Positions 1 to 64,000 of a stretch of DNA of 64,000 nucleotides are shown piece after piece. The notes beneath the pieces are model-generated. The model saw only the letters and a list, made by a program, of their open reading frames with translations, made no database searches and was not told the DNA's origin. Position numbers and translations under genes: made by a program. The stretch comes from Candidatus Binatia bacterium (GTDB lineage: Bacteria; Desulfobacterota; Binatia; UBA12015): positions 62,001 through 126,000 of the forward strand of contig JAQWJE010000057.1 in assembly GCA_029248525.1 (NCBI GenBank), written 5' to 3'. How positions within the stretch are numbered: position 1 is the stretch's first letter; each line of letters opens with the position of its first letter.

Positions 1-949
1 TGGTGCGGAGCCGTGCCTTGACGATGTTTACCTTCTCCTCGATGACGTGGTCCTCATCGTTGGCGTTGCCTTCGAAGATCAGCGGCTCGCCGAATTCCAC
101 ATGATACCGAACGGGCAGGGGCACCGGAGTGAGGACCATGGGGAAGGCGGGCATGCCGAGAATTCCTGCCAAACTCTCGAGGTTCCCCAGAGACGGGGCT
201 TGCTCCTCGGATCCTACTGTTGCGACAGGCACGATGGGGGTCCCCGTCTGCAGTGCGAGGCGTAAAAACCCCAAACCGAAGTCCTGGAGTTGGTAGCGCT
301 CGGAAAACCCCTTGTTCATGCCGCGCACCCCCTCCGGAAAGGCGAGCACGGCTTCGCCGTGCTCAAGCAGATCGACGCAGTTTTTTGGGGTGCCGACAAC
401 GCTCCCGAAGCGAACCATCAAAATATTCAGCCAGGGGAGTCGAGAGAGCCAATATTCCCCCATGCCGCGAACGATGCGGGGCGGGTTTCCTTCCATCAGG
501 CAGGCTGTCGCGATCATGGCCGCATCGATTGCGATTTGCCCGGCATGGTTGCCGATGAGGAGAACGCGCCCTGCGGGCAGATTCTCGATCCCGCGGGTCT
601 GGACCCGAAAATAGTAGCGGTAGAGAAGTGCGCTTGTGAAAAAGCAGCGGCGGGCGGTTTCCTTCTCGAACCCCCAGGGGTCAAAACCGAAGTCGTTGGT
701 TGCCAGCGGGGCGGCATCGATTTTCGTGGCGATCTCGGTATCGAGGTCGCGGAGGAGTTCGGGGGCCAGATGCTGTGTCGCCGCGCTCGCGACCACCTGC
801 CCGAACTCCTGCAACCTTTGCCAGAGACTTTGCCCCGAGGGTGTGGCCCGAACGGCATCGGCGTCGACGGATCTCTGCCGTGGTCCGGGTCCGCTGGCCC
901 CGGGCCGTTTCCGACGGGGTGCAGAAGTGATGTTACGAATTTCCGCCAT
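1..949 (-). CDS. Lysophospholipid acyltransferase (PlsC-like), 3' end outside window
   Basis: The minus frame from ATG 949 stays open to the window edge, so the C-terminus is missing. About residue 134 it reads NHAGQIAID, the acyltransferase block-I histidine with the H-x6-D spacing seen in one PlsC subfamily rather than the usual H-x4-D. Further on is FPEGVRG, the block-III glycerol-phosphate binding motif. The family transfers an acyl chain to a lyso-phospholipid at the inner membrane. The first 90 residues are a basic, low-complexity extension. It lies 14 bases after the SDR gene and is probably co-transcribed with it. Family sure; substrate unknown. Confidence 0.88.
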   Translation of the reverse strand, partial: MAEIRNITSAPRRKRPGASGPGPRQRSVDADAVRATPSGQSLWQRLQEFGQVVASAATQHLAPELLRDLDTEIATKIDAAPLATNDFGFDPWGFEKETARRCFFTSALLYRYYFRVQTRGIENLPAGRVLLIGNHAGQIAIDAAMIATACLMEGNPPRIVRGMGEYWLSRLPWLNILMVRFGSVVGTPKNCVDLLEHGEAVLAFPEGVRGMNKGFSERYQLQDFGLGFLRLALQTGTPIVPVATVGSEEQAPSLGNLESLAGILGMPAFPMVLTPVPLPVRYHVEFGEPLIFEGNANDEDHVIEEKVNIVKARLRT

Positions 950-963
950 GGGATCTGGTGGTT

Positions 964-1878
964 TCAGGGTCGCACGGAGCGCAGAGTTTCGCCAAGCGAG
1001 CGTTGCGCCAAAAAGCCTGTCGCCTCTCGAAACCGCCTTCCGTCGATCGTGCAGGGGTATTTGATGAAGTCCACGGCATCGGCAGGGAAGGGAAAGAGGC
1101 CCCAGCGGAAAAGATTGCGCAGCAAGACTCGCGTTGGAGTTTCCGGCACAGGCAGGGCCGTGCCCCCGCTCTCGCGAATGGCGGTCGAGATCGGGACGGC
1201 TCCGGGGCCCACGATGTTGAATACCCCCCGGACTCCGGTATCGATGGCTTTTTGGATCGCCTCGGCGACATCAAGTTCGTGAATGAATTGAACCAGCGGG
1301 TCGAAACCGATCAGCTTTGGCGATGGATTCAGCCGAAGATAGGTGGCAATCGAGCTATGAGTGCGGGGGCCGAGGGTGCTGGCGGGCCGCAACACCGCCG
1401 TGCGAATTTCGGGGTAGCGCCACAGGAAATTGGTCGCGATCGCATCCATCTCGGCGATGTCCCGGATTTCGGGATAGTGACGGCTGACATTCAGTGTCGT
1501 CTCTTCGTCCATATAGAATGGATTGCGGGGGAGTGCGCCGTAGACATAGGAACTGGTGAGGATGATGATGTTCGACGTGCCGTAGGCGGCTGCGGCTTCA
1601 ATGACTCTCTTGGTTCCGCCGACGTTCACATCATGCCGCAGGGCGGGATCAAAATTATGGCGCTCCAGCCCCAGATGGACAACGATATCGGGTCTCTCGC
1701 GCCGGAAGACGTCTTCCACCTTCTTCTTGCGCAGGTCGGCGGTGATCATCGTGAATTGGGGGGGGTGCCCCACCCAGGGTGTGTGGTCGACTCCCACGAC
1801 CGACATGTTCTTGCCGAGACGCTCTGCAACGAGTCGGCCCAGACCGCCCGCGATGCCGGTGATGAGCACTTTCTGCAC
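964..1878 (-). CDS. NAD(P)-dependent epimerase/dehydratase-type SDR
   Basis: 304 aa, extended SDR fold. The N-terminus has the Rossmann motif GIAGGLG at residues 8-14, an acidic residue after beta-2 (VVGVD), and a downstream SSYVYG segment as in sugar epimerases. I do not see a clear YxxxK catalytic pair at the expected place, so it may be an atypical or binding-only member. It precedes the acyltransferase by 14 bases on the same strand, which suggests a shared job in lipid or envelope metabolism (inference). Its start faces the TVP38 gene 29 bases away, so that short gap must hold divergent promoters. Confidence 0.85.
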   Translation of the reverse strand: MQKVLITGIAGGLGRLVAERLGKNMSVVGVDHTPWVGHPPQFTMITADLRKKKVEDVFRRERPDIVVHLGLERHNFDPALRHDVNVGGTKRVIEAAAAYGTSNIIILTSSYVYGALPRNPFYMDEETTLNVSRHYPEIRDIAEMDAIATNFLWRYPEIRTAVLRPASTLGPRTHSSIATYLRLNPSPKLIGFDPLVQFIHELDVAEAIQKAIDTGVRGVFNIVGPGAVPISTAIRESGGTALPVPETPTRVLLRNLFRWGLFPFPADAVDFIKYPCTIDGRRFREATGFLAQRSLGETLRSVRP

Positions 1879-1907
1879 CCCCCCTGTCTATCTCACCCAA
1901 AGTCCCC

Positions 1908-2624
1908 GTGGTAGGGTTCTTCAGCGTGGCCGATAAATTGGAAAATAGTCGTTTCCCGATTCGAACGATTTTGCTGGCGCTTGCCGCCATCGCCGTCGCG
2001 TTTCTGCTTTTTCGCTATCTGCCGATCGCGGAATGGATGCAGGAATTTCAGGTTTGGGTCCAGGGCCTGGGCCCTCTCGGGTATTTGGTCTACGCCCTGA
2101 CCTACTCGGTTTGTGTCGTGTTTTTCATCCCCGCTTCGATTCTTACGCTGGGCGCAGGGGCTCTCTACGGCCTTGCCGGTGGGCTTGGGGTGGTTCTGTT
2201 GGGGGCGAATCTTGGCTCGGCGCTATCGTTCCTTCTTGCCCGGACTTTCCTTCGCGAAAGAATTGAAAAGATGACCCGGGGGAATCCCCGATTTGAGGCG
2301 CTCGATCGAGCAATCGCTAAAGAAGGGGCCAAGATCGTGCTGCTGGTCCGGCTCGCTCCGGTATTCCCGTTCACCTACAGCAACTATGCCTTTGGTCTGA
2401 CGGGTGTTCGGCCAGGCCCCTACATTCTGGCGACTTTCGTTGGGATGCTGCCAGGGACGATAGGTTATGTCTACGTGGGGACCGCCGCTGCAGGCGCAGC
2501 AACAGGTGGGAGTATGGCTTCGACGGTTCTCAATATTCTCGGCGCTGCGGCGACAATGGCGGTGACTATTTTCGTTGCTCGCCTTGCTTCCCGTGCGATC
2601 CGGGAGGCGGGCGTGGAAGCCTGA
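1908..2624 (+). CDS. TVP38/TMEM64 family membrane protein
   Basis: 238 aa integral membrane protein with about five to six hydrophobic segments. It carries the SNARE-associated/DedA-superfamily core: an FIPASILTLGAGALYG segment near residue 75, GANLGSALSFLLAR, and a re-entrant stretch with RLAPVFPFTYSNYAFG near residue 150. Members act in the inner membrane and are linked to lipid scrambling or proton-coupled transport, but the exact substrate is unknown. The reading frame could start a few codons later. It is divergent from the SDR/acyltransferase pair, which fits a loose membrane-lipid theme. Confidence 0.9.
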   Translation: MVGFFSVADKLENSRFPIRTILLALAAIAVAFLLFRYLPIAEWMQEFQVWVQGLGPLGYLVYALTYSVCVVFFIPASILTLGAGALYGLAGGLGVVLLGANLGSALSFLLARTFLRERIEKMTRGNPRFEALDRAIAKEGAKIVLLVRLAPVFPFTYSNYAFGLTGVRPGPYILATFVGMLPGTIGYVYVGTAAAGAATGGSMASTVLNILGAAATMAVTIFVARLASRAIREAGVEA

Positions 2625-2822
2625 AGCAACACAGGGAGCCTGCGGTCCTCTCTGACTGGCCCGCGCCGCGCCGGTGGAGCCAATCGTCGCACGGAACTGA
2701 GGTCGAGTTCGCCGGATGATGCCGCCTTGTGACGATCTGGCGACGATTTGGTGTCGACATGCAGGCATGCAAAAGATTATGCTTTGTGGCCTGAGTACCA
2801 GAATTTCGGGAGATAGAAGGCG

Positions 2823-3608
2823 ATGAAGGATTATCCGGTCAAGGTTGGCAGCATGTTGTTCACGATGGTGGACCCTCATCAGGGTCACGAGGTGGACTTC
2901 AACCGTTGGTATGAGCGCGACCATTATTATGGTGGTTGCTTGCAGGGGCCGTGGCTTTTGGCGGGGAGTCGATGGGTATCGACCCGGCCGCTCAAGGACC
3001 TTCGATTTCCCAACGAGAGCAGTCTCGCAAAACCGGCCGTCGACGCGGGCTCTTTTCTTGCCATGTACTGGGTGACGGAAGGGAAGCTCAAGGAGTGGAA
3101 CGAGTGGGGCAGCAAGCAGGTCTTCTGGCTCTACAAGAACAACCGCGGTTTTGAGCATCGGACCCACGTCCATACACTGCTCTATAATCTGGACTGGACG
3201 CATTATCGGGACGAAGATCCGGTACCTGTCGAATTGGCTCTCGATCATCGATACGCAGGGCTCGTCACGCTTGCTGTCGAGCGCCATCCGGGTGTCGAGC
3301 AAGACCAACTCGATACGTGGATGAAGGATTATCTGCCCGGTTTCCTCGAGGGATCTCCGGTGGCCCAATGTTCGGTGTGGTCGCCGATCCCCCAGGGCGA
3401 TGCTCCGATGTCCATTCCCAAGGTGGAGCGCACGGACGCTCTCGATATGCAGATCTTTTTCGTCGATGCACCGGCCGCCGATACCTGGTCCCGGTTTCGC
3501 CTTTACGCCGAGGCTCTGGAGGGCAGTGGCCTGGCCAAGGTTGTATTTGCCTCGCCCTGGCTGCCGACAGTTCCAGGCACGGACACCTATACCGATCAGC
3601 TCTGGTGA
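2823..3608 (+). CDS. Conserved-looking protein of unknown function (possible dimeric alpha-beta barrel)
   Basis: 261 aa, no signal peptide or membrane segment. The N-terminal sequence with NRWYERDH and a later second half (YAGLVTLAVERHP near residue 143) look like two EthD-like ferredoxin-fold halves, in which a short Tyr/His segment often lines an active site. This is only a weak pattern match and I do not assign a reaction. Its TGA overlaps the GTG start of the following dehydrogenase, so the two are translationally coupled and probably serve one pathway. The 198 bases upstream hold no gene that I see. Confidence 0.75.
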   Translation: MKDYPVKVGSMLFTMVDPHQGHEVDFNRWYERDHYYGGCLQGPWLLAGSRWVSTRPLKDLRFPNESSLAKPAVDAGSFLAMYWVTEGKLKEWNEWGSKQVFWLYKNNRGFEHRTHVHTLLYNLDWTHYRDEDPVPVELALDHRYAGLVTLAVERHPGVEQDQLDTWMKDYLPGFLEGSPVAQCSVWSPIPQGDAPMSIPKVERTDALDMQIFFVDAPAADTWSRFRLYAEALEGSGLAKVVFASPWLPTVPGTDTYTDQLW

Positions 3609-4567
3609 TTATTGCCGTCACAGCGGATTACCTGCAGGATCCGATCGCGTGCCTGCAGAAGGCTTTCCCTGATGCCGAGGTCCGATCTAACGGCACGGGG
3701 CAGATACTCCCTCGCGATATTCTGCTGTCGAAGATCGTCGGTGCGGATGCGGTGATTGCCTTCGGCCGCGACCTCATCGACGCCGAGTTTTTCGATGCGG
3801 CGGGTCCGCAACTGCGCATTGTCGCCAATACGGCCGTCGGGGTGGATAATATAGATTTGGCGGAAGCGCGCCGCCGAGGAATCCGCGTGACCAACACACC
3901 GGATCCCGTTTGCGAACCAACTGCGGATGCAGCCTGGCTGCTGATGTTGGCGGCGGCACGCAGAGTGACAGAGGCGCAGGAACTGGTTCGTAGCGGTAGC
4001 TGGGAGGGTTTCTGGCCAACTCTTCTGGTGGGGCGCAAGATGCTGCGAAAAACTCTGTTGGTTGTCGGCGCCGGGCGGATCGGCGGGGCGATCGCGCGGC
4101 GATCGATCGGTTGGGAGATGAACGTCCTCTACGTTGCGAACAGCAACAAACCACACCTCGAGTCGTCACCAATCGAGGCCCGCCGCGTTGCGTTGGAGGA
4201 TGGCTTGGCGCAGGCGGATTTCGTTTGCCTGAGCGTGCCGCTAACCGAAGAGACTCATCATTTGATCGATGCTCGGCGCCTGGGCTTGATGAAGGATTCT
4301 GCGGTCCTGGTCAATGTGGCTCGCGGCCCGGTTGTGGACGAGGCTGCGTTGGTTCGGGCGCTCGAGGCGGAACGAATTTTTGCCGCCGGACTGGATGTTT
4401 TTGAAAGGGAGCCGGCGCTGCAGGATGGTCTGGCGGCTTTGCCCAACGTGGTGCTCTTGCCCCATCTTGGCAGTGCTACCGCCGAGGACCGCAACTGGGT
4501 GATCGAGATGGCGACCGCGAGCGTGATCGCTGTGTTGCGGGGGCAGGTGCCGGAGAATCTCGTCTGA
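3605..4567 (+). CDS. D-isomer-specific 2-hydroxyacid dehydrogenase
   Basis: Start chosen at GTG 3605, overlapping the TGA of the upstream gene. An upstream extension in frame is only a shadow of that gene. The 320-aa product has the NAD-binding GAGRIG motif at 155-160 and the catalytic trio Arg240 (NVARGPVVDE), Glu269 (DVFEREP) and His287 (LPHLGSAT). It therefore reduces a 2-oxo acid such as glyoxylate, hydroxypyruvate or a larger ketoacid with NAD(P)H. The substrate cannot be read from sequence. Coupling to the unknown upstream protein is the main hint to its role. Confidence 0.93.
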   Translation: MIIAVTADYLQDPIACLQKAFPDAEVRSNGTGQILPRDILLSKIVGADAVIAFGRDLIDAEFFDAAGPQLRIVANTAVGVDNIDLAEARRRGIRVTNTPDPVCEPTADAAWLLMLAAARRVTEAQELVRSGSWEGFWPTLLVGRKMLRKTLLVVGAGRIGGAIARRSIGWEMNVLYVANSNKPHLESSPIEARRVALEDGLAQADFVCLSVPLTEETHHLIDARRLGLMKDSAVLVNVARGPVVDEAALVRALEAERIFAAGLDVFEREPALQDGLAALPNVVLLPHLGSATAEDRNWVIEMATASVIAVLRGQVPENLV

Positions 4568-4571
4568 CGAT

Positions 4572-5159
4572 TCAGAATCGCCGGGCCGCCAGAGTGATCA
4601 GGGATTGTACTTGTTCTTCAGCCTCGGGGCGGGCGACGATCAGATGTCCGATTTGGAGACTGAGTCCGATCAGAAATAGCGAGAGGGCCATGGGCTCCTC
4701 TTGATCGCTGACGCCGATCTCTCGGAGTGCTTCGCATACCTCGTCGACAAAGGCGTGGTCCGATGCCATGCCCAACGCCGGGCCTCCGGACAGGATCAAT
4801 CTCGATAGAGGGGGATCGGATCGCCAGAAATCAGCCACCAACTGGAGGGTGAGGCGGGTCAGGCTCTCTGGGTCGACACCCGGTTCGAGCGCGCAGAGCA
4901 TTTCCGCGAGAAGTTTGCGCCCGGTTTCCCGGGAGACCGCTCCGAAAGCACTCCGCTTGTCGCCGAAATAGAGATAGAAGGTCCCGGCGGCCACGCCCGC
5001 CGCGCGCGAGATCTCCCCAGTCGTCGCTCCATCATAGCCGCGCTCGAGAAAAACCTCTCTGGCGGCAGTGATGAGTGCGCGTTCTGTCTTCTCCCGACGG
5101 GTCGGGCGAGTCGCAGGCTTGGAATCGACCTCGACCAGTTTCCGGGATGGTTTGCTCAC
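4572..5159 (-). CDS. TetR-family transcriptional regulator
   Basis: Start placed at GTG 5159, five bases after the stop of the di-iron gene. The longer frame to 5297 is shadow sequence. 195 aa: a basic N-terminal tail, then a typical TetR helix-turn-helix (ATTGEISRAAGVAAGTFYLYF, read in two parts around residues 44-64), then an all-helical ligand-binding domain. The gene is the second member of a two-gene operon with the ferritin-like protein. The likely target is the 30-bp palindrome at 6286-6315 upstream of that operon, which implies autoregulation (inference). Effector unknown. Confidence 0.92.
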   Translation of the reverse strand: MSKPSRKLVEVDSKPATRPTRREKTERALITAAREVFLERGYDGATTGEISRAAGVAAGTFYLYFGDKRSAFGAVSRETGRKLLAEMLCALEPGVDPESLTRLTLQLVADFWRSDPPLSRLILSGGPALGMASDHAFVDEVCEALREIGVSDQEEPMALSLFLIGLSLQIGHLIVARPEAEEQVQSLITLAARRF

Positions 5160-5164
5160 GTCTC

Positions 5165-6271
5165 TTAAGCAGAGACCTTTTGGACGATCTTTCTTTTGCC
5201 TGCATTGATCGCCTGCAGATCCTTGATTCCCGCTTCTGCCACATCGTATCCGATAAGGGAATCGCCCTCGGCCCGCAGAGCTGCCATGTCCACCCAATTA
5301 CCGTAGGTCGCGCGAGTTCGGTCGGTGATGATCCCCGCATTGTCGAGAGTTTTGATCAGGGTGCGGAAGATATCATTTCCTTCCATCATCCGCTCCCGAC
5401 GTTCATCGTCGGTGACCGCTTCGGCCATCGCTCCCTGCACCCACTCCCAGTCAAGGCCGTATTTGGGGTAGAGGGCCCGGCGCTGTTCAGGGCTGACCAG
5501 GTTGAAAAGGAGGAGCTGGAAACATTCTTCAGCCCAGTCTTCGACAGCATTATGTTCGGCTTCGGGCAGATTGGGAACGGTCTCGTGAGCCCAAATCTTC
5601 CCGAATTTATGATGGAAGGCTTCATCCGTCATGATGAGCTGGCAGAGTCGTCGGAGGAGTGGATCATTGGATTCCTGATAGAGCGTCGTGAACGCGCCCA
5701 TGGCCAGCCCCTCGACCAACATCTGCATGCCGACAATCTTCTGGTAGACGATCGGGCTGGCGACGATCTGTTTGAGCAACCCACCGAGAGTATCTCCCGG
5801 GGCCATGATCTTCCCGTCGAAACGAGCTTGCATATAAAGGGTGAAAGCATGCACGTGGCGGGCTTCTTCGCGGACCTGGTTGGCGGCATATTCTTGTGCG
5901 CCCGGATCAAGAAAGATGTCGCAGAGTGAGGACGAAAGGCTGAGTGCCCCCTGTTCGCCATGCAGAAGTTGGGAGATCGTCCAACAGGCACTGTCGTGCA
6001 TGAACTCCATGCGCTGTTTCTCGTCGAGGCGGTCCCAGACCGCCGTGCGAGGCTCGATCAGAAATTGCTCGGGGAGAATGGACCCCTCGAGAGGCGGAGG
6101 GTTGATGAGGTTGATGTAGGCCGGGTCTTCCGGATTCCAGAAATGTTCGTCCGTCCGAGCGATGATATTTTCAAAAGCATTGGATCGCTCGAAGTAGCGC
6201 CCATTCACCATCATGGCGGAAAAATCGTCGCGGTCGACGGTGCGGTAATTTGGGTTTACGGACATTTTCAC
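5165..6271 (-). CDS. Ferritin-like di-iron protein (RNR-R2/AurF-like oxygenase fold)
   Basis: 368 aa, no signal peptide. The full set of di-iron ligands is visible: Glu106 (HGEQG), Glu136 and His139 (EEARH), Glu187 (LVEGL), Glu217 and His220 (DEAFH). This is the E...ExxH...E...ExxH pattern of four-helix-bundle di-iron oxygenases and oxidases. The partner reductase and substrate are not encoded next to it. The regulator gene follows after five bases. A palindrome lies 15 bases upstream of the start. Candidate activities include fatty-acyl or aromatic-amine oxidation; I cannot choose between them. Confidence 0.85.
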   Translation of the reverse strand: MKMSVNPNYRTVDRDDFSAMMVNGRYFERSNAFENIIARTDEHFWNPEDPAYINLINPPPLEGSILPEQFLIEPRTAVWDRLDEKQRMEFMHDSACWTISQLLHGEQGALSLSSSLCDIFLDPGAQEYAANQVREEARHVHAFTLYMQARFDGKIMAPGDTLGGLLKQIVASPIVYQKIVGMQMLVEGLAMGAFTTLYQESNDPLLRRLCQLIMTDEAFHHKFGKIWAHETVPNLPEAEHNAVEDWAEECFQLLLFNLVSPEQRRALYPKYGLDWEWVQGAMAEAVTDDERRERMMEGNDIFRTLIKTLDNAGIITDRTRATYGNWVDMAALRAEGDSLIGYDVAEAGIKDLQAINAGKRKIVQKVSA

Positions 6272-6285
6272 TCTCCTCCAAAGGT

Positions 6286-6315
6286 TGAGAACTTCTCATT
6301 AATGAGGGTTCCTCA
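6286..6315. promoter_or_regulatory. 30-bp palindromic operator candidate for the TetR gene
   Basis: The centre is a perfect 12-bp palindrome, CTCATTAATGAG (6295-6306). On each side an outer TGAG/CTCA element continues the symmetry, so 10 of 14 positions per half-site match. It lies 15 bases upstream of the ATG of the di-iron gene, where bound repressor would block transcription of the di-iron/TetR operon. Size and symmetry suit two TetR dimers or one extended site. Confidence 0.6.
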
Positions 6316-6392
6316 CTTTGGCAAGTCTGTCGAGAACTTTTTCGGTATATCCCGGAAGTTCCCAGGCCGGGGAAATCGACTGCAGGCGTGCC

Positions 6393-7076
6393 TCAGCGTT
6401 GCAAAAGTTTACCCGCTTGGCGGGAAAATCGCTCGGCTTCCTCTTCTTTCTCACTGAGGTCCGGCATGCGCGCTGGAACGTCGAGACCACGAAGCGAAGC
6501 GGGCCGCGCGTACATGGCTGTTTTCCAGCGCTCCAGAGCGGGGAGGCCCTCGATCGAGACGCCTGACCATTTATGGGTGCGAATCCAGGCCCAGTTGGCG
6601 ATATCGGCAATCGAGAAGTCATCGGCGAGCCACTCCCGATCCGTGAGGTGGCGGTCAACCACCTCGAGAAGTCGGCGCGTCTCGTTCTGGTAGCGAGAGA
6701 TCGCACTCGGAAGTTTCTCCGGGAAGTATCGAAAAAACACATTCGCCTGACCCATCATCGGGCCGACACCCCCCATTTGGAACATCAGCCATTGGATGAC
6801 CCGAGAACGTCCTTTGGGATCTGTCGGCAACAAGCGGCCCGCTTTTTCGGCCAGATAAATCATGATCGCGCCAGATTCGAAGATGGGGAAATCCCCGGCT
6901 TCTCTGTCGACAATCGCCGGTATCCGACCGTTCGGGTTGATCGCCAGAAATTCCGGCGTCTTCTGCTCATCTGCACCGAGATTGATCGGGTGCACTTGGT
7001 AGGGAAGCTCTAATTCCTCAAGTGTAATCGAGGCCTTGTGCCCATTAGGCGTTGGAGATGTGTAGAGATCGATCAT
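6393..7076 (-). CDS. Glutathione S-transferase (YfcG/YghU-like)
   Basis: 227 aa cytosolic GST. The N-terminal thioredoxin-like domain begins with [11 protein letters not shown], the signature of the Nu class in which Thr and Asn beside Pro bind glutathione disulfide. NPNGRIPAI and ESGAIMIYL (glutathione gamma-glutamyl site) follow. The C-terminal helical domain has the FSIADIA N-capping box. Nu-class enzymes act as disulfide reductases and peroxidases. It follows the FG-GAP lipoprotein gene by 11 bases on the same strand. Confidence 0.93.
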
Positions 7077-7087
7077 CTGGGAACGGC

Positions 7088-8404
7088 TTATTGGAGCCCA
7101 ACGGCGTCGACGTTCCAGGTGATGTCCCCCGGAGCGAGGCGCGTCACCACTTTCTTGGAGATTCGACCGTCCGTAATCGTATACTGACGAAGTTGGTTCT
7201 GGTCTTCGGAGGCCACATAAACCTCCAGGGTGCCATCTTCATCAAGGTCCGCGAGGGTCACCGGGTGCTCAAACCCGCTGGAAGCGCGGTCGATATGCCG
7301 CTTGGACCAGCCTTCCGGGCTTTGCTCGAGGAGGTAGAGCCCGGAGCGCTGCGTCCCGACTACGAGATCAATTTTACCGTTGCCCGTCACATCGCCTGCG
7401 GCGATCGCTCTTGTCAGGCGGTCCGGCAGGGTCTGCGCGACCACGCCGTCCCAGGATTCCCCGTTCCAGCGGTATTGCTTGATGGTCACCTCGCGTACCA
7501 ATTTCCCCTTGTCCATCGCACCTTCCCAGACGATGAAGACCTCTGCCTTGCCATCCCCGTCGGTGTCCGCGACCAAAATCTCCTTGGCGTGAGTGTCTCC
7601 GGGCGCATCGACGACTTCCTTGACCCAGGTGCCATCGGCCGAACGACGGTAGCCGGTCACCTCGCCGGGCTGGTGTTGGTCGAGTTTGTTCGGCTTGGAC
7701 GGGGTGGCAAAGGCTTCCAGATCACCGTCGCCGTCAACGTCTCCGAGCTCGATCTCGTGGACAAATGTGTTGGGAAGCGCATCGATTTGCTCGACGCGCC
7801 AGTCTTCGTCGGGGTGGATGATCGCGATGACGCCCTGATCATGTGTGGCGATGACAATCTCGTCTTTGCCATCGTTGTCGACGTCACCCTGCTCGTAGTC
7901 GCGAAGCCGGTTGAATCGTCCCCCAAAGGTTGGGTTCCAGTGCATTTCCTCGGTCCACGCGCCGTTTTCCATCTTCCACGTCTTGAGCATGGCCTTGTTG
8001 CCGCCAATCGTCAGCAGGCCGTCTCCGAAGGCCGTGGCCTTGTGAAAGACGTTGGATTCGGGATCCTCGAGGATGGTGGTCTGCCAGCCCTCCGGTGTTT
8101 GCCGCACAATGGTCAACTTGGCCGGCCCGGGGGCGGGCATCATCCGACCGTCAGGGCCCTTTTTATCCACAAATTGGGCCTGAGAGAGAACCAGAGTGGG
8201 GTAAGGCCCCCCGCTCAGCGCTTCCCGGCGGGGTTCGGCGGGGGCTTCGGGTGCCTTGGGCGGTGCTACGGGAGCCGCCGCCGCGCGGGGCTTTGCCGCG
8301 GCTGCAGGCGCCGTGGGCGCTTCATTTTTCCCGGAATCACTTGTGCAGGCGGCGAATGCTAGCAAGCCGGCGGCCAGCGCGATCTTCTGAATAGGCAAAT
8401 ACAT
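7088..8404 (-). CDS. FG-GAP/VCBS-repeat lipoprotein
   Basis: Start taken at ATG 8404 just behind GAGGT; the longer frame upstream is a shadow of rpmG and the ferredoxin. 438 aa: lipoprotein signal ending LLAFAAC (Cys20), an Ala/Pro-rich linker of about 50 residues, then repeated D-x-D-x-DG calcium-type loops ([29 protein letters not shown]) separated by beta strands. This is the seven-bladed FG-GAP propeller pattern. It is probably an outer-membrane anchored adhesion or binding protein. No catalytic motif is visible. Confidence 0.88.
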
Positions 8405-8541
8405 ACCTCTATCACTGCCAAAGCTGGCAAAACGGAGCAAGAGCGGAAGTACTCCCCACAGGCCCTGGTTGCGCCGAGAGGGACTTTTTGCGAGTTCTTT
8501 TCGATACGCGGGACCTTCTGTCCGCGCGTTGGGAGGCAAAA

Positions 8542-8697
8542 ATGCGCGACCAGATCCGAATGATTTCGACGGCAGGTACCGGCCACTTCTACGTGACCAA
8601 AAAGAACCAGAAGACGGCGACCGAAAAGCTCGTCCTCCGTAAATACGACCCGAGAGCCCGCAAGCACGTTGAGTACAAAGAAGCCAAGATGAAGTAG
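8542..8697 (+). CDS. rpmG: 50S ribosomal protein L33
   Basis: Start at ATG 8542, preceded by GGGAGG. The 51-aa product has the L33 core ([14 protein letters not shown], then [18 protein letters not shown]). It is the cysteine-free type, without zinc ribbon. L33 sits near the E site of the large subunit. The frame extends upstream to 8488 but that part has no L33 similarity. Divergent from the FG-GAP gene and followed by the ferredoxin gene. Confidence 0.96.
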
Positions 8698-8740
8698 CCA
8701 TCGCTTGCGCTGAGCGGCTCAATATTCCAAAGTTGTCTTT

Positions 8741-8941
8741 ATGGGTATGAAAATCGTAGTAGATTACGATCGCTGTGAAGCAAACGCGATCTGCATGCAG
8801 GTCTGTCCCGAAGTCTTCGAGGTGAAGGACGACGACTGCCTGTACCTTTCGACGGAAACCCCTACCGAGGACCTTCGCGCCAAGGTGGAGGATTCCATCC
8901 GCCGTTGTCCCCGTCAGGCCATCGTTCTCGAAGAGGTCTGA
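8741..8941 (+). CDS. Ferredoxin of the [3Fe-4S] P450-partner type
   Basis: 66 aa. Cysteines at 12, 18 and 56 form C-x5-C...C-P, the pattern of small 3Fe-4S ferredoxins that donate electrons to bacterial P450s. Asn15 stands where a fourth ligand would be. An additional Cys22 before Pro is unusual at a position commonly Ala, so a 4Fe-4S or cluster-exchange form cannot be excluded. A P450 gene lies 1.4 kb away and another at 24.9 kb, both plausible acceptors (inference). Confidence 0.9.
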   Translation: MGMKIVVDYDRCEANAICMQVCPEVFEVKDDDCLYLSTETPTEDLRAKVEDSIRRCPRQAIVLEEV

Positions 8942-8947
8942 GCAGAG

Positions 8948-10288
8948 GTGTCGAAGGCCGACGGTGCGCCTAGGGAGCCTTTGGCGCTCCATATTCGCAT
9001 CCTGATCGGTCTGGTCTCGGGGTTGGTTCTCGGTATTATCCTGAACGAGACCGGGGACCGGATTCTGGCTCTCGCCGGGAAGGACGGTTTTGTCCGCGGC
9101 CTGATCGACTTCGTTGTCGGCCTCAACGGTTTCATTGGCGATCTATTTTTGCGCAGCCTGCGTTTCGTGGCGGTGCCGATCGTTCTCTTCTCCTTGATCG
9201 TCGGCGTCAGCAGTCTCCGGGACCTCCGGAAATTGGGACGCATCGGTGGCAAGACCGTGGGGATCTACCTCGCGACGACTGCTCTTTCGATTACCGTTGG
9301 CTTGGTTCTGGCCAATGTGGCCCAACCCGGATCGTTTGTCAGCGAGGATGTGCGCAACCGTCTCGCCGCCGAGCGTGAAGTCGAGGCGGAGACCAGCATC
9401 GCTGTTGCCGAAGGCAAACTCGCGACGGGCTGGGATCGATTGCTGGATATCGTGCCGCGGAATCCTGCCGAGGCACTGGCGGATGGGAATATGCTCCAGA
9501 TCGTCTTTCTTGCTCTGGTGATCGGGGTGGCCCTGACGTTGATTCCCGAGGACAAGGCTGACCCCGTCAAGCGGGTATGCGAGGGGATGACCGAGGTGAT
9601 TCTGGCGCTGGTTCGGGTGGTCATGCAGGTCGCACCGTTTGCGGTTTTTACCTTGTTGGTCGAGGTGATGGCTTCGCTGGGCCTGGACGTTCTCGGCGCC
9701 TTGCTGGTCTATAGCGGCGTCGTCGTGACGGGACTCGGCATCATGATCTTCCTGGTCTATCCAACGATCTTGCGGTTGGCATCGGGGATTTCTCGGCGCC
9801 GATTTCTGGCCGGAATTGCTCCGGCTCAGCTGCTGGCCTTCTCGAGTTCAAGCTCTTCCGCCACTCTGCCGGTGACCATGGAGTGCGTCGAGGATCGCCT
9901 CGGAGTCTCCGGCGAAGTGACCAGTTTCGTGATTCCGTTGGGTGCCACGATCAATATGGATGGAACCGCGCTCTATCAGGGCGTTGCCGCACTTTTTATC
10001 GCGCAGCTTTACGGGATCCCGCTGACGATGGGCGATCAGCTCACCATTGTTCTGACCGCGACACTCGCCTCGATCGGTACCGCCGGGGTTCCCGGGGTGG
10101 GGATTGTGATGCTGATCATCGTGCTTGGTTCGCTGGGCTTTTCACCCGAGGTCATGGCCTCGGGGGTCGCGATTATTTTCGGCGTCGATCGGCTTCTCGA
10201 TATGTGCCGCACCGCGTGCAACGTGACCGGTGACGCCATGGTGGCCACCGTTGTGGGTGCAAGCGAGCAGGACCAGGCCACTTCCTAG
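8948..10288 (+). CDS. Dicarboxylate/amino acid:cation symporter (DAACS/GltP family)
   Basis: 446 aa, GTG start seven bases after the ferredoxin stop. Multi-spanning membrane protein with the family hallmarks: the serine-rich re-entrant loop HP1 (SSSSSATLPV), NMDGTALYQG in TM7, the glycine-rich HP2 region (GTAGVPGVG) and the TM8 segment DRLLDMCRTACNVTGD, whose Asp and Asn bind substrate carboxylate and amine groups. It imports C4-dicarboxylates or acidic amino acids with Na+ or H+. The nearby malic enzyme fits use of C4 acids. Convergent with the P450 gene, 20 bases apart. Confidence 0.95.
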   Translation: MSKADGAPREPLALHIRILIGLVSGLVLGIILNETGDRILALAGKDGFVRGLIDFVVGLNGFIGDLFLRSLRFVAVPIVLFSLIVGVSSLRDLRKLGRIGGKTVGIYLATTALSITVGLVLANVAQPGSFVSEDVRNRLAAEREVEAETSIAVAEGKLATGWDRLLDIVPRNPAEALADGNMLQIVFLALVIGVALTLIPEDKADPVKRVCEGMTEVILALVRVVMQVAPFAVFTLLVEVMASLGLDVLGALLVYSGVVVTGLGIMIFLVYPTILRLASGISRRRFLAGIAPAQLLAFSSSSSSATLPVTMECVEDRLGVSGEVTSFVIPLGATINMDGTALYQGVAALFIAQLYGIPLTMGDQLTIVLTATLASIGTAGVPGVGIVMLIIVLGSLGFSPEVMASGVAIIFGVDRLLDMCRTACNVTGDAMVATVVGASEQDQATS

Positions 10289-10308
10289 CGCCGATCGCCC
10301 CGATCGCT

Positions 10309-11481
10309 TCAGGTGAGGCGGATCGGCAGCTTGGCAAAGCCGCGAACGTTCACCGAGTGGACGCGCTCGATTCCCGAAGGGTCGACGGCATAGTCGGGGA
10401 ACCGTTTGATCCATTCTTCGAGAGCGACGACGCCTTCCATCCTTGCGAGAGAGGCGCCGAGGCAAAAATGCGCACCGCGACCAAAAGCAAGGGAGGCAGT
10501 CTTGTCACGATCGAGATCGTACTCGTCGGGGCGTTCAAAGACTTCCGGGTCTCGGTTGGCGGCCCCGACCAGCAGAACGACGCGGGATTGCGCAGGAATG
10601 GTGATATCGTCGATTTTTACGTCCTCGAGCATGAGGCGCATCAGGAGTTGGGTCGAGTTGTCATAGCGCAGCGTTTCTTCGACCCAGTCGGGAATTCTTT
10701 TCGCGTCCCCGTGTACTTTCTGTCGTTCGCCGGGGTTCAGCGAAAGCCAATAGAGTGCATTGCCGAGGAGCTTGGTGGTGGTCTCGTTGCCCGCAACAAT
10801 CAGCAGATTGCAGAAGGAGAGCAGCTCCTCTTCGTTGAGGATGTCATGCTCGGGAATCATGGCAATCATCGAGGAAAGCAGGTCCTCGCCAGGATTAGCC
10901 CGAAGTTTCTTTATGTGATCCTGAAAGTACTGCCGGATTTCCCCGAACGCGATACCAGCTGTCGGGGGTAAATCGTTTTCTCCTTGTTCTCGATGGACGA
11001 GAATATCCGAGTGACGGCGTAATTCGGCCCGGTCCTCGCGGGGGACGGCAAACATCTCGCTGATGACGTCCATCGGCAGCAGGCCGGCGAAGTCATTGAT
11101 GGCATCACAATCCCCGGCACCAACGAGGCGATCCAGATGTTCGATGGTCAGCTCGCGGATTCGCGGTTCCAGAGCCGAAACGCGCCGCGGCGTGAAGGTC
11201 TTGGAGATGAGTGAGCGAAAGCTTGTGTGTTCGGGCGGGTCCATTCCCAAAAAAGATGTCCCGACTCGAGCCGCCGGCCCAGCTGCCGAAGGGTCCACGG
11301 AGACGCCATGTGAATTCGAAAATCGATCCGTATCCTTGAAGCCTGCGATCACATCACGGTGGCGGGAAAGAGCCCAAAAGTCCTCTTTGGGGTTGTAGTA
11401 GACCGGCGCTTCTTCACGAAGCTGCTTGTAGATCGGATAGGGATCCTCGTGGAACTCGTAAGCGTAAGGGGAAAACTCCAT
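10309..11481 (-). CDS. Cytochrome P450
   Basis: Start at ATG 11481, eight bases after the aldehyde dehydrogenase stop. 390 aa, soluble bacterial type without membrane anchor. Motifs: I-helix oxygen-binding AGNETT (230-235), ExxR at Glu269-Arg272, and haem loop FGRGAHFCLG with the proximal Cys340. The substrate cannot be inferred. Translation appears coupled to the aldehyde dehydrogenase, so a hydroxylation then aldehyde oxidation sequence is likely. The ferredoxin at 8741 is a candidate donor. Confidence 0.95.
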   Translation of the reverse strand: MEFSPYAYEFHEDPYPIYKQLREEAPVYYNPKEDFWALSRHRDVIAGFKDTDRFSNSHGVSVDPSAAGPAARVGTSFLGMDPPEHTSFRSLISKTFTPRRVSALEPRIRELTIEHLDRLVGAGDCDAINDFAGLLPMDVISEMFAVPREDRAELRRHSDILVHREQGENDLPPTAGIAFGEIRQYFQDHIKKLRANPGEDLLSSMIAMIPEHDILNEEELLSFCNLLIVAGNETTTKLLGNALYWLSLNPGERQKVHGDAKRIPDWVEETLRYDNSTQLLMRLMLEDVKIDDITIPAQSRVVLLVGAANRDPEVFERPDEYDLDRDKTASLAFGRGAHFCLGASLARMEGVVALEEWIKRFPDYAVDPSGIERVHSVNVRGFAKLPIRLT

Positions 11482-11489
11482 GGGTTGCC

Positions 11490-12956
11490 TCAGCTTCTCG
11501 GGGGAAGCGACATGACCTTGGTCTCGAGGTACTCCTCGAATCCCATCTGGCCATTCTCGCGGCCGAGGCCGCTTTGTTTGTAACCACCGAAGGGAGTGTC
11601 GACATGAAACCACTGGCCCCCATTGAGTGCGATCGTTCCCGTGCGAATGCGACGTGCAACGTCAAGCGCTCGTTCTTCGCTGCCGGAATGAATGGAACCC
11701 GAGAGTCCGTAAACCGAATCATTCGCAATGCGCACGGCATCATCGTCGTCGTCAAAAGGAATGACGCAGCAAACCGGACCGAAAATCTCTTCTTGCGCGA
11801 TTGTGCTCGCGGGGTCCACATCGGCAAAGAGAGTGGGTTGCACATAGAAGCCCGGTCCTGGTCCGGCTGCCCCGCCAGCGATCAAACGGGCGCCATCGGC
11901 CTTGCCCTTTTCGATATAGGCAAGGACGCGCTCCTGCTGCCGCTTGGAGACCTGAGGGCCCTGCATATTGGTTGGATCTGTGGGATCGCCGAAATTCCAG
12001 TTGGAGAAGGCTTTCTCGAGAATCCCCAGAGCTTCTTCGTAGCGGGCTCGGGGGACCAACCATCGAGTGGTAATCGCACAGCCCTGACCACCGTGGACGC
12101 AGGTCATGGCGGCCTGCGGCAGGACGGCTTCCAAATTGGCGTCGTCCAGAACGATCGAGGCGCTTTTGCCGCCCAGTTCGAGGAAAACTTTCTTCACGGT
12201 GTCGGCAGCGCAGGACATGATCCGCTTCCCCGTGGCGGTCGAACCAGTGAAGGTGACCAGATCGATCCGCGGATCAGTGGACAATGCCTCGCCGACAAGG
12301 TGGTCGGAGGAGGCGACAATACTCAGGACTCCGCGCGGGAGATCGGTCTGGGCCAGGATCTTTCCGATATGGGTTGCCGACCAGGGGGTATCCGGAGCCG
12401 GCTTGAGAATCGCGGTGCAACCCGAGGCCAGCGCCGGGCCGATCTTGGCGATATTCAGGTAGAGAGGGACGTTCCACGGAGTTATGGCACCTACAACGCC
12501 CACCGCCTCGCGGCGCAGAATCCTGCGGTTCTGCTGGCCGAAAAAAGGGATGTCGGACATTTCGGACTCGGCCTCGAAGGTAGCGGCTTTCTCGGCCCAA
12601 TACGCCATATGCTCGATAGGACCATCGATTTGCATGAAGCTCGAGAGGGCCACGGGGGCTCCGGCCTCCGCCGTGACGATGGCGCGCAGCTGTTCGGTCT
12701 CACTCTGGAGCCCTTCATGAATCTGTCGCAGGCATTTCGCGCGAAGCGGCGCGTTCCGCGACCAATCCGTTTCGTCGAAGGCCTTCCTTGCCGCCGCGAT
12801 CGCGGTTTCCATGTCGAGCGACGTACCGTCGGCACAAGTGCCGATGCTTTCGCCGCTGGCCGGGTTGATGTTCTCGAAACGTTTACCGGTGGAGCCCTCT
12901 ACCAACTCCCCGTCGATGAAATTGCGCGTTTCGGGCGCGAGCACTTCCAGTGACAT
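11490..12956 (-). CDS. Aldehyde dehydrogenase
   Basis: Start at ATG 12956, behind an AGAAGGGA Shine-Dalgarno sequence. 488 aa, full-length ALDH superfamily. Visible: Asn162 in ITPWNVP, Lys185 in LKPAPDTP, the cofactor loop FTGSTATGKRI, the general base Glu260 in LELGGKS, and the nucleophile Cys293 in GGQGC. It oxidises an aldehyde to the acid with NAD(P)+. The gene lies directly upstream of the P450 gene in the same operon and is separated from the malic enzyme by 145 bases without a recognised element. Confidence 0.95.
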   Translation of the reverse strand: MSLEVLAPETRNFIDGELVEGSTGKRFENINPASGESIGTCADGTSLDMETAIAAARKAFDETDWSRNAPLRAKCLRQIHEGLQSETEQLRAIVTAEAGAPVALSSFMQIDGPIEHMAYWAEKAATFEAESEMSDIPFFGQQNRRILRREAVGVVGAITPWNVPLYLNIAKIGPALASGCTAILKPAPDTPWSATHIGKILAQTDLPRGVLSIVASSDHLVGEALSTDPRIDLVTFTGSTATGKRIMSCAADTVKKVFLELGGKSASIVLDDANLEAVLPQAAMTCVHGGQGCAITTRWLVPRARYEEALGILEKAFSNWNFGDPTDPTNMQGPQVSKRQQERVLAYIEKGKADGARLIAGGAAGPGPGFYVQPTLFADVDPASTIAQEEIFGPVCCVIPFDDDDDAVRIANDSVYGLSGSIHSGSEERALDVARRIRTGTIALNGGQWFHVDTPFGGYKQSGLGRENGQMGFEEYLETKVMSLPPRS

Positions 12957-13101
12957 GATGGATTCCCTTCTGAGGCCGGGCAGAATCCGGCGTCTGTCCC
13001 TTGTCTTAGGACTCGACCCCGATTCGGTCAAGTCCCTTTACGAAATGACCCGGGGGCGGGGTCCCGTGGCGGTTTTCCCGCGATCCGGTTTGGACCCGGA
13101 C

Positions 13102-14766
13102 CTAGCTGTCGTAGGCGGGATCCCAGAACTTCTGCTCGATTTTTGCGCGCAGCTCCTCGGGGGTTGTTTTGGGAGCATGCCCCTGTTCCTGCGCCTTGCT
13201 GGCCACCGCAAAGGCAATATCCTTGCTGACCTCGCGGATCGACGGCAACGGAGGAAGCAGAGCACCCGTTTTTTTGCGCTCGCTCGCCGCGCATGATGCC
13301 AGTGTCCGAGAGGCTTCCCGGAACATTTCGTCCGAAACGCGCGTCACATTCCCCGCGACCACCCCGAGGCCGAAGGCGGGGAAGATGTAGGTATTGTTGC
13401 ACTGGGCAATCGGGTAGGTCTTGCCCTTGTAGGTCACCGGATCGATCGGGCTTCCGGTAGCAATCAGCGCCTGGCCATCGGTCCACTCAATAATATCGCT
13501 GGGCGCCGCCTCGATGCGCGACGTGGGGTTGGAGAGCGGGAATACGATCGGGCGTTTTGTATTCTCGGCCATACAGCGAATGATTTCTTCGGTGAACAAG
13601 TTCGGATGTCCGCAGACGCCGATCAGGATCGTTGGTTTGGCTTGCCGCGCCACGTCAGCGAGGGTGATCTGCTGATCTTTCCCCGTTCGTTTCCAATCCT
13701 TCAACCGATCGCCAGGCTGAGCGAGTTTCTGCTGGAAACTGGAGAGGCCCTTCATATTGTCTTCCAGGAGTCCGTTCACATCGACCATATAGAGTCGACC
13801 GCGAGCCTCCTGTTCCGAGAGCCCATCTTCCACCATGCCGGCAATGATCTGTTCGGCGATTCCGCAACCGGCTGATCCGCCCCCAAGGATGGCGACGGTC
13901 TGATCCTTCAGATGGCTGTCCGCAGCTTCCACAGCAGAGAGGACTGTCCCAAGGGCCACCGAGGCGGTGCCCTGAACGTCGTCGTTGAACATGCAAAGCT
14001 GGTCGCGATAGCGAGCTAACAAGGGTGTGGCATGCTGGAAGGCAAAGTCTTCGAACTGCAGGAGGACGTGGGGCCAGATCTTTTTGACCGCGGCAACAAA
14101 TTGGTCCACGAAGGCGATATATTCGTCTCCGGTGATTCGCTTTTCCCGCCATCCGATATAGTGCGGGTCGTCGAGCCGCTCCTGGTTATTGGTGCCCACA
14201 TCGAGGCAAACCGGAAGCGTCTTGGAAGGATGAATGCCCCCGACCGCGACATAGAGGGAGAGTTTTCCGATCGGAATACCCATCCCGCCCGTGCCCTGAT
14301 CGCCCAGTCCAAGAATGCGCTCGCCATCGGTGACGACGATCGCCTCGATGTCGTCAGCGTCGTAGTTGCGGAGCATTTCTTCCATCCGGTCCCGGTGTGG
14401 GTAGGGAATGAAGATACCGCGCGGTCGTGCGTAGATCTCGCTGAACCGTTGGCACGCGAGACCGACAGTCGGCGTGTAAATAATCGGCATCATCTCGGCG
14501 AGGTGGTCGACGACCAATCGATAGAAAAGAACTTCATTGGTGTCCTGAATATTGCGCAGGAATACATGCTTCTCTTCCTCGTTGGGGAGCGCGCTGTAGG
14601 CGTCGTATTCGCGGCGCACCTGGTCTTCGAGCGTGTCCACATGCGGCGGTAAAAGACCGTAGAGGCCCAGCGCTGCGCGCTCATCTTCGGAAAATGCGGT
14701 CCCCTTGTTGCCAAGGGGTTCGTCGATCAGTTCACGGCCGCGGAGTGTATTCACTTGATTTTTCAT
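13102..14766 (-). CDS. NAD-dependent malic enzyme
   Basis: 554 aa, the size of the SfcA/MaeA class, start behind AGGAAACG. It has the malic N-domain with catalytic Tyr in [11 protein letters not shown], the [15 protein letters not shown] metal and substrate region, a Lys-containing GKLSLYVA segment, [15 protein letters not shown], and the NAD fold [11 protein letters not shown]. It decarboxylates malate to pyruvate, linking C4 acids to central metabolism. It follows the unknown 413-aa gene by 14 bases, so both are probably expressed together. Confidence 0.95.
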
Positions 14767-14780
14767 ATTCGTTTCCTGAC

Positions 14781-16022
14781 TCAGTCAAACACGTTGCCGT
14801 GCTGGTAATGCTCATCCTGACCTGCCGCCTGCGTGAGTGCAGCGACGTTGTCCTTGGTGAAGAAACCATCATAGCCGAGGCAGCGCTCGACATATTCGGT
14901 GATCAGGATGCTTGCCGGGGAGTGCTTGGAAAATATCTGCTTGAGGTTGGGCTTGTCGGTGCATTCGCCCACCACATTGGCGAGGAACGGCGTTCCCGAC
15001 TTGCGCAGCGTTTCCACCACGAAGTCGATATTCTTGACCCCGCTTGGATGGTCACCGTCGCGAACTTCCTGCGCGATATGGTGCATGCGGCGACCGAAAT
15101 TTCGGACGAAGTCTTCGGTCGGCATCGGCAACTTCTCGAAGGAGTTGACGAAAGATGGTGTATTATTGGCCGTGAAGACTTTGGCAGGCGACATCTTGTC
15201 GTCGGTCACGTTCGGGTTTCGGTTCACGTTGGTCGACGAGTTCTGGTCAGCGATATTATAAGCTCCCCAAAAGTAGTAGGGCGACATCGTCAGGAACTCC
15301 AGAATCGCGTCTTCTCGCTCCCCTGCGAGGATTCGCGTGGCCATATGATCGATGCCGAGGATGAGGTCACCCAAACCATGTTCGGTGGCAAACGCGTCCG
15401 CGGCATCGAGACGACCTTGCTCGGCGCCGGTGAGTTCGAAGGTTTCGCCCAGCGGCAACTCCGAGAGGTCCTCGAAGTCCGAGTCCGTATAGCCCACACT
15501 GTTGGTGGTCTGGTCGGAAGGGACGGTCCAGTTAATCCGGTTGGTCGTATAAAAGGAGTTTTCGCTTTCGCCCGGGTAGACGAAGCGCACATCCTGATCT
15601 TCAAGGGTTTGGCGAGTCGTCGCCAGATCCTTTGTATGAAAAATTTCGCCAATATATCGTGCGTTCTTTTTCTTGCGCGCCAAAGGGTAGAGTTTGTTCA
15701 GGCGGGTGATGAAGTCGACGAATTCCTTCGAGAGGGGTTCGAGGACAAACATCAGAGGCATCTCCGGTCCGCCGCGGAGAATGAAAATACGATGGGTATC
15801 GCTCAGTCTGGTCGAGGCCAGGCGATATCGGGTCATATGATACAACTCTTCGAGGTAGTCCATCGCGTCGCCGGTCTCGACTTGCAAGACAATCCCGCGC
15901 ATCCGGCCGAGGAGATCATCGACTCCCGACTGACGGCGCCGATCGTAGATCTTCAATCGGTACTCGTTGAAAAAGTCCGAATTTTTCTTGTCGCCCACGG
16001 GCGCGTACTTCATCAGATCCAT
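14781..16022 (-). CDS. Unknown 413-aa protein in operon with malic enzyme
   Basis: I do not recognise the family. 413 aa, acidic and soluble-looking, no signal peptide or membrane helix. The N-terminal third is helical with many Arg and Tyr residues ([17 protein letters not shown]) and a stretch [13 protein letters not shown]. The middle has HMATRIL and Trp/Tyr-rich [11 protein letters not shown], and the C-terminus [16 protein letters not shown]. Conserved-looking His, Asp and Glu could bind metal, but this is speculation. It is the first gene of a run ending in malic enzyme, which suggests central carbon metabolism. Confidence 0.75.
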
Positions 16023-16189
16023 CGAATATTCTCCTGAGCGTCGAGTTTCCGGTTAGTTGTTCATGAATCGGGCAGGCGTGCAAAAGACTGATATTCCGTT
16101 CTGCCCGCGTCCGCCGCTCCACGGTTGTGGAGACGTCGCCTATTTCCTCTAGCTATCTCTTATGGAATCTTCTTGATGGGGCAAGGGGC

Positions 16190-16418
16190 CCGAATCGAAT
16201 GCGCAATAACTTCAAAATTAAGGACCACAGCAGGGCAGATTTCTGGGCGATTGCCGGGCAATCGTGGTTTCGGGCGTTTTCAGCTCGGGGGAACTGTTCG
16301 ATTGCGCAGAGGGCAAACTCGGGAGCGTGGGTTGGGTAGCGGTGTGTGAAAACAGGAGTTGTCCGGGAATCCGGACAGCAAGAAGCCACCCGGAGCCAAG
16401 CCGGGTGGCTTTTTTTTG
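16190..16418 (+). ncRNA. Candidate structured small RNA ending in a rho-independent terminator
   Basis: No convincing gene lies between 16023 and 16476. Here TGCGCAAT (16200-16207) pairs with ATTGCGCA (16301-16308), enclosing a central hairpin with 7-bp arms (16248-16264) in the exact middle. A 7-bp hairpin (16360-16377) follows, then the terminator. A long closing stem, internal bubble and symmetric apical hairpin recall 6S RNA in outline, but I see no sequence match. The 5' end is not defined. It could alternatively be the untranslated leader of the small ORF at 16477. Confidence 0.4.
16383..16418 (+). terminator. Strong rho-independent terminator
   Basis: An 11-bp perfect stem (AAGCCACCCGG paired with CCGGGTGGCTT, 16383-16393 and 16401-16411) with a 7-base loop runs into a tract of T residues. 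It is the best intrinsic terminator in the window. It reads on the plus strand, where no annotated gene ends, so a non-coding transcript upstream is likely. Confidence 0.85.
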
Positions 16419-16476
16419 GTCCGACGCTCGGATGCGTCGGGTAATCAGGTGGGAACACCGGAAGGGAGAGAGAAGA

Positions 16477-16656
16477 GTGGAATTCTTGAGCGGAGAGTTT
16501 TTGGGGTTGGTTCCGGGAGTAATTCTGGCGATTGTCGCTATGGGATTGGTGGCCGAGGCGATCGACGAGCGAAAGGTGATGCGCCAGGTGGGTTCGATTT
16601 CGGCGCCAGAGCCCGCAGGCAACGGGGTCTTGCGTCCTCTCGCCGAGGCGGCATGA
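16477..16656 (+). CDS. Small single-pass membrane protein, hypothetical
   Basis: GTG 16477 follows a purine-rich GAAGGGAGAG ribosome site. The 59-aa product has one hydrophobic segment (LVPGVILAIVAMGLVAEAI, about residues 10-28), then a charged cytoplasmic-like stretch DERKVMRQ and a Pro/Gly tail. I do not recognise it. It lies just downstream of the terminator and is convergent with the transglycosylase gene. Supported only by a good ribosome site and a membrane-helix pattern. Confidence 0.45.
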   Translation: MEFLSGEFLGLVPGVILAIVAMGLVAEAIDERKVMRQVGSISAPEPAGNGVLRPLAEAA

Positions 16657-16692
16657 GTCTGTATTCGTCCTCGTCAGGACTTCGACCGGGTG

Positions 16693-18300
16693 TCAGGGTT
16701 CACTCTGCGCCCGGTCGGGGTTCAAGCGAGCGCGTAGTTCCTGCAAGGCAAGGTGGCGCTCGAAGGCGAGTTTGTAGCCGAGAAAATATTTGGTGATGTC
16801 CGTCACATAGCGGACCGTCTCGCTGCCGACGCGGTGTGCAGTGACCGTTTCCACGTTGTCGACCCATCGATTTTGATCGAGGCCCCGTTTCTGTGCCTCT
16901 GAGCGCAGCTTCTGGATCCGAGCCGGCCCCGCATTATAGGCGGCCAAAGTGAACATCCATTGGTCCATCGGGTGCATCTCTTCGTCGCTGAAATAGCGAT
17001 CAGCGAGAAACCGCATATATTTCACGCCCGCGTGAACGTTGGATTGCGGTGCGGAAATATCATGGATTCCGACGTTCTTGTCACGGGCGGTCGCGGGGCG
17101 GATCTGCATCAGCCCGGTGGCACCCGAGCGATTTTCAGCCTTCGGGTTCAGTTCGGATTCCTGATACGCCTGAGCGGCGACCTGCAGCCAGTCGTAGCCG
17201 TATTGCTTGCCGTACTGCTCGAAAATATCCTGAAACTGCTGAACGTTCTGCATGCCTTCCCGAGAGATCGCCCGGGCCAATTGTGGCGAATCTCTGAGGT
17301 AGCGTCGGATCAGGATATTGCCCAGCAGACTCCCCTTGCGGTGCTTTTTGAGGAAGCGATTGAGTCTGGCGGTCAATTTCGGATTTTGGGGCCGGGTGGC
17401 CCAGGCAAGCTGGTTGTTCTTTTCGAGAGCGAGATCCTCGTGGAGAGTGGCGTCAGGGAAGGCCTCGGCCCAAAACCGGGCCTTGTAGTCGTCCATGATA
17501 GTGATGGAAAACAGCCCCGCAGTCAGCATGTCGAGGATGTCGTCTGCTTCGAGGATCTCGGAGAGAGGACGGATCCGAGCCGGGACCAGGCCTTGTTCGC
17601 GGAACTTCTTGTTCAGCGCTTCGAGGTGCTCGTCGTAGCTGCTCGATAGCCGGACGGCGATGTCCTCGCCGGACAAGGAGTTCAGGGATTCCAGTTTGGG
17701 GGCTCCCGGTCCGGTGACGACAATCTCGCTCACATCACTGCGCCATGGGATCGTGAACGCCACCTGCGTGGCCCGCATCGGTGTCACCGACAGGTCGGTG
17801 GCGATGAAGTCGCCGTGACCTGCCAGTAAATCAGGAATCAGCCGGTCTCGCGGAACAGGAATGGGGACGACCGTGACAAACTCCGACGTTTTGCGACCAT
17901 GGTTGAGATTCTTCTGCAGGTCTTGCAGTTGCTCCCAAACCAAACCCTTGGGATGGCCGTTCTCGTGATAGAAAAGATAGGTGCCGGAGGTGACGAGGGC
18001 TCGGAGGTGCCGCCGATTCAACATGCCGGGCAAATCACCGGTCCAGGGTTTCCAGAGACTCTCGAATTCCCGCGTCAAGATTTCGGGATTTTCCACACGG
18101 GCCATAATCGCTTCCGCGGTCGGGGCCTCGGTAGCTGTCTTGCTCGAGTCGTCGATTTTGGGTTGTTCCGGGAGGATCGGGCGTTCGGTGGCGCTTTCGG
18201 CACATCCAAGGAGCGCCAACGGGAGAAGGAATAGAAACGCCGAAATTTGTCTCGCGAACCATTCGCTGACGATTGGGGCGGGGCGCTTGCGCAGTATCAA
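16693..18300 (-). CDS. MltF-like membrane-bound lytic murein transglycosylase
   Basis: 535 aa. TTG start at 18300 overlaps the TGA of the TetR gene. Lipoprotein signal with LALLGC near residue 33. Residues about 95-315 resemble the periplasmic solute-binding (SBP_bac_3) domain, and residues about 370-500 the family 23 lysozyme-like domain: catalytic Glu in AYQESELNP, then GATGLMQIRPATA and AAYNAGPARI. It cleaves peptidoglycan glycan strands to 1,6-anhydro products at the outer membrane. Coupling to a TetR regulator is unusual for this family. Confidence 0.93.
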   Translation of the reverse strand: MILRKRPAPIVSEWFARQISAFLFLLPLALLGCAESATERPILPEQPKIDDSSKTATEAPTAEAIMARVENPEILTREFESLWKPWTGDLPGMLNRRHLRALVTSGTYLFYHENGHPKGLVWEQLQDLQKNLNHGRKTSEFVTVVPIPVPRDRLIPDLLAGHGDFIATDLSVTPMRATQVAFTIPWRSDVSEIVVTGPGAPKLESLNSLSGEDIAVRLSSSYDEHLEALNKKFREQGLVPARIRPLSEILEADDILDMLTAGLFSITIMDDYKARFWAEAFPDATLHEDLALEKNNQLAWATRPQNPKLTARLNRFLKKHRKGSLLGNILIRRYLRDSPQLARAISREGMQNVQQFQDIFEQYGKQYGYDWLQVAAQAYQESELNPKAENRSGATGLMQIRPATARDKNVGIHDISAPQSNVHAGVKYMRFLADRYFSDEEMHPMDQWMFTLAAYNAGPARIQKLRSEAQKRGLDQNRWVDNVETVTAHRVGSETVRYVTDITKYFLGYKLAFERHLALQELRARLNPDRAQSEP

Positions 18301-18860
18301 CGGGTGCGTTCCTTCAATTTGCGAACGACCTCCACCGCGAGTTCTTGAGAGAGAGGTGTGAGCCCCAAAAGTTGGGTTAGCCAGAGGCCATCCGCTGCGA
18401 GTCGAACAATGGTTGCCTCGACTGGATCGATCGCGTCAGTTTCAATCTCTTGCTGCCATCGGGCGAAAGCTTCGCGTAGAGGGTCGAGAACCTGCGGTTC
18501 GCTGCCAAAGGTGGCGAGCAATGTCGCAAGGAGTTGAGCCGACTTGTCGGCGGGTCGGCCGTCGTCGCTTACGGCCGAGTCGAGGTAGGCGCGGGTGGAA
18601 CTGCCGGGGCTCTCGTCGCCGGAGGTCTTCTGTGGATCCGTGATTTCGTCGTAGTAGGCGATTCGTCGCTCGAGCAGGCCTGAAACAAGCTCCGCCTTGC
18701 TCCCGAAATGGTAGAGAAGCCCGCCTTTGCTCACACCGGCGCGCCGCGCGACTTCATCCAGGACCAGACCGCTCGAGCCGGCTTCGAGAATCAACTCTTC
18801 GGCCGCATTCAGGATTTTGACTCGGGTATCCTTGCCGGAATTGCTCTTCGCAGGCGCCAT
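18297..18860 (-). CDS. TetR-family transcriptional regulator
   Basis: Start at ATG 18860; the longer frame to 19121 overlaps the sulfatase gene and is a shadow. 187 aa, with the helix-turn-helix LDEVARRAGVSKGGLLYHF at about residues 33-51 and a C-terminal domain resembling TetR_C. Its stop overlaps the TTG of the transglycosylase gene, so both are co-translated. An inverted repeat just ahead of its start (18863-18881) is the likely operator. It may regulate wall turnover or simply share the transcript. Confidence 0.92.
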   Translation of the reverse strand: MAPAKSNSGKDTRVKILNAAEELILEAGSSGLVLDEVARRAGVSKGGLLYHFGSKAELVSGLLERRIAYYDEITDPQKTSGDESPGSSTRAYLDSAVSDDGRPADKSAQLLATLLATFGSEPQVLDPLREAFARWQQEIETDAIDPVEATIVRLAADGLWLTQLLGLTPLSQELAVEVVRKLKERTR

Positions 18861-18862
18861 GG

Positions 18863-18881
18863 TGCAAGTATGGCTCTTGCA
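18863..18881. promoter_or_regulatory. Inverted repeat upstream of TetR gene
   Basis: TGCAAG and CTTGCA flank a 7-base spacer (19 bp in all), starting three bases before the ATG of the TetR gene. The size and place suit an autoregulatory TetR operator overlapping the ribosome site. No experiment or database match supports it. Confidence 0.4.
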
Positions 18882-18999
18882 GCGGGAATTACCAAGGTGT
18901 GCCCGCATCCCTCGCAGGAGACGCGTTTCGCGGGATCTCGTCCCGAGCAGTTTTCCCGGGTTCCCCCGGGGGCGCGCCGCGCGCATGCTGGTAGTCGGT

Positions 19000-20361
19000 C
19001 TAGTGGAGGTATCCCAACGCACGGAGGCGATCGCGAAGGGGATCTTCGACCGAGGGCTCACGGCCATCGATGTTGGCAAGGATTGCCTCGAGTTCCGCCA
19101 CGATATCGGCCTTTTCTGCATAGAGATCCCGTGTCTCCCCCGGATCTTCTTCGACGTTGAAAAGTTGTGGCGATGACTGGCCGGGAGGTTTCTCCATCAA
19201 CTTGAATTGCCCAAGTTTGATGGTTCGCCGGTTCGGATACTCGGCGATCTGCGGTCGCATTTCTCGATCGGGGGCAAAGAGGTTCATGCCGCGTATCTCG
19301 GAGGCTGGAGGTTCGCCCGTCAGGCGAAGGATGGTGGGCAGTATGTCGACGTTCATCGTTGGCTGATCGACGCGATGACCGATCGTTCCGGGGGTTCGCA
19401 CCAGCAGCGGCGTATGCAGATCGTTCCAGTAGAGATTATTATGGTCGAAAATCCCGTGCTCTCCGAGACTCTCGGCATGGTCTGCGGCAACGATAATGAT
19501 CGAATCCTGATACAGGTCGCTTGATTTGAGATCGCGGACGAGCGAGGCGAACGCTCGGTCGGCCTGGCGGAGATTCCCATCGTACATTGCTTGCCATTGC
19601 TTGAGCAGGGTGGGGGTCATCTCCTTGAGCACGGCTCCGAAAGTATAGACCGTGGCGGGCTCGGTCTTGCGCAACTTCGCAAGCAGTTTCTCGTGACTAT
19701 GGTTTGTCAGGGTGGGTTCACTGGAGGCCGGTTTGTAGAAATTTCGAAAGTCTTCCGGGGTACTCTCGTAGGGCGCATGCGGTTGTCGAAAGTGGATCCA
19801 GAGAAAGAAAGGCGGCTTCAATTTATCGAGCATTCGTCGGATGCGCTGCCCAGTTTTTTCTATGCCCTCGATATCGCCGTACTGATCGTCGAAGAATTCG
19901 AAGCCCTGACCAAGACCATATTTTTTCTTCGCGTATTCATGGGCAACGACAGCCGCTGTCTGGCGCCCACTCGCTTTCATGCGATCGGCAAGGGTGACCT
20001 GATCCGCACTCATTCCCAGTCGTCTTTTGGCCTGCAATAGACCGTCCGTGTCCGGGAACTTTCCGGTGAAGAGTGAGGGTAGCGAGGAGATGGTTGTACC
20101 GGATTGGCTCATATTGTCCTCGAAGACAAAAGCCTCTTCCGCAAAGACGTTCAGGTTGGGGGTGGTGTTTTTCGAGTAGCCGTAAACACCCATGCGGTCG
20201 GCACGCAGGGCATCAAATGTGACGAGGATCACGTTGCAATCACGACAGGCCTCTGGCGGTATGAGAGCTTTTCGAGTCTCGCATCCAGCTAGAGGCGTGA
20301 TCCAGAGCAAGCTGGCAAGAATGCAGTTTCGAGCGATTGCTCGGATTCGGTCCCAAATCAC
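19000..20361 (-). CDS. Sulfatase-fold lipoprotein, non-canonical active site
   Basis: 453 aa with a lipoprotein signal ending TPLAGC (about Cys27). Alkaline-phosphatase superfamily: metal-binding DALRADRMGVYGY, WIHFRQPHAPY, and ADHAESLGEHG near the C-terminus. At the formylglycine site the canonical C-x-P-S-R is replaced by S-L-P-S-L, so the nucleophile would be Ser, with the activating Arg absent. It may be a Ser-type sulfatase needing an anaerobic-type maturase, a phosphotransferase, or inactive. It is separated from the TetR gene by 139 bases. Confidence 0.88.
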   Translation of the reverse strand: MIWDRIRAIARNCILASLLWITPLAGCETRKALIPPEACRDCNVILVTFDALRADRMGVYGYSKNTTPNLNVFAEEAFVFEDNMSQSGTTISSLPSLFTGKFPDTDGLLQAKRRLGMSADQVTLADRMKASGRQTAAVVAHEYAKKKYGLGQGFEFFDDQYGDIEGIEKTGQRIRRMLDKLKPPFFLWIHFRQPHAPYESTPEDFRNFYKPASSEPTLTNHSHEKLLAKLRKTEPATVYTFGAVLKEMTPTLLKQWQAMYDGNLRQADRAFASLVRDLKSSDLYQDSIIIVAADHAESLGEHGIFDHNNLYWNDLHTPLLVRTPGTIGHRVDQPTMNVDILPTILRLTGEPPASEIRGMNLFAPDREMRPQIAEYPNRRTIKLGQFKLMEKPPGQSSPQLFNVEEDPGETRDLYAEKADIVAELEAILANIDGREPSVEDPLRDRLRALGYLH

Positions 20362-20434
20362 TTGCTGAGTCTAGAGTCCCGACAGCTGGAATCCAACCTG
20401 CCCGCGGGGAAGGCCTGGGGAAGGACAGCTGGAC

Positions 20435-21343
20435 TTAACTGCAATGCTGAAAGCGCCCCGGTTCGACCTCTTTGGCTTCGCCCCGGGACTGCATGCGCTG
20501 GAGGTGGAGATGGGCGCAACGGCGCTCGACCTGATCGGCATAGGGTGACTGAATATGAGGGCGGTAGATAAATCGGTGTGCGACCATCTCCTCGATCGTA
20601 TGCGGCTCGCCGAGGTATTTGAGCATGGCTTCATGGCGGCGCGGAATGACGGCGGCAAAATCATCGAGCAGGGCAAGGAAAGCCGGCCGGCCCTCGATGA
20701 CGCCCTTGTGGTGGAAGGTGACATAGAAATCGGCCTCTTCGTCGCGGACTTGCTGCAAGCTGGCTTCGAAATCCTCGAGGTCGCTCCAGACATCACCGTA
20801 GTAGGGACCAAATCCCGTAAGGTCGATATCCGACAGGAAAAAAACACCGTCCGAGATCCGAAACCCGCTATGACCCCGCGTGTGGCCAGGCAGGTGAACC
20901 GCCTCGATACTTGTGCCACCCAGATCGAACCGGTCGCCATCGCTGAATCCAACCGCATCCGGTCTCGGGGCAAAGTGAAACTCTTCGACCACGATCTTTT
21001 CGAATGCGTGTCGGCCTTCTCCCTCGAATCCGTAGATGCCCATCAGGCCATCAATGGATTGGGCTCCGGGGAGGTCGGCTTCGTGGATGTGAATACGCGC
21101 ATCGTGAAACAGACTATTGCCAGCGAGATGATCCTCGTGGGCGTGGCTGTTGAGCACGGCATCCACAGGAAGTGGGGCCCCCCCGCGATTCACAACATCG
21201 ATCGACGGGTCGATGATGATGGTTTCGGTGTGTCCCCGGACCAGCAGGCTGTTGCCTGAGGGATATTTCCCGAGATCGGCTCCGACGAGGACACTGACGT
21301 GTTGGCCAAGGCGCCGTTCCTGCGTTCCCCAGTCCGCTGCCAT
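20435..21343 (-). CDS. Metallo-beta-lactamase-fold hydrolase
   Basis: 302 aa. The HxHxDH motif (His67, His69, Asp71, His72 in SHAHEDH), a later His in LPGHTRGH, Asp in LSDIDLTG and His in FHHKG make a complete dinuclear zinc site. Glyoxalase-II-like hydrolases, lactonases and thioesterases share this set; I cannot choose. No signal peptide. The gene stands 73 bases from the sulfatase gene, possibly in the same transcript, and about 170 bases from the thiolase operon, with tandem repeats between them. Confidence 0.92.
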   Translation of the reverse strand: MAADWGTQERRLGQHVSVLVGADLGKYPSGNSLLVRGHTETIIIDPSIDVVNRGGAPLPVDAVLNSHAHEDHLAGNSLFHDARIHIHEADLPGAQSIDGLMGIYGFEGEGRHAFEKIVVEEFHFAPRPDAVGFSDGDRFDLGGTSIEAVHLPGHTRGHSGFRISDGVFFLSDIDLTGFGPYYGDVWSDLEDFEASLQQVRDEEADFYVTFHHKGVIEGRPAFLALLDDFAAVIPRRHEAMLKYLGEPHTIEEMVAHRFIYRPHIQSPYADQVERRCAHLHLQRMQSRGEAKEVEPGRFQHCS

Positions 21344-21415
21344 TCGAGCTCCTTTTTAGCGATGATTATCCGAAGGGTTTCCCGCGTGGAGTGTGGCTAT
21401 GAAGTTTCGAGTAAA

Positions 21416-21493
21416 AGCCGCGAGGTGAAGCCGCGAGGTGAAGCTGCGAGGTGAAGCCGCGAGGTGAAGCTGCGAGGTGAAGCTTCTCTGTGA
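21416..21493. repeat. 13-bp tandem repeats, six copies
   Basis: Five head-to-tail copies of AGCCGCGAGGTGA (the fourth base alternates C or T) and a diverged sixth copy fill 78 bases between the thiolase operon and the hydrolase gene. Copies 3 and 5 share the T variant, so duplications occurred in steps. The length is not a multiple of three per unit and no frame is used. Confidence 0.95.
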
Positions 21494-21502
21494 AGCTTCA
21501 CC
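21476..21502. terminator. Perfect 11-bp hairpin downstream of thiolase operon
   Basis: GGTGAAGCTTC and GAAGCTTCACC enclose a 5-base loop. It lies 15 bases beyond the stop of the last thiolase-type gene on the minus strand, where a terminator or mRNA-end stabiliser is expected. No U-tract follows on that strand, so rho-independent termination is uncertain. It overlaps the last tandem repeat copies. Confidence 0.5.
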
Positions 21503-21516
21503 CCGGTTGCGTTTCC

Positions 21517-22674
21517 CTAGGGCTTTTCAGCGCCCACCAGCCACATGGAGAAGTATTGCGACCCGCCGCCGTAGGCGTGGCCCAATGCCACCTTGGCTCC
21601 ATCGACCTGATGCTCGCCGGCCTGCCCGCGAACCTGCATCGCTGCCTCGGCAAAGCGCAACATGCCCGAGGCTCCAATCGGGTTGGAGGACAAGACGCCG
21701 CCGGACATATTCCAGGGAATGTCACCGTCAAGTTCGGTAGAGCCGTCATGGACGGCCTTCCAACCCTCACCCTCGGGTGCAAAGCCCAGGTTCTCCATCC
21801 ACATGGCTTCGAACCAGGCAAAAGGCACGTAGACCTCCGCGCAATCGATTTCCTTACGCGGGTTGGTGATGCCCGCCTTGGCGTAGAGCTCGCGCGCACA
21901 TTGTTTGCCCGCTTCCGGGTTGATTGCATCGCGGCCAGCAAACATGGTCGGCTCCGAACGCATGGCTGTGGCATGTACCCAAGCAGGCTTCTTGGATGCC
22001 TTGTCGGCCAAGTCCTCGCGGGCCATGACCATGGCGCAGGCGCCGTCAGAGGAAGGGCAAGTTTCGAGGTAGCGAATCGGATCCCAGAGCATCGGGGATT
22101 CCTTCACCATGTCATACGAGATGTCCGGCAGCTTCAGGTGCGCGTATGGGTTCTTCAAGGCATTGAGACGATCTTTGACCGCGGTGAGGATGCCGGTGTC
22201 TTCCGGGGCTCCCGAGCGCCGCATATAGCCACGAATCAAGGGAGCGAAAAATCCTCCCGCGCCAGCGACCACCGAGACACCAAAAGGTGCCGAGATGGTG
22301 AGTGCCCACATCGCGTTGCTCTCGGATTGCTTTTCGTAAGCGACCGTCAGGATCCGATCGTGAATGCCGCCCTGAATCAGGCTGGCAGCCACGTTGGCGG
22401 TCGACCCGCCCACGCTACCGGCTGTGTGCACGCGCAGCATCGGCTTGCCGGCGCCACCAAGGGCATCGGCTAGATAGAGCTCGGGTAGCAGGCAGCCTTC
22501 AAAGGTATCCGGGGCTTTTCCGACGACCACGGCATCGATGTCCGCCCAAGTCAGCTCGGCGTCCTGCAAGGCGCGTTCGGCGGCTTCCCGCACCAGACCG
22601 GGCATCGAGACGTCGATGCGCTTGGCCGCGAGTTCGGTTTGACCGATTCCGACGATTCCACAGAGTTCAGCCAT
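21517..22674 (-). CDS. Thiolase-fold lipid-transfer (Ltp-type) protein, no nucleophilic Cys
   Basis: Start at ATG 22674, overlapping by one base the stop of the preceding gene (TAATG). 385 aa, thiolase superfamily (IVGIGQTELA start, GGVLSSNPIGASG near the end). The catalytic Cys loop of SCP-x thiolases is replaced by HTAGSVGGSTA, so it cannot act as a classical thiolase. Cys-less Ltp2-type proteins that pair with DUF35 partners are retro-aldolases in steroid side-chain cleavage. Tyr residues in EVYVPF and HAYGGG may serve acid-base roles (inference). Confidence 0.88.
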   Translation of the reverse strand: MAELCGIVGIGQTELAAKRIDVSMPGLVREAAERALQDAELTWADIDAVVVGKAPDTFEGCLLPELYLADALGGAGKPMLRVHTAGSVGGSTANVAASLIQGGIHDRILTVAYEKQSESNAMWALTISAPFGVSVVAGAGGFFAPLIRGYMRRSGAPEDTGILTAVKDRLNALKNPYAHLKLPDISYDMVKESPMLWDPIRYLETCPSSDGACAMVMAREDLADKASKKPAWVHATAMRSEPTMFAGRDAINPEAGKQCARELYAKAGITNPRKEIDCAEVYVPFAWFEAMWMENLGFAPEGEGWKAVHDGSTELDGDIPWNMSGGVLSSNPIGASGMLRFAEAAMQVRGQAGEHQVDGAKVALGHAYGGGSQYFSMWLVGAEKP

Positions 22675-23726
22675 TATTCTCCCTCCAGAACGCACACCAG
22701 ATTTTGCTGAAGTGCGGCACCGTGTGTTGCATGACCCAAGCCTCGATCGGCTTTACCTGAAGCAATTCGTTGCGCGGCTTCTCCGATTCGTTGCAAGCCA
22801 CATGACATCAGAACATGAGCTCCCAAAGCCCCACCAGATGGGTTCAACAGGACGTCCTCTCCCAAGCCGAGAGATTCCGCCAGAATTGGTTCCTGATGGG
22901 AATACGGCGCGTAGAGTTCGGCAAAGTCGATCTTGTCCTTGCCGACCCCGGCTTTCTCGCCCGCAATTTTGGCAGAAGAAGAGGTCGTGAGGTCGCGGAC
23001 CCCCAGAGCGGCGGGATCCACGCGGTGGTCGAATCCCCGGATCCATACAGGTCTCTCGCAGAGTTCGCGTGCCCTGTCGCCGGCCATCAGGACGACGCAA
23101 CTTGCGCCATCGGCCTTGCCCGCGCAATCCGAAGCGCGCAATGGCGAGGCTATGTGCGGTTCGGCGAGCAGTTCCTCGATCGACACCGCGCCTTTGTGGA
23201 TGGCATGCGGGTTGTCTGTCGCATTTCGCCGGTTGCGCTGGACGATTTCCGCAAGGTCTCGCTCGGTCTTGCCGTTTTTCTCCATCCATTGGCGGGCTTG
23301 CAGCGCGCTGACGCTATCCATGTCCGGCCATAGAGGCGTTACGCAATAAGGGTCCATGCTGAGCGCGAGAACTTCGGGCAAATCACCCGAGGCACTCTTG
23401 CCGAAGCCATAAACAAGCGCGGAATCAACATCTTCGGTCTGGATTTTCACCCACGCTTCATAGAGCGCCCACGCCCCATCCTGCTCGACATGGGATTCCT
23501 TGATCGGTGGCCAGGCCCCTACGGCGTCGAGCGCCATGACAAAAGCAAAGGGCTGTCCCTGCAAGAAGTCGCTGCTGCCCGAGCAGGTAAACTCGATCTC
23601 CGAGCGCTTGAGATGGGAGTCGGCGATGGCATCCTGCACGACCGGCAGGAGGATCTCGACCTCGTTGCGCTCGTCCTCGAAGGCGGCTGACGATTGAGCG
23701 AAGGAAACAATGGCTACATCACGCAT
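22674..23726 (-). CDS. Second thiolase-fold Ltp-type protein, no nucleophilic Cys
   Basis: Start at ATG 23726, overlapping the TGA of the DUF35 gene. 350 aa, shorter than the neighbouring paralogue. The region of the catalytic Cys reads SHVEQDGAWAL, again without Cys, and the C-terminal loop is NPSGGALGAHVLMSCG with GHATHG at the position of HAYGGG. It probably forms a hetero-oligomer with the next thiolase-fold protein and the two DUF35 proteins. It has lost the Tyr near the C-terminus that its partner keeps, so one subunit may be catalytic and the other structural. Confidence 0.86.
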   Translation of the reverse strand: MRDVAIVSFAQSSAAFEDERNEVEILLPVVQDAIADSHLKRSEIEFTCSGSSDFLQGQPFAFVMALDAVGAWPPIKESHVEQDGAWALYEAWVKIQTEDVDSALVYGFGKSASGDLPEVLALSMDPYCVTPLWPDMDSVSALQARQWMEKNGKTERDLAEIVQRNRRNATDNPHAIHKGAVSIEELLAEPHIASPLRASDCAGKADGASCVVLMAGDRARELCERPVWIRGFDHRVDPAALGVRDLTTSSSAKIAGEKAGVGKDKIDFAELYAPYSHQEPILAESLGLGEDVLLNPSGGALGAHVLMSCGLQRIGEAAQRIASGKADRGLGHATHGAALQQNLVCVLEGE

Positions 23727-24220
23727 CAGGCATGCTCCTTGTAGGTCTCGTAGTCCGCATCGGGTTCTCCATTGGGGACAAAGCATTTGATCGAACTGAT
23801 CGAGGTTTCGAGTTGGTCGTCCTCGACCCATTCCGCTTTGACGCGCATGCCCATCCGCACATCGTCCAGATCGCAACCTTGGACGACGTGAAAGAAGGGT
23901 AAGCCTGCGCCATCGAGCAGCACGGTGATGCAGGCATAGGGAAGTTCGAAGTCCAGATTGTCAGACGGGACGCGGACGATCGAGAAGGTCACGATTGTGC
24001 CGTGGTCACTGACCTGAACAACTTCTTCGGTGGCGACAGCGCACATTGGACAGGAACCGCGGGGCGGGACAATGACGGCCTTGCATTGGGGGCAGGCACC
24101 ACCAAGAATTTTCTTGTTGGCCAAGCCGTGCAAGAACTTCGATGCAGCGACGCCAGGTGTGAAATCATAGGTGAGCTGAATCGGGGTGACGATACTTTTT
24201 ACCGGGTCTGCCATCTTCAT
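23726..24220 (-). CDS. DUF35 OB-fold protein with zinc ribbon
   Basis: Start at ATG 24220, overlapping the TGA of the preceding gene (ATGA); ATG 24214 is also possible. 164 aa. The rubredoxin-like zinc ribbon CPQC...CPMC is followed by an OB fold (VVQVSDHGTIVTFSIVRVP, then GMRVKAEW). DUF35 proteins bind thiolase-fold partners and position acyl-CoA substrate. In ChsH2/Ltp2-like complexes the DUF35 domain is required for aldolase activity. It probably binds one of the two Cys-less thiolase-fold proteins downstream. Confidence 0.92.
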   Translation of the reverse strand: MKMADPVKSIVTPIQLTYDFTPGVAASKFLHGLANKKILGGACPQCKAVIVPPRGSCPMCAVATEEVVQVSDHGTIVTFSIVRVPSDNLDFELPYACITVLLDGAGLPFFHVVQGCDLDDVRMGMRVKAEWVEDDQLETSISSIKCFVPNGEPDADYETYKEHA

Positions 24221-24678
24221 GCCTCCTCGGGAACAAAGCATTCGAGATCGCGAATGCTGCCTTGGGGCTCGGCGGCCCAACGGGGTTGGACGCGCATTCC
24301 GGTCTTCATCCGCGACTCGTCGCCTGCGTCCACTGCGTGCAACATGGGTGCGTCAGCTCCATCGAGTTTGACCAAGGCGAAGGCAAAGGGGTGTGCGAAG
24401 GGCTGCTTTTCGCGCGGCTTGGCAACCCACGTCCACGTGGTGACGGTGCCACCGGGTCCGACCTCAACAAGGTCGGCTTCGGTGATGGATTCCGATGTGT
24501 CCGGGTCGTACTCGGCTGGCGGTACGATGACCTTCCCACTCGGCGTTCGCGCCCCTTCGAACCGCCGCTCGGCCAATCCTGTGAAGAAGCGCTGAAGGAT
24601 TGGGCCGAGGGAGCGGCGGAAGGGATATTCCAAGACGTGTTCGGCGCGCAAGGCGCCTTCATTTTGAGCGTCCGACAT
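24217..24678 (-). CDS. DUF35 OB-fold protein lacking the zinc cysteines
   Basis: 153 aa, ATG behind AGGGGAA. It aligns by eye with its downstream neighbour (FFTGLAERRFEGAR, VIVPPAEY, GTVTTWTWV, GMRVQPRW), but the four zinc ligands are gone: the ribbon reads ARTPSGKVIVPPAEYDPD. First gene of a four-gene run with overlapping stops and starts, hence expressed at fixed ratio. One zinc-bearing and one zinc-free DUF35 partner for two thiolase-fold proteins suggests an asymmetric heteromer. Confidence 0.88.
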   Translation of the reverse strand: MSDAQNEGALRAEHVLEYPFRRSLGPILQRFFTGLAERRFEGARTPSGKVIVPPAEYDPDTSESITEADLVEVGPGGTVTTWTWVAKPREKQPFAHPFAFALVKLDGADAPMLHAVDAGDESRMKTGMRVQPRWAAEPQGSIRDLECFVPEEA

Positions 24679-24801
24679 GATTATTCCCCTGTTTGCGTTG
24701 TTGCGGCGGAGGGGAGTTGCCCTCTTCGGATTCGGACCCGGAATATCACCGGAACCCGAGCACTCGCCGTTCCTTCGCTCCTACTACACCTGACGCAGAT
24801 G

Positions 24802-24817
24802 ACAAATGATCGTTTGT
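24802..24817. promoter_or_regulatory. Palindromic operator candidate upstream of aldolase operon
   Basis: ACAAATGATCGTTTGT is a 16-bp near-perfect palindrome (14 of 16 positions), shaped like TetR-family operators of lipid-degradation genes. It lies about 125 bases ahead of the first DUF35 gene, in the 206-base gap after the P450 gene. The rest of that gap shows no gene. Confidence 0.45.
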
Positions 24818-24884
24818 TTGGAATTGGCTTGATCGTCTCGTTCCCGATGCTAGCCCGTCGGCCCGGGGTGGTGTCGGCCTCTCG

Positions 24885-26177
24885 TCAGCCGAGAGGATCG
24901 GGGCCTGGCCGCACTCGAACCAGAATTTTTGCGTAGCGATCCGGTCGACGAGGGTCCCGATGCGGGTTTTTCGTCAACAGTTCGACGCGGCCGTCGGCAC
25001 AGGCCACCGTTTGGATCGCGATCTTGGCTTCGAGGCGAGCGAGACTGGCGCCGAGACAAAAATGGTTCCCTCGGCCAAACGCCAAATGGCGATTCGGGGC
25101 GCGCGTGATATCGAATTTATCCGGGTCGGAGAACTGGGCTGGATCACGGTTTGCGGCCCCCAGCGACAGACGAACGGTCGCATGTTTCGGGATCGTGATG
25201 CCCCCAACCCGAACGTCTTCGGTCGTCCATCGGGGTGTCGAGGTTGACTGGTCGGGGTGGTGCCAGCGCAGGATCTCCTCGATAGCACCATCGATTCGTG
25301 AGGGATTTTCGCGCAGTTTGGCGAGTTGCTCGGGATGTTGCAGTAGCGCGAGCAGGCCGCTGGAGATCAACCGCTCTGTCGTTGTGCCCGCCGCGGTGAA
25401 GATTGTGACGACCGTAGAAATGATCTCGTCTTCCGTAAGTGGAGCGTCCTGAGTCTCGGCACGTACCAATTCGCTGATTAAATCGTCTTGCCAGTGGTTC
25501 CGGCGGTCTGCGACCAGCGCGCGGATATATCGAATTTGTTCGGCCAGAGCCCTCCGGCCGCGTTCTTCCTGCTCTGGCGTTCGCCCTGAAAGAAACAGAA
25601 GCTCTGCATCTTCGAAAAGCCGCCGGAAAAGAAGACGGTCCTCGATCGGAATGCCGATCATTTCTGCCGCTACGATGATGGGAAGATGGAAGCCGAAGTC
25701 TTCGACGAGGCAAAACTCCGCTTGTGGTCCACGCGCTTGCCAAAGTTGGTTGGAAAGCTCGGCGATCCGGTTGCGACGGCTCTCGACTGCAATTCCCGCA
25801 AAAGCCAGGTTGATCAGCGACCGCATGCGCGTATGCTCCGGCGGATCTTTCATGTTGAAGGAGCTCTGGACCAGTCTCTTGTTGGCATTGGTCCGCGAGT
25901 TGCCCTGAGGAACGCCACGCAGGCGGCTCCAGTCGCTGGAGAAGCGCGGATCGCGGAGAGCGACTTTCACGTCGCTGTAGCGGGTGAGCAACCAGTATCC
26001 ATGTCGAGTATGGAAGACCGGTTCCTCCTCGCGAATCCGGTGCAGCCAGGGTGCAGGATTCTCCTGATACGCCAGAGAGGTAAGATCCAGGTCGCGGAGA
26101 TCTTCAGATTGGTTAGACTCGGCCGGTTCCGGCTCCTGAATTCCGGGAATGCGAGGAAATTTTAATACTCGTCCCAC
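24885..26177 (-). CDS. Cytochrome P450
   Basis: 430 aa. GTG start at 26177 overlaps the end of the monoheme gene by 16 bases, so translation is coupled. Soluble type: I-helix TAAGTTTE (262-268 region), ExxR at Glu301-Arg304, haem loop FGRGNHFCLG with Cys374. No redox partner lies beside it; the ferredoxin at 8741 is the nearest. A cytoplasmic P450 at the end of a transcript for secreted cytochromes is unusual. It also lies directly before the Ltp/DUF35 operon, so a steroid or branched-lipid substrate is possible. Confidence 0.94.
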   Translation of the reverse strand: MGRVLKFPRIPGIQEPEPAESNQSEDLRDLDLTSLAYQENPAPWLHRIREEEPVFHTRHGYWLLTRYSDVKVALRDPRFSSDWSRLRGVPQGNSRTNANKRLVQSSFNMKDPPEHTRMRSLINLAFAGIAVESRRNRIAELSNQLWQARGPQAEFCLVEDFGFHLPIIVAAEMIGIPIEDRLLFRRLFEDAELLFLSGRTPEQEERGRRALAEQIRYIRALVADRRNHWQDDLISELVRAETQDAPLTEDEIISTVVTIFTAAGTTTERLISSGLLALLQHPEQLAKLRENPSRIDGAIEEILRWHHPDQSTSTPRWTTEDVRVGGITIPKHATVRLSLGAANRDPAQFSDPDKFDITRAPNRHLAFGRGNHFCLGASLARLEAKIAIQTVACADGRVELLTKNPHRDPRRPDRYAKILVRVRPGPDPLG

Positions 26178-27619
26178 ACGGCCTCAACAAGACTCTCGGC
26201 CGCCGTTAATGCCGCATCGCTGAGGCAGTTCGAAGAAGGAGGCGTCGCAAAAGAGCAGCCCGGGACACTATCGACGTCAGCGCATTTGGCAACGGTGGCA
26301 TCGATCTTGAGTTGTAGCTGAGCGATTTTTCCGGCCCGCTCGCTGGTGCAGGTCGAGGCATCCTCGCCGTTTTGCATCTTGTCGCCGGCGCACTCCGCAA
26401 GTTCCTTCTGGATCGCGGGAATTACCTTGGCGACAGCCTTTGAGATCGACTTGATGCATTTGCGGGCCGCCGCCGTCGAGGTTCCTGACGGCGCGTCGGG
26501 AGGGCTCGCATCAAAAGTGGCCTGCAAGACGGCGTTTGTCGTCTCGTTCTGACGGCAGATGAGGCATGCGTTGACCGAGGCCATTCCGGTGAGTGCAATA
26601 TCGCTGCATCCGCCGCCGCAGGTTGCCGGCATATCCAGCCGTGACGCCGTGACGCCCTTTGCCAGACACAGCAAGTCCTTCTCGCCACCGACGAAGCTGG
26701 CGAGCTTGATCGCCGCGCGCTGGATTTTCTGATCGCTCCGGGCCTGCGCACAACGAACGTTGGAGGCTTGTCGTGCAAGACAATTCAGCGATTCCTTGAG
26801 TTGCATACGACTGTATATGGAAAACTGCTTCTGGATACTTTGCCGACAGGCAATGCGGTCCTCAAGCGAACTCAGTGTGCGTTGCACGCCGAGCGCGTTG
26901 ATGGGGATCACGATCGATGGTGTCGCGGGGTCGTCGGAGACAATATTCAACTGCCCCGCACTGGCGACGGTGCCAATCGGGTCGAATACGATTTCGACAC
27001 TGGTTTGTTCGCCAGGCGCCAGGACAATGGGCAGGGCCGGCCCATTGGCCAGGCTGAGAGTCGCATTGTTCAGGTCCGAAAGGTTCAGGTCGGAGATCGT
27101 CAGGTCATCGCTATACCCGAGATTCCAGATGTCGATCACCAGAGCGTCCGTGGTTCCGGCGTCTGTCACAAAACCGGCACTGCTTGGCAGGACTTTGATT
27201 TCTGTCGGTGCCCGACATGTGGCCACATTTGGCGTGACGCCGGCGTCGAAATCCAGAGGCTCGCCGCGGGCGTCTTCGAAATTATCACAGCTGAATCCGG
27301 GCTGGGTCAGATAGATGCGCAACTCATCATCATTTGTGTAGCCGTCGCCGTCGCTGTCGAGACTGGCGACAAGAGGAAGAGTCTCCTGAATGGACTTGCC
27401 GGTATATAGCTGTTGCTGAACCGCATTTCCGAAAGGGTTTCGCGTGCCGGTGCCTTCGTAGTTCACATGGCAGACACTGCAGTGATCGACGTTGCTATCG
27501 TCGGGGACCGCGAAAAATGACTTCATCTCAAGAAAATATGTGGGCCTTGCCTCAGCTTGATGCAGGGGTGCGATCAGACTTGCGGTGAGGAGGGCGAGCG
27601 CTGCAAGTGATTGCCTCAT
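26162..27619 (-). CDS. Secreted monoheme protein with Ig-like and Cys-rich helical modules
   Basis: 485 aa, start ATG overlapping the TGA of the pentaheme gene. Signal peptide 1-24 (ending AEARP). One c-type haem site CSVCH at 47-51, a calcium-type DSDGDGYTND loop, then an Ig-like beta domain (VIDIWNLGYSDDLTI...LAPGEQTSVEIVFDP). The C-terminal half holds two copies of a helical module with Cys spacing C-x21-C-x9/13-C-x27/21-C, found also in the two upstream genes. Probably periplasmic or surface electron carrier; function unknown. Confidence 0.82.
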   Translation of the reverse strand: MRQSLAALALLTASLIAPLHQAEARPTYFLEMKSFFAVPDDSNVDHCSVCHVNYEGTGTRNPFGNAVQQQLYTGKSIQETLPLVASLDSDGDGYTNDDELRIYLTQPGFSCDNFEDARGEPLDFDAGVTPNVATCRAPTEIKVLPSSAGFVTDAGTTDALVIDIWNLGYSDDLTISDLNLSDLNNATLSLANGPALPIVLAPGEQTSVEIVFDPIGTVASAGQLNIVSDDPATPSIVIPINALGVQRTLSSLEDRIACRQSIQKQFSIYSRMQLKESLNCLARQASNVRCAQARSDQKIQRAAIKLASFVGGEKDLLCLAKGVTASRLDMPATCGGGCSDIALTGMASVNACLICRQNETTNAVLQATFDASPPDAPSGTSTAAARKCIKSISKAVAKVIPAIQKELAECAGDKMQNGEDASTCTSERAGKIAQLQLKIDATVAKCADVDSVPGCSFATPPSSNCLSDAALTAAESLVEAVWDEY

Positions 27620-30063
27620 GAGGCGTCTCCTTCGGGCGAACCGGTCGGATAGGCGGCCGCGGTGAAGTCGTCGATCGACGCCGCCAGATTGCTGGCGATG
27701 CAGGCAGCGGCGTCCGTGGCGTTACCGGTAGCCCCGCATCCTGCGAGTCCTGTCCAATCCTTGCAACGGGAGAGACGCTTCTCGGTTTTCACTGCGAGTT
27801 TGGCGAGTGCTGCCGCTCGATTGGTCTGGCAGTTCAGGCTGGAGTCGCCAGGCAGTCGTTCGGCCTCGCAACGAGAAATTTCCTTGGCCCAGCCAAGCGC
27901 TTCCTTTTCAGCAGATTTTGCCAGCAGCAGCTGACATTTCTGTGCGTCGCGGGAGAGCGTGGTTGTCGGGAATGTCGGCGGGGCCTCGCCATAGGCAGAT
28001 TCCAGTGCGACGCCGCCATAGGCCTCAGCCAGACATTGCGCACATGTCCCAAGGTCCTCGACGGTGTTGAGGGTGGTCGACCAGGAACACGGCGCGGGGC
28101 ATACGGCCTGATGTCCGAGAGACTGGCCTGTCAGCCCTTCGCCAGCGCATTTGGAGTCGCGAAGCCCGCCGATGCGACTGGCGATATCCGCGCGAGCCGA
28201 GTTCAGTTTTTCGTCCCGGCTTGCCGTATCGCAGCTGAGCCCACGGGCCTCGCGGAGAAGGCAGACGTTCCAGGTTTTCGTCCACGATTTGAGGTATTTG
28301 GCCTGCGTTCGGTCGACGTTTTTGACACAGGAGGCTTCAATTTTTTTATCGGCTGTGACCACCGACCGTGCCATGGCGACCGGCTCGGACTTGCCGTGCT
28401 CCTCCCAGAGATCGAAGAGAATCGGTCCCGAGGCGTTGGTGGTGTTTTCGTCTTTCAGAAACTCGACGTATTCTTTCGACGAGGTCTGGTAATAGAGAGT
28501 GACCTCGGCGCGCTCGGCGCCTGGCACGTCGTAGACGGCGTCGGCCCAATACTCTCCATCCGCGAAGTCGGCACCAACGGGCTCGGCGCCGACCGCTGCG
28601 AAGGCAGCCTCGTCATAGCCCCGGGGTGGAATCCGGCGATCCTCGAAAATGGCGTTGCTCAGGACCAGATGGAAACTCTTGCCGGCTTGCTTGCCGACTT
28701 CAGCGGCCCAATCTTCGGTCATCCCCATGCGGACCTGAAAGATCTCCAGCTCTGGGTCATGATCGACATCGCCAGGTTCCGCTTCGGCCCCGATCAGAGT
28801 CGCTGTTGCGAAGACATAGCGACCGGACTCGAGGACGAGATGATCGTCGGCATCAAAGGCACGCACGTGCAGCCACATCCTCCGGCCTTCGGGATAGCCA
28901 GTGGGTAATTTATGCCCCGTTCGGTTGATGATCCGGACCGCGAGCTCGCCGTTTTCCAAATGCGTGCTCAGGTCGGCCGAACGTTGCAAAAAGTCGGTCG
29001 CCGCAGCCGCGCTGCGGTCGAGGAGAGCCGCGTCGACTTCATCGCCAAAAATCGGATGGTATGGCAGCACCTTCGGGATGAAGGTGTTGGCGCCCAGGAG
29101 GCTGTGCAGGGGCATATCATCGCGAAGCGGTGCATTTTTGGCATCCCGCCCAGTGACGTCGGGCATATGACAATCCTGACAAGTGGTCAGCAGCGGGTTG
29201 TTGCCGCCAAACCGAGGGTCGACGACGCCATTGGTTGCGAACTCGCTCAGTTTCCATTCGGTGAAGGTCAGCTGTTCGGGAAAGCCCTCGTCCGGATTGC
29301 CCGGCTCGTCGAGCTCGTTGATGACATAATCCCCATTGCTGTCGCGCGTAAACATGGTGTTACGCAGGTCATGGCAGGTGCCGCAGAGGTCCGCGCTTTG
29401 ATGAAAGGGGGAGATCAGCGTCGAGCGGTTCGGTAAATGAGGATCTCCGCCGTTGTCGGCAACAACATCAAAAGGCCCGCGCATGCGGTCTTTCGGGTCG
29501 ATCACCATCATCGCATTCGCAAATATCATGACGGGTTCGGTCAAAGCGGCGAGGATCGCCGCATCTTCGGCCGGTGCTCCGGCGACACCGAGGGGGTCGA
29601 CCATTCGGTGGCAGATATTGCATTGCACGCCTTCGCGGTCCGCGGCCGTCATTTGCGAGCCATCTTCAGGGCTGGAGCGCCCCTGCAGCCAGCCGCCAGG
29701 AAGGTGGCACCGCAAACAGGTCTCGCCAGAATGGTCCGCATCCTGATTGGCGACGGCGAGCGCCGCCCAGAAAAGCGGATCACGACCGGATTGTGCCATC
29801 ATGGAGCCGGCCCAGTTTCGGTAGGGCTCCACCTCGTCCTGATTATAATCCGAGTGACAGTTGGTGCAGGACGACGGATCCGAGATCGGATGGTCGAGCA
29901 TCAAAGGTTGCGTGCCGGGAGCCAGGAAATCTCGCATCGTGGTGGGATAGGGAGAAGCCTGACTTTGAGGGCTGCTGACCGCGATCAGGGCCAGCACCAG
30001 AAAGGAAAGCGAGGCGCACCACAGGGATGCGCCTCGCTGGAAAACGTAGGTTCCTTTTTTCAT
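27616..30063 (-). CDS. Secreted pentaheme c-type cytochrome with Cys-rich helical modules
   Basis: 815 aa from ATG 30063. Signal peptide 1-37. Five CxxCH sites at 66-70, 116-120, 148-152, 227-231 and 295-299, all in the N-terminal 300 residues, resembling cytochrome c554-like or multihaem oxidoreductase domains. Residues 340-590 are beta-rich with TGHKLPTGYPEGRR, seen in some multihaem cytochromes. The C-terminus has two C-x21-C modules separated by a CPAPC...CAQC section. It sits between the beta-helix gene (28-base gap) and the monoheme gene (ATGA overlap). Likely extracellular electron transfer; substrate unknown. Confidence 0.88.
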   Translation of the reverse strand: MKKGTYVFQRGASLWCASLSFLVLALIAVSSPQSQASPYPTTMRDFLAPGTQPLMLDHPISDPSSCTNCHSDYNQDEVEPYRNWAGSMMAQSGRDPLFWAALAVANQDADHSGETCLRCHLPGGWLQGRSSPEDGSQMTAADREGVQCNICHRMVDPLGVAGAPAEDAAILAALTEPVMIFANAMMVIDPKDRMRGPFDVVADNGGDPHLPNRSTLISPFHQSADLCGTCHDLRNTMFTRDSNGDYVINELDEPGNPDEGFPEQLTFTEWKLSEFATNGVVDPRFGGNNPLLTTCQDCHMPDVTGRDAKNAPLRDDMPLHSLLGANTFIPKVLPYHPIFGDEVDAALLDRSAAAATDFLQRSADLSTHLENGELAVRIINRTGHKLPTGYPEGRRMWLHVRAFDADDHLVLESGRYVFATATLIGAEAEPGDVDHDPELEIFQVRMGMTEDWAAEVGKQAGKSFHLVLSNAIFEDRRIPPRGYDEAAFAAVGAEPVGADFADGEYWADAVYDVPGAERAEVTLYYQTSSKEYVEFLKDENTTNASGPILFDLWEEHGKSEPVAMARSVVTADKKIEASCVKNVDRTQAKYLKSWTKTWNVCLLREARGLSCDTASRDEKLNSARADIASRIGGLRDSKCAGEGLTGQSLGHQAVCPAPCSWSTTLNTVEDLGTCAQCLAEAYGGVALESAYGEAPPTFPTTTLSRDAQKCQLLLAKSAEKEALGWAKEISRCEAERLPGDSSLNCQTNRAAALAKLAVKTEKRLSRCKDWTGLAGCGATGNATDAAACIASNLAASIDDFTAAAYPTGSPEGDAS

Positions 30064-30091
30064 TGAATTGAGTTCAGGTTTGCGAAAAACC

Positions 30092-32125
30092 TCAGAACAG
30101 TACAGGCCCGTCCACAAAGGAACCACTCACGGAAGGAAAGAGCGGATCGGGATAAGGGCCCGGCTGCGGCACAACGGTTGCCGGATCGATACATTCCGTT
30201 CCAAGCGTCGAGGTGTAGGACGGTTGAACGGTAATGTTGTTATTCCAGGCATTGACGTAGGCGGGGTTCGTCTGGCCGCCGAGCGGCAGGATCAAGGCCT
30301 GCCCTTCGAGGCCGGAAGGAATACCGCCGTCAGCATCGTAGCCATTGTTGAAGAGATAGTTGTTCCGGAAACAGTTGCCTTCCAATGCCTGTGGGTCGCT
30401 GGTTGGATCGAAGCTCCCCGGCGCCACGAATACATTAACGGTCTCCTGGTCAATCATGAGCAGACCGACCGATCTGTTGTCACGAATCTCGTTGAACCGA
30501 TACTGCGTGAATCGGTCCGAGATGGTCATCATGCCCGTGCCCGGAACCGCGTTGCAGACCGCACCGCCTTCACAATGGTTCGAGATATTATTCTGCGCGA
30601 TATAGTTGTGGTGGATATCGTGATCGCGCGAAATCTGCAGGCGCGGGCTGGTCAGCTTGAAGATCAGAAGACCGGCCGTATTGTCGTAGGCGATATTATT
30701 ATGGACGTCGCATCGACCCGAGTTCTCGATTTCGGCGCCGGCCGGATGGTCCCAGGCCTTGTTGAAACGAACTTCGCAATCGACGGTTTGGCCCACATAG
30801 ATCCCGGCATCCACGGTGCTATTGGCGTCAGTGGTCTCGACCAGCACGTTGGTGCTTTTGACGGGGTAGACAAGGTAGGTCGATTCCCGGTCTCCTTCAC
30901 CCGTGAGATCGCGCATCACGAGTTGGTCGGCGCCCGAAACGAAGACACCGTTCTCAGCCCAGGCATTGCCTATTTCGCCGAAGGCCAGAGACTGGAAAAC
31001 GAGATTTTCGAGGGGCAGCTGCGGGGGGGCGGATGTCGCGTTAAAGCCATTCGCTTCCCCAGCTGTCGCGGGCACGAACAAGGGGCGCTGATCCTGAGCC
31101 GAACCGCAGCCGACAAATTCAAGGTTGCCGCGATCCAGAAATACGGACTGGGTGTACCTGCCGGAGCGAAGGAGTAATTTGGTTCCATCGGCGGCCGCAT
31201 CGGCGGCATCCTGCACGCTGTCGGCGTTGCTGAGGACAGTGGCTTTCTCGCCGTAGGCCAGTCCGGCGACATGGGCGCCATAGCCGTAGCTCTCGCCGAT
31301 TACGCAGGCGCTGAGATCGGCAACGGTCGTCGATCCACTACAGGCCGACATGACTTCGATCAGCCCCGTCGTCTGAACCGGACCGCAGTCCTTCTGGAGT
31401 TTTTCTTCGGCTTTGTCGAAAAGCTTCTGGAGCTTTTCCGCCGTCTTGGTTTCGGTCGGAGGCGTATAGGTCCCATTGGCTACAGAGCCAAAGCAGACCT
31501 GGCCCAGATCTCCGGCCGTGCCGATTTTGATCTGCTTGCCCATGCAGCGAGAGATGGTTGTGATAGCCCCGGTGGACACTTTGATGCCTTCGCTGGCGAC
31601 TCGTCGGCTACATTTCTTGAGGTCGGAATCTTCGATGCCAAGTTCGAGCGAGATACCGTGTGTATTGCCCGAGAGCACTTCGCCGATGGTATGAACCTGA
31701 CCGATCAGGCAGCTGGTCGTCTCGGCGCCACTGCCGCGAAAAGGTGCCGACGCCCATACGTTGTCGAGGGCGCCGTCCGCGACAGCGGCCGTACCGCAGT
31801 CCTTGTCGACCAACTCCACAATCTTCAGGTAGGCCTTGTCGAGCCTTTCCTGATCTTTCGCCGTCAGACAATCCTGCGGGGCGACCTTGGAGCTCGCCAT
31901 ACATTTGTTCTGCGCCGTGGTGATTTTCTTGAGATACTTCTTGGATTCCAGAACCAGACGCTTCTGACATTTTTGGGCGTCCTTGGACGGGACCGTCGCG
32001 TAGGTAATTTCAGGCGGGTCGACCGTACCATTCCAGGTGAAGGCAGCGGCTGCGGTCTGGGGCAGCGAGACGATACCGATGGCCACGACTGCCAGGGTAA
32101 GTTTCGTGGAGAGAGACGGGTGCAT
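30092..32125 (-). CDS. Secreted parallel beta-helix protein with N-terminal Cys-rich helical modules
   Basis: 677 aa, ATG 32125 behind AGGAGG. Signal peptide 1-27 (PQTAAAAF). Residues about 53-290 contain two C-x21-C modules. From about 300 to the end is a right-handed parallel beta-helix: short repeats rich in Asn and Ile/Val (NNIAYDNTAGLLI, HHNYIAQNNIS, FNEIRDNRSVGLLMI), as in polysaccharide-acting or copper-binding NosD-like proteins. No catalytic site recognised. It is the first gene of the cytochrome run and therefore a defining part of it. Confidence 0.88.
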   Translation of the reverse strand: MHPSLSTKLTLAVVAIGIVSLPQTAAAAFTWNGTVDPPEITYATVPSKDAQKCQKRLVLESKKYLKKITTAQNKCMASSKVAPQDCLTAKDQERLDKAYLKIVELVDKDCGTAAVADGALDNVWASAPFRGSGAETTSCLIGQVHTIGEVLSGNTHGISLELGIEDSDLKKCSRRVASEGIKVSTGAITTISRCMGKQIKIGTAGDLGQVCFGSVANGTYTPPTETKTAEKLQKLFDKAEEKLQKDCGPVQTTGLIEVMSACSGSTTVADLSACVIGESYGYGAHVAGLAYGEKATVLSNADSVQDAADAAADGTKLLLRSGRYTQSVFLDRGNLEFVGCGSAQDQRPLFVPATAGEANGFNATSAPPQLPLENLVFQSLAFGEIGNAWAENGVFVSGADQLVMRDLTGEGDRESTYLVYPVKSTNVLVETTDANSTVDAGIYVGQTVDCEVRFNKAWDHPAGAEIENSGRCDVHNNIAYDNTAGLLIFKLTSPRLQISRDHDIHHNYIAQNNISNHCEGGAVCNAVPGTGMMTISDRFTQYRFNEIRDNRSVGLLMIDQETVNVFVAPGSFDPTSDPQALEGNCFRNNYLFNNGYDADGGIPSGLEGQALILPLGGQTNPAYVNAWNNNITVQPSYTSTLGTECIDPATVVPQPGPYPDPLFPSVSGSFVDGPVLF

Positions 32126-32173
32126 GGTGATCCTCCTGTGGGACACGACTTGGTTTGAATTGCGGTTTTTGGT

Positions 32174-32214
32174 CATGACGAGTGTCATGGGGCGAGAGCA
32201 TGACTTTCGTCATG
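32174..32214. promoter_or_regulatory. Twin palindromes CATGAC-N4-GTCATG
   Basis: Two perfect 6+6 inverted repeats, CATGACGAGTGTCATG (32174-32189) and CATGACTTTCGTCATG (32199-32214), have identical arms, different spacers and centres 25 bases apart. They lie 49-89 bases before the ATG of the beta-helix gene, exactly where a dimeric regulator would control the secreted cytochrome run. No regulator gene adjoins. The rest of 32126-32410 shows no gene. Confidence 0.7.
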
Positions 32215-32410
32215 TGTATCCCTCCCACACACTTGGCTCCGAGGTCAACGTTTGATTTGCCAATCAGGTCCGAAATTGTGGCGATTTCCATAATTTCTTC
32301 AAGACAGAATTGACGCACCGCGTCCTGCAGGGCGCTCTCTGGCGCCAGCCGTCAAATCAAACTAGCGCCGGAGATGACGCGGCGCGCCTTGCGGGTTGGC
32401 GAAGAGAATT

Positions 32411-33346
32411 TCAGGCGGTGCGAAAGGCTTCCCGGAGATTTTGCGAAGCCCGCTCGACGGCCTGTCGGGCTTTGGGGAGCATATCGTGCATGCCGAAGAA
32501 CCCGTGGATGACGCCGTCGTAGCGCATCAGATCGCAAGGAATGCCGGCCTCGATCAGTTTGTGCGCGAATGCTTCTCCTTCATCGCGGAGCGGATCGAAT
32601 TCGGCGGTCAGCACCGTGGCTGACGGAAGGTTGGCCAGATTCTGACTGCATATCGGGGTGAAGTAGGGGTTGTTCCGGTCGGCCGGGGATCCCTGATAAT
32701 GCCCCCAAAACCATCGCATGGCCTCGGCGGTCAGGAAGTAGCCCTCGCGGTTTTCTTCGAATGACGGTGTGGCACAACGGGAGTCGACTGCCGGGTAGAT
32801 CAATAGCTGGTGCGAGAGCGCCGGTCCTGATTCATCGCGAAGGCGCAAGGCGGTCGCGGCCGCGAGATTTCCACCGGCTGAATCCCCGCTGACGGCCAAT
32901 CGACTCGGGTCGCCGCCTAACGAGGCCGCATTTGTGGCAGCCCAGCGAGTGGCGGCGCAACAATCATCGAGCGGGGCGGGGAAGGGGTTTTCCGGCGCGA
33001 GGCGGTAGTCCACAGAAATCACGATACAGCCGGCGTGATTGGCCAGTCGTCTCGCGGTGCCGTCGTGCGTATCCAGATTACAGAGGACCCATCCCCCGCC
33101 GTGGAAAAACATGAGTACGGGTAACGGTCCTTGGCCGTCCGGTGTGTAGATGCGCACGGGAATAGGAGTCTCGGGCCCCGGGATGGTGCGATTTTCAACT
33201 TTGGCCACCGGCTCCGGGTTCGCGTTGAGAGCCGAGGTTGCGCCCATGGCCAAACGGGCATTCTCCACGGTCAGCTCTGCCAGATCGGGCGCATCGGGGG
33301 GCGACATCACGCTCAAAATTTGTCGCACATCTTCATCGAGAGGCAT
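32411..33346 (-). CDS. Alpha/beta hydrolase, hormone-sensitive-lipase family
   Basis: 311 aa, cytoplasmic. It has the HGGGW oxyanion motif near residue 81, nucleophile Ser in GDSAGG near 154, Asp in EFDPLRDEG and His in VIHGFF, a complete catalytic triad. The family hydrolyses short- to medium-chain carboxylic esters and lactones. It follows the YHS gene by 18 bases on the same strand. Its stop is followed by the promoter region of the beta-helix operon. Confidence 0.95.
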
Positions 33347-33364
33347 GGTTGCTCCGGTTTGCCC

Positions 33365-33838
33365 TTATTCGGCTTCGAGTTTTTGCCAGGCGAGGTCGGT
33401 CTGCTCGAGCAGGGCGGCATCCCCGCCTCTTTCTGTCGCAGCCGCGTTCCAGTCCCGGCGTCCGTCGCCGAGGTAGCTCTTATGAAAAAGCAGGAGACGA
33501 TCATTCACGATTTTCCAGCTGCCGGGCTGGATATCTTCGCGATCATCGTCGTCCAGCACGCCCCACGCGCAATATCCCCCATAGGCGGGAACAAACCGGT
33601 CGGGGTTGTTCTGGAAGCGCGTCTGGTTCCGCTGATCAAAAAACCGATAGAGCCCGCCTTCGTGGGTCACGGTGATCGTCGGTTTTCCCATCCGGGGCAC
33701 GCCATCGAAGTACGAGACCGGGTCGAACCCCTTGATGGCGGTCCCGTCGTCGAGGTTTACCTCCGCCAAGGCGTGCGCGGGGATCAGCAGCGCCAGCATC
33801 AGCAGCAGCAGGTTCCTTGTCCAAGAGCAATTAGCCAC
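33365..33838 (-). CDS. Secreted YHS-domain protein
   Basis: 157 aa with a signal peptide (LLLLMLALLIPAHALA). The YHS-like core is visible: AIKGFDPVSYF near residue 34, then RFVPAYGGYCAWGV near 85, in which Tyr, His and Ser-like positions can bind metal or small ligands. Function of this periplasmic subfamily is not established. First gene of a two-gene run with the esterase. The 258-base gap upstream holds the hairpin at 34032. Confidence 0.88.
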   Translation of the reverse strand: MANCSWTRNLLLLMLALLIPAHALAEVNLDDGTAIKGFDPVSYFDGVPRMGKPTITVTHEGGLYRFFDQRNQTRFQNNPDRFVPAYGGYCAWGVLDDDDREDIQPGSWKIVNDRLLLFHKSYLGDGRRDWNAAATERGGDAALLEQTDLAWQKLEAE

Positions 33839-34031
33839 ATCGTTTGACTGTCTCTGAATCGGACTCGTTGCAAGCCCCTCGACAGAAAAGCTCCGTTTTC
33901 ATTGCGCTTTATCCGTAATATCAACGATTTTACCGGGTGGATCTACGATAGGGGGTAGCAGCTTGCCCTTATCTAGGCATTTCCCTATAAAGGAAAACCC
34001 ATAGACAATTTGGGACTTCTCGAAAAAGAGA

Positions 34032-34081
34032 GGCCTGACCTTCAGGTACGTTCCCTCGGGGGAGGGGTACTCGGTCAGGCC
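34032..34081 (+). promoter_or_regulatory. Long 5' leader hairpin
   Basis: GGCCTGACC pairs with GGTCAGGCC (34032-34040, 34073-34081), enclosing GTAC/GTAC and CCCTC/GAGGG stems. Together they form one 50-base stem with small internal loops. It ends 16 bases before the ATG of the following gene, just ahead of its GGAGG ribosome site. No T-tract follows, so a translational control element or protein-binding leader fits better than a terminator. Confidence 0.5.
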
Positions 34082-34097
34082 GGTTGGAGGACTCATC

Positions 34098-34487
34098 ATG
34101 GACGGACTTTCCAAACATGCCCTGGACCATTCTTTCGAATCACTCACCCCTGATATTGCACTACCCGACCAATTTGGAGACCTCTGGGGTCGAGCCAATC
34201 GTACGGATCCCGAGCCTCGATTAGCGATCGCTGTTCTGCAGCTCGCCGTCGTCGATTTCTGCAAGTTCGGACGCTCTCTGCGCGAGAGCGAGCAGCGGGT
34301 CTATCGCAAGGCACGCAATTGGATTCTGTCTTCCAATCGCGACTGGCCCTACTCATTCGCCAATATTTGCGAAGCGATCGGCGTTTCGCCCGAGAATCTG
34401 CGCGAGGCATTGGTGACGGGTTCCCTCGACGATCACAACCGAACCTTGCGGGATGTGGGAAAGTTGTTGGACATCGGGAGGGGCTGA
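34098..34487 (+). CDS. Small helical protein of unknown function, regulator-like
   Basis: 129 aa, ATG with GGAGG eight bases ahead. The C-terminal half (RKARNWILSSNRDWPYSFANICEAIGVSPENLREAL, here split by me at residues 73-108) has an Ala/Ile/Leu helix-turn-helix rhythm with a Trp-Pro-Tyr-Ser-Phe core. I associate similar sequences with small putative DNA-binding proteins of deltaproteobacteria, but I cannot name the family. A long leader hairpin precedes it, which hints at post-transcriptional control. Followed by dacB after 46 bases. Confidence 0.75.
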   Translation: MDGLSKHALDHSFESLTPDIALPDQFGDLWGRANRTDPEPRLAIAVLQLAVVDFCKFGRSLRESEQRVYRKARNWILSSNRDWPYSFANICEAIGVSPENLREALVTGSLDDHNRTLRDVGKLLDIGRG

Positions 34488-34533
34488 ACCCGGCGCCTTC
34501 CCAGGCGTGACGCCGTCTGCCAAAACGAGGCCG

Positions 34534-35745
34534 ATGATTGGGCGTCACGCAGTCTGGGTTCTGAACATATTTGTCGTCATGGCAGGCGGGCTGCTTGCCG
34601 ACCCATCTGCCTGCCTGGCACTCGAGTCCAGGCTGCAGGCGCGGGCTCTGGAGATCTTCGGAGAAGATCAGGGGATTTACTTTGTCTCCGAGGTGGGGTC
34701 GCCTCTGGTGGCGATCGAGCCGGACCGCCCGCTGATTCCAGCGTCGCTCAGCAAGATCCCGGCAACCACGGCCATCCTTGGCCGGCTGGACCCCGACCAC
34801 AGGTTTCGGACCCGTGTGATCTACCGCGGAGGATCGGCAGCCTCGACCGCGACCCGTCCCGGTGACCTGGTGGTCGAGGCCTCGGGTGACCCGTTTCTGG
34901 TCTCGGAAAGCCTGCTGTGGATCGGCTCGGAGGTAGCCGCGCGCGGCTACGGGCGTCTCGATGGCTCGCTTGAGGTTCGCGGCCCTCTTTTTCTGAACTG
35001 GAAACCGCAGGCGGACCCTCGCGCGACCCGCCGACTCCTGACCCGCAAGCCTTCTGCCGCCCAGCGCGCGGCTACCGAGGCGATCTTTCCCGGCGCGATG
35101 CAGCCCGGCCCGCTGGTTGCGTTCGGCGGCCAATCGTTCCCGGATGCCGGCGAGGTGGTCGTGCTCACCTATATCTCGCCACCGCTGCTGCCCATCCTGA
35201 AGGAACTCAACGCGTATTCCAATAACGTCTTCCACGACTTTGCCGAGGCCGTAGGAGGCGTCGGCTTCGTGCAGGCCGATGCGCGCCAGCGTTCCCCGGA
35301 CCTGCCGGCAGGCGAGATCGTGATCGAAAATGGCGCCGGCCTGAGTCGGGAAAATCGTCTCAGTGCCCGGGCTGTCGTGGACCAGATCGAGATCCTGGAA
35401 GACGTCCTTGCCGCCCAAGGCGCTCGGCTCCGCGATGTGCTGCCGGTAGCCGGTGTTGACCCCGGCACGCTGGCCGATCGCCTGGGTGGCGCCAGCGCCC
35501 GCGGCGCGGTCGTGGGCAAGACCGGCACCCTTCCCTCGGTAGAGGTCTCGGCCCTGGCGGGCGTGGTCTCGACCCGTCGCTTTGGCCGGATCACCTTTGT
35601 CATCCTCAACCACGGCCTGCCGGTCGCGGAGGCGCGCCGCAAGCAGGATGCGTTTCTGAACCTTGTTCTGCGCGAGGCCGGCGCTCGCCCGCTTGCCTAC
35701 GAGCGCCCGGCAGGACGCGCCCTTTCGCTGGGACAAATTCGCTGA
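34534..35745 (+). CDS. dacB: D-alanyl-D-alanine carboxypeptidase, S13 family (PBP4)
   Basis: Start at ATG 34534 (GTG 34507 possible). 403 aa with a signal peptide. The penicillin-binding motifs are complete: SxxK at Ser71-Lys74 (SLSK), SNN in AYSNNVFHDF, and KTG in VGKTGTLPS. The S13 family trims the terminal D-Ala and cleaves peptide cross-links in the periplasm. It is shorter than E. coli PBP4 (about 477 aa), with a reduced insert between the first two motifs. The C-terminal codons lie within a 14-bp tandem repeat. Confidence 0.92.
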   Translation: MIGRHAVWVLNIFVVMAGGLLADPSACLALESRLQARALEIFGEDQGIYFVSEVGSPLVAIEPDRPLIPASLSKIPATTAILGRLDPDHRFRTRVIYRGGSAASTATRPGDLVVEASGDPFLVSESLLWIGSEVAARGYGRLDGSLEVRGPLFLNWKPQADPRATRRLLTRKPSAAQRAATEAIFPGAMQPGPLVAFGGQSFPDAGEVVVLTYISPPLLPILKELNAYSNNVFHDFAEAVGGVGFVQADARQRSPDLPAGEIVIENGAGLSRENRLSARAVVDQIEILEDVLAAQGARLRDVLPVAGVDPGTLADRLGGASARGAVVGKTGTLPSVEVSALAGVVSTRRFGRITFVILNHGLPVAEARRKQDAFLNLVLREAGARPLAYERPAGRALSLGQIR

Positions 35746-35774
35746 GGCAAATTCGCTAAGGCAAATTCGCGGAG
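35733..35774. repeat. 14-bp tandem repeat, three copies, spanning the dacB stop
   Basis: Three direct copies of GCAAATTCGCTGAG-like units (first copy starting AC, third ending CGGAG) run from the last codons of dacB past its TGA. The stop codon lies inside the first copy. The repeat is thus recent and confined to the gene end. Confidence 0.9.
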
Positions 35775-35783
35775 GTCGCTCGA

Positions 35784-36866
35784 TCAGGCAGCCGGCGGGC
35801 GCGTCCAGAGCAGCAATGCGAGACTTGCCAACGCGTAGGGCAGAAACGAGAGCGGGTAGGCCATTAGCGTGGCCGCGACCAACCCACAGATGGCGACGGC
35901 CTCGGCCAGAGACCACGTGATGACGCCGCTTGTCGCGACAACGCCCGAAGGCCCCGCCATCGCCTCGCGTCCCCCGCTGCGGTGATACATGACAAGGGCC
36001 AGCGCCCCGAAAACTACCGCGATCAGGGGCATGGATGTGAGCAATGCTTCGGGCGGGTTTTTTGGCCCCTCGGAGGTGCGAAAAAACAAAAACGCGCCGT
36101 AGACGACCAGACTTGCCGGGAAGAACCACCAGAGCGTGCTTGCAGGCACCTGCTGGCTGCCTTCGCTTGCGTTATCCGGCATCGAGCCGGCGGCGTCCGT
36201 CAAGCCGGTGTCATGAGCGAGAGTGTCAGGATCGCGGGTTTTGGTTTTCGCCCGTTTGGTCTTCCATTTCGCGTACAGGTCGGGAAGGTGCCAGAAATAT
36301 AAGGCGAAGCCTAGTGACCGCAGAAAAGCGTCGAGAGGGTACTGTTCCCCAAGAGACGTCGCGGCTTCCGCTCCGATGACCAACAGTCCGCCCGTCATAG
36401 GATCCTTGAGTATTTGGGAAGTTGTGCGGTTGATCAGAAAATATAACGGAAGTGTGGCTCCGCACATAAATCCGAGAACTGAAAGACTGACCCGCAACGG
36501 AGATACGTTCAGCGTGGTCAAGACTACCCCCGAGACACACAGAACGATGATCATTGGTGGTGTCAGTACCCCGAGCGAAAAAGCCCATGGTCTCTCCATA
36601 TGCGGCAGATGCGATGAGCAATTTTCAAGGGTAAACACGCCCATTGCGATCGCCACGATAGGGGCCAGCAGGCAAACGACTTTTACGCCAAATGAGGACT
36701 CCGGGAAATCAAGCGCGTCGATCACTCCCATCAGTCCGATCAGTCCGATCATGACAAAACCGCGGTAGCCGCGGATGCCCTCGCGCAGCCCGGCGTTCCA
36801 CGCTTCGACCCGAGTCATGTTCGCGCCCGCGTCGATTGGCGGTGAGGAGTTCTCGGGCATCGACAT
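35784..36866 (-). CDS. Polytopic membrane protein of unknown function
   Basis: 360 aa from ATG 36866 (ATG 36860 also possible). About eight hydrophobic segments, with a short charged loop near residues 210-245 (KWKTKRAKTKTRDPD). The first half contains GYRGFVMIGLIGLMGVIDALDF and the last quarter a cluster of Ala/Leu helices. I do not recognise the family. Convergent with dacB, 38 bases apart, and 70 or more bases from the protease gene on its other side. Confidence 0.75.
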   Translation of the reverse strand: MSMPENSSPPIDAGANMTRVEAWNAGLREGIRGYRGFVMIGLIGLMGVIDALDFPESSFGVKVVCLLAPIVAIAMGVFTLENCSSHLPHMERPWAFSLGVLTPPMIIVLCVSGVVLTTLNVSPLRVSLSVLGFMCGATLPLYFLINRTTSQILKDPMTGGLLVIGAEAATSLGEQYPLDAFLRSLGFALYFWHLPDLYAKWKTKRAKTKTRDPDTLAHDTGLTDAAGSMPDNASEGSQQVPASTLWWFFPASLVVYGAFLFFRTSEGPKNPPEALLTSMPLIAVVFGALALVMYHRSGGREAMAGPSGVVATSGVITWSLAEAVAICGLVAATLMAYPLSFLPYALASLALLLWTRPPAA

Positions 36867-37086
36867 CGATCGGATTGTGGAAGGAAACGCATGCGGTGTC
36901 GAGAAAAAATTCCCGCAGCGGAGCAAGTGCCGGCAGGATCAGCCGTGGATGTGGCACAGGCCATGCCGCGTGAGGGATGCCGGTGCGGCATGCCTCGCGC
37001 GGCAGTCCTCGCGTCTCACTCCTCGCTCCTCGCGCCAGGACCTTCCCTTCAGGTCCTCTGGCGTCTGGAAATGAGCGACTCCGGCC

Positions 37087-39018
37087 TTAGCGGCACTTCT
37101 TGGTCGTGCCCTTGATATTGTCGGTGCAATCGCCCGGTGCGAACTCATAGTCGCCACAGGTGCTTTGCATATCGCTGGCCATCTCGCCCAGAGCAATCGT
37201 GCCCCGAAACGGTCCGACCAGATTTCCGCCCAGAGCAGATTTCTTGGCCTTGACGGTGAAGCGGATCTTTCCGGTCTTGGCGCGTTTGTCGATGAATTTC
37301 ACCGTCAGCCTCTCGGGCTTGCCCGACATGCAGGGTCCGCCATCAAAGTCGCCGGTCTTGTTCCGGTAGGTAAACGTGGTGCCTTGTTTGTTGACCGTCC
37401 AACCGTCATTGGGGTGACAGCCGATGCCGGTCGGCCCCGGCGGGATCGGCGTCGTGTCATGGCTCAGGTCGAGGATCCGCGCATGGGCGTTGCCGATGTC
37501 CTGAACAATGATTTGCGCGCCGGTGGCGATCGGGTCCAGGCTGATTGAGTTGCCGCCTCCGGGGAATACCAGATCGCCCGTGAAGGTCAGGCTCTGGTCC
37601 CCATCCGGGCGGTCGATTCGGCTCAGCGTCAGGCGCGCGTTGGTGGCAATGCCGGATCCAGTGCAAGGGTCGCTTTGACAACCGCAGCCGCTGCATTCAC
37701 CGGGGCAGGCGGCATCGCTGGTGCCATCGCAGACCTCGCCTGTCTCGACCACATTGTTGCCACAGACGGGCGCCGGACACGTACAATCGACCTGGCAGAG
37801 GCCCGAGCAGCTATCGGCGTCCGTGCCATCGCAGTCTTCGCCCCATTCGCGGATATTGTTGCCGCAGACCGTGTCGGTGTCGGCGAATTCCGTGGCGGTA
37901 ATCTGGTACTCGCCTGAACCCGAGGTGCGCCGGACCAGAATATGCCAATCGTCGGCCGCGGTATTATCGAAAATGCAGGTGCCGTGCGGGCCGCTCCCGT
38001 CGCGCGCGCAATCGTTGATGCTCGTCGTGGCGGCCGCCCCTTGGCGGACATAGAGGTCGGCGTTGAATAGGCCGTCATCAGCACTGTTGAGCGAGATGCG
38101 CAATTGATCGGCGGGGATGGTCGTGGTCAGGACATGGTTGGCCACGGTGTTGCCGCCGCCGAGCTGCCCCTCGAATCCGGTCACGGCGACCTCATTGTCG
38201 CCCACCACAGGCAGCGCACTGCAGTTGCTTATGGGGTCGGCCCCCAGATGTTGCCGGATGAACGTGCGGTAGTTGTAGACATTGGCGTCATAGCTGGAAT
38301 CCGTAGCAAGGCAGCTGAAGTTGTTGCCGCCCGAGGTAATGCCGACGACGGTCGTGCCGGCACCCAGATCCATGAACAGGGGTCCGCCCGAGTCTCCGTT
38401 GCAGGTATTGGAATCGTCGCCGGGTGCGCCAACCGGATTCTCATACTGCCAGCACACCAGCTGGTTTCGGTTCCGGCCGATATCGGCGCAGTCAATCGTC
38501 TGGACGGTGCCCCAACGTTTGACTCCGTAGTCGTCGCTGTTGCCACCGCTGCGCCCGAAGCCCGCAATCAGCCCGGCGGTCCCGATATGGTTGTTGGGAT
38601 TGATGTCATTGAGAGGAATCGGCTCGATCCCGGTGACCGTCTCCCCGAGCGAGAGCACCGCGACGTCTGCCTTCGGAAACACGTAGGAGGGGTGTGAGTT
38701 GATGCTCGTGACCGAGAAGGTGCCGGCGTGCTGAAAGTACACCTGATATCCAGCTGGATTACTGTTGCCTTCGACGCAATGGGCTGCGGTCAGAAAGGTG
38801 TTGCAGCCGATCAGCGTGCCGCTGCACCAGCTCGACGCCGTATCGGCATCGCCTCCGACCAGAAGAGCTCCGGTTGCCGGAAAGTCGCTGGTATTGAGGC
38901 CGTTGACGATGCGCGCCTGGATGGGCTCGGCCGCGGCTGAGAGGGCTCCCATGCCGAGCCAGCCGATGGCCAGCAGGAGTAGGTTGCGCCATCGGGTCGT
39001 TGTCTTTCGGATTTGCAA
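37087..39018 (-). CDS. Secreted trypsin-like serine protease with DUF4215-type repeats
   Basis: No ATG lies near the signal peptide. I place the start at TTG 39018, eleven bases after GGAGG; GTG 39030 is the alternative. 643 aa: signal peptide, S1 domain with His in LTAAHC, Asp in KADVAVLSL and Ser in GDSGGP, then a beta sandwich (TGFEGQLGGGN), two Cys-rich CGNN...GE.CDG repeats like DUF4215, and a C-terminal beta domain. It probably acts outside the cell. It follows the STN-like gene by about 106 bases. Confidence 0.88.
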   Translation of the reverse strand: MQIRKTTTRWRNLLLLAIGWLGMGALSAAAEPIQARIVNGLNTSDFPATGALLVGGDADTASSWCSGTLIGCNTFLTAAHCVEGNSNPAGYQVYFQHAGTFSVTSINSHPSYVFPKADVAVLSLGETVTGIEPIPLNDINPNNHIGTAGLIAGFGRSGGNSDDYGVKRWGTVQTIDCADIGRNRNQLVCWQYENPVGAPGDDSNTCNGDSGGPLFMDLGAGTTVVGITSGGNNFSCLATDSSYDANVYNYRTFIRQHLGADPISNCSALPVVGDNEVAVTGFEGQLGGGNTVANHVLTTTIPADQLRISLNSADDGLFNADLYVRQGAAATTSINDCARDGSGPHGTCIFDNTAADDWHILVRRTSGSGEYQITATEFADTDTVCGNNIREWGEDCDGTDADSCSGLCQVDCTCPAPVCGNNVVETGEVCDGTSDAACPGECSGCGCQSDPCTGSGIATNARLTLSRIDRPDGDQSLTFTGDLVFPGGGNSISLDPIATGAQIIVQDIGNAHARILDLSHDTTPIPPGPTGIGCHPNDGWTVNKQGTTFTYRNKTGDFDGGPCMSGKPERLTVKFIDKRAKTGKIRFTVKAKKSALGGNLVGPFRGTIALGEMASDMQSTCGDYEFAPGDCTDNIKGTTKKCR

Positions 39019-39124
39019 AAAAGAGGTCACCTCCCGAGGATCTAATGGGAAACTTCTTTTGGCAACTCTTTTTTTGACCCGACAAGAGTCGCTGAGGGTG
39101 GAAAACAGCTTCGACGCTGTGGCC

Positions 39125-39841
39125 CTACTCTTCGTTGGCGCGAAATTCGGCCTGCAAAGCCTGACGAATCTCATCTGCATCCGCCGGATCGAGGCTGTCG
39201 AGCAAGGTGTCGAATTCCTCATCGGGGTCAGCGAAGTCCTGTGGATTGGCAAGTTCCCCGGGATCTCCCGTCAGAGTTTCCGTCGGGGAACTTGCACCTC
39301 TCGCGGCTGGTGCGTCGCGGGTCTCTCGAGATGCGGGCTTCGCATCAGGCCCCGCCAGAGGGGATGCTCCCCGACCGCGGGTAGCTCCCGGTCGAGTCTC
39401 GGATGCCGGGCGCATCAGGATGATTTTGGCAATTTTCCCCTGCGCTTCGGGATTCTCGCTACCGGCGTATACGATCAGGTGATTCTGCTTGGCCAGCAGC
39501 GATTGCAGAGCCTCCGGGAGAGGCTGGTTTTCGACTGAAAATATCGCGAGGGTTTCGGCGACACCGGTGGCGTCGACCACTTCGAAGTTCGCTTTTGCTG
39601 CGATCGCCTTGAGGATGCGCGCCACGCTGACTTCTTCGGCTTCGATGGTGAATCCATCGGCGGATTCCGTGACCTCCAAAAAACTCTCGGCAGATGCCGG
39701 GGGCGCGGAGAGCAGGGCGAGCAGCAGACCTCCACAGCATGCCAGATGCCGCACGACTGAGGCGATCGGGCCATTGGCCGTTCGCCTGCCGGAGGCGGTT
39801 GGTCGTACCCGAGTCCGGGCATTTGGGGCAGATCTCATCAT
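39125..39841 (-). CDS. Exported protein with STN/secretin-N-like domain
   Basis: Start at ATG 39841 or 39838; the longer frame is a shadow of the FrnE gene. 238 aa. A membrane segment (LACCGGLLLALLSAPPASA) is followed at about 65-125 by SVARILKAIAAKANFEVVD and PLPEALQSLLAKQNHLIVYAG, the beta-alpha-beta pattern of STN domains in secretins and TonB receptors. The C-terminal half is disordered and Pro/Asp/Glu rich. It may be a partner of a secretion system; the adjoining protease would be a natural cargo (inference). Confidence 0.72.
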   Translation of the reverse strand: MMRSAPNARTRVRPTASGRRTANGPIASVVRHLACCGGLLLALLSAPPASAESFLEVTESADGFTIEAEEVSVARILKAIAAKANFEVVDATGVAETLAIFSVENQPLPEALQSLLAKQNHLIVYAGSENPEAQGKIAKIILMRPASETRPGATRGRGASPLAGPDAKPASRETRDAPAARGASSPTETLTGDPGELANPQDFADPDEEFDTLLDSLDPADADEIRQALQAEFRANEE

Positions 39842-39894
39842 CACGGGGCGAGCTTGTTGCGAAAATCTAGCAGCTTTTTGGGGGTATTGGGAAG

Positions 39895-40506
39895 CTAGGG
39901 GAGGTGTCTTTCCACCCAGCGGCGGTACATCGCGTAGGGTAATGCGCCGGTCACGAAAGCCGGGTTTTTGGCGAGGCGCGCTGCGGGTACGCCGGTCAAC
40001 CCAAGCGCCAGAGCTTCGGCATGTTCGCTTTGGATGGCCTCGATCAAGGCCGGGTTGTTCAGTTCCGGAAAGGTTTCTGCTGGAAGTCCTGCATGCGCCC
40101 ATAAATCGGATAGAACCTCGTGGCTGCTGATGTCCCGGCTTTGAGAAAAGTAGGCAGAGAGAAGGTTGTCGTGAAGCGTTTTTGCACCCGCCGAGGAGAT
40201 CGTCTCGGCAGCCTTGGCGGCGATATGTGCGGGGATACTGTGCGAGGGGGGGGGAGCATCACCGGTCCAAGTCCGGAATTGCCCGGCGTCTTCTTCAGCC
40301 GCAGGCCGTTGCCATCCGCGGGTATATTCTCGAAAGCGCTCGGAGTCTCGCCCGGATCGAGGTTCGGGCCGCAGCAGGTAGGTGCGCCAATGAATGTCGA
40401 TCTGGTCGCCAAACTCGCGCTCCAGCCGCCGCATACGCACGCTGAAGTTAAAGCACCAGGGGCAGAGAAAGTCGGAGTAGGCAATGATCTCGAGCGGTGC
40501 CGGCAT
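39895..40506 (-). CDS. DsbA-family FrnE-like protein
   Basis: Start at ATG 40506. 203 aa thioredoxin-fold protein without a signal peptide. The N-terminal CPWC active site ([11 protein letters not shown]) and C-terminal [20 protein letters not shown] (cis-Pro loop) match the FrnE/2-hydroxychromene isomerase subfamily of cytosolic DsbA-like oxidoreductases. It is divergent from the SCP-x thiolase gene with a 126-base gap that contains the hairpin GGGTTTCC/GGAAAACCC at 40589-40611. Confidence 0.9.
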
Positions 40507-40632
40507 ACACCTACCATAGCCTGCGTCCTGTCCGGGATGCGAGCAGGGTTTGCGGCTGAGGAGAGGGTTTGCTGTCGTTTCCGGAGTCGGGTTTCCCCGG
40601 TCGGAAAACCCCGAAGAAGCGAGGAGAATCGT

Positions 40633-41823
40633 ATGGGACGAAAAGCATATGTTGTCGGCGTCGGTATGACGAAGTTCGAGAAGCCCTTCAGCAAGGAATG
40701 GGACTATCCGGATATGGCAAAGGAAGCTGGTGAAAATGCACTGGCAGATGCCGGAATCCGGTACGATCAAATCGAGCAGGTCGCTGTCGGGTATTGCTTC
40801 GGAGACTCGACCACCGGGCAACGCGCGGTCTATGGCCTCGGACTTACGGGCGTGCCGATCTACAACGTGAACAACAACTGCTCGACCGGATCGACGGCCC
40901 TGCTGATGGCCAAGCAATTTATCGAGGGCGGTATCGCAGATTGCGCCCTCGCTCTCGGTTTCGAGAAAATGGAGAAAGGTTCACTCGGGACCAAATACAC
41001 CGACCGCACCAACCCGATGGACAAGCAATTCGGGCTGATGGTCGAGCTCCGCGGATTCGAGTCCGGCCCCCCTGCGGCCCAGATCTTCGGGAACGCAGGT
41101 CGTGAGCATATGGAAAAGTACGGCACCAAGCCGGAGCACTTTGCCAAAATCGGCTGGAAAAACCACAAGCACTCGGTCAACAACCCCTACTCGCAGTTTC
41201 AGGACGAGTATTCGTTGGCGGATATCGAGGCGGCGCCGATGGTGCACGATCCTCTTACCAAGTTGATGTGTTGTCCGACCTCGGATGGTTCCGGGGCTGC
41301 GATTGTGGCCAGCGAAGACTTCGTCGAGAAGAACGGATTGTGGGACAAGGCTGTGGAAATTATCGGCATGGCGATGACCACAGATTTCCCGAGCACATTC
41401 GATGAGAAAAGCTGCATCAAGTTGATTGGCTACGATATGACCGCAAAGGCCGCCCAGCAGGTATACGAGCAATCGGGGTTTGGTCCCGAAGACGTCGATG
41501 TGGTCGAGTTGCATGATTGCTTTGCCGCAAATGAGTTGATCACCTACGAAGGTCTCGGTCTTTGTGCCGAGGGTAAAGCCGGTGAGGCGATCGACGAGGG
41601 GCGGTTTACCTATGGCGGCAAAACCATCGTGAACCCCTCTGGCGGCCTGATCTCCAAAGGCCACCCTCTGGGAGCGACCGGTCTGGCGCAATGTGCCGAG
41701 TTGAATTGGCAATTGCGCGGGCAAGCCGATGCGCGCCAAGTGGATGGGGCGACGGTCGCTTTGCAGCATAATCTCGGTTTGGGTGGTGCTGCGGTCGTGG
41801 CGATGTACAAGAAGGCGAGATGA
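40633..41823 (+). CDS. SCP-x-type thiolase (acetyl/propionyl-CoA acyltransferase)
   Basis: 396 aa, ATG behind GAGGAG. A complete SCP-x thiolase: nucleophilic Cys in [18 protein letters not shown], and the C-terminal [10 protein letters not shown] loop. This contrasts with the two Cys-less paralogues at 21.5-23.7 kb. It performs the thiolytic last step of beta-oxidation of branched or sterol-derived acyl-CoA. The frame opens upstream to 40120 but that part is antisense to the FrnE gene. Its stop overlaps the ATG of the propeller lipoprotein. Confidence 0.94.
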
Positions 41824-42788
41824 AATCGCGCATACAGAAGAAGCTTTCGAGACCGATGCATCAGGCACGCCCGGAAAGCCTCGGCCTGAAAAGAGGTCTA
41901 GCCGTGCTGGTTCTGGCGATCCTACCCTTTTTTCTGACGTCGTGCGGCGGGGATTCCAAGAGTAAACCAGCGCTCAATGCCGTGGCCTGGGGCGATGACG
42001 GTTTCGTTGCTGTCGGTGAAAACGGTCATATCCTGACTTCATCGGATGGGACGGACTGGAAGTTGATCGCTGGCAAGGCTGCCCTGCCGACACTGACCAG
42101 CGTGGTCTGGACCGGGGAACTCTTTATCGCGGCCGGCGGTGGTGGGAACACCATCTGGTGGGCATCTCCGGAGGATTGGTCAACGGGAACGGTTGGTGCC
42201 GAGAACGATATTTATGGGCTGACCAACAGCCCGCAGGGCGTTCTTGCCGTCGGTGTCGGCGGTGTTGTTTTTCTCACGCAGGATGGCGTCGCCTGGGAGA
42301 GAATCGAGACCGGGATTCTGGAAACACTTCGTCAAGTTGCATGGGGCGACGACAAATATGTCGCCGTTGGCGAAGCGGGTGGAATCTGGACTTCGGCGGA
42401 CGCCCGGACCTGGGTGAAAGCCGTGCTTCCCGAGGGGGAGTTCACCCTTCTTCTCACGGTCGGATTTGGCGAGGGTCTTTTCCTCGCCTCGGGCGCGGAG
42501 GGTGTCATTCTCCAGTCTTTGGGCGGTGAAGATTGGTCGCAGAAAAGCGTGTTCGCGACGCAACCGATTTTCGGGATTACCGCCGGACAAGGCATCTTTA
42601 TTTTGGTCGGGGCAAACGGCGCCGTCCTCCAGACGGTCGACGGCTCGCGCTTCTACTCATCCGGTGTGCCGGGTGCCGAGCAGCTCAATGGCGTTACGTT
42701 CGGGAATGAGAAGTTCGTGACCGTGGGCAGCGATGAGAGGATATTTGCTTCGCTCGACGGCGTGAGCTGGGCTGAAGTTCATCGCTGA
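41820..42788 (+). CDS. BNR/YCF48-like beta-propeller lipoprotein
   Basis: 322 aa; ATG overlaps the thiolase TGA (ATGA). Signal with FFLTSCGG, lipid-attachment Cys near residue 42. Seven short repeats follow, for example [49 protein letters not shown], each with a following SSDGTDW-like strand, which is a beta-propeller. Such lipoproteins bind ligands or assemble complexes. Coupling to a cytoplasmic thiolase may be coincidental or transcript economy. Convergent with the multidomain secreted gene. Confidence 0.85.
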
Positions 42789-42797
42789 GAAGCGGGG

Positions 42798-45182
42798 CTA
42801 TTCCAGGTTGATCTGGCAGGACCCGCTAACGATTGCACCGCTGCGATCTGAAACATCGGACTCGCAGCGGAAAAGATCGCTCGCGGGACGGACTCCGTTG
42901 CAGTCAAAACGGATCCTCGCCAGAGCGCCGCTGGCGATGCCTTCGGTGTCGACCAACCCGATTGCGACATGATTGCCACGGTGCGCAAAGGCGCTGATCT
43001 CCGGAATTGGTTCGCTGAGGATCTCCACCCGCGACGGAGCACTACTTGTCTCCAGCGACTCGGGCAGGCTCACATTCTCGGGATAGTATAGTCGCAGGAT
43101 CATCGCGGCCGGATCAGGTGCATCGATAGCGATTCCGACCTCCAGGCTCCCGGTGCAGTTGCCGGGTGTTGGAGCCACCGATGTCGGCGTGGGTTCTGGC
43201 GTAGGGACCAGCGTGGGCTCCGGCGTAGGCTCCGGCGTCGGTTCGGGGGTCGGTGTTGTGGGGCCTTCCGGCTGGTAGTCGATGGTTTCGAATCCCTGGC
43301 TTGATTGGGACCACTCGATTACAACGCTTTCCCCGTCGCGAGGAAAGTCGGGCAGTGCGTAGGTTCCGCGAGCCCCACGATAGAAGGGAACGCCGAGCCC
43401 GGAAACCAGAAACTCCCTTGTGGCAAAAACTTCGCCGTCGTCGCGCATCTCCAACGTATGGGCACCCGCTGTGAGAAGCCCGAAGTTCCATTGCAGGGCG
43501 TAGGCATTATTTTCATCACCACAGATCGACAAAGTATCGCGACGGGACGTTCCATAGGCTACCGGAATCGGCTCCCCCTGATCGAAGGTTGCGGTGATTT
43601 CGCCAGCATCGCATCGCCATCCGGAGACCAGCGATATGCCGCTCATGGTGCTGTTCGGAGCTGGAATCTCCAAGCTTCCCGGAGTACTTTGCGCAGGTTG
43701 CGCCAGATTTTCGAGGGGGCTCTCCGAAGCTCCGGGGTTTGCTTCGGTTTGGAGGATGCCAAACGATTGTGAGGCCGTCTGCCATCCGATACGAACGCCG
43801 CGGTCGACTGCGGGGTCAGGGAAATTTGTGAGGGTGAACTCGAGTTCGCCGGAAGTTTGTTCGTTGGAAAGGAACCTCTGCCCAAGCCTTCGGGTCTCAA
43901 AGGTGGACGAGGCGAATACGACACCGTCGTCGTACAGGCGCAGTGTATGTTGCCCATCGGCAAGGTTGCCGTAATTCCAGAGCATGACAAACGCGTTGTT
44001 CTGGTCTCCGCAGACTGTCTCGGTATCCCCGCGGGTTGTCCCGTAGGCGACTTCGAGAGGGTCGCCATCATCGAATGTCGCGGTTAACTTTCCCGCTGAG
44101 CATTTCCATCCCGAAACAATTCCGATGCCGCTCTGGATGCTGCCGGGCGACGGAATTTCCAGTGCCGAAGACGTGTTGCTGATCGCTGCGCGTCGCCCCG
44201 AAATTGCAGGCGCGAGATCGCAGTTTCCGGCTGGGCAGGGTACGTCGCCCCCCAGCGCACGATCGACGCAAAGCCAGACATCATCCGGATCGACATCCTG
44301 ATCATCGTCCATATCGCCGCATTGTTTGGCTTGGCACGGATGAGGGCCACAGGCCCCCGCGGTATCGATCCCCTTCGCAACCCGCTGCAAGGCGAGGAGG
44401 TCCTGCGCCAGCAGAGCACCATCAAAGACCGCATCGCAGCACCGACCGCAGGTGTCGCGAGAATGGATGGCCACGACGGTATCGATATCGGCTCCAGCTT
44501 TTCCCTGGCCGACGATCGGGAACTGGTTGCCCTCGTCATTGATCGAGTTTCCGGCGTCGACGATACGGATATAGCGGGCCTCCTGCAGCCCGATCGAGGC
44601 AAGGTCGAAACCATCGCCGCCAGCTTCCGGGCTTCTGGGGTCGATACCGTTGTCGGGATGGGAAAGTCCGGGGTTCAGCCCTGCGAGCCCGCGAATTCCC
44701 TCCGAGTTAAAGACCGGCGTCGCTTCGAGGTCGTTTGATGTGGCGAGGCTCCCGTCGGCATAGGTCACGGGAAAACGGTAGAAGTTGAGGCCGTCTTCGC
44801 TGGCCTCGATGTAGGCGGCCTCGCGGAATACGGCGGTAGGTGAATTGCGGAAGGCATTCTCGAAAACGCGGAAGTCATCGCCGGGAAGATCGATGATGGC
44901 GTTGTCGAGGAATCCCAGAGTCAGAGAACCTCCGGTGCCAAGCGAGAGGACGTCCAGAGATTGTGCAAACTCGCTCCCGCCTCGCGGCAGCCCAAGCACC
45001 ACGTCCGGAAGCCGCAAGCCATTCTTGATCCACCCGCCATCATTGCCCTGCTCAAATTGGGTCAGCTCATCGGCGCAGGGGTCGGCACTCGCTATCCCTG
45101 CCCCGATGAATGTCAGCACCAATGCAGCCGTGGCGACGAAGGCTCGTCGACGAAGGCTCGGGCTTGCCGCCATCGAGAACAT
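42798..45182 (-). CDS. Large secreted multidomain protein of the B12-riboswitch operon
   Basis: Start at ATG 45182, overlapping the TGA of the lipoprotein gene (TGATG). 794 aa: signal peptide 1-33; N-terminal domain about 50-245 (DVVLGLPRGG, FRVFENAFRN, SEDGLNFYRF); Cys-rich, dockerin-like stretch 245-325 (DMDDDQDVDPDDV); two 130-residue repeats at about 350-477 and 513-636 (SGIGIVSGWKC and SGISLVSGWRC, each with CGDxNNA); a PTPEP linker 645-673; a final beta domain like cohesin. Nothing catalytic seen. Second gene behind the cobalamin riboswitch, so probably corrinoid-related at the cell surface (inference). Confidence 0.85.
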   Translation of the reverse strand: MFSMAASPSLRRRAFVATAALVLTFIGAGIASADPCADELTQFEQGNDGGWIKNGLRLPDVVLGLPRGGSEFAQSLDVLSLGTGGSLTLGFLDNAIIDLPGDDFRVFENAFRNSPTAVFREAAYIEASEDGLNFYRFPVTYADGSLATSNDLEATPVFNSEGIRGLAGLNPGLSHPDNGIDPRSPEAGGDGFDLASIGLQEARYIRIVDAGNSINDEGNQFPIVGQGKAGADIDTVVAIHSRDTCGRCCDAVFDGALLAQDLLALQRVAKGIDTAGACGPHPCQAKQCGDMDDDQDVDPDDVWLCVDRALGGDVPCPAGNCDLAPAISGRRAAISNTSSALEIPSPGSIQSGIGIVSGWKCSAGKLTATFDDGDPLEVAYGTTRGDTETVCGDQNNAFVMLWNYGNLADGQHTLRLYDDGVVFASSTFETRRLGQRFLSNEQTSGELEFTLTNFPDPAVDRGVRIGWQTASQSFGILQTEANPGASESPLENLAQPAQSTPGSLEIPAPNSTMSGISLVSGWRCDAGEITATFDQGEPIPVAYGTSRRDTLSICGDENNAYALQWNFGLLTAGAHTLEMRDDGEVFATREFLVSGLGVPFYRGARGTYALPDFPRDGESVVIEWSQSSQGFETIDYQPEGPTTPTPEPTPEPTPEPTLVPTPEPTPTSVAPTPGNCTGSLEVGIAIDAPDPAAMILRLYYPENVSLPESLETSSAPSRVEILSEPIPEISAFAHRGNHVAIGLVDTEGIASGALARIRFDCNGVRPASDLFRCESDVSDRSGAIVSGSCQINLE

Positions 45183-46579
45183 CAGCGACAACGTAGCGTG
45201 AGGCTGTCTGTATCGGTCGTTCCATCCACGGTCAGAACTTCCATGCTGATTTCCACCTTCTTGCCCTTGTCCACCTCGACAATGGTGCTGCCCGAGCAGG
45301 CGGCTTCGTTACCGGGGATGATTGCGTCGACGCGCAATTGCATGGCGAGGAAGAGACCATCGGGGTCGACACGCGGAGAACGTCTCACGGCGACCGAACT
45401 CGTATTCTCCGGTGTGCAGGTCGAATCGTTGGGATCGGCGAGTCGCAAGCAGGCACCAACTTCGAAGGTGCAGGAACCGTTTTCTTCGCGGTCGCGGTCA
45501 CAATCAATCTCACCGTCGCGGCATCGCCATACGTTGCCCTGAGGGCTATGCGGCGTGCCCCCCCAGAACGCGGCCTGGCAGTCTTCAGCATCCATCCCGA
45601 GGCCGGTCATGCGGTTGGTGGGGGTGAGGAGTGTGATTTCCGGACAACCTTCCGGGAAGCAGGAGTCGACGATACCGATCTGTCCCGATGGCGTATCGAT
45701 ATCGATACCGAGCGAGAACTGGAACCCTTCGGCAATGGTGGAGGGCATGCCGTCCTGGTCGAGAGAGACGACGATCGAGCTCGAGAAGTCCGGTGCACTT
45801 CCTCCGGTGACGAGCAGGCTGCCGCGCTGATTCAGAACCTGATCGGCTGCGCCGCTGAGTTCGATTCCACCAATGGCCGAACCGCCGGCGTCAACCGGGG
45901 TACCTTCAGCTGTGTACTCGAGGATGAAGCCAACAAAATTTCCGTCGACATTGCCGACCAGCAGGTTTCCCTCGGGCAAAACCGAGATTCCGGCCGCGTA
46001 TTCGAGGCCTTCGATCAAATACGCAAAGGTGCCCGTAGCGAGATCAACCGAGATCACGCCACCGAGGCCCGGGGGACCGCCTGCGTCCGAGACCAGAAGC
46101 GTCTCCGCATCCATGACGATCACTTGAGCAGCAAAGGGAATTGATCCGCTGGGTAGGATTTCGAGATCCGCTGCGTTCACGTTGTTCGCACTGAGCGCGT
46201 CGGGGAGCGCGTAGACGGTATCGCCGGTGATGGCGCCCGGAAAATCGCCCGCATTATCCGTGAAGTACAAGGTGCCACTTTCGCTGTCGTAGGCCATGCC
46301 ACCGATCGAGTTCAATCCGCTCACGGCAGTCTCGAGAAGGCCGCCATGCCCGCGGCGCTGGATGGATTCGGTCCCCGCGCCGTAGCTTCCCTGGCCGACG
46401 AAGATATGGGTGCCGGCGAACGCGAGATCGCTCTGGAGTGGAGTTCCCAGCCTGTGTTCTCCCCGCACGTAAGCCGTCGTATCGTCTTCGGGCATCGGTG
46501 CAGGTGCGTTGCTGGAGCCGCAGCCAACGAGAATCGTGGACAGCAGGCCGAGTGCCAGGGCGATTGTTTGGGTTTGCAT
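45182..46579 (-). CDS. Propeller-like lipoprotein under cobalamin riboswitch control
   Basis: 465 aa, ATG behind GAAGGAAAG. Lipobox STILVGC with Cys20. Residues 60-330 show spaced repeats (IGGMAYDSESGTLYFTDN, AAGISVLPEGNLLVGNVDG, LGIDIDTPSGQIGIVDS) typical of NHL/SMP-30-like propellers. The C-terminal 130 residues are Cys-rich (DCQAAFWGG, WRCRDGEIDCDRDRE). It is the first gene downstream of the riboswitch at 46699-46846. BtuG of Bacteroides, also a propeller lipoprotein, binds cobalamin with extreme affinity. I infer a similar role, without sequence homology evidence. Confidence 0.82.
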   Translation of the reverse strand: MQTQTIALALGLLSTILVGCGSSNAPAPMPEDDTTAYVRGEHRLGTPLQSDLAFAGTHIFVGQGSYGAGTESIQRRGHGGLLETAVSGLNSIGGMAYDSESGTLYFTDNAGDFPGAITGDTVYALPDALSANNVNAADLEILPSGSIPFAAQVIVMDAETLLVSDAGGPPGLGGVISVDLATGTFAYLIEGLEYAAGISVLPEGNLLVGNVDGNFVGFILEYTAEGTPVDAGGSAIGGIELSGAADQVLNQRGSLLVTGGSAPDFSSSIVVSLDQDGMPSTIAEGFQFSLGIDIDTPSGQIGIVDSCFPEGCPEITLLTPTNRMTGLGMDAEDCQAAFWGGTPHSPQGNVWRCRDGEIDCDRDREENGSCTFEVGACLRLADPNDSTCTPENTSSVAVRRSPRVDPDGLFLAMQLRVDAIIPGNEAACSGSTIVEVDKGKKVEISMEVLTVDGTTDTDSLTLRCR

Positions 46580-46698
46580 GGGGCTTTCCTTCTGGCTGCT
46601 GCCCGCAGCGCTCAGGGGATACCCGCAGGGCCGAATCCAGAGAATCAGGAAAACTCTCTGCCAGAACCCGGACTCCCGTGGGATCTATTTCAATCATT

Positions 46699-46846
46699 CC
46701 CGGTGGCCAGGTTTCCTGACTTGTCGTCTTCCTACTGACGTCGCCTTCCCATCATCAAGGACAGTGGCATTCCGACGCTTTCGTTCGACTTACAGTGGCG
46801 GGAGCCGTGCTGGATTTTCACCAGCTTCCCTTAAAAACCACCAGGT
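46699..46846 (-). promoter_or_regulatory. Cobalamin (B12) riboswitch
   Basis: On the minus strand all main conserved blocks occur in order: GGTGAAAATCC, CCCGCCACTGTAAG, GCCACTG, GGGAAGGCG and the B12 box GTCAGGAAACCTGGCC (46704-46720). P1 closes by CCTGGTGG pairing CCACCGGG. The gap to the ATG at 46579 contains a GCTGC/GCAGC hairpin beside the ribosome site and no terminator, so ligand binding probably blocks translation. Confidence 0.97.
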
Positions 46847-46886
46847 CTAAAGCGGAGATAGCACAGGTCCGGAGGGTCGCAAAGCG

Positions 46887-48818
46887 CTAAAGAACGGGGT
46901 CGGAGAGAAACCAGATGGCTGAAGTGACCGCACGCTCCTGAAGCGTTCGGGGAAAGGAGGTGTCGCAACAGGGGGCCATTCCCTCGCCGATCGTCCCGGG
47001 ATCGTTGCAGTCCACACCGGCGGCATTGCAGATATAGCTTTGCCAACGACAGGTCGGATTCTCCAGAACGCGGGCGTACCAGAAAGCGGATTGCCCGGGG
47101 CGAAAGTCGGGATCGGTCCAAACCTGACAGAGTTCGTCGGCACCGGGACCTGCGGTGGTGCAGGTTTGCGAGTCCACCGTGGCCTCGCCGGCGGCGCGTC
47201 CGACGACGTCGTAGACTTTTTCATGAACATTCCCGGCGTCGTCCAACCATCCCTTGATGATCTGGACTCGTTGCAGCGGCGTTTCCAATCCTCCGCTGTC
47301 CCGCAAGGCCTGGATGGCAAAGCGCGGCGCCGAGCTTGCCATGGGCGGTAATATCCCGCCCATGGGTACGCCTCCGGCGTAGCCCTTCTCGACAAAATCG
47401 TTTCGCGCACAGAGATCATCGGCGTAGTTCCAGCCGGCAAAAAATCGGACCTTCATCCGGGGGCCGGTCGTTGAGTATGTTTCCCGGCGCTGGAGCGCAT
47501 CAAAAATAGAATCGCGCGAATTTTCCTCGGCCCATACGACGGCAAGTCCACCCGGATTGAAATCGATATCGTCGGGCAGACCGCGCGGCATCGTTACAGA
47601 AGAAGGGGCACCGGCCCCCCCATGTCCAGGGTGCTGATCTTCCCGCACCGCACCCGGCGTACCCAGGTGGGTGTCGGTGCTGCTGATCACGCCCATTTGG
47701 AAAGGGTTTGTTCCGAGGGATTTCTCCAGCGCGAGTCCTTTCTTCAGAGCATTGCGCACAAAGCTCCCCTCGCTCGGAGCAACGTTTTGGAAGTCGGCAA
47801 ACTTGCCGCCAAAATTGCCGTAGGGCAGGAGTTCGAAGTCGCAAAATTCGTCGCGCGTTCCCACGCCGATGCGGCACTCGGAATCGCCCTTATGCTGGCT
47901 CAGTTCGACCAGCGGTTCCATTTCGGCGCGACGTTTGACGTAATCTCTCGAAAACGGAGTTCCATCCTCCTCGGTTTCCGCAAACATGACGCCGCCGCTC
48001 AGGTTTGAGTTGTGGGGAATGATCAGTGCTTCGCAGCCGTTCTCCTCGATATTGCATTGCTCATCGAGGGCCGCCCAGAGGTCGCATACTTTCCGCGCGT
48101 CACGAGAGCTGATCGGTAGTTCGGGAACCTTTCCATTCCGAAAGATAATATTGCGATGCAGGTTGTTGGTTTCGGGGGCAGCGGTCCACTCGTAGGCAAC
48201 CAGACTGGTGAAATTGCACGCGGAGCTGCGATCGTAGGCCTCCTCGGCTGCCGTGATGGTCTCTTCCCAAGGGCCCTTCGCCGCTTTCAGGCAGATCGCA
48301 GCATTCTCGCCGCAAAAAGCGAAGCTGCTCCCGTCGGTCATGGATCCGTTGATCAGGAAGAAAGCGAGTCGTGGCCAGCGCCTGTAAATCTTGCAGGCGG
48401 TTGCATCATAGCCCTCGGCTTCGGGCGTGCGGCATATATGCAACTCGCCGAAGAGTTCCGCGTGGTCGGTGACTGCTGCAAAATCAAGCGGTCTTTCCAG
48501 TTGGACCTCGCGCATCGCCACGTCTCCATCATAAGGCTGGATACCGAGCCTCTCGCCGCGCGCGAAGCGATAGGCGTCGCGCGGCCGATTACGCGTGCCC
48601 TGAGTCGCTGCATCCAGCGAGAGCGTGGAGTGCACATGGAGATCTCCAAAAAGCGCCTTGCGAAGAGGGGTGCGATCCGCGCAGGCCACTCGGCCCTCGG
48701 GATTGAGCCCGGCCGGGAGGGCCAAGGGCGGGGCGAGGACCGCAACGGTCTCCGCTCGGGCAGGAGGGGCGCTCAGCAAGAGAGCGATCAGGACCCAGAT
48801 CGATCGGCGATAGATCAT
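46887..48818 (-). CDS. Secreted DUF3604 (PHP-like) protein
   Basis: 643 aa, start ATG overlapping the TGA of the membrane protein gene. Signal peptide 1-22 (LLLSAPPARA). PHP-type metal motifs: FGDLHVHSTLSLDA near residue 57, VTDHAE near 114, HNSNLSGG, and SSTDTHLG, the pattern of amidohydrolase-related metal phosphoesterases. Cys-rich C-terminus (TCRWQSYICNAAGVDCNDP). Substrate not known. The riboswitch starts 41 bases beyond its stop, so the riboswitch controls the genes after it, not this one. Confidence 0.92.
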   Translation of the reverse strand: MIYRRSIWVLIALLLSAPPARAETVAVLAPPLALPAGLNPEGRVACADRTPLRKALFGDLHVHSTLSLDAATQGTRNRPRDAYRFARGERLGIQPYDGDVAMREVQLERPLDFAAVTDHAELFGELHICRTPEAEGYDATACKIYRRWPRLAFFLINGSMTDGSSFAFCGENAAICLKAAKGPWEETITAAEEAYDRSSACNFTSLVAYEWTAAPETNNLHRNIIFRNGKVPELPISSRDARKVCDLWAALDEQCNIEENGCEALIIPHNSNLSGGVMFAETEEDGTPFSRDYVKRRAEMEPLVELSQHKGDSECRIGVGTRDEFCDFELLPYGNFGGKFADFQNVAPSEGSFVRNALKKGLALEKSLGTNPFQMGVISSTDTHLGTPGAVREDQHPGHGGAGAPSSVTMPRGLPDDIDFNPGGLAVVWAEENSRDSIFDALQRRETYSTTGPRMKVRFFAGWNYADDLCARNDFVEKGYAGGVPMGGILPPMASSAPRFAIQALRDSGGLETPLQRVQIIKGWLDDAGNVHEKVYDVVGRAAGEATVDSQTCTTAGPGADELCQVWTDPDFRPGQSAFWYARVLENPTCRWQSYICNAAGVDCNDPGTIGEGMAPCCDTSFPRTLQERAVTSAIWFLSDPVL

Positions 48819-49198
48819 TGGAAAAGTCCGATCAGGTTAACGGGCTCGCCGTCTCGGACAAAGGAGGTCGCATAGACCGGGAAAAGCAGGGAACCCGCCA
48901 GAAGGAGCAGACCGGTTGTCGCTATAAATCCGGCACGGCGGGAACCCGGCACGTAGTGGACGATTCGCGCGCTGGCGAAAAACAGGGCGGCAGCCCAAAG
49001 GATGGTTTGCGTGACCAGGGTTGCGGTCATCATCGTTGCGACCAAGCCCCCATCGACCAGGAATATGATCGCGGTAAACCCGCTGATCTCGGCCAGCCAG
49101 GCGACAGAGGCCCAACCGGTGCCAAAAGCCCAGAAAGGGACGGGGAGAAAGAGCAGTAGCGAGAGCCACAGGGAACAGCGCGACCAGACGGAAGACAT
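48815..49198 (-). CDS. Small integral membrane protein, unknown
   Basis: 127 aa with four hydrophobic segments (LWLSLLLFLPVPFWAF, ISGFTAIIFLVDGGLVATM, TILWAAALFFASARI, GFIATTGLLLLAGSLLF). I do not recognise the family. Its stop overlaps the DUF3604 start in ATGA, so both proteins are produced together. It may support the export or anchoring of the DUF3604 protein (inference). The 202-base gap upstream, divergent from the small ORF at 49401, must hold the promoter; I see direct TCCAATT repeats there but no clear boxes. Confidence 0.78.
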   Translation of the reverse strand: MSSVWSRCSLWLSLLLFLPVPFWAFGTGWASVAWLAEISGFTAIIFLVDGGLVATMMTATLVTQTILWAAALFFASARIVHYVPGSRRAGFIATTGLLLLAGSLLFPVYATSFVRDGEPVNLIGLFQ

Positions 49199-49400
49199 GG
49201 GTCTTTAACCGCCACGGAAGACTCCGGGGGTCAAGCGGTTGTGTCGGAGCCGGACAATTCCGTCCAAACGTTCCAATTTGTGCGGTCCAATTCTGTTCAA
49301 CCGGAGCCTTCTGCCGGGATAAAGTCAGTAAAATCAATCTATTTTCCCGGTCCTCTCTTGGCATGAATCCCGCAATGACAGGGCAGCGAGGAGATTGATC

Positions 49401-49574
49401 ATGATGAATATGAAAGAGGAAACCCGTCGCCCGAATGCTGAAACCCCGGCCCCCCGCCGCCTGATGGCTGTGGGACGCAAGGTCAAGGATGGCTGGCTGA
49501 TTCGGACGAACTTTTCGAAGTATCAGACCGAACAGCAGAGCGAGCAGAAAAAGGATGGCTCCGCTGCGGCCTGA
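49401..49574 (+). CDS. Small basic hypothetical protein
   Basis: 57 aa, ATG 49401 with GAGGAG ahead. The product is charged and probably disordered at both ends, with a short central segment VGRKVKDGWLIRTNF; no membrane helix or Cys. I do not recognise it. It lies alone between the membrane protein gene and the SDR gene. Supported by a good ribosome site and an uninterrupted frame; comparative evidence is missing. Confidence 0.45.
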   Translation: MMNMKEETRRPNAETPAPRRLMAVGRKVKDGWLIRTNFSKYQTEQQSEQKKDGSAAA

Positions 49575-49588
49575 GATCCCGACGGCAC

Positions 49589-50371
49589 CTATGCGGGGGC
49601 ATGGGTGCTGCCGCCGTCGATCTTGATGACGGCTCCGGTCGTATAGCTCGAAAGGTCGCTGGCCAGATAGAGCGCGGCACCGACGATTTCGTCAGGGTTG
49701 CCCGCTCGTTGCAGGGGGATTGTCTTGCGAAAGTGCTCATGGGCCTCTTCGGGCCATGCCGCACTGATATCGGTGAGGAACGGCCCCGGCATCAGGCAGT
49801 TGACCCGAACGCTGGGAGCAAAGGTTCGCGAGAGGCTCGCGGTCATATTGTTCAGTCCGGCCTTTGCGATGCCGTAGGGAACTTCGCTGGCTGTCGGTGC
49901 GATCGCGGCAATGCTGGAGATGTTGATGATCGTGCCGCCGCCACTTTCGACCATGGCGCTTCCGAAAAGCGAGGAGAGCCGAAAAGGCCCCTTGATATTG
50001 ACCGCGATCACCTTGTCCCAAAGCGCCTCGCTGACTTCCGGCAGGGAGGCGTAGAGAGGCGACATCCCGGCGTTATTAACCAGGATATCGATCTTGCCGA
50101 AATGATGCAGTGCGGTGGTCGCGAGCTGGTCACATTCCTGCCAGTTCCCCACATGGGCTGCGACCGGCAGGGCCTCGCGGCCGGTTTTCTCCTGCACTTC
50201 CTTCGCCAGAGCTTTGCAGGCGTCCAATTTTCGGCTTGCGATGACCACGTTTGCGCCGTGTGCCGCGAAGGCCAATGTCATTTCACGGCCGAGCCCACGG
50301 CTTCCGCCGGTGATGACAGCGGTTTTCCCGCTCAGATCGAATGCGCGATGTCCCTCGGGATAGCTACCCAT
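49589..50371 (-). CDS. Short-chain dehydrogenase/reductase (classical SDR)
   Basis: Start at ATG 50371; the longer frame is antisense to gluQ. 260 aa classical SDR: TGGSRGLG cofactor loop near residue 21, NNAG, catalytic Ser in INISSIAA, Tyr and Lys in YGIAK, and PGPFLTD. It interconverts an alcohol and ketone with NAD(P)H, commonly in acyl or secondary-metabolite pathways. The substrate is not readable. It is divergent from gluQ by 48 bases. Confidence 0.94.
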   Translation of the reverse strand: MGSYPEGHRAFDLSGKTAVITGGSRGLGREMTLAFAAHGANVVIASRKLDACKALAKEVQEKTGREALPVAAHVGNWQECDQLATTALHHFGKIDILVNNAGMSPLYASLPEVSEALWDKVIAVNIKGPFRLSSLFGSAMVESGGGTIINISSIAAIAPTASEVPYGIAKAGLNNMTASLSRTFAPSVRVNCLMPGPFLTDISAAWPEEAHEHFRKTIPLQRAGNPDEIVGAALYLASDLSSYTTGAVIKIDGGSTHAPA

Positions 50372-50419
50372 GAAGGTATCGTAGCTTCCCGACCGCCGCT
50401 GTTGTAGCACGGCCATGCA

Positions 50420-51382
50420 ATGGGAAATTATGTCGGCCGCTTTGCTCCGTCCCCCACCGGAGCGCTGCATTTGGGCAGTCTCGCCGCGTCGTTGGTCGCG
50501 TGGTTGGCCGCCCGACAGGTGGGCGGCCGATTGGTGCTTCGTCTCGAAGACCTCGATCAGCCGCGCGTGGTGACCGGAGCCGCGGCCGAGCAAATGGCAG
50601 ATCTTCGCTGGTTGGGTCTGGATTGGGATGAAGGCCCCGATACGGGTGGGCCGTCCGCGCCTCATGTGCAATCCGAGGCGAGCCAATTCTACGATGCTGC
50701 TCTCGCCCACCTCGAGGCAAAGGGGCTTCTCTACTACTGCGACTGTTCCCGACGGGAAATTGCGGACCAGATCAGCGCACCTCATCCGGGCGAGGGCGAT
50801 ACGGTCTACCCGGGCAGCTGCCGTGCCTTTGGAATGCGCCGCCGGGACTTTCGCCGTCCTCCGGCGATTCGTCTGGCGGTACCCTCGGGTACGATGGCCA
50901 TCGTCGACCGGTGGCAGGGGCAAATTGAGCAAGAGGTGTCTCGAGAGGTCGGTGATTTCGTCCTGCGGCGCGGCGATGGCGTGACCACCTATCAGCTTGC
51001 CGTAGTCGTGGATGATTTGCGGATGGGAGTGACCGAGGTGGTTCGGGGCGCGGATCTTCTTTCCTCGGCACCGCGGCAGGCCCTGCTGGCTCGACTGCTC
51101 GACTCCGCTGCGCCGACTTTCGCACATCTGCCGATGGTCCTGGACGGGGAGGGTGGTCGTTTGGCGAAACGCTCTCGTCGATTTCAACTAGGTGCGAGGA
51201 AGCTTGCTGGTGACGATCCCTTGAGGATTGTCGAACAAATGGCCTCCCTTTTGGGTCTGGTGAATGGGGACCGGAGCCATCCTCTCTCCTCGCTGGATGA
51301 TTTGCTGGAGCGGGCCGACCTGTCCCGCCTGAGTGAACATGCGGAGGTCAGGCTTCCGGCGTCTTTCGGCTCCTGGGAATGA
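50420..51382 (+). CDS. gluQ: Glutamyl-Q tRNA(Asp) synthetase
   Basis: 320 aa, lacking an anticodon-binding domain, as in the GluQ/YadB class. HIGH-type motif in FAPSPTGALHLGSL, KMSKS-like LAKRSRR, and the zinc site CDCSRRE...YPGSCR. It attaches glutamate to the queuosine at position 34 of tRNA-Asp. The queE gene for the queuosine precursor lies two genes away (52521). The stop is followed three bases later by the end of the convergent acyltransferase gene. Confidence 0.95.
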   Translation: MGNYVGRFAPSPTGALHLGSLAASLVAWLAARQVGGRLVLRLEDLDQPRVVTGAAAEQMADLRWLGLDWDEGPDTGGPSAPHVQSEASQFYDAALAHLEAKGLLYYCDCSRREIADQISAPHPGEGDTVYPGSCRAFGMRRRDFRRPPAIRLAVPSGTMAIVDRWQGQIEQEVSREVGDFVLRRGDGVTTYQLAVVVDDLRMGVTEVVRGADLLSSAPRQALLARLLDSAAPTFAHLPMVLDGEGGRLAKRSRRFQLGARKLAGDDPLRIVEQMASLLGLVNGDRSHPLSSLDDLLERADLSRLSEHAEVRLPASFGSWE

Positions 51383-51385
51383 TCG

Positions 51386-52450
51386 CTAATCGGCCAGCGA
51401 GGGCAGTGCCCAACCCTTGCGCCGGAGTTGCTCGTTCTGCTCGACAAGCCAGTTCCCGAACCAGACAAAGGCGATCGATCCTGCGAGAAGAACGCCTGAA
51501 TAGATCCAGAGGTTCCAGCGTTCGAAAATTCCCTCACTGCACCCATAGAGATTACAGCCACCCCCGAAGCGGTAGAGAAACGCGTTGTGGGTGAGCATTT
51601 GGCCGAGGTAGAGCCCCCACGAGTGTTGTCCGAGCCACGATAGAGGTTTTTCGATCGAGGCGATTCGCGAGAGCGCGGCCATTCCGGCGAGCAGGACGAC
51701 CGAGAGCGGCATTTCCAGAAATCTGTCGGCAACGCGCCACCATGCAGGAAGAATCAGCCGATCTTCGATCGCGTATAGCGGCAGGAGGACGAGCACGGCG
51801 AGAACAACGGAGCGAGGACCTATTCGATCGACGCGGGCCGCGAGCCACATGCCGAAGGCGACATGAATCGCGAACCGAGGCGCGAAGATCAGCCACCCCG
51901 CATCGCCCAGAACGCCCTTGACGTCGAGGGGGAACATGGTGATCGGCAGAGTGATCGCTGACGCAGTAACGAGAAGCGCCGTCCAGCCAAATTTGCGGCG
52001 AAAGGCGAAGAAGAGCGGGAATATGGCAAAAAGCTGCAAGATCAGCGTAATGAACCAGCTGGTGCCAATTTGTTTGAACCACCCGATCAGGTGCCAGAAG
52101 GGCAGCGTCAGTTTCAGCCGGACCATCTCTTCGGGCGGGCGCAGGATGATCACGATCGCCCACCAAGCCAGGCAACTCGCCCATGCGGGAATGAGAATGC
52201 GTCGGAAACCGCGCCCGTACCATCGTTGGAGACGGTGCTTTCCTTCGTGCCGTTCGAACCAGCCTTCCGAATTCAGACCGAAAAGAACAAGGAAAACCGG
52301 GACGGAATGATAGAAGAGAAAGGTCATCCATCGGGAGTCGGCGAGCACCCACGAGTGGATCAGTGTCACGCCGATAATCGCCCAGCCCTTCACCATATCG
52401 ATCTGGGGGAGGCGCGGATGGTTCGTGGGGTTTTGGTTGGAAGAAGTCAA
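51386..52450 (-). CDS. Acyltransferase-3 family membrane protein
   Basis: 354 aa, about ten transmembrane segments. The N-terminal signature PQIDMVKGWAIIGVTLIHSW has the conserved Lys-Gly and a His in TM1 characteristic of OafA/acyltransferase-3 proteins. Arg-rich loops (RWYGRGFRRILIPAW) follow. The family transfers acyl groups from CoA to cell-surface sugars or lipids. It separates the two queuosine-related genes and shares no overlap with them, so its role is likely independent. Confidence 0.9.
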   Translation of the reverse strand: MTSSNQNPTNHPRLPQIDMVKGWAIIGVTLIHSWVLADSRWMTFLFYHSVPVFLVLFGLNSEGWFERHEGKHRLQRWYGRGFRRILIPAWASCLAWWAIVIILRPPEEMVRLKLTLPFWHLIGWFKQIGTSWFITLILQLFAIFPLFFAFRRKFGWTALLVTASAITLPITMFPLDVKGVLGDAGWLIFAPRFAIHVAFGMWLAARVDRIGPRSVVLAVLVLLPLYAIEDRLILPAWWRVADRFLEMPLSVVLLAGMAALSRIASIEKPLSWLGQHSWGLYLGQMLTHNAFLYRFGGGCNLYGCSEGIFERWNLWIYSGVLLAGSIAFVWFGNWLVEQNEQLRRKGWALPSLAD

Positions 52451-52520
52451 CGGCTATTGGTGATATCGCTAGTTGGCGACGGATGCGAGGCCCTTCCGCG
52501 CAGTGTAGAAGGATTTACGC

Positions 52521-53159
52521 ATGGCGTACTCCGTAAAAGAACTTCACTATACCCTGCAAGGGGAAGGTGCGATGGCCGGTCGGGCCGCGGTATTCTGCCG
52601 CTTTGTCGGCTGCAACCTTTGGACCGGGCGCGAAGAGGATCGTGTCGGAGCCAAGTGTGATTTTTGCGATACGGATTTTATCGGCACCGACGGGCCGGGC
52701 GGGGGCGTCTTTGCTGCTGCCGATGATCTTGCGGCGGCCGTTGCCGAAACCTGGTCCCCCTCGGCGGGGTCCGAGGGGGCACCCTATGTGGTGTTCACAG
52801 GTGGCGAACCGCTTTTGCAACTCGACGAGTCGTTGGTGGAAGCCTGTCATCGGGCGGGCTTCGAGGTCGCTGTCGAAACGAACGGTACGCTCGAACTACC
52901 CGCAGGAATCGATTGGGTGACGGTGAGTCCCAAGACGTTGGCGGATCTTGTTCTACAGGAAGGCCAGGAGTTGAAGCTGGTCTTTCCTCAGAAAGTGACG
53001 CCCGAGAGTGTCTCATCGCTCAGGTTTGATCGATTCTTTCTGCAGCCGCTCGATGGTCCTGACCTGAAGAGGAATATGCAAATGGCGATCGAATACTGTC
53101 GCGATCACCCACAATGGCGGCTCAGTCTGCAGACCCATAAAGTCGGCGGATTCCTCTGA
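52521..53159 (+). CDS. queE: 7-carboxy-7-deazaguanine synthase
   Basis: 212 aa radical-SAM protein. The cluster motif is the QueE type with a long insert between first and second Cys, CNLW...KCDFC (C-x14-C-x2-C), then TGGEPLLQ for SAM binding. It converts carboxytetrahydropterin to the 7-deazaguanine precursor of preQ0 and queuosine. Start ATG 52521 is 70 bases from the divergent acyltransferase gene. The rest of the preQ0 pathway is not in the window. Confidence 0.95.
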   Translation: MAYSVKELHYTLQGEGAMAGRAAVFCRFVGCNLWTGREEDRVGAKCDFCDTDFIGTDGPGGGVFAAADDLAAAVAETWSPSAGSEGAPYVVFTGGEPLLQLDESLVEACHRAGFEVAVETNGTLELPAGIDWVTVSPKTLADLVLQEGQELKLVFPQKVTPESVSSLRFDRFFLQPLDGPDLKRNMQMAIEYCRDHPQWRLSLQTHKVGGFL

Positions 53160-53199
53160 GCGGCAGGCGGTGTCTCGACGCGGCAATGACCTCGGAGGA

Positions 53200-53877
53200 T
53201 CAGGACTCGATCACACAAGCGGAGGCGAGCTCCTTGTATTCGGAAATCGTAATCTCCACCTTGCCGACCGCGGTGTCGTGAACCACGATGCGCACGAGGC
53301 GATGGCGGTCGGCGGTGTCGAACCATAGCTCACGAATAAGCGGCAGCCCCGTGACCTTCACGACCTGCGTCTCGAAATCTCCGATTTTCGTGGTCAGTTT
53401 TTTATTGCCGGGTAGCAATTCGACAGTTGCTGTCCGTGTGTCGTCGTTGCCGTCAGTGACTTGGACACTCTTGGGGAGTTTACCACGAGAGAGATCGACA
53501 CGTAGTTGGAGGCCGACAGTGAGGGTGTCGAGATGGCCTTTCTTGACTTTCACCTTGCCGTCGCTTCCGTCGACGGTTTTCCAGCTATAGACCTCAGGTT
53601 CGAGACGCGTGCCGGCGATGACGCCGGCCGACTTTTCCACCTCATTCCGGTGGTAGAAAAGAACGTGCGCGTCGGCTTGCGTCACCATCTCGAAACGATC
53701 TCCGGTACGAGTTGTCTTTTCGTGACTCGCGCCGGTGTCGATGCCGATTGCCTTGACCTCGAAGCTGGCCTGATAGGGTGGCACCAGGCATTCCGCTTGC
53801 GAAACCTCCGGCGCCAGCGTGCCGATCAGAGTGAGGGCGAAAACAAATCTGAAGATGGTCATGCCTCTGGGTAGCAT
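53200..53877 (-). CDS. DUF3108 periplasmic protein
   Basis: 225 aa from ATG 53877 (ATG 53862 gives a tighter signal peptide). The signal peptide ends near VSQAEC. The mature part is beta-rich, with YQASFEVKAIGIDTG near residue 34, VYSWKT, and a C-terminal LWFDTADRHRLVRIVV as in DUF3108 and LolA/LolB-like lipocalin-type folds. Function not established. Follows the LLM gene after 25 bases and may be co-transcribed with it. Confidence 0.85.
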   Translation of the reverse strand: MLPRGMTIFRFVFALTLIGTLAPEVSQAECLVPPYQASFEVKAIGIDTGASHEKTTRTGDRFEMVTQADAHVLFYHRNEVEKSAGVIAGTRLEPEVYSWKTVDGSDGKVKVKKGHLDTLTVGLQLRVDLSRGKLPKSVQVTDGNDDTRTATVELLPGNKKLTTKIGDFETQVVKVTGLPLIRELWFDTADRHRLVRIVVHDTAVGKVEITISEYKELASACVIES

Positions 53878-53902
53878 GGCGGCAAGGGCTCGGTCGAACT
53901 GA

Positions 53903-54841
53903 TCAGCGAAATGTCGGCATCACGGTTTCGGCGAACATTCGCAGGGTCTCGTGAGCGGGATTTCGACCGAAATTGAGAAGCAGGGTGGTGGCTCCTGCGT
54001 CGATCGTCTTTTGTACACGCTCGATACATTGCTCGGGTGTACCGGCGATCACCCAGTCTTCGCCGCCGCCCAGAAAAGGCAGATCCGTCAGAATCTTTTC
54101 TTTTGCCTTCCGGGCGTCTGCCTCGGTGGCGCCGATCGCAGCCGTTGTTTGCTGGGAAATTTCGATCTCGGCGAAGTCCCTGCCCACGCCGTCGCAATGC
54201 TCCCGGAGGATTTGTGTCTTTCTTTCGAGCTGTGGCTGGTCGATACCAAGATTGTTCCAGATCTGGGCTTGTGCGGCGACGATCCGGAGCAGGACCTTCT
54301 CGCCTCCCCCACCGACCAGAATCGGGGGGTGCGGTTTCTGCAGGGGGGCTGGTTGGCAATATGCGTTTTCGATCTGGAACTGTTCTCCGTAATACTCGGC
54401 GGGAGACTCTTGCCACATGGTCCTGATCAGGGAGATGCCTTCGTCGAGTTGTTGCAAACGAGTGCGCACCGGCGGGAACGGAATGCCGTATGCCTGAGCT
54501 TCTTCGGCATGCCATCCACAGCCCAGCCCCAGGATGAACCGCCCCGCGGAGATCTGGTCCAGCGTGGCAGCCATCTTCGCCAGGAGAGCCGGGTGCCGGT
54601 AGTTCATACAAAGCACCAGGTGGCCTATATGAATGCGATTGGTCAACGCGGCAATTGCGGTGATCTCGGTCCAGCCTTCGAGCAGCGTATCCGTCGGGTC
54701 AGGAATGCTGAATAAATGATCGACGGCCCAGAGGGAGTCAAAGCCGATTTCCTCGCAAAGGATTGCGGTCGATCTTGCTTCCTCCCAGGAGGCATTATGC
54801 TGCGGAAGGGTAATACCGAAACGGATTTTCGGAGGGCTCAT
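53903..54841 (-). CDS. LLM-class (luciferase-like) oxidoreductase, probably F420-dependent
   Basis: 312 aa TIM-barrel flavoprotein: RFGITLPQH start, FDSLWAVDHL near residue 34, GRFILGLGCGWHAEEAQAYG near 101, and PILVGGGGEKVLLRI near 174. Such proteins use FMN or F420. The GxGCGWHxxEAxAYG pattern resembles F420-dependent LLM members. Substrate unknown. It follows the 168-aa unknown gene by 15 bases. Confidence 0.93.
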   Translation of the reverse strand: MSPPKIRFGITLPQHNASWEEARSTAILCEEIGFDSLWAVDHLFSIPDPTDTLLEGWTEITAIAALTNRIHIGHLVLCMNYRHPALLAKMAATLDQISAGRFILGLGCGWHAEEAQAYGIPFPPVRTRLQQLDEGISLIRTMWQESPAEYYGEQFQIENAYCQPAPLQKPHPPILVGGGGEKVLLRIVAAQAQIWNNLGIDQPQLERKTQILREHCDGVGRDFAEIEISQQTTAAIGATEADARKAKEKILTDLPFLGGGEDWVIAGTPEQCIERVQKTIDAGATTLLLNFGRNPAHETLRMFAETVMPTFR

Positions 54842-54856
54842 TTGTCCTGAATTGGC

Positions 54857-55363
54857 TCAGTTTTCGTCGTCTTGGGCATCGGGTTCGGCCACGACATCTT
54901 GTACGGGTTTGGCGCGCAGGATCTCGGCGACCTCAGGTAGCGCTTTCTGCAGGGTGTCGAGTCGAGCGGCAGGGCCGCCGACTTTGGTGGCGAGGAAGCT
55001 CTCGTAACTTTCGAGGGCGGTCTCCAATTCCGCCTGCGCCCCTTCCTTGATTCTCTCCGCGTCATCCAGATGTTCATTGATGGCCTGTGCCAATTCGTCG
55101 AGCTTACCCCCGCTGTCCTCCGAGAGGCGCTGGTGCATGAAATCACCCCAAAGGGCCTGAAAGGCTGCGGCCGGCGGCCCTTCGCGCTGCAAGCCGCCGC
55201 TGAGGGTATAGACGCGCTTGGCGAGAGTTGTGAAATTGCCGATCCCTCGTCGTGAATGGAAAGCACCCAGCCGGACAAACTTGTCGCGTGTGGCCGCGGC
55301 AGAGCCCCCGTCCGACATCACTTCCATCGCTTCTTCCAGCTCTTTCAATTTCAGGTTCGCCAT
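54857..55363 (-). CDS. Helical protein of unknown function
   Basis: Start at ATG 55363 behind GAGGGGA. 168 aa, acidic, predicted mostly alpha-helical with a heptad-like pattern (ELAQAINEHLDDAERIKEGAQ), no Cys and no membrane helix. I do not recognise it. First gene of a possible three-gene run with the LLM oxidoreductase and the DUF3108 gene, divergent from the ABC transporter operon across 115 bases. Confidence 0.72.
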   Translation of the reverse strand: MANLKLKELEEAMEVMSDGGSAAATRDKFVRLGAFHSRRGIGNFTTLAKRVYTLSGGLQREGPPAAAFQALWGDFMHQRLSEDSGGKLDELAQAINEHLDDAERIKEGAQAELETALESYESFLATKVGGPAARLDTLQKALPEVAEILRAKPVQDVVAEPDAQDDEN

Positions 55364-55478
55364 GTTCGATTCCCCTCTAGTCTCCATGGGCATTAAGCAT
55401 ATGCGGGCACGTAATAAAACGTGCGAAGGCTCGTGCAGAGCAAGCACTCGACGCGGCATGCTGATATCGCAGTGACCT

Positions 55479-56459
55479 ATGGTTGGCTTTCTGGCGCATC
55501 GTCTGGCGACGATGATTCCCCTTTTATTGGGAATTACCTTTATTTCCTTTCTTGTTGTGGCACTCGCCCCGGGCGACTTTTTTGATTCTCTCGCAATGAA
55601 TCCCTCGATCTCGCCACAGGCAATCGAGGCGATGAAGGCTGATTTTGGATACGGGGATCCGCTGCTGCTGCGCTACGGAAAGTGGCTCTGGCAGGCCGTC
55701 CAGGGGGATCTGGGCGTTTCCCTTTCTCATCGGGTCAGTGTGCTCACATTAATCGCGGAACGCGCCGGCAACACCTTGATACTTTCCCTGTCTGCGGCGC
55801 TCTTTACCTGGACTCTTGCGATTCCCCTGGGTGTCTGGATCGCCGTTCGTCGCGGTCGACTCTCGGATCGAATTCTTTCGATTTTGGGCTTTCTCGGGAT
55901 GTCGATCCCGAATTTTTTTCTCGCCTTTCTCCTGATGCGCTGGGCGTTGCACAGCGGATGGTTCCCCGTGGGTGGGACTTTCTCGCTGGACTATGAGCAA
56001 CTCGCACCGCTCGCCAAGGTGGCTGATCGATTGCACCATCTGGTTCTGCCGACGATCGTGCTGGGAACGGCCGGTATGGGGAGCTTGATGCGCCTGATGC
56101 GCAGTGCGGTTATTGAACTGGAGCGTTCGGACTTTGCGCGCACGGCCCGGGCCAAAGGTTTGGGGGAAGGACGAGTTCTCTTCATCCATATAATGCGGAA
56201 TGCGCTCAATCCTTTCGTTACACTTGCCGGCTACGAGTTGGGGGCGTTGCTCGGTGGCGCCGCATTGGTCGAGAATGTCATGAACCTGCAGGGGCTGGGA
56301 TCGCTGATGCTGGGCGCGGTTCTCTCTCTCGATATCTATCTGGTGATGGGATCGGTGTTGATCAGTTCGTTGCTTCTGCTGTTCGGGAATCTGATGGCCG
56401 ATCTGCTCCTCGTTTGGGTGGACCCTCGAATCGATTTCCAGCGACTGGAAGATTCGTGA
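55479..56459 (+). CDS. Oligopeptide/nickel-type ABC transporter permease (DppB/OppB family)
   Basis: 326 aa with six membrane segments. N-terminal HRLATMIPLLLGITFISFLVV is typical of DppB-type permeases. The EAA loop that contacts the ATPase is near residue 210 (ARTARAKGLGEGRVLFIHIMRNAL). First gene of a four-gene operon in which each stop overlaps the next start. It imports or exports peptides or related compounds; no solute-binding protein gene adjoins. Confidence 0.95.
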   Translation: MVGFLAHRLATMIPLLLGITFISFLVVALAPGDFFDSLAMNPSISPQAIEAMKADFGYGDPLLLRYGKWLWQAVQGDLGVSLSHRVSVLTLIAERAGNTLILSLSAALFTWTLAIPLGVWIAVRRGRLSDRILSILGFLGMSIPNFFLAFLLMRWALHSGWFPVGGTFSLDYEQLAPLAKVADRLHHLVLPTIVLGTAGMGSLMRLMRSAVIELERSDFARTARAKGLGEGRVLFIHIMRNALNPFVTLAGYELGALLGGAALVENVMNLQGLGSLMLGAVLSLDIYLVMGSVLISSLLLLFGNLMADLLLVWVDPRIDFQRLEDS

Positions 56460-57481
56460 TGCGCATTCGAGCATGGCGAGGGCCCTCTTGGGGGCTCAGT
56501 GGGGCAATCCTCTTTCTGCTCTATTTTTCGGCTATTTTCGCACCATGGATCGCGTTCCATTCACCGGAGACTCAGGACCGCCAGTCCCCCGACGCGCCGC
56601 CGATGATTCTCCACCTTTCTCCGCCTCAGAATTGGATTTCGGAAAGTCTTCTCTACGTCCATCCTCAGACCCTGGTCGATCCCATGCGCCGTCTCTACAG
56701 GGTGGACCTCGAGCAGCGAATCCCTCTGCAGTTTTTCGTCCACGGACATCTTTTGGCGCCTGAGCCGGGGAATGGAAATGTCTTTTTGCTGGGGACGGAT
56801 GCCCTCGGGCGAGATCTCTTCTCCCGCGTCTTGTTCGGCGGTCGTGTCAGCCTGTCGATCGGTATCGTCGGAGTTGTGATCAGTTTCACAATCGGGATTT
56901 TTGTCGGGGTGGTGGCGGGATATGCCGGCGGGCGAGTTGATCATCTCTTGATGCGATTGTGCGAGGTGATGATGGCCTTGCCTTCGTTTTTCTTCCTTCT
57001 GGCTCTCGCTGCCGTGATTCCGCCGGGGCTATCGCCTGTGCAAACGTTCTTTCTGCTGGTCGCCTTGATGAGCTTTATCCGATGGGCCGGTTTGGCTCGG
57101 GTTCTTCGTGGCATGACGGCATCGATTCGCGAACGAGATTATGTGCAGGCGGCCCGTGCGCTCGGGGCCTCTCCCACGCGAATCGTCCTGCAGCATGTGC
57201 TGCCGGCAACTTTCTCCTACACCCTCGTTGCGGCCACTCTGGCGATTCCCGGATTTATTCTCGGCGAGAGTGCCTTGTCGCTTTTGGGGGTCGGGATCCA
57301 GGAGCCGGGAACGAGTTGGGGAGCCTTGCTGCGCGACGCGCAGAATCTCACCAATCTTGATTACAGGCCGTGGGTCCTGGCCCCGGGTATTTTGATCGTT
57401 GTGGCAACGATGGCTTTCAATTTTTTGGGTGATCGTCTGCAGGACCGATTCGATCCCCAAACCAGAGTTCTTGACCGATGA
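56459..57481 (+). CDS. Oligopeptide-type ABC transporter permease (DppC/OppC family)
   Basis: Start at ATG 56459 in TGATG. 340 aa. A long periplasmic loop of about 80 residues after the first membrane segment (to GTDALGRDLFSRVLFGGRVSL) is typical of the OppC family. The EAA motif is AARALGASPTRIVLQHVLPAT. Heterodimer with the preceding permease. ATGA overlap with the next ATPase gene. Confidence 0.95.
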   Translation: MRIRAWRGPSWGLSGAILFLLYFSAIFAPWIAFHSPETQDRQSPDAPPMILHLSPPQNWISESLLYVHPQTLVDPMRRLYRVDLEQRIPLQFFVHGHLLAPEPGNGNVFLLGTDALGRDLFSRVLFGGRVSLSIGIVGVVISFTIGIFVGVVAGYAGGRVDHLLMRLCEVMMALPSFFFLLALAAVIPPGLSPVQTFFLLVALMSFIRWAGLARVLRGMTASIRERDYVQAARALGASPTRIVLQHVLPATFSYTLVAATLAIPGFILGESALSLLGVGIQEPGTSWGALLRDAQNLTNLDYRPWVLAPGILIVVATMAFNFLGDRLQDRFDPQTRVLDR

Positions 57482-58464
57482 AGGGAGCCCCTATTCTGCA
57501 GGTGACGGACCTTGTGGTGGATTTCCACACGCCACACGGGGTTGCTCGAGCTGTCGATGGAGCGTCATTTGATCTTTCATCGGGGGCCACCCTCGGGTTG
57601 GTCGGCGAATCAGGCTCGGGCAAGAGCGTCTCTGCCCTGTCGATTTTGGGGCTTCTGAGCCCGTCTGCACGCGTGGTCTCGGGAACGATTCAATTCGCCG
57701 GGCGAGATCTTTTACAGCTCTCCGCGCGGGAATTCCGCAGGGTGCGGGGCAAAGAGATTTCGATGGTTTTCCAGGAGCCGATGACGTCGTTGAATCCACT
57801 CTTTACGGTGGGGCGCCAGATAGCAGAGGTGGTTCGGCACCATGAAAGAGTTTCACGGCGCGAGGCCTGGGGCCGAGCGGTCGAGATGTTGCGGATAGTA
57901 GAGATTCCCGATCCGGAAAATCGGGCGTCGGCGTATCCACACGAGTTGTCGGGCGGAATGCGACAGCGCGTGATGATCGCCATGGCGTTGGTCTGTCGGC
58001 CCAAGTTGTTGATCGCGGATGAGCCTACGACCGCCCTGGATGCGACCATTGAGGCCGAGATCCTAGACCTTCTGGGCGAAATGCAGAAAAAGTTTTCCAT
58101 GAGTGTGCTTCTCATCACCCACGATCTGGGTGTGGTATCTCGGCGGGCGAGTGAAGTTGCGGTGCTTTACTCGGGCCGCATTATCGAGCGGGCGCGGACG
58201 GAAGATCTCTTTGCGGCACCGGCACACCCCTATACCCGTATGTTATTGGACTCTCTTCCCCGGCTCTACGAGCGTCGCGACCGTCTGGTCGCGATTCCGG
58301 GCGCGGTTCCGGAGCCTGGCAAGCGCCCCGAGGGTTGCCGCTTTCGGGATCGTTGTCCCCGGGTGACCGCTGCATGTGCGCCGAAGGAGCCCGAGTTGGA
58401 GAACCTCGCGGGTTCTCGGTTCGTCGCTTGTCAGCATCGCTTGATGCCCGGAGAGTTGTTGTGA
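57478..58464 (+). CDS. Peptide ABC transporter ATP-binding protein (DppD/OppD family)
   Basis: 328 aa. Walker A GESGSGKS near residue 42, Q-loop [13 protein letters not shown] signature LSGGMRQR, Walker [14 protein letters not shown]-loop ITHD. The C-terminal oligopeptide-transporter extension carries Cys residues [13 protein letters not shown] that bind an iron-sulfur cluster in the family. Drives the two permeases upstream. The GTG start of the second ATPase overlaps its TGA. Confidence 0.96.
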
Positions 58465-59486
58465 AAAGGGAACAGGCGCTTGTGGAGGCGCGCGGAGTTT
58501 CACGTTCGTTTGCGACCGGCCGCAGTCGTTGGAGTCGAAGGATGGTACCGGCTGTCCGCGATATCAGCCTTCGGATAGCGGCGGGAGAAACCTTGGGCGT
58601 AGTCGGGGAGTCCGGCTCCGGAAAGTCTACCCTCGGCCGATTGCTTCTGCGATTGCTGCCGCCGACCTCCGGTCAGGTCTTTTTCGATGGGCAGGATCTG
58701 GCAGGGTTGCCTCGCCTCGAGTTGCAGCGGCTGAGACGAGAAATGCAGGTTGTCTTCCAGGATCCGGTGGGCTCGCTCGACCCTCGATTCCGGGTAGAGG
58801 ATCTGATCGGGGAAGGTCTGGATATTCATGGACTGGCAGAGGGGAAAGAACGCTCTCGCACCATTGCTCGCCTCCTCGAAGAGGTGGGGCTTTCCTCCGA
58901 TCACCGGCGGCGGTTCCCCCACGAATTCAGCGGTGGGCAACGCCAGAGGATCGGGATCGCTCGCGCGCTTGCGGTTTCCCCGCGTTTTATCGTTTTGGAC
59001 GAGCCTGTATCGGCGCTGGATGTATCCGTTCAAGCGCAGGTTCTGAACCTGCTGGCCGATTTGCAGCGCGAACGGGGACTGGCCTACTTCTTCGTGGCCC
59101 ATGACCTGCGCGTGGTCGCACATTTCAGTGACAGAATTGCGGTGCTCTATGCAGGTCGTGTTGTGGAATTGGCTGATCGTGATGCTCTGATCGCGCGGCC
59201 GGGCCACCCTTATACCCAGAGCCTGCTTTCCGCGGTGGCGGAAATCGGCGTTGTGGACCAGGGACGGGTGCAACTCGCCGGGGAGCCGCCAAGCCCCCTC
59301 CGTCCACCTTCGGGATGCGCGTTTCACCCCCGTTGTCCCTATGCCGCTGATCGCTGCCGTCAGGAGCAGCCGTCATTGTCGGATCGGGATCCGGGCCATG
59401 CCATTGCTTGTCATTTTCCACTCGATGGGTCTCCCGTTGCCCCCGGCGGAACAAAAGGCCAAGATAAACCGGAGAAGAAACTTTAG
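58461..59486 (+). CDS. Peptide ABC transporter ATP-binding protein (DppF/OppF family)
   Basis: Start at GTG 58461, overlapping the preceding TGA; the upstream frame is a shadow. 341 aa. Walker [10 protein letters not shown]-loop [10 protein letters not shown], signature FSGGQRQR, Walker [14 protein letters not shown]-loop VAHD, and C-terminal [14 protein letters not shown] cluster ligands. It completes the ATPase pair of the transporter. Confidence 0.96.
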
Positions 59487-59497
59487 GAGTGATTGCG

Positions 59498-59935
59498 ATG
59501 AAGAAAACAGGGATGACCGTCAGTGTTTTGGGTTTGGTAACGATGTTGGTTTTGCCGTCTGGTTGTTCGGCCAGAGACCCCCAGCCGGAGCTCTATCCGA
59601 ACGCTCATTTGCGCAAGGTCGGTGACGCTCAGGCGAAGCAGGATATCGCCTATTGTCAGGCGTTGTCGCAGCAATACCTGCAGAAAAACAACGCAGCCGC
59701 GGACGCCGCCGGCAACACGGTCGGAGGTGCTGCGGGCGGCGCTGCTCTCGGCGCGATTGGCGGGGCCATCGGTGGGAACGCCGGAAAGGGTGCCGCAATT
59801 GGAGCCGGCGTCGGGGCAGGGCTGGGCCTGCTGCGCGGTCTTTCGAAAGGCGCGCAGCCCCCTCAAAACTATGAGGCCTTCGTCCGCAAATGCATGACGG
59901 ACAAGGGGTATGACGTCATCGGCTTTGGCCGCTGA
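59498..59935 (+). CDS. Glycine-zipper lipoprotein
   Basis: Start at ATG 59498 with AGGAG nine bases ahead. 145 aa. Lipobox LVLPSGC, about Cys22. Middle segment with G-x3-G repeats (GGAAGGAALGAIGGAIGG, GAGVGAGLG) that can form a membrane-spanning glycine zipper. Two Cys (YCQALSQ, RKCMTDKGY) may form a disulfide. Resembles envelope-stress outer-membrane lipoproteins (YMGG-like). Last plus-strand gene before the translation operon, which reads in the opposite direction. Confidence 0.88.
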   Translation: MKKTGMTVSVLGLVTMLVLPSGCSARDPQPELYPNAHLRKVGDAQAKQDIAYCQALSQQYLQKNNAAADAAGNTVGGAAGGAALGAIGGAIGGNAGKGAAIGAGVGAGLGLLRGLSKGAQPPQNYEAFVRKCMTDKGYDVIGFGR

Positions 59936-59938
59936 GTT

Positions 59939-60553
59939 TCAGGCGTCGCGTTCGGCGAGGACTCGTTCGACGGTATCAACGATCGCGACCGTGCGAGCAT
60001 CAAGCTCGATGTTCACACGGTCGCCTTCGTTCTTCTCGCCGAGATTGGTCAGTCGAAGGGTCTCCGGAATGAGGTGGATCCAGAAAGAGCCCGATGCGTC
60101 GCGTTCTCCGACCGTCAGGCTCGAGCCGTCAACGGCGATAAACCCCTTGGTGCTGATATAGCGCATCCACCGAGCCGGCACAGTAATCTCGAGATCCCAG
60201 ACGTGGCCATCGACTTTTCGTGAGCTGATCCTGCCTGTGCCGCTCACGTGGCCAGCGACGTCGTGGCCACCGACTTCATCGCCTACCCGAGAGCTGCGCT
60301 CGACGGCTACTTTTTGACCGGGTGCCAAATCGCCGAGTGTTGTGAGTTGCAGGGTTTCGGCAATTGCATCAAACCGGACCAGGGACCCCTCGATGGCGAC
60401 GACGGTCTGACAGACGCCGTCGATAGAGACGCTGGCACCAGAGACAAGACCCTCGAGCAGAGCTTCCGGCAGTTCTACATCGTAAGTGAGAAGGTCTGGC
60501 TGTCGAGAGACGTTGGCTACGGGGAAGGCCCCGCGAGTGATTCCCGTATACAT
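59939..60553 (-). CDS. ribE: Riboflavin synthase alpha-chain-like protein
   Basis: 204 aa with the two lumazine-binding barrels: MYTGITRG start, SVSIDGVCQTVV, GGHDVAGHVSGTG, then FIAVDGSSLTV and WIHLIPETLRLTNLG. It makes riboflavin from two lumazines. Both repeats are complete. Position 2 and 6 vary from the usual MFTGII, so a lumazine-binding relative with altered ligand is possible. It lies alone between the glycine-zipper lipoprotein (convergent) and bactofilin. Confidence 0.9.
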   Translation of the reverse strand: MYTGITRGAFPVANVSRQPDLLTYDVELPEALLEGLVSGASVSIDGVCQTVVAIEGSLVRFDAIAETLQLTTLGDLAPGQKVAVERSSRVGDEVGGHDVAGHVSGTGRISSRKVDGHVWDLEITVPARWMRYISTKGFIAVDGSSLTVGERDASGSFWIHLIPETLRLTNLGEKNEGDRVNIELDARTVAIVDTVERVLAERDA

Positions 60554-60600
60554 TATAGCCTCATCGTTCCTTCCTCGAGGGGATCGCGCAAGCTCCGGGG

Positions 60601-61077
60601 CTAGTGGCTTCGGGCGGCAGGCTCTTGTTCCGACGGCTGTTTCCCACCGGCGCTTTCCTCGACGGTCAGAAGCTCGGTCCGGGCGGTTGCCTGGCTACGC
60701 ACTTGTCCTTCGAAGCGGGCGCCGGCGTCAACGGTCAGGCATCGCGCCTGGATGGAGCCGAAGACACTCCCGGTGCTGGCGATGCGGACATCGCCGCTTT
60801 CGATCACATCACCGGTCAGAGTTCCTTCGATGACCAGATCCTGTGCTCGGATCCTGGCCTCGACTTCTGCCGTTGGTCCGATGAGCAGCAATTGGTCGGC
60901 ATGGACTTCCCCTTTGAGTCGCCCATCCACCCGTGCGTCGGCCGGGAAGTGAATCCTTCCGGAAAGAACAACGTCGGACGCGATCTCATGGCGAAACTGC
61001 GGTTCGCCGCGAGCCGTCTCGTTGTGGTCCTGCTGGGAGGGCGATCTCTGAGGATCGAGTGGTGTGTCCGTCGGCAT
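60601..61077 (-). CDS. Bactofilin-family protein
   Basis: Start at ATG 61077; the upstream frame is rplS shadow. 158 aa. Disordered N-terminal tail of 40 residues, then the beta-solenoid bactofilin core with repeating V-x-G-x-[LI] strands (VVLSGRIHFP, VDGRLKGEVHA, VIEGTLTGDVI, VFGSIQAR). Bactofilins polymerise into cytoskeletal filaments near the membrane and shape cell curvature. It trails rplS by 22 bases; presence at the end of the translation operon is unusual. Confidence 0.88.
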   Translation of the reverse strand: MPTDTPLDPQRSPSQQDHNETARGEPQFRHEIASDVVLSGRIHFPADARVDGRLKGEVHADQLLLIGPTAEVEARIRAQDLVIEGTLTGDVIESGDVRIASTGSVFGSIQARCLTVDAGARFEGQVRSQATARTELLTVEESAGGKQPSEQEPAARSH

Positions 61078-61099
61078 GAGATCGGCGCTCGGGCCGAAC

Positions 61100-61456
61100 T
61101 CAGTCGCGTCGGCGCTCTTTGATGCGAGCGGCCTTGCCGGATCGCTCGCGCAGGTAATAGAGCTTGGCCCGTCGGACCCGGCCCCGCGTCGCGACTTCGA
61201 TCTTGTCGATTCGATGCGAATGGAGCGGGAAGGTTCTCTCGACGCCGACGCCATAGGAGACTTTTCGAACGGTGAAGGTCTCTCTCACGGAGCCGTGGTG
61301 TCGACGAATGCAGGCGCCTTCGAAGATCTGGATACGTTCTTTTTCGCCTTCAACGACTTTCACGTGGACCCGCAGGCTGTCGCCCGGGCGGAATTCCGGA
61401 AGGTCAGTTTTCAGCTGTTCGGCTTCGATCGCCGCAATGATATCGCCTTTGCCCAT
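61100..61456 (-). CDS. rplS: 50S ribosomal protein L19
   Basis: Start at ATG 61456 with GAGGAAAA ahead. 118 aa with [22 protein letters not shown] and [11 protein letters not shown], then [20 protein letters not shown]. It is at the subunit interface. The rpsP-KH-rimM-trmD-rplS order is the classic bacterial arrangement, here with an added SPOUT gene in between and about 160 bases of spacing. Confidence 0.97.
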
Positions 61457-61618
61457 GATTTTCCTCGAAAATTGGACCGGATCACGTCGCGCCATGCGGG
61501 GTGTTCGCAGAATTGCGTCCACACTCCTGACCGAGAGGTGCCTCCGAGAGACTCCTTCTAACGATTGGCGATCGAGATTGCATGGATAGCCGCGGCTGGA
61601 AGGAAATTCCCCGAAAAT

Positions 61619-62188
61619 TCATTGTTTTCGCTGGCCAAAGAGGCGGTCCAACATAATCGCGGCGGCGGCGCGGACCGACAGATGGTTGTAGTCCGAGGCG
61701 CCGTCGATCGGCGCAAGGCGTCGGGTGCATCGTTCCAGGATTTCCGACGTTAGCCCGTAGCCGGTGCCCAAAAGCAGAAGGAAGGGGGTCTCGCTTTCCG
61801 CGATTTCGCGGGACATCGCAGGGTAGCCAATGGTCCCGATACCGGGCCGTGCGGATGTTGCGATCATGGTGGGTAAAGACCCGGTCTCGTTTTCGACCTG
61901 AGCGAGAATTTGGTCGAGATCGGAGGAGATCCGGACAAATTGCAGGGCGTCCCCGCGCGTCGGATTGTAGGTCGCGCCGTGGCCTTCCATCCAATGCCAG
62001 AGGATACGTTCGGTCAGTTTCCGCATTCCCAGAACAGGATGACCGATAAAAAACCCGTCGACGTCGTAGGTCCGAGCGGATCGAGCGATATCGTGGACGT
62101 CGATATTGGTGATGGAGGTCGTAACGACTTCACCGTCACGATTGACGACCGGGTGATGGAGGAGGGCGATATAGAACCGAGCTGGCAT
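61619..62188 (-). CDS. SPOUT-type RNA methyltransferase
   Basis: 189 aa. Knot-type SPOUT family (COG4752-like, Methyltrn_RNA_4): FYIALLHHPVVNRDGEVVTTSITNIDVHDIARSA is typical of the N-terminus, with LLLGTGYGLT near residue 138 for the SAM loop. The target RNA is uncertain. It follows trmD by 12 bases and may be linked to its function in tRNA modification. Confidence 0.88.
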   Translation of the reverse strand: MPARFYIALLHHPVVNRDGEVVTTSITNIDVHDIARSARTYDVDGFFIGHPVLGMRKLTERILWHWMEGHGATYNPTRGDALQFVRISSDLDQILAQVENETGSLPTMIATSARPGIGTIGYPAMSREIAESETPFLLLLGTGYGLTSEILERCTRRLAPIDGASDYNHLSVRAAAAIMLDRLFGQRKQ

Positions 62189-62200
62189 AAGGCGACCGTC

Positions 62201-62887
62201 TCAGCCCTTGCGGGTTCGATTGGGAGGAACCAGATCGGGCCGTCGTCGTCGCGTATCGGCCAGGGATTTTTCCTGGCGCCATTTTTCAATCTCGGCATGA
62301 TTCCCTGACAGCAGCACCGGGGGCACCGCCTCGCCGCGGAAAACTTCCGGTCGCGTAAACTGGGGGTGTTCGAGCAATTCTTCGTTAAAGGATTCGGTTT
62401 GCAGCGACGCGGGATTGCCTATGATTCCCGGTACGAGTCGCGTGACCGCATCCACCACAACGGCAGCGCCAGCTTCGCCACCGTTGAGGACGTAGTCCCC
62501 GATGCTGATCTGTCCATCGATATAGGCGTCGAGTCGCTCGTCGACGCCCTCGTACCGTCCACAGATCAGGAGGAGCTGGTCTGTTTCAGCTAACTGGGCC
62601 GCTTTTTTTTGCGTGAAGCTCTCGCCGCGTGCCGCCAACAGGAGCTTGACGGTGGTCGGGGATGCGATCTCCTCGATCGCTGTGACCAATGGCTCAATTT
62701 TCATCACCATGCCGTGCCCACCACCATAGGGGGTGTCGTCAACGGTATGGTGCTTGTCGGTCGCCCAGTCGCGCAGCTGGTGCAAGCGGATATCGATCTT
62801 GCCGGCAGTGATGCCCTTGCCGATCAGGCTGGTTTGCAGAATGCCGGAGAAGTATTCCGGGAAAATTGTCAGGATATCGATGCGCAC
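62201..62887 (-). CDS. trmD: tRNA (guanine-N1)-methyltransferase
   Basis: 228 aa, with the TrmD core MRIDILTIFPEYF, DDTPYGGGHGMVMK and LICGRYEGVDERL, then SIGDYVLNGGE (deep trefoil knot that binds SAM). It methylates G37 of tRNAs with G at 36. Six bases separate it from rimM. Confidence 0.97.
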   Translation of the reverse strand: MRIDILTIFPEYFSGILQTSLIGKGITAGKIDIRLHQLRDWATDKHHTVDDTPYGGGHGMVMKIEPLVTAIEEIASPTTVKLLLAARGESFTQKKAAQLAETDQLLLICGRYEGVDERLDAYIDGQISIGDYVLNGGEAGAAVVVDAVTRLVPGIIGNPASLQTESFNEELLEHPQFTRPEVFRGEAVPPVLLSGNHAEIEKWRQEKSLADTRRRRPDLVPPNRTRKG

Positions 62888-62893
62888 CAGAGT

Positions 62894-63400
62894 CTATTCT
62901 TCCGGAATGAGGCCTTCAGGCGGGTCGATGGTCGCGGTGCGTCCGGGCAGATCGATCTCGACCACGATCGGCTCGACAACCGGAATCAGAGATTCGCGAT
63001 CTCCGAGACGTACGATCCAGAGGTCGTTGGCCGGCATGGACTGGATCTCCTCGATACGACCGACCAGCTGTCCCTGTTTCGTGCGCACTTCGAGACCGAT
63101 GGCCTCCCAGTGATAGATGCCGGTATCTCCTGCTTCCGGCAGTCCGTCTCGCTCGATGCGGACTTCGCAACCCACCCAGGGCTGCAGCGCATTCAGGCTC
63201 TCGATATCTGCGAGGCCCATAAGAATGATGTTCTTGTGAGGTCGGCTCTCCAGAACTCGGAAGGCCTTTTGCTCGCTGCCGTCTCGGCTGATCAGTGTGA
63301 TCGTATCGGCCGAAAGGAGGCCAGGGGAGCCGGGGTTGAACGGGTGGATCTTGGCGAGCCCTCGGACACCATGCCCGCCAACGATTTTGCCAACGGCAAT
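62894..63400 (-). CDS. rimM: 16S rRNA processing protein RimM, start codon non-canonical
   Basis: The frame carries a full RimM: VGKIVGGHGVRGLAKIHPFNPG at the N-terminus and the C-terminal beta-barrel with GRTATIDPPEGL. The first ATG in frame (63220) would delete the N-terminal domain. Between 63220 and the TAG at 63509-63511 no ATG, GTG or TTG exists. ATT 63400 would give 168 aa, the usual RimM length. The frame upstream is continuous with the KH gene except for that one TAG. RimM assists maturation of the 30S head. Confidence 0.85.
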   Translation of the reverse strand: MAVGKIVGGHGVRGLAKIHPFNPGSPGLLSADTITLISRDGSEQKAFRVLESRPHKNIILMGLADIESLNALQPWVGCEVRIERDGLPEAGDTGIYHWEAIGLEVRTKQGQLVGRIEEIQSMPANDLWIVRLGDRESLIPVVEPIVVEIDLPGRTATIDPPEGLIPEE

Positions 63401-63508
63401 GGCTTCGTCTGGAGGCTGTTTTGCTGAGCCTTGCTCGGCAACAACTTCGACGGCAGCAACTTCGATGGCTGCAGAAGGATCCGTATCTGATCTCGGGGGT
63501 TTCGTGAG

Positions 63509-63748
63509 CTATTTCTCTTCGATGATTTCGAGGACGATCTTGCGGCTCTGCCGCGAGGCCACCGCATTCACCAGAGTACGGATGGATTTAGCGGTGCGTC
63601 CCTGTTTCCCGATAATGCGTCCGAGATCCTCGGGAGCGACGCGAAGTTCGATGATGGAGGCGGTTTCGCCCTCCGTCTCGGTGATGACCACCGCATCCGG
63701 GTTATTCACCAGATGCTGGGCGATCAACTCTACCAGTTCTTTCATCAT
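63509..63748 (-). CDS. khpA: KH-domain RNA-binding protein (KhpA)
   Basis: 79 aa from ATG 63748 (or 63745). One KH domain: IIELRVAPEDLGRIIGKQGRTAKSIRTLVNAV with the GxxG loop (GKQG). It binds RNA with its partner KhpB in many bacteria. One base separates it from the rpsP stop. Its amber stop lies in frame with rimM. Confidence 0.95.
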   Translation of the reverse strand: MMKELVELIAQHLVNNPDAVVITETEGETASIIELRVAPEDLGRIIGKQGRTAKSIRTLVNAVASRQSRKIVLEIIEEK

Positions 63749-63749
63749 A

Positions 63750-64000
63750 TCAGCCCTCAGCAGCGGCCGGAGCAGCTTCTGTGGCGGGAAGTCCCGTCCA
63801 TCCCGCCTGCTTGAGGAGGATGGCCACAGTGTCGCTCGGCTTCGCACCGTTTCGGATCCACTTCTCGACTTTGTCGAGATGGACACGAAGATTCACAGGT
63901 TCCGAGGTCGGATCATAATGGCCGAGTTGCTCCAGAAAGCGCCCATCGCGTGGGGACTTTTTGGAAGCCGCCACGATACGATAGAAAGGACGTTTTTTCG
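63750..64000 (-). CDS. rpsP: 30S ribosomal protein S16, N-terminus outside window
   Basis: The minus frame is open to the window edge and reads KKRPFYRIVAASKKSPRDGRF, FLEQLGHYDPTSEPVNLRVHLDKVEKWI and a Pro/Ala-rich C-terminal tail, the S16 sequence. The first residues (probably about 13) are missing. First gene of the translation operon. Confidence 0.96.
   Translation of the reverse strand, partial: KKRPFYRIVAASKKSPRDGRFLEQLGHYDPTSEPVNLRVHLDKVEKWIRNGAKPSDTVAILLKQAGWTGLPATEAAPAAAEG

Follow-up and report, generated by a model that had tools for sequence, protein, structure and literature searches.

The window, a stretch of 64,000 nucleotides from the genome of an uncultured Binatia bacterium, contains a two-gene operon on the reverse strand that is headed by a cobalamin riboswitch (Table 1). 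The aptamer scores above the RF00174 gathering threshold of 31.5 bits, is located about 110 nt upstream of the first start codon and represents the only Rfam family matched anywhere in the window. The complete riboswitch placed at 46699-46846 by the preliminary description falls inside this match and is confirmed, as are the two reading frames and the overlap that couples them. The first gene encodes a 465-aa lipoprotein (lipobox LVGC, Cys20) and the second a 794-aa protein, read from the sequence as having a Sec signal peptide and no lipobox. Searches of Pfam, of NCBIfam and directly of the PDB sequences gave a name for neither protein, and neither shows a match to DUF4465 (PF14717).

Table 1. 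Features of the riboswitch-controlled operon (positions in the window)
Feature	Position	Strand	Basis
Cobalamin riboswitch aptamer	46689..46856	(-)	RF00174, 94.5 bits, E 3.1e-22, model 1-189 complete
Leader, presumed expression platform	46580..46688	(-)	Sequence
Shine-Dalgarno-like AAGGAAAG	46591-46584	(-)	Sequence, inside leader
465-aa lipoprotein, propeller and Cys-rich C-terminal domain	45182..46579	(-)	ORF, lipobox Cys20
β-Propeller part, residues 37-340 of lipoprotein	45560..46471	(-)	AlphaFold, Foldseek, profile
Cys-rich C-terminal module, residues 341-465 of lipoprotein	45185..45559	(-)	Partial matches elsewhere
TGATG, overlapping stop and start codons that couple the genes	45180..45184	(-)	Sequence
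794-aa secreted multidomain protein, N-terminal BtuH-family domain	42798..45182	(-)	ORF
BtuH-family domain, residues 30-250 of 794-aa protein	44433..45095	(-)	Foldseek, profile, hhalign, intermediate
FENAF motif, residues 107-111 of 794-aa protein	44850..44864	(-)	Alignment A8
Repeated Ig-like region, residues 336-653 of 794-aa protein	43224..44177	(-)	Big_7 subthreshold, E 3.6e-4
C-terminal domain of 794-aa protein, after Pro/Thr-rich linker	42801..43169	(-)	No family match

No intrinsic terminator was found in the leader, from which we infer that the riboswitch would control the operon at the level of translation. Beyond the aptamer, the leader is partially conserved with that of a paralogue in the same genome; its folding energy is not better than that of shuffled sequences (z −0.66). 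The genome has two cobalamin riboswitches, each preceding a member of the lipoprotein family. The second heads a paralogue with 41% identity to the window lipoprotein and without a BtuH-domain partner. The btuB-like TonB receptor gene of this genome has no riboswitch and adjoins a gene for a separate BtuG-like lipoprotein (contig C49); a BtuF/C/D-like importer is encoded on contig C2.

The window lipoprotein is the founder of a riboswitch-linked family found in 35 of 148 Binatia genomes. Outside family f4, upstream DNA is readable for 30 homologues, and all 30 have RF00174 directly before the gene; five homologues in f4 are located inside an operon that is itself headed by a cobalamin riboswitch. 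The preliminary description had asked whether homologues usually lack the riboswitch, and the opposite was found. As the link holds in every homologue with readable upstream DNA and the other riboswitch of the genome heads a paralogue, the arrangement is not due to chance. The gene for the N-terminal domain of the 794-aa protein (N-domain) accompanies the lipoprotein gene in all 35 genomes and is adjacent in nearly all. A BtuB-like receptor is present in 34 of these 35 genomes and in 9 of the remaining 113; Fisher's test, with no correction for phylogeny, gives p 5e-24. In 14 genomes the receptor gene is located no more than 5 kb from the cassette, in some cases accompanied by genes for a BtuG-like propeller, BtuF and BtuC. 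One operon combines the riboswitch, the propeller, the BtuH-domain protein, a TonB receptor, a YncE-like propeller, BtuF and BtuC.

The AlphaFold model of the lipoprotein (mc0accd26c6bc; pLDDT 86.6, pTM 0.87) is a β-propeller and, together with the lipobox, bears out the earlier description of a lipoprotein with propeller-like repeats. Its best Foldseek matches include strictosidine synthase, Drp35 and SMP-30-type lactonases (E about 1e-10), and the profile search finds NHL propellers (PknD, E 2.7e-7). BtuG is absent from the top 50 Foldseek matches and from the matches of the profile search; for the profile of the neighbouring family A7, BtuG is the first match (E 0.057-0.19). Like BtuG, the seven-bladed propeller lid of BtuB (PDB 3DSM, 8OKV), the window lipoprotein is a propeller of the surface-lipoprotein type whose gene follows a cobalamin riboswitch, but it is NHL/SMP-30-like, carries an extra Cys-rich domain and is encoded away from btuB. 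In some relatives btuB is found two genes downstream. The profile, the fold matches and the separate BtuG-like protein beside btuB lead us to reject an identity of the lipoprotein with BtuG; we class it as a propeller of the NHL/SMP-30-like kind and not as a BtuG counterpart. The Cys-rich module recurs, as partial matches, in unrelated secreted proteins of this genome and its relatives.

The BtuH counterpart in this operon is the N-domain. Its model has Bacteroides BtuGH as the sole strong PDB match (8blw_B, E 2.7e-5), and the profile search also places 8blw_B first (residues 437-497). Comparison with BtuH fragments by hhalign gives a probability of 95%, and an intermediate (L208) bridges the N-domain alignment A8 (1e-16) with 8blw_B (1.2e-17) and BtuH2 (7biz, 3e-9). 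As judged from profiles and models, the N-domain is a member of the BtuH B12-binding family, homologous to BtuH2 and the BtuH domain of BtuGH of Bacteroides thetaiotaomicron (BT_1956, BT_1490; PDB 7BIZ, 8BLW). The FENxF motif is invariant, its E, N and F being unchanged throughout A8. Asn109 and Phe111 align with Asn399 and Phe401 of BtuH2 (numbering offset inferred from the construct limits), both of which contact B12 (PMC8941943); no alignment was obtained for the six other BtuH2 contacts, which include Gln333, His476, Tyr510, Trp511 and Trp577.

The nucleotide-loop-site Asn and Phe appear to be kept, and the 794-aa protein, like BtuH, has Ig-like domains in the same chain. In BtuH the domain (approximately 250-270 residues) is C-terminal and follows the Ig-like part, whereas in the 794-aa protein it is N-terminal and the Ig-like part follows. 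The 794-aa protein comes from another phylum, its corrinoid binding is putative, and it does not share the surface-lipoprotein character of the studied BtuH members; as it has no lipobox, we describe it as carrying a BtuH-family domain rather than as BtuH. The Ig-like region is a generic module shared with six or more further ORFs of this genome, and the C-terminal domain is without a family match. A cohesin/dockerin assembly was rejected, as neither domain was detected in the 794-aa protein. Among relatives, N-domain proteins of 5 of 18 contain a dockerin, and a cohesin occurs in a distant locus (L200).

A tblastn search of plasmids with the N-domain gave no match, and a contig search with query A4 returned Binatia-type records only. 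In distant loci from other classes, a riboswitch or a BtuB-like TonB receptor was present in 15 of 15; four have BtuG-BtuH fusions and five have, beside the BtuH-like domain, DUF4465 (BtuJ; IPR027828), a secreted B12-binding jelly roll known from riboswitch loci. The N-domain also matches the LIC_13355 family lipoprotein of Leptospira (NF033170) with E 3e-13, below the family cut-off. Work on LIC_13355 has addressed its binding of laminin and plasminogen (PMC11891782), and a literature search for a B12 link of this protein found none.

Our data suggest that the lipoprotein and the 794-aa protein are very probably the surface-capture arm of a riboswitch-controlled corrinoid uptake system. Like the BtuH systems, the module combines a riboswitch locus, the company of BtuB/BtuG-like proteins and a probable role accessory to transport. 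At low intracellular cobalamin the riboswitch would permit translation of the mRNA for both proteins. The 794-aa protein would bind the corrinoid outside the cell via its BtuH-family domain, with Asn109 and Phe111 probably touching the nucleotide loop, and at the outer membrane the propeller would probably bind or orient the corrinoid or hand it on. The order of hand-over would then lead to the BtuB-like receptor with its BtuG-like lipoprotein and, in the periplasm, to the BtuF/C/D-like importer. The earlier proposal of a BtuG/BtuH-like capture module outside Bacteroidetes is largely upheld by the operon context, the co-occurrence with BtuB and the BtuH homology of the N-domain, for which BtuGH is the best structural match; the equation of the lipoprotein with BtuG is not, as its model is a propeller of the strictosidine synthase/SMP-30 type. 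A further point in favour of corrinoid uptake is the presence of B12-binding domains in a genome in which CbiC was not found. The missing lipobox of the 794-aa protein, the riboswitch-headed paralogue that has no BtuH-domain partner and the btuB-like gene without its own riboswitch count against this reading, as does the ZnuA-like neighbour of the cassette in family f2. We propose, tentatively, that the lipoprotein founds a new corrinoid-binding propeller family, unrelated in sequence to BtuG, and that it and the BtuH-type protein may work under riboswitch control as a pair for corrinoid capture, distinct from the BtuB-BtuG receptor.

The propeller is as similar to enzymatic propellers as it is to ligand-binding ones. 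Its place among lactonases and strictosidine synthases would fit an enzyme for the modification or release of corrinoids that are bound or complexed by a host, the BtuH-domain protein alone binding the corrinoid. This is unlikely, since non-enzymes too have strictosidine synthase-like folds and we know of no corrinoid step that requires such an enzyme. Cobalt transporters are known targets of B12 riboswitches, and in family f2 (L121, L137, L147 and others) a ZnuA-like metal-binding protein, in place of btuB, follows the cassette, with ABC transporter genes nearby. Capture of cobalt or zinc to supply cofactor synthesis, the riboswitch sensing B12 as end product, is nevertheless improbable: most cassettes accompany BtuB, BtuF and BtuC, the N-domain has its homologue in a domain that binds B12, and CbiC was not found in this metagenome-assembled genome (98.9% complete), which leaves no obvious need of cobalt for making corrin. 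That the proteins are generic adhesins or glycan binders using the riboswitch as a community-density cue is very improbable, for although their modules recur in other secreted proteins of the genome and the N-domain fold resembles, weakly by E value, F5/8 and CBM32 jelly rolls (Foldseek), the riboswitch linkage is strict across many genera, operons are shared with btuB, btuF and btuC, and the same domain occurs in the riboswitch/btuB loci of other classes, including the fusions.

BtuG was reported to be exclusive to Bacteroidetes (PMC6143338) and BtuH has been studied only there (PMC8941943), with competition in the gut offered as an explanation. Descriptions of the BtuH domain had been confined to gut Bacteroidetes; with its finding in Binatia, such scavenging is probably much more widespread than thought. 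The BtuH-family domains, BtuG-BtuH fusions and DUF4465 in riboswitch/btuB loci elsewhere suggest that capturing corrinoids with the help of lipoproteins is a strategy in general use. The new propeller family is directly testable, its riboswitch link being without exception so far. Two secreted proteins of an uncultured bacterium appear to be switched on at vitamin B12 shortage, and this propeller/BtuH-domain pair widens the range of genes observed under B12-riboswitch control.

The lipoprotein gene of the window is preceded, as the preliminary description held, by a complete cobalamin riboswitch, and its stop codon overlaps the start codon of the gene for the 794-aa protein (TGATG), so the proposed coupling stands too. 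The operon consists of two genes, as the gene after the 794-aa ORF is convergent. The 465-aa protein carries a lipobox (Cys20), and the 794-aa protein has a Sec signal peptide without a lipobox, both read from the sequence. Pfam and NCBIfam searches named neither protein; all that they gave for the 794-aa protein was a match below threshold, to the Leptospira LIC_13355 family. A terminator was sought in the riboswitch leader and not found, which argues for translational control.

Residues 30–250 of the 794-aa protein form a BtuH-family domain. When the AlphaFold prediction for this N-terminal domain (pLDDT 81, pTM 0.85) was compared with the PDB, one chain alone scored below E 1e-3: 8blw_B (query TM-score 0.47, E 2.7e-5), which is Bacteroides BtuGH (BtuG1), a BtuG fused to a B12-binding BtuH domain (PMC10404256, PMC12751083). 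The same chain came first in an independent search by profile, the match falling at residues 437–497, within its BtuH portion (E 0.064, weak by itself), and hhalign against two solved BtuH stretches gave 95%. The link is firm because an intermediate, L208|5403-7508, matches both sides (domain profile, 1e-16; 8blw_B, 1.2e-17; BtuH2, 7biz, 3e-9). Across 20 aligned relatives, the Glu, Asn and Phe of an FENxF motif never vary; the motif aligns with GNAF of BtuH2, the alignment of contact residues being limited to Asn and Phe. With an offset of 100, which fits the construct limits (103–593) and the 501-residue chain, these would be Asn399 and Phe401 of BtuH2, which contact the phosphate and lower ligand of B12 (PMC8941943). 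A further match of the domain is to the LIC_13355 lipoprotein family (E 3e-13), and one may ask whether the Leptospira lipoprotein binds corrinoids. The Ig-like repeat block has counterparts, at up to 58% identity, in six or more further ORFs of the genome.

Features of the window operon, its genome and related loci (feature, position, strand, remark)
721-aa secreted protein	window 37087-39252	-	reads like trypsin-type serine protease
Ig-like repeat block, 794-aa protein	window 43224-44177		
BtuH-like domain, 794-aa protein	window 44433-45095	-	
465-aa ORF start codon	window 46579	-	110 nt downstream of riboswitch; AAGGAAAG just before
Cobalamin riboswitch	window 46856-46689	-	RF00174, 94.5 bits, complete
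DUF3604 protein gene	window, end at 46887	-	precedes riboswitch by about 30 nt
Second cobalamin riboswitch	L003 10740-10550, contig C43		before paralogue of window lipoprotein
Sec-secreted 464-aa paralogue of window lipoprotein	L003 10435-9041, contig C43		41% identity
BtuB-like TonB receptor, then BtuG-like lipoprotein propeller	L160 9748-6519, contig C49	-	divergent from uvrA
ZnuA-like locus, f2	L121 11361-12353		
c-di-GMP-I riboswitch	L197 7162-7244		
c-di-GMP-I riboswitch	L203 7412-7487		
Cohesin domain	L200 3568-4536		

The lipoprotein had been taken for a BtuG counterpart, and this is ruled out. The matches of its family profile are NHL propellers (PknD, E 2.7e-7), with BtuG not among them, and its model resembles propellers of the strictosidine synthase, Drp35 and SMP-30 types. 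Such propellers are six-bladed. BtuG has seven blades (PMC6143338). In contrast, the nine best PDB matches of the btuB-adjacent propeller (profile A7, including the C49 protein) are all BtuG-type chains, each marginal (E 0.057–0.19). Context thus ties the window lipoprotein to the B12 system, but its family is a different one. Its C-terminal Cys-rich module is common to other secreted proteins, and most relatives are secreted without a lipobox.

We surveyed 148 Binatia genomes, with gene calls in relatives from our own script; almost every genome used in the study was a MAG or an unnamed assembly. The lipoprotein family (E ≤ 1e-15) occurs in 35 and cobalamin riboswitches in 133. Gene and riboswitch positions were compared and Rfam was then run on the loci. 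Outside family f4, a riboswitch lies directly upstream of all 30 family genes whose upstream DNA is readable; two of these genes (G323, G484) are broken across contigs, and two of the riboswitches (L038, L039) are truncated where a contig stops. In family f4, five genes (a pair in G092 and single ones in G445, G447 and G449) lie inside a riboswitch-headed operon with at least one gene between. Three genes at contig edges were set aside (G448, G469, the second of G481), and no counter-example was found among the judged homologues. The BtuH-family domain is present in 35/35 of these genomes, encoded by the next gene in nearly all and elsewhere in G473. A BtuB-like receptor is found in 34/35 versus 9/113 other genomes (Fisher p 5e-24, ignoring phylogeny), within 5 kb of the cassette in 14. 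In L132, the clearest case, the operon runs from the riboswitch through the propeller, the BtuH-domain protein, a TonB receptor and a YncE-like propeller to BtuF and BtuC. Other Binatia cobalamin riboswitches, judged by eye, precede TonB receptor, TonB and CbiX-like genes; in L058, L059, L071, L072 and L086 the translations, also read by eye, seemingly give a TonB-like gene, not a receptor. In the f2 branch (L121, L131, L137, L141, L146, L147), the cassette adjoins a gene for a ZnuA-like metal-binding protein, near ABC transporter genes, so its role there is possibly metal-related (cobalt or zinc).

The association with cobalamin riboswitches and BtuB-like receptors was also seen beyond Binatia, in loci that played no part in building the hypothesis and so test it independently. 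Searching the whole phylum gave the domain in 18 genomes of other classes; 15 loci were fetched and three weak ones omitted. A cobalamin riboswitch is present in 12/15 and a TonB receptor matching the profile of the BtuB-like receptor in 12/15, with one or the other in all 15. Four proteins fuse a BtuG-like propeller to a BtuH-like domain in the Bacteroides order, and five loci encode a DUF4465 protein (BtuJ family, E < 1e-54). In L197 and L203, the leader of BtuH-like or DUF4465 genes may respond to two signals, as a c-di-GMP-I riboswitch closely follows the cobalamin one. A cohesin domain in L200 and dockerin domains in several relatives of the BtuH-like domain protein hint at cohesin-dockerin assembly on the cell surface.

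The MAG (4.27 Mb, 98.9% complete) has exactly two cobalamin riboswitches at the search sensitivity used. Both precede propeller paralogues, with no detected riboswitch left over for any other family, and the C43 leader resembles that of the window beyond the aptamer. The C43 paralogue lacks a BtuH-domain partner; the following gene looks like a phosphotransferase. The C49 btuB operon, whose propeller represents a BtuG-like family outside Bacteroidetes, has no riboswitch; thus only the capture arm appears regulated. A BtuC-, BtuD- and BtuF-like transporter is encoded on contig C2. Seven B12-binding domains, with no match to CbiC in the MAG, suggest a corrinoid user rather than a maker. For the window pair, we infer surface exposure, corrinoid binding and hand-over. 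At low cobalamin, translation of both genes would be opened; the BtuH-type domain would capture corrinoid outside the cell, the propeller may help to bind it or hand it on, and BtuB with its BtuG-like lid would import it. Overall, the operon probably works as a regulated corrinoid-capture pair feeding BtuB/BtuG-like import.
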